From positions 1 to 10,617 of the forward strand of contig JAJCXU010000501.1 of the NCBI GenBank assembly GCA_029263275.1: a stretch of 10,617 nucleotides of DNA. The letters run 5' to 3'. Each line of letters starts with the position of its first letter. The stretch's first letter is position 1. This stretch comes from Ilumatobacter sp. GTDB lineage: Bacteria; Actinomycetota; Acidimicrobiia; Acidimicrobiales; Ilumatobacteraceae. Below the pieces are notes generated by a model. The model made no database searches and was not told the origin of the DNA. It saw only the letters and a program-made list of their open reading frames with translations. The position numbers and the translations under genes are program-made. This document shows positions 1-10,617 of the stretch, in pieces.

Positions 1-422
1 ACATCGCCGAAGCCCATCGCGGACGGTGTCACCAGGTGCACGACGAACAACGGTCCGCCGAAGGCCGCGACACCAGCCGTCAGTTCAACCACGGACACTT
101 CCGTCTTGCCCGTCGCCGTTTCGAGCCCGATGCAGACAGCGAACGCCATTGCAGCAGCGCCGACGATGGCATCCGGGAGTCGGCGTTCGGAGACATCAAC
201 GAGGGCGGCGACGGTGAGCAGAGCGACGGCAACACCGCTGCCGAACGGCACTCGACCGTGGACCGTCGAGGCAAAGGCAACGGTGGCGGTCATACCTGCG
301 GCGGCCAGCCAATACGGCGATGCGGTGGCAATCACTTGCGACAGTCGGCGGCGGCGCGTCTGACCCGGGTGTCGCTCCACTTCTGGTGTGCTGACGCCGT
401 CGCTCGTCTGCAATGTCTGCAT
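1..422 (-). CDS. Type IV prepilin peptidase (A24 family), partial at left edge
   Basis: N-terminal 140 residues of an inner-membrane aspartic protease that cleaves the leader of type IV or Flp/Tad-type pilins. The frame is open from the ATG at 422 to base 1, with the C-terminus outside the window. Hydrophobic segments lie at about residues 30-52, 60-75 and 85-98. Both family signatures are visible. The first is VDVSERRLPD, with the first catalytic Asp at residue 76 (bases 195-197). The second is MGFGD at the very edge, with the second catalytic Asp at residue 140 (bases 3-5). The 64-residue spacing is what I recall for this family, e.g. TcpJ. There is no N-terminal cysteine-rich methylase domain, so the short TadV/CpaA-like form is likely. 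The frame stays open upstream, and an ATG at 515 is an alternative start (AGGT lies about 8 nt before it); neither start has a convincing ribosome site. Whether pilus genes follow is not visible. Confidence 0.8.
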   Translation of the reverse strand, partial: MQTLQTSDGVSTPEVERHPGQTRRRRLSQVIATASPYWLAAAGMTATVAFASTVHGRVPFGSGVAVALLTVAALVDVSERRLPDAIVGAAAMAFAVCIGLETATGKTEVSVVELTAGVAAFGGPLFVVHLVTPSAMGFGD

Positions 423-634
423 TGGTGCGTTCACCCGCTTCTCGCTTTGCCCAACGGAAATCGAGAGTAGTCGTGATGTGGCAATCGGTCGACCAGAACT
501 TCGTGAATTGCTCATGTCTTGACCTGATGCCGTTTCCGCGGTCGATTCGGGACGTTCCGTGGCGAACGTCGCTCATCAAGTCAGTGGGCAGCGGATGGCC
601 CCGACCGGAAACCAGCGTCGGAGATTGGGCTGCG

Positions 635-868
635 GTGAGTTTGAGTCGCGACAGGTGTGGTGGAAACTCACCGCAATGTGGCCTCAGGCCTCGTGGTCGC
701 GGAGATTTCTTTGCTCGGGTCGACCACGGACTGGCAGCGCTGGTGCCGATTGCCGTGGCCGTCGCCACGACCAGCGGCGAGGGGTCAGCCGTGAACGCGG
801 TGCGTGACCGTATGACGCTTCTCGGCGAGATTCTGGCGGATGGGGTGACTTATGTGTCGAAACGTTGA
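635..868 (+). CDS. Possible small membrane protein, 77 residues (uncertain)
   Basis: A weakly supported ORF from GTG 635 (GGAG at 620-623, 11 nt upstream) to TGA 868. The first 27 codons have poor GC3 and look non-coding. From about base 717 to the stop GC3 rises to roughly 70%, and the translation has a hydrophobic stretch (HGLAALVPIAVAVA) followed by a soluble tail (TLLGEILADGVTYVS). The pattern loosely resembles Flp-type pilins, and a prepilin peptidase lies divergently next to it. However, the canonical processing context with Glu at +5 is absent. It may be a decayed pilin gene, a real small protein with a later start such as GTG near 741, or chance. The stop codon overlaps the -35 element of the next promoter. 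Confidence 0.2.
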   Translation: MSLSRDRCGGNSPQCGLRPRGRGDFFARVDHGLAALVPIAVAVATTSGEGSAVNAVRDRMTLLGEILADGVTYVSKR

Positions 869-893
869 CAAACAGCGCGAGAGTTCGTAATGT
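865..893 (+). promoter_or_regulatory. Sigma-70-type promoter upstream of the repeat hairpins
   Basis: TTGACA at 865-870, a 17-nt spacer and TAATGT at 888-893. The -35 is a perfect consensus match with optimal spacing, and the -10 fits the TANNNT pattern. Transcription would start near 900 and run rightwards through the two hairpins, antisense to recR if not terminated. No convincing coding sequence follows; the short frame from GTG 892 ends after 35 codons. Confidence 0.5.
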
Positions 894-979
894 GATCGCA
901 ACATCAAGATCGCTTGGGCGGCTCACAGCGACCACACTTTCGACACTGTCGGAGACTGGGTCGATCCGCTCAACACCAT

Positions 980-1044
980 CTGGGGCACTGTTGACGTGAG
1001 TCGGCCCGTCCGCCCGCTACCGACTCATCGAGGCGGTGTCCCAG
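980..1044. repeat. 65-nt structured repeat, copy 1
   Basis: Imperfect palindrome. The lower stem pairs 980-992 with 1032-1044, with G-U-type pairs at 985/1039, 989/1035, 991/1033 and 992/1032. An internal loop is followed by a perfect 8-bp upper stem, TGAGTCGG (997-1004) with CCGACTCA (1020-1027), closing a 15-nt loop CCCGTCCGCCCGCTA (1005-1019). It aligns base for base with copy 2 at an offset of 144 without gaps; flanks outside the 65 nt do not align. Because G-U pairs are used on this strand, an RNA read in the plus direction is a reasonable reading. Confidence 0.7.
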
Positions 1045-1123
1045 AACCCCCGCGACACCGCAACACAACCAGAGCACACAGTTCACCGAGTCAGCGCCGA
1101 GATGGCAGCAGGTTCGCAAAGAT

Positions 1124-1188
1124 CTGAGGCACCAGCGCACCGAATCGGCCCGTCCGCCCGCTACCGATTCGAGGTGTTGGTGCCTCAG
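1124..1188. repeat. 65-nt structured repeat, copy 2
   Basis: Better-paired copy. The lower stem pairs CTGAGGCACCA (1124-1134) perfectly with TGGTGCCTCAG (1178-1188) and extends to 1138/1174 with two G-U pairs. A 2x2 internal loop follows, then the upper stem CGAATCGG (1141-1148) with CCGATTCG (1164-1171). The 15-nt loop at 1149-1163 is identical to copy 1. Relative to copy 1, four pairs change by complementary double substitution (983/1041, 990/1034, 997/1027 and 1000/1024, plus 144), and one T-G pair becomes G-T. It could also act as a roadblock or terminator for recR transcription coming from the right. Confidence 0.75.
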
Positions 1189-1199
1189 TTGGTTGTCGG

Positions 1200-1238
1200 C
1201 AGAGTTACGAAAGGGGCCTGACCCCATGCGCAACTCTG
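1200..1238 (-). terminator. Hairpin directly after recR, possible terminator
   Basis: Inverted repeat CAGAGTT (1200-1206) with AACTCTG (1232-1238), enclosing an inner GGGG/CCCC stem (1213-1216 with 1222-1225). Read on the minus strand, it starts immediately after the recR TGA and reads GGGGTCAGGCCCC followed by TTTCGT. That is a GC-rich stem with a short T run, compatible with a weak intrinsic terminator of dnaX-recR. The T tract is short, so termination strength is uncertain. The core also resembles dispersed GGGGTCAG-type palindromes known from many bacterial genomes, so it may be a repeat rather than a dedicated terminator. Confidence 0.45.
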
Positions 1239-1858
1239 TCAGGAGGGGGACTCGTCGACGGAGCGCCGGCCTTCGAGGGCACGACCCAGCGTCAACTCGT
1301 CGGCGTACTCGAGGTCGCCGCCCACCGGCAGGCCGCTCGCGATGCGCGTGACGTTCAAGCCGAGCGGCTTGAGGAGCCGACCGAGATACATCGCGGTGAC
1401 TTCGCCCTCGGTATTGGGATTCGTACACAAGATCACTTCGGTGATCTCTTCAGGATCGAGCCGAGCAACGAGCTCACGGATCTTCAACTGCTCGGGCCCG
1501 ATGCCTTCGAGCGGCGACATCGCGCCGAGCAGCACGTGATAGCGCCCGCGGAACTCGCCGGTCTTCTCGATGGCCACGACGTCACGCGACTCTTCCACGA
1601 CACAGAGCACGTGCGTGTCGCGGCTGTCGTCGTTGCAGATCGGACACATGGTCGCCTCGGCGACGTTGAAGCAGCGCTCGCAAAATCGGACTCGCGCCTT
1701 CGCATCCGTGATGGCATGAGCAAGGCGCGCCACATCATCCTCGGGCACCTTCAGCAAGTGGAAGGCAATGCGCTGCGCCGACTTCGGACCGATGCCTGGC
1801 AGCCGGCCGAACTCGTCGATCAACGCCTGAACCGGAGCGGTGTACGTGGTCGATGCCA

Positions 1859-1859
<1 letters not shown>
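1239..1859 (-). CDS. recR: Recombination mediator RecR
   Basis: Full-length RecR of 206 residues, the usual family size. With RecO (and RecF) it loads RecA on SSB-coated gaps. In order: the helix-hairpin-helix region [19 protein letters not shown] (18-36), a four-cysteine zinc site (Cys60, 63, 72, 75), then a TOPRIM domain from about residue 83. The TOPRIM domain includes the acidic VVEE segment, TNPNTEGE (146-153) and the C-terminal [21 protein letters not shown] block (175-195). The start is fixed by a TGATG overlap: the A of the recR ATG is the last base of the dnaX TGA, so translation is probably coupled. The gene is followed at once by a hairpin. No key residue appears missing. Confidence 0.97.
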
Positions 1860-3982
<2,123 letters not shown>

Positions 3983-3989
3983 TGCGGTC

Positions 3990-3995
3990 ACGATA
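3990..3995 (-). promoter_or_regulatory. Putative -10 element of dnaX (leaderless type)
   Basis: TATCGT on the minus strand, with exactly 7 nt between it and the dnaX ATG at 3982. This places the expected transcription start on the A of the start codon. No Shine-Dalgarno sequence is present and no clear -35 is visible. The intergenic gap to the divergent lipoprotein gene is only 81 bases. Confidence 0.4.
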
Positions 3996-4051
3996 GAGGT
4001 TCGCGGGCGCAGCACCATCGACGGTGAGCCCACCGCGTGCTCGACCGCTCA

Positions 4052-4057
4052 TACAGT
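4052..4057 (+). promoter_or_regulatory. Putative -10 element of the lipoprotein gene (leaderless type)
   Basis: TACAGT ends 6 nt before the ATG at 4064 (7 nt counting to a start at the second base). There is no ribosome binding site and no clear -35. It favours ATG 4064 over the GTG at 4037 or 4061. Confidence 0.35.
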
Positions 4058-4063
4058 GGGGTG

Positions 4064-4534
4064 ATGTCGTACGCAGACCGCTTGACCCGAGCCGCGGCGT
4101 TGTTCGCTGTGAGTGCGACGGCAACAGTGTTGGCGGGCTGTGCGAGCGATGCTGCGCCGGCCACCGACCCTGCGGACTATCGAGCTGAGCTCACCGCCAT
4201 CTGTGTGGCGAGCAGCGCCGAACGCGAGGCCGTGGCCGACCCCGTCGACGACGCCGGCGTGGCGACCTTCGCCCGCGCGGTGGCCGACGTACTCACTCGC
4301 GAGGCTGATGCGGCACGGGCGCTGCAATCACCAGATGACCTCGACGACGATCACCGCGCCTTCGTGCAGAACACTGCCGACCAAGCAGCTCAGTGGACCA
4401 GCCTCGCAACAACGCCGACCAGCGATTCGGAACAGTTCGGGGCGCTGCAAACCACCATCCTCGAACTCACCCTCGGGCGCGACGACCTGGCAACGGCCAT
4501 GGACGTTCCCGCCTGCCGCGTCACGCCCGCGTGA
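4064..4534 (+). CDS. Small secreted lipoprotein of unknown function
   Basis: 156 residues. The N-terminus is a lipoprotein signal: charged MSYADRLTR, a hydrophobic core (10-22) and a lipobox VLAGC with the lipidated cysteine at residue 26. The mature part is mostly helical and acidic (for example DDLDDDHRAF), with two further cysteines, one in AICVASS after the lipobox and one near the C-terminus in VPACRV, which could form a disulfide. I do not recognise a named family; the layout resembles small actinobacterial lipoproteins with two conserved cysteines. It is divergent from dnaX and followed after 79 bases by the CopC-CopD-type gene, so co-transcription with the latter is possible. A role in the envelope is inferred only from the signal. 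Confidence 0.75.
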   Translation: MSYADRLTRAAALFAVSATATVLAGCASDAAPATDPADYRAELTAICVASSAEREAVADPVDDAGVATFARAVADVLTREADAARALQSPDDLDDDHRAFVQNTADQAAQWTSLATTPTSDSEQFGALQTTILELTLGRDDLATAMDVPACRVTPA

Positions 4535-4613
4535 GCGTCAGCGCGGCCGCGTGGCCACTCTCAGCGCGGGCCTCACACCCTTGGCGCTGGGCTGGCAGTA
4601 GCCTCGTCCACCT

Positions 4614-6563
4614 GTGAACGAGCCCACACCTGTTCTCCGCGGCCGACGACCGTCGGCCCGATCCCTGACGTCCTCGTCCACCTCCGTTTCGCGGCGGCTC
4701 GGAACGGGGTTCGGGCGGTCGGTCCGGTTCGGTCTGGCATTCGTCCTGATCGGCTTCGTCGGTGCATTCGGCCTCGCGCCCGGTACCGCCCTCGCCGAGA
4801 ACGAGGTCATCAAGTCGGAGCCCGCCGACGGCGCGACGCTGGCCACCTCGCCCGCCGAGATCGTATTCACCTTCACCGAAGAAGTCGGCGAACTCCGCAT
4901 CGTTTCGGTCGAGTGCAACGCCGAGCCGTACATCCTTCCTGCGCCGACATTGAGTGGCAACTCGAGGATGATGACCGTCGAGATTCCTGCGCCGGGCCTC
5001 CCCAAGGGGCTGTGCGTCGCCACCTGGCGGGTCAGCGACGACGACGATGAACCGAACGGCAGCGCGCAGATCTCGTTCTCGATCGAAGCGGATCCGGCTC
5101 CCACAACGGTTGCGGTCGAAACCGACGACGCCACGACGTCCACCTTGGAAGGCACGACCACGACGGACGGAACGGCCACACCCGCCGCAGGGAGTGCCGA
5201 CACATCCGACTCGGTCATCATCGACCTGAATCGCGTCGACACTGGCAAGGGGCCGCTCTGGCTCGGTCGGGTGTTGTCCACGCTCGGCATCGCCGCGGTG
5301 TTCGGCGCACTCATCGTGATCGCGGCGGCATGGCCGGAGGGCGTTGAATACCTCATCACGGTGCGGTTCCTTCGGTCCGCGTGGGTCTTTGCGCTGATCG
5401 GAACACTCCTGTTCACCTCTGCGGCCGCGGCTGCGGTCTCGGGTTCATCGCTCGGGTCTGGCTTCAGCCCTGGGGCGTGGATGGACCTGCTCGACGCCGG
5501 CTGGTCGGGCCGAGCCGCGCTGCTGCGGCTGATCTTCGTCATCGCGTCTGCCTGGGCTGCGTTCCGGCCCGACCGCGTCATCGACCCGGTCACGCAGATG
5601 GCTGCGCTCGGATTGCCCGCGTTGGCCGTGGCGATGATCGGCGTCGGCCGCGTCGACGGCGATCTTGCTGCCGTCGGTGTGCTGCTTGGCATCGCACACG
5701 CGTTGGCCATGGCCGTCTGGGTCGGCGGCGTGATCCTGCTCGCACGGGTCGTGCTGTCGGGTCCCGGCGAAGAGGACCTCGTCCACGCCGTCCGCGGATT
5801 CGCTCGCATCTCGGTGCTCGCGATCGTCGTCACCATCGTCACCGGTCTTGGCCAGATGTTCCGCCTCGATGGCGGCAACCTCTTCAACAACGGCCACGGA
5901 CGGGTCACCGTGTTGAAGGTCGTGTTGGTCGCCGCCATGGTCTTCATCGGGCTGTCGGCTCGCCAATTCGCGCAACAACGCCTCGCGCGCGCCCACGAGA
6001 TGACCGTGCCGATGGCCGACCGGCTCCGGCGCGCCTTCGGTACCGAGGCAGCGATTGGTCTGGTGACGCTGCTCGCGAGTTCGTGGCTGCTCGCGCTCAC
6101 GCCGGTCAACGTCGACACCTCGCCATCGATCGACTATTCGATCGAACGCCGAGTGCAGGTCGCCGACGGTGAAACCACCGTCCTCGACGTCACCGTCAAG
6201 CTCACCAGCGACCGAGTCGGCTTGAACGGCCTCGAAGTGGTCGTCGACGCACCAGCGGACGGCATCAGCGTCCTCGAGGTCGTCTTCACACCACCGGTCG
6301 ACGGCGTCAGTGGCGCCATCGTGCAGCCGGTACCGCTGACCGGAACAGGACGCGCTGTCCGCACCGCCGCGGCAGGTCTCCCCATCGAGGTCGCGGGCGA
6401 CTGGTTGCTCCAGGTCAACGCCGACACGGCCGCCGGCCTCGTGCGCAGTGATCCGATCGCCATCTCCATCGCCACCGTCGACGGCACGGCACCGACGACG
6501 TCGATCACCGTGCCCGAGGCGATTCTCGTCCCGATCGAGACCACCACCTCTGTTCCCAACTAG
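4614..6563 (+). CDS. CopC-CopD-type membrane fusion with a C-terminal beta-rich domain
   Basis: 649 residues. In order: a long charged N-terminus, a signal segment (37-61, ending GTALA), a CopC-like domain (62-157, with KSEPADGATLATSPAEIVFTF), a Ser/Thr/Asp-rich linker (160-205), a CopD-like domain of about eight membrane helices (216-498, including IAHALAMAVWVGGVIL and FARISVLAIVVTIVTGLGQ), and an extracytoplasmic beta-rich domain (505-649) of the type often found after CopD. Characterised CopC/CopD proteins bind copper and take part in its uptake. Here the N-terminal His of CopC is replaced by Glu/Asn and the DGHP motif by DDDEPNGS, so copper binding by this domain is doubtful. Cys101 and Cys134 might form a disulfide or an alternative site. 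The GTG start is the only reasonable one; TAGCCT lies 9 nt upstream. It is convergent with the ligase gene. Confidence 0.85.
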   Translation: MNEPTPVLRGRRPSARSLTSSSTSVSRRLGTGFGRSVRFGLAFVLIGFVGAFGLAPGTALAENEVIKSEPADGATLATSPAEIVFTFTEEVGELRIVSVECNAEPYILPAPTLSGNSRMMTVEIPAPGLPKGLCVATWRVSDDDDEPNGSAQISFSIEADPAPTTVAVETDDATTSTLEGTTTTDGTATPAAGSADTSDSVIIDLNRVDTGKGPLWLGRVLSTLGIAAVFGALIVIAAAWPEGVEYLITVRFLRSAWVFALIGTLLFTSAAAAAVSGSSLGSGFSPGAWMDLLDAGWSGRAALLRLIFVIASAWAAFRPDRVIDPVTQMAALGLPALAVAMIGVGRVDGDLAAVGVLLGIAHALAMAVWVGGVILLARVVLSGPGEEDLVHAVRGFARISVLAIVVTIVTGLGQMFRLDGGNLFNNGHGRVTVLKVVLVAAMVFIGLSARQFAQQRLARAHEMTVPMADRLRRAFGTEAAIGLVTLLASSWLLALTPVNVDTSPSIDYSIERRVQVADGETTVLDVTVKLTSDRVGLNGLEVVVDAPADGISVLEVVFTPPVDGVSGAIVQPVPLTGTGRAVRTAAAGLPIEVAGDWLLQVNADTAAGLVRSDPIAISIATVDGTAPTTSITVPEAILVPIETTTSVPN

Positions 6564-6570
6564 CCCTGTA

Positions 6571-6581
6571 CCGCCGGGCGG
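6571..6581. terminator. Short palindrome between convergent genes
   Basis: The 38-base gap between the two convergent stop codons contains the perfect palindrome CCGCC-G-GGCGG. It is short and lacks a T tract, so a bidirectional terminator is only a possibility. Confidence 0.2.
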
Positions 6582-6601
6582 AGGGCAGAACGTGAGCGCT
6601 G

Positions 6602-7813
6602 TCAGTCGGCGGATGCACCTGCGATGAAGTCGTGGAAGTCGACAGGTGTGGCCACGTCGAGTTGGTCGTAGCGACACTCAGCTGGCGTGACGTCTGGTCG
6701 CCACTGGACGAACGACACGCCGTGACGGAATCGCCCGCCTTCGAGTTGGCCGAACGTGACCTCGGCAACGAGGCCCATCGCGAGCGGGACGAACGAGAGG
6801 TCTTTGCCGGCGTTCCACCGGCTGCCGCCCTGCGTCGACACCACCTTTCGAGATCCAGATCCAGACCCAGATCCAGATCCAGATCCAGACCCAGACCCAG
6901 ACCCAGACCCAGACCCGGTCCCGGTCGTGGCGCGCTGTTCATCCTGCCAGTCCGCCCATCCGCGCCATGGATGATCGACGAGCGCATCGTGCGTCCGCGG
7001 CTCAAGTTCCTCGAGGAGCTCGGCACGTCGGACGACGGAGAACGCCGCCGCAACACCAACCGAATGCATGTCGCCGTCGCGGTCGAACAGGCCGAGGAGC
7101 AGCGAGCCCACCCCGTTGCCGTCCTTGTGCACCCGGTAGCCCGGCACGGCACACAGCGCGGTGCGCTGATGCTTGACCTTGACCAGCGCTCGTTTGGCCG
7201 GCTCGTACGTTCCGTTGACGGGCTTGGCGATGATGCCATCGAGGCCCGCCCCTTCGAAGCGCCCGAACCAGTCGTCGGCGACCGACCGGTCGGTGGTGGC
7301 CGGTGTGACATGGACGACATCGTTGGGTGTGAGCGCATCGACGAGCAACGCACGTCGCTCGATCATTGGACGGTTGACGAACGACTGATCGTCGCGAGCG
7401 AGGATGTCGAACGCAACGAACTCCGCCGGGGTCTCGGCTGCCAACCGGTCGACGCGCGACTTCGCCGGATGAATGCGCTGGAGCAGTGCATCGAAGTCGA
7501 GTCCGTTTCCAGCGCCTTCGGCAACGACGATTTCACCGTCGACGACGCAGCGTTCGGGCAAACCAGCGAGCAACGGTGCGGCCAGTTCGGGAAAATATCG
7601 CGAGAGCGGTTTGAGATTCCGGCTGACCAGTTCGAGCCGGTCCCCATCGCGAAACACGACGCAACGGAACCCATCCCACTTGGGTTCGAAGAGCCAGCCG
7701 TCGCCGTCAGGGATCTTGCGTGCCAACTTGGCAAGCATCGGCTTAACGGGTGGCTGGATGGGGAGATCGAACGGGATGTCGGCAGGTGTCGCTGTGTCCG
7801 ACGATTCGCTCAT
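6602..7813 (-). CDS. ATP-dependent DNA ligase, LigC type
   Basis: 403 residues. Seals nicks through a covalent AMP-lysine. Visible: the nucleotidyl motif EPKWDGFR with Lys45, motif III VVDGEIVV (90-97) and FVAFDIL (132-138), motif IV LDGIIAKP (191-198), motif V VKVKHQRT (211-218), then an OB-fold domain ending with EVTFGQLEGGRFRHGVSFVQWRPD, which matches actinobacterial LigC. There is no fused polymerase or nuclease domain, unlike LigD. In mycobacteria LigC works in end joining and base-excision repair with a primase-polymerase; no such partner is in the window. A (Gly-Ser)11 tract at residues 300-321 sits in the OB-domain loop before SRWNAGKDLSF and accounts for the extra length over the usual 350 or so residues. 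The start ATG at 7813 has no obvious ribosome site; the divergent carboxylase gene begins 44 bases away. Confidence 0.92.
   Translation of the reverse strand: MSESSDTATPADIPFDLPIQPPVKPMLAKLARKIPDGDGWLFEPKWDGFRCVVFRDGDRLELVSRNLKPLSRYFPELAAPLLAGLPERCVVDGEIVVAEGAGNGLDFDALLQRIHPAKSRVDRLAAETPAEFVAFDILARDDQSFVNRPMIERRALLVDALTPNDVVHVTPATTDRSVADDWFGRFEGAGLDGIIAKPVNGTYEPAKRALVKVKHQRTALCAVPGYRVHKDGNGVGSLLLGLFDRDGDMHSVGVAAAFSVVRRAELLEELEPRTHDALVDHPWRGWADWQDEQRATTGTGSGSGSGSGSGSGSGSGSGSGSRKVVSTQGGSRWNAGKDLSFVPLAMGLVAEVTFGQLEGGRFRHGVSFVQWRPDVTPAECRYDQLDVATPVDFHDFIAGASAD
6851..6916. repeat. Hexanucleotide tract inside the ligase gene
   Basis: Eleven tandem 6-bp units, AGAYCC on the plus strand (Y is C or T), 66 bases. 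On the coding strand this gives (GGR TCT)11, i.e. eleven Gly-Ser pairs. Units carry two synonymous glycine codons arranged in blocks, as expected for slippage-driven expansion. Unit length is a multiple of three, so copy-number change keeps the frame and varies only linker length. Confidence 0.95.
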
Positions 7814-7823
7814 CGATGCATTC

Positions 7824-7850
7824 TTGCTTGTCCATGGGCCGCGCTAGGTT
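7824..7850 (+). promoter_or_regulatory. Putative promoter of the acyl-CoA carboxylase cluster
   Basis: TAGGTT at 7845-7850 ends 7 nt before GTG 7858, with TTGCTT at 7824-7829 (15-nt spacer) or TTCTTG at 7821-7826 (18-nt spacer) as a -35 candidate. No ribosome site is present. This spacing puts the transcription start at the GTG and supports 7858 as the first codon over ATG 7834 or 7864. Confidence 0.4.
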
Positions 7851-7857
7851 TCCGACC

Positions 7858-9405
7858 GTGACGATGCAAGAAAAACTGGACGATCTCGCTGGGCGCCGCG
7901 AGGACGCACACAACGCCGGATCTCAACGTTCGATCGACCGCCAGTACGAGAAGGGGAAGATGCTCGCTCGCGAGCGCATCGACTACTTCCTCGACGACGG
8001 CTCATTCCATGAACTCGACCTGCTCGCACGACACCGCGCGCAGGCGTCAGGCCTCGAGGAACGCCCCTACACCGACGGTGTGATCACGGGCTGGGGCACG
8101 GTTGACGGCCGCAAGGTCTTCGTGTTCTCACAGGACTTCACCGTCTTTGGCGGCGCGCTCGGCGAGGTGTTCGCCGAGAAGATCCACAAGCTGATGGACC
8201 TATCGCTCAAGGTCGGCGCGCCGCTGATCGGCCTCAACGACGGTGCCGGCGCCCGCATCCAAGAAGGTGTGGTCAGCCTCGCCAGCTACGGCGGCATCTT
8301 CCATCGCAACGTGCTCGCCTCCGGCGTCGTCCCGCAGATCTCGGTCATCCTGGGCCCGTGCGCCGGTGGCGCCGTCTATTCACCGGCCATGACCGACTTC
8401 ATCTTCATGGTTCGCGAGACCAGCCACATGTTCATCACCGGCCCCGACGTGGTCAAGACCGTCACCGGCGAAGACGTCACCCTCGAAGAACTCGGCGGCG
8501 CGATGAGCCACGCGAGCAAATCGGGTGTCGCCACGTTCGTCGCGGACGACGAGAAGGCCTGCCTCGACGACGTCCGCTTCTTGCTGTCGTTCCTGCCGGC
8601 GAACAATCTCGAAGAGCCACCGACCGACGACTGCACCGACGACCCCGATCGTGACTGCCCCGAGCTGCGCGACATCCTGCCGGACAGCCCGAACCTGCCG
8701 TACGACATGGCCGACATCGTCCGGAGCTGCGTCGACGACGGCGAATTCTTCGAGTACTTCCCGCACTTCGCGAAATCGATCATCTGCGGCTTTGCCCGCA
8801 TCGACGGCAAGCCCGTCGGCGTCGTCGGCAACCAGCCCAAGATTCTCGCTGGCGTGCTCGACATCGAGTCAGCCGAGAAGGCCGCCCGCTTCGTTCGCAC
8901 ATGCGACGCGTTCAACATTCCGCTGATCACCTTCGTCGACGTTCCCGGCTTCCTGCCCGGCGTCGACCAGGAGTACGGCGGCATCATCCGTCACGGCGCC
9001 AAGCTGCTCTACGCCTACTGCGAAGCAACGGTGCCGCGCATTTCTGTCATCACTCGCAAGGCCTACGGCGGCGCCTACGTCGTCATGGACTCGAAGTCGA
9101 TCGGCTCTGACCTCGCATTTGCCTGGCCCACCGCCGAGCTCGCCGTGATGGGGCCGCAGGGTGCCGTCGAGATCGTCTACCGACGCGAACTGCAGCAAGC
9201 CGCCGACCCCGCAGCGCGGCGCGCCGAACTCGTTGCCGACTACACCGAGAAGTACGCGAACCCGTATGCCGCCGCCGAGCGTGGCTACATCGATGACGTG
9301 ATCGACCCCGCTGACACCCGCCGCAAGCTGGTGGCAGGACTGCGAATGCTGTCGACCAAGCGTGAGGAACTCCCGAGGCGCAAGCACGGCAACGTCCCGT
9401 TGTGA
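7858..9405 (+). CDS. Acyl-CoA carboxylase beta subunit (carboxyltransferase)
   Basis: 515 residues, full length. Transfers the carboxyl group from carboxybiotin to acetyl-CoA or propionyl-CoA, giving malonyl-CoA or methylmalonyl-CoA in the cytoplasm. The N-terminal pattern KLDDLAGRREDA...YEKGKMLARERIDYFLD is typical of the PccB/AccD family. Both oxyanion-hole segments are present: GPCAGGAV at 166-173 and RKAYGGAYVVM near 401-410. DVPGFLPGVDQEYGGIIRHGAKLLYAY is cleanly conserved in between. The residue I recall as setting chain-length preference in Streptomyces (Asp422 in PccB, Ile in the acetyl-CoA enzyme) appears to be Val408 here, so the substrate is left open. An epsilon-type subunit gene lies two genes downstream; the biotinylated alpha subunit is not in the window. 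The GTG start is chosen from the -10 spacing; ATG 7864 would shorten the protein by two residues. Confidence 0.93.
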   Translation: MTMQEKLDDLAGRREDAHNAGSQRSIDRQYEKGKMLARERIDYFLDDGSFHELDLLARHRAQASGLEERPYTDGVITGWGTVDGRKVFVFSQDFTVFGGALGEVFAEKIHKLMDLSLKVGAPLIGLNDGAGARIQEGVVSLASYGGIFHRNVLASGVVPQISVILGPCAGGAVYSPAMTDFIFMVRETSHMFITGPDVVKTVTGEDVTLEELGGAMSHASKSGVATFVADDEKACLDDVRFLLSFLPANNLEEPPTDDCTDDPDRDCPELRDILPDSPNLPYDMADIVRSCVDDGEFFEYFPHFAKSIICGFARIDGKPVGVVGNQPKILAGVLDIESAEKAARFVRTCDAFNIPLITFVDVPGFLPGVDQEYGGIIRHGAKLLYAYCEATVPRISVITRKAYGGAYVVMDSKSIGSDLAFAWPTAELAVMGPQGAVEIVYRRELQQAADPAARRAELVADYTEKYANPYAAAERGYIDDVIDPADTRRKLVAGLRMLSTKREELPRRKHGNVPL

Positions 9406-9418
9406 CACGCTCTCGTCC

Positions 9419-10411
9419 ATGAGCTCGCCGGCGCCGCCACCACCGCCTCCTGCTGCTGGTGGCTCACCGCCGCCGCCACCACCGCCTCCTGCTGCTGGTG
9501 GCCCGCCCCCGCCCCCACCCCCACCCCCACCAGCACCTCCGCCAGTACCTCCGCCAGTACCCGCAGTGGAGTCGGCCCCGCCGCCGCCACCGCCGCCCCC
9601 ACCGGGAGCGCCGCTTCGCCCCGCCCCCGACGCGGCCGTCGGCTCGTCGCCCGCAGCACCGGCGCCCGCAGCACCGGTGCCCACAGCATCTGTCCCCTCC
9701 GCACCCGCTCCAGCAGAGCCCGCCGCGTCTCCACCCGCGCCGGCGGAGCCCGGTAGCGAAGCAGCGCCAGCGCCGCGCCGCGACGTCGAGGCGGTCCCAC
9801 GGACCACGTCGTCAGACTTGAGTGACCTGCTCGGACAACTCGCCGACGAAGGCGGCGCGGTCGACCCGAACGCGCCGCTCACGGACCCACGCGATCTCGA
9901 GCGCCCCGGCGATGTCGCCGCCGTGGTGGTGAAGTCGACCGGTGCAATCAACTTCGATCCCGAGTTCGCCTCATTCGGTTCACGGGTCGGCGGCTGGATG
10001 ATCGACACCATCATCACCACGCTCGCGCTGCTTCCGGGGCTGGCGCTGTTGTTCGCTGGCTCCGGGATCTTGCGGCTGTTGGCGGTGCTCTTGCTTGCTG
10101 TGGGCCTCGGCGTCGCCGCGTGGGCCTACGCGGCCGCGATTGCTCGCCGTGGGCAGTGGTTCGGCAATCGCATCATGTCGACCACCGTGGTGAACGTGAC
10201 GAACGGCGAGTTCGTCGACCGGCCGCATGCGTTCACGCGCTTCGTTGTTCGGGCAGTCTTTTCACCCATCCTTTTCGCGGGATTCCTCTTGGCACTCACC
10301 AACATCTCGCGGCGTACCTTCCACGATCAGGTCGCCGGCACCATCGTGACCCGACCAAGCCGTGCCACCTGGTCCGTCGGCGACGAGGGTGCAGAGAGCG
10401 ACGCGGCGTAG
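9419..10411 (+). CDS. RDD family membrane protein with proline-rich N-terminus
   Basis: 330 residues. The first 130 or so residues are almost entirely Pro/Ala/Gly with uninterrupted proline runs of up to ten. Then comes an acidic connector containing SDLSDLLGQLADEGGAVDPN. From about residue 177 to 320 it is an RDD domain: GSRVGGWMIDTIITTLALLPGLALL, a second and third hydrophobic segment, FTRFVVRAV and the closing RRTFHDQVAGTIVTRP, which is typical of the family. RDD proteins are integral membrane proteins, some linked to ion transport, but most lack a proven role. The start ATG lies 13 bases after the carboxylase stop, without a ribosome site, so it is probably read from the same transcript. 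The upstream in-frame GTG at 9362 would lie inside the carboxylase gene and is rejected. Proline runs should make translation depend on EF-P. Confidence 0.85.
   Translation: MSSPAPPPPPPAAGGSPPPPPPPPAAGGPPPPPPPPPPAPPPVPPPVPAVESAPPPPPPPPPGAPLRPAPDAAVGSSPAAPAPAAPVPTASVPSAPAPAEPAASPPAPAEPGSEAAPAPRRDVEAVPRTTSSDLSDLLGQLADEGGAVDPNAPLTDPRDLERPGDVAAVVVKSTGAINFDPEFASFGSRVGGWMIDTIITTLALLPGLALLFAGSGILRLLAVLLLAVGLGVAAWAYAAAIARRGQWFGNRIMSTTVVNVTNGEFVDRPHAFTRFVVRAVFSPILFAGFLLALTNISRRTFHDQVAGTIVTRPSRATWSVGDEGAESDAA
9433..9502 (+). repeat. Tandem repeat in the proline-rich segment
   Basis: A 31-base identical direct repeat (9433-9463 and 9472-9502) with a 39-base period, i.e. 13 codons, encoding two successive proline-run plus AAGG units. 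It is an in-frame duplication that lengthens the proline-rich tail. Confidence 0.9.
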
Positions 10412-10414
10412 TGT
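10409..10414 (+). promoter_or_regulatory. Putative -10 element before the epsilon-type subunit gene
   Basis: TAGTGT overlaps the stop codon of the RDD gene and ends 7 nt before GTG 10422, the same spacing as at dnaX and the carboxylase beta gene. No -35 is clear. It may give a second, leaderless transcript for the subunit, or may be fortuitous because the gene could also be reached by read-through. Confidence 0.3.
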
Positions 10415-10421
10415 GTCTGGC

Positions 10422-10617
10422 GTGAGTGCGTCATTCAGCGTGTCAGGGTCAACGGTTCCGACCGACGAAGAAGCTGCCGCGATCATGGCCGCAACCGAGG
10501 CACTGTGGCCGCGCGCCGCTGTGCTTGGTCCCGTCTCGGAGCCGCGCAACACCGCATGGCGGTTCAGCAGCCGTTCGTGGTCGCGTCCACTTCCTGTCCG
10601 CCGCCTTCGCCCTTGGC
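10422..10617 (+). CDS. Acyl-CoA carboxylase epsilon-type subunit, partial at right edge
   Basis: The first 65 codons of a small protein; the end lies outside the window. The translation has the epsilon-subunit pattern: a short beta-like start (ASFSVSGSTVPTDEEAAAIMAATEALWP), then a linker and NTAWRFSSRSWSRPLPVRR, which matches the basic/aromatic tail seen in many actinobacterial AccE/PccE proteins. These subunits bind and activate the carboxyltransferase core. The location just downstream of the beta subunit supports the call. The GTG at 10422 is preferred because TAGTGT ends 7 nt before it; the in-frame GTG at 10413 would add three residues and overlaps that element. It may not be the final stretch of the gene, since 65 residues is near the full family size. 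Confidence 0.65.
   Translation, partial: MSASFSVSGSTVPTDEEAAAIMAATEALWPRAAVLGPVSEPRNTAWRFSSRSWSRPLPVRRLRPW

Follow-up and report, generated by a model that had tools for sequence, protein, structure and literature searches.

A putative small RNA gene was identified on the plus strand of a 10,617-nt stretch of Ilumatobacter DNA, which was analyzed as a whole and is referred to as the window. With moderate confidence, and judging from sequence, we propose that it encodes a trans-acting small RNA, which would be transcribed from its own promoter between position 865 and about position 1200 and would pair with G-rich partners through a C-rich hairpin loop. The RNA apparently represents a new, undescribed family among the small RNAs with C-rich loops.

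Hairpin structure and covariation

The elements of the predicted gene and its 3′ neighbor are arranged in the window as follows.
865 to 893, plus strand: promoter with the -35 element TTGACA (865-870), a 17-nt spacer and the -10 element TAATGT (888-893)
887 to 902, plus strand: conserved block GTAATGTGATCGCAAC, covering the -10 element and the probable start site
903 to 979, plus strand: probable 5′ leader, its start site placed from the -10 position only
980 to 1044, plus strand: hairpin 1 with the loop CCCGTCCGCCCGCTA at 1005-1019 and its core CCGCCCGC at 1010-1017, without a T-run behind it
1124 to 1188, plus strand: hairpin 2, the tandem copy, with its loop at 1149-1163 and the weak tail TTGGTTG behind it
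1239 to 1859, minus strand: recR, the convergent 3′ neighbor of the RNA (domains RecR_HhH, RecR_ZnF, RecR_C, and Toprim)

The initial annotation had aligned positions 980-1044 and 1124-1188 without gaps at an offset of 144 and with a common 15-nt loop, which was borne out on the sequence. The compensatory pairs it had named were checked by hand and are all correct, namely G-C to A-T at 983/1041, 1000/1024, and 990/1034, T-A to C-G at 997/1027, and T-G to G-T at 991/1033. The inverted repeat 1117-1148/1164-1195 is, with 32 nt, among the two longest listed for the window. Folding of the plus-strand RNA including short flanks yielded -40.2 kcal/mol for hairpin 1 and -47.4 kcal/mol for hairpin 2, with z-scores of -4.66 and -6.67, and none of 200 shuffles was as good for either of them. 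For the minus strand, the z-score was -1.14 in hairpin 1, equalled by 24 of 200 shuffles, and -4.87 in hairpin 2, equalled by none of 200. Given the conservation in other genomes, a chance origin of the hairpins is excluded on sequence grounds. A protein-coding origin was rejected as well: the minus-strand frame over 970-1428 differs from the recR frame, and the hairpin lengths vary while the pairing stays.

Tandem doubling of the hairpin is known from three genomes of the same genus, which are those of the window, G003 (locus L020), and G004 (locus L077, degraded). The flanks of the two window copies had been described as unaligned, which holds, and a simple recent tandem duplication had been denied for this reason; the pair is a tandem doubling nonetheless. 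At L077 the loops are altered in both hairpins and the promoter score is low, so that the RNA gene looks as if it were decaying in this species.

Covariation was evaluated in alignment A5, the basis of a second covariance model, which consists of 60 distinct rows and 107 columns from 57 of 71 sources. Twelve loci of the genera g11 and g21 near kept rows, L087 (near L086), and L088 (at a contig end) were left out. The consensus comprises 18 pairs, of which 16 show changes on both sides. Pairing was found in 95.5% of 1076 cells (shuffled mean 82.8%), on each of five measures all 500 shuffles fell short of the real alignment, and a shift of the 3′ partners by 1-3 columns lowered the pairing to 28-46%. 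These are compensatory changes beyond chance among homologues, as they characterize a structured noncoding RNA.

The mean majority frequency is 0.75 in the stem columns vs. 0.99 in the loop core CCGCCCGC. Exact copies of the core are present in 57 of the 60 rows (exceptions are both copies of G004 at L077 and L089) and of the whole 15-nt loop in 28, a conservation which is partly ascertained because the first 26 rows came via the loop and the later ones via models containing it. Stem letters that vary freely around a fixed C-rich loop point to a loop that would recognize a partner molecule.

The pair cells of A5 include 95 G-U and 13 A-C combinations; as these numbers swap on the other strand, the plus-strand RNA appears to be the selected one. 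A T-run of at least three within 15 nt behind the stem follows 34 of the 60 hairpins (mirror control 2 of 60), and 26 lack a T-run of three. Behind hairpins 1 and 2, the longest T-runs measure 1 and 4 nt at L020, 3 and 5 nt at L077, and 0 and 2 nt in the window, where a good T-run is missing after both. A poorer tail on the first hairpin of the doubled forms is expected if one transcript holds both. The undescribed structured RNA considered in the initial annotation has thus found support in the covariation of 60 sequences, in the strand-specific G-U pairs and T-runs, and in the conserved promoter and the absence of an Rfam match at the hairpin, which are described below.

Conserved locus and distribution

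In total, 71 loci were fetched and oriented, of which L079 and L088 belong to the same genome. A thiolase gene is located upstream on the strand of the hairpin at 62 loci, recR lies downstream on the opposite strand at 65, and one or both of them adjoin the hairpin at every one of the 71 loci. At L110, recR is located upstream on the hairpin's strand, and at five loci it was not found in the fetched stretch, including L088, which is cut by the contig end. The gap between hairpin and thiolase gene ranges from 82 to 1423 nt (median 222.5), and that between hairpin and recR from -13 to 1193 nt (median 53). Those weak model matches that were fetched sit at the same locus. Nine further matches of the A5 model (L125-L133), which are part of neither model, all carry recR downstream on the opposite strand and GCCCGC within the hairpin; a thiolase gene is visible at three of them, with 1.4-1.5 kb of upstream sequence covered. 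A fixed address with free distances suits an independent gene better than the 3′ end of either neighbor. The initial annotation had looked to a conserved hairpin pair next to recR as the mark of a local RNA; the locus is indeed conserved, but the doubling is limited to the three genomes of one genus.

The window itself is without a thiolase gene. A frame at 3-515 on the minus strand, open at the contig end, resembles type IV leader peptidases (25.5 bits with Pfam PF01478, slightly below its cut-off of 26.5) and occupies the thiolase position, which suggests that the thiolase gene was lost or moved. Further genes in the window code for a copper-related CopC-CopD fusion (4617-6560, plus strand) and an ATP-dependent DNA ligase (6605-7813, minus strand), in which a short DNA repeat at 6848-6928 codes for a tract of Gly-Ser repeats. 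Among the relatives, L099 (G549:C108) is assigned to a different family but shares 86-90% identity over about 3 kb with L092 from the window's family, and may be a contaminant contig.

In the assembly of the window (672 contigs, 70% complete), the core was found with up to three mismatches in two copies at one locus. A set of 99 genomes was formed from the window's own genome and its relatives in genus, family, and order. The 19-mer matched with up to two mismatches in 45 of them and the exact 19-nt core in 19, in single copy everywhere except in the window's genome. Those 19-mer matches outside the family whose flanks were viewed have no hairpin, and the same applies to some inside it (L013, L029, L031).

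The first covariance model was built from alignment A3, consisting of 26 copies gathered via the loop pattern. Since the whole-genome model searches scored just 11-20 candidates per genome, the following counts are underestimates and absences are weak. The A3 model matched 67 of 221 genomes of the family, spanning 15 of 27 genera, 37 of the 79 family genomes with a completeness of 90% or more and a contamination of 5% or less, and 22 of 397 genomes in the order. No A3 match was obtained in those genomes of genus g4 that were listed, most of which measure 1-2 Mb (134 empty genomes are unlisted). The A5 model matched 36 of 397 genomes of the order, 23 of 296 of the class, and 8 of 248 of the phylum, and every class and phylum match lies inside the window's order. 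Most matches on the reverse strand result from reading this palindrome in the other direction, and reverse-strand matches were excluded from the copy counts. The hairpin is usually single per locus. A virus-borne element was rejected, as the exact core was not found in the viral collection.

In addition, an independent sample of 80 loci was drawn by the RecR protein from named contigs. It comprises 30 loci with acidimicrobial, unspecified, or odd titles, which were sorted by hand and include L144, titled Acidobacteria, as well as 50 others from Streptomyces and similar actinobacteria. The neighbor of L210, one of the 30, is as in Kribbella (L160), and this locus is probably misplaced. A strong model match was obtained for one of the 30, L138, whose contig appears to be that of L083, a locus included in the model. 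Weak matches were found at L141, L146, L150, and L153, among which only L146 has the match at the recR end. Two weak matches among the 50 other recR loci were not convincing. A score of at least 16 for promoter and block was reached by five of the 30 (L138, L146, L151, L155, L157) and by none of the 50, and the opposite strand yielded 0 of 80. L151 and L157 possess a hairpin with GCCCGC at its end, L155 kept the promoter block with a different hairpin lacking the loop core, and L159 resembles L157 without the core and with a promoter score below 14. In L134, L135, L140, L142, L143, L144, and L147 the thiolase gene reaches recR with a short gap at most, and no RNA was found in the stretch viewed.

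Some of these loci deserve separate mention. The hairpin of L146, a divergent acidimicrobial copy, contains a run of six C and the sequence CCGCCCG, which comprises seven of the eight core letters; C6 beside CCGCCCG is a possible link to 6C-like loops. In the marine L157 and L159 (Acidimicrobiaceae SP219 and MedAcidi-G3) a longer or different hairpin lies between the thiolase gene and recR, and these hairpins may be divergent variants of the RNA described here.

Promoter and candidate operator

Upstream of the hairpin a promoter of the form TTGACA-N17-GTAAYGTRAYYG was identified, or more fully TTGACA, 17 nt, and GTAAYGTRAYYGNNACA. It is conserved at 61 of the 71 loci, where the score for -35 element and block is at least 15 of 18, whereas none of the 71 stretches reaches this score on its reverse strand or after shuffling; L018, L022, L077, L082, L085, L101, L105, L107, L109, and L111 score below 15. 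The RNA gene would accordingly be equipped with its own promoter. The conservation extends beyond the -10 element to the probable start site, which exceeds the need of a plain promoter. The leader, 2 to about 109 nt long in relatives, is conserved neither in sequence nor in length.

Within the block of the window, GTAAT-n6-GCAAC forms an 11-bp direct repeat (general form GTAAY-n6-GNNAC), i.e., by sequence a GTnAC-like direct repeat with the 11-bp period of MtrA/GlnR-type operators. In the accessible parts of the sources, the MtrA motif is given as a degenerate direct repeat c-G-T/A-n-A-C/T-c with four-base separation (PMC6265350), and the GlnR box of one species as t/gTAAC-n6-Gc/aAAC (PMC10704036). 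As far as these texts go, GTAAY-n6-GNNAC fits both the published MtrA motif (PMC6265350, PMC5650626, PMC13189361) and the published GlnR box (PMC10704036), and MtrA and GlnR would suit the operator-like repeat alike. The targets named in those accessible parts are protein genes, whereas here it would be an RNA gene. A Streptomyces MtrA site also overlaps a -10 element, and repression is proposed for Streptomyces bldD, according to the part of the report that is accessible (PMC5650626). An MtrA model matched proteins in all of eight genomes, with best scores of 270-280 bits and none over the NCBIfam cut-off of 300, and as it also matched 12 of 14 control genomes, it shows OmpR-family regulators only.

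With up to one mismatch, the assembly of the window contains a single block site. Across eight genomes, ten such sites were detected in six genomes, six of them at the RNA and four elsewhere, a number not above chance in view of five reversed-control matches. The four off-locus blocks are located directly before an Rpf-type transglycosylase gene (G064), directly before the gene of an FtsE-like ABC protein (G263; Pfam ABC_tran, FtsE being our own reading), at or directly before the start of an M23 peptidase gene (G019; the start ATG is ambiguous), and beside a divergent gene for a LysM protein (G006; Pfam LysM, its lytic-transglycosylase-like end being our own reading). An exact variant of the block was found at five sites in five of 220 family genomes (reversed control 2): two lie by LysM orthologues from two genera, two by M23 orthologues from one genus, and one inside a coding frame. 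Two of these five had already been among the block sites of the eight genomes, so that seven distinct off-locus sites result, and six of the seven boxes adjoin peptidoglycan or division genes. Boxes resembling GTAAYGAAACYGCAAC were observed beside genes for peptidoglycan hydrolases or cell division at L237-L240, L242, and L243. These boxes form a candidate MtrA-type regulon in Acidimicrobiia, which is suggestive and not proof; the case is one of box placement only, because the off-locus count in the eight genomes does not exceed that of the reversed control.

Proposed function and alternatives

The Rfam search of the window gave no match at E ≤ 1, and at the loci of 14 relatives none was obtained at the hairpin at this threshold, with two snoRNA models matching weakly and far from it; a known Rfam family was rejected for the hairpin on these grounds. 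The comparison with 6C RNA (RF01066) made in the initial annotation is apt as regards the way of working, but membership of that family did not hold up. At E ≤ 1, a 6C match was found neither in the window nor at the loci of the 14 relatives. A search of 15 whole genomes yielded no match over the 47-bit cut-off, with limited power as the control genomes also gave none over it, and weak matches occurred in six of the 15 (best 34.4 bits, E 0.018) and in two of 14 control genomes. In 6C RNA, two hairpins carry runs of six or more C. Like it, the RNA described here is a small actinobacterial RNA with C-rich hairpin loops, and its window form likewise has two hairpins. In contrast to 6C RNA, it has one hairpin in most relatives, a fixed core CCGCCCGC, and a fixed address, and neither loop in the window contains C6. 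The 7-mer CCGCCCG is also present in the 16S decoding region; a link to 16S was set aside, since a 7-mer match somewhere in 16S is likely by chance. The literature search, with subscription literature mostly outside its scope, found no description of the RNA, including in the accessible part of PMC6789036, and turned up no study that deals with small RNAs in Acidimicrobiia.

In the mechanism which we favor, a sigma70-type promoter would be followed by a variable leader and a long plus-strand hairpin with a fixed C-rich loop, which is doubled in the window, probably within one transcript. The small RNA likely ends at the hairpin, which can double as terminator given the U-run behind the stem in many relatives. 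It would act in trans, the core CCGCCCGC pairing with partner RNAs at short stretches rich in G, as the C-rich loops of 6C RNA are reported to do, while the stem would present the loop and stabilize the RNA. In ten genomes of the same genus, the complement of the 15-nt loop with up to one mismatch was found at 11 places, nine of which are the RNA gene itself, and the remaining two (G003:C37 and G009:C199) are not shared. A long complementary target was rejected, as none is conserved in these genomes, and the pairing, if any, would therefore use a short seed. With weaker support, an OmpR-family regulator of the MtrA/GlnR type may bind the repeat over the -10 element and the start and gate transcription. 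This would tie the RNA to cell-wall growth and division, and a site over the -10 element would suggest repression, as proposed for bldD in the accessible part of the Streptomyces work.

The strongest competitor, which we regard as rather unlikely, is that the loop binds a protein as a sponge or scaffold without any RNA pairing. A fixed loop on a freely varying stem, the tandem doubling in one genus, and the lack of an extended conserved complement in the ten genomes would all agree with it. On the other hand, it is without a candidate protein, and most genomes have one copy, whereas sponges often repeat their binding site many times.

The hairpin could also be a mere terminator between convergent genes, with a promoter that serves nothing, which we deem improbable. 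It is G+C-rich like intrinsic terminators, its neighbors are convergent at most loci, and 34 of 60 copies have the T-run; yet 26 do not, the stem is longer with covarying pairs, the loop core is more conserved than this stem, a conserved promoter lies directly upstream, and the distances to both neighbors vary widely over the ranges given above.

That the RNA acts in cis on recR, either as an antisense RNA or through transcriptional collision, is less probable still. The RNA does point into the 3′ end of recR at a median gap of 53 nt, but the gap extends up to 1193 nt, recR stands upstream on the same strand at L110 and was not found at five loci, and the conservation resides in the loop and not towards recR. 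Finally, a DNA element, be it a cruciform site or the palindromic mobile repeat considered in the initial annotation, can hardly be upheld: its two window copies with differing flanks are set against a single locus with the core in the 70% complete assembly instead of many copies at varied loci, an address beside the thiolase gene or recR at 71 of 71 loci, and G-U pairs and T-runs that favor one strand.

Beyond the trans-acting RNA itself, a broader picture can be offered tentatively, as possible and not as probable. An order-wide small RNA of Acidimicrobiales may belong to an MtrA-type cell-wall and division regulon and silence or stabilize many mRNAs via one C-rich loop. It would then be an independently evolved counterpart of 6C RNA which links envelope remodeling to post-transcriptional control. 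A second lineage of RNAs with C-rich loops would help to explain RNA regulation in bacteria without Hfq, a protein which these bacteria are not known to possess. The RNA is directly testable, as its covariance model, its conserved locus, its promoter, and its clear loop are all available. If the MtrA link is true, an RNA arm would be added to a regulator which the accessible part of the literature connects to cell-wall growth and division (PMC6265350).
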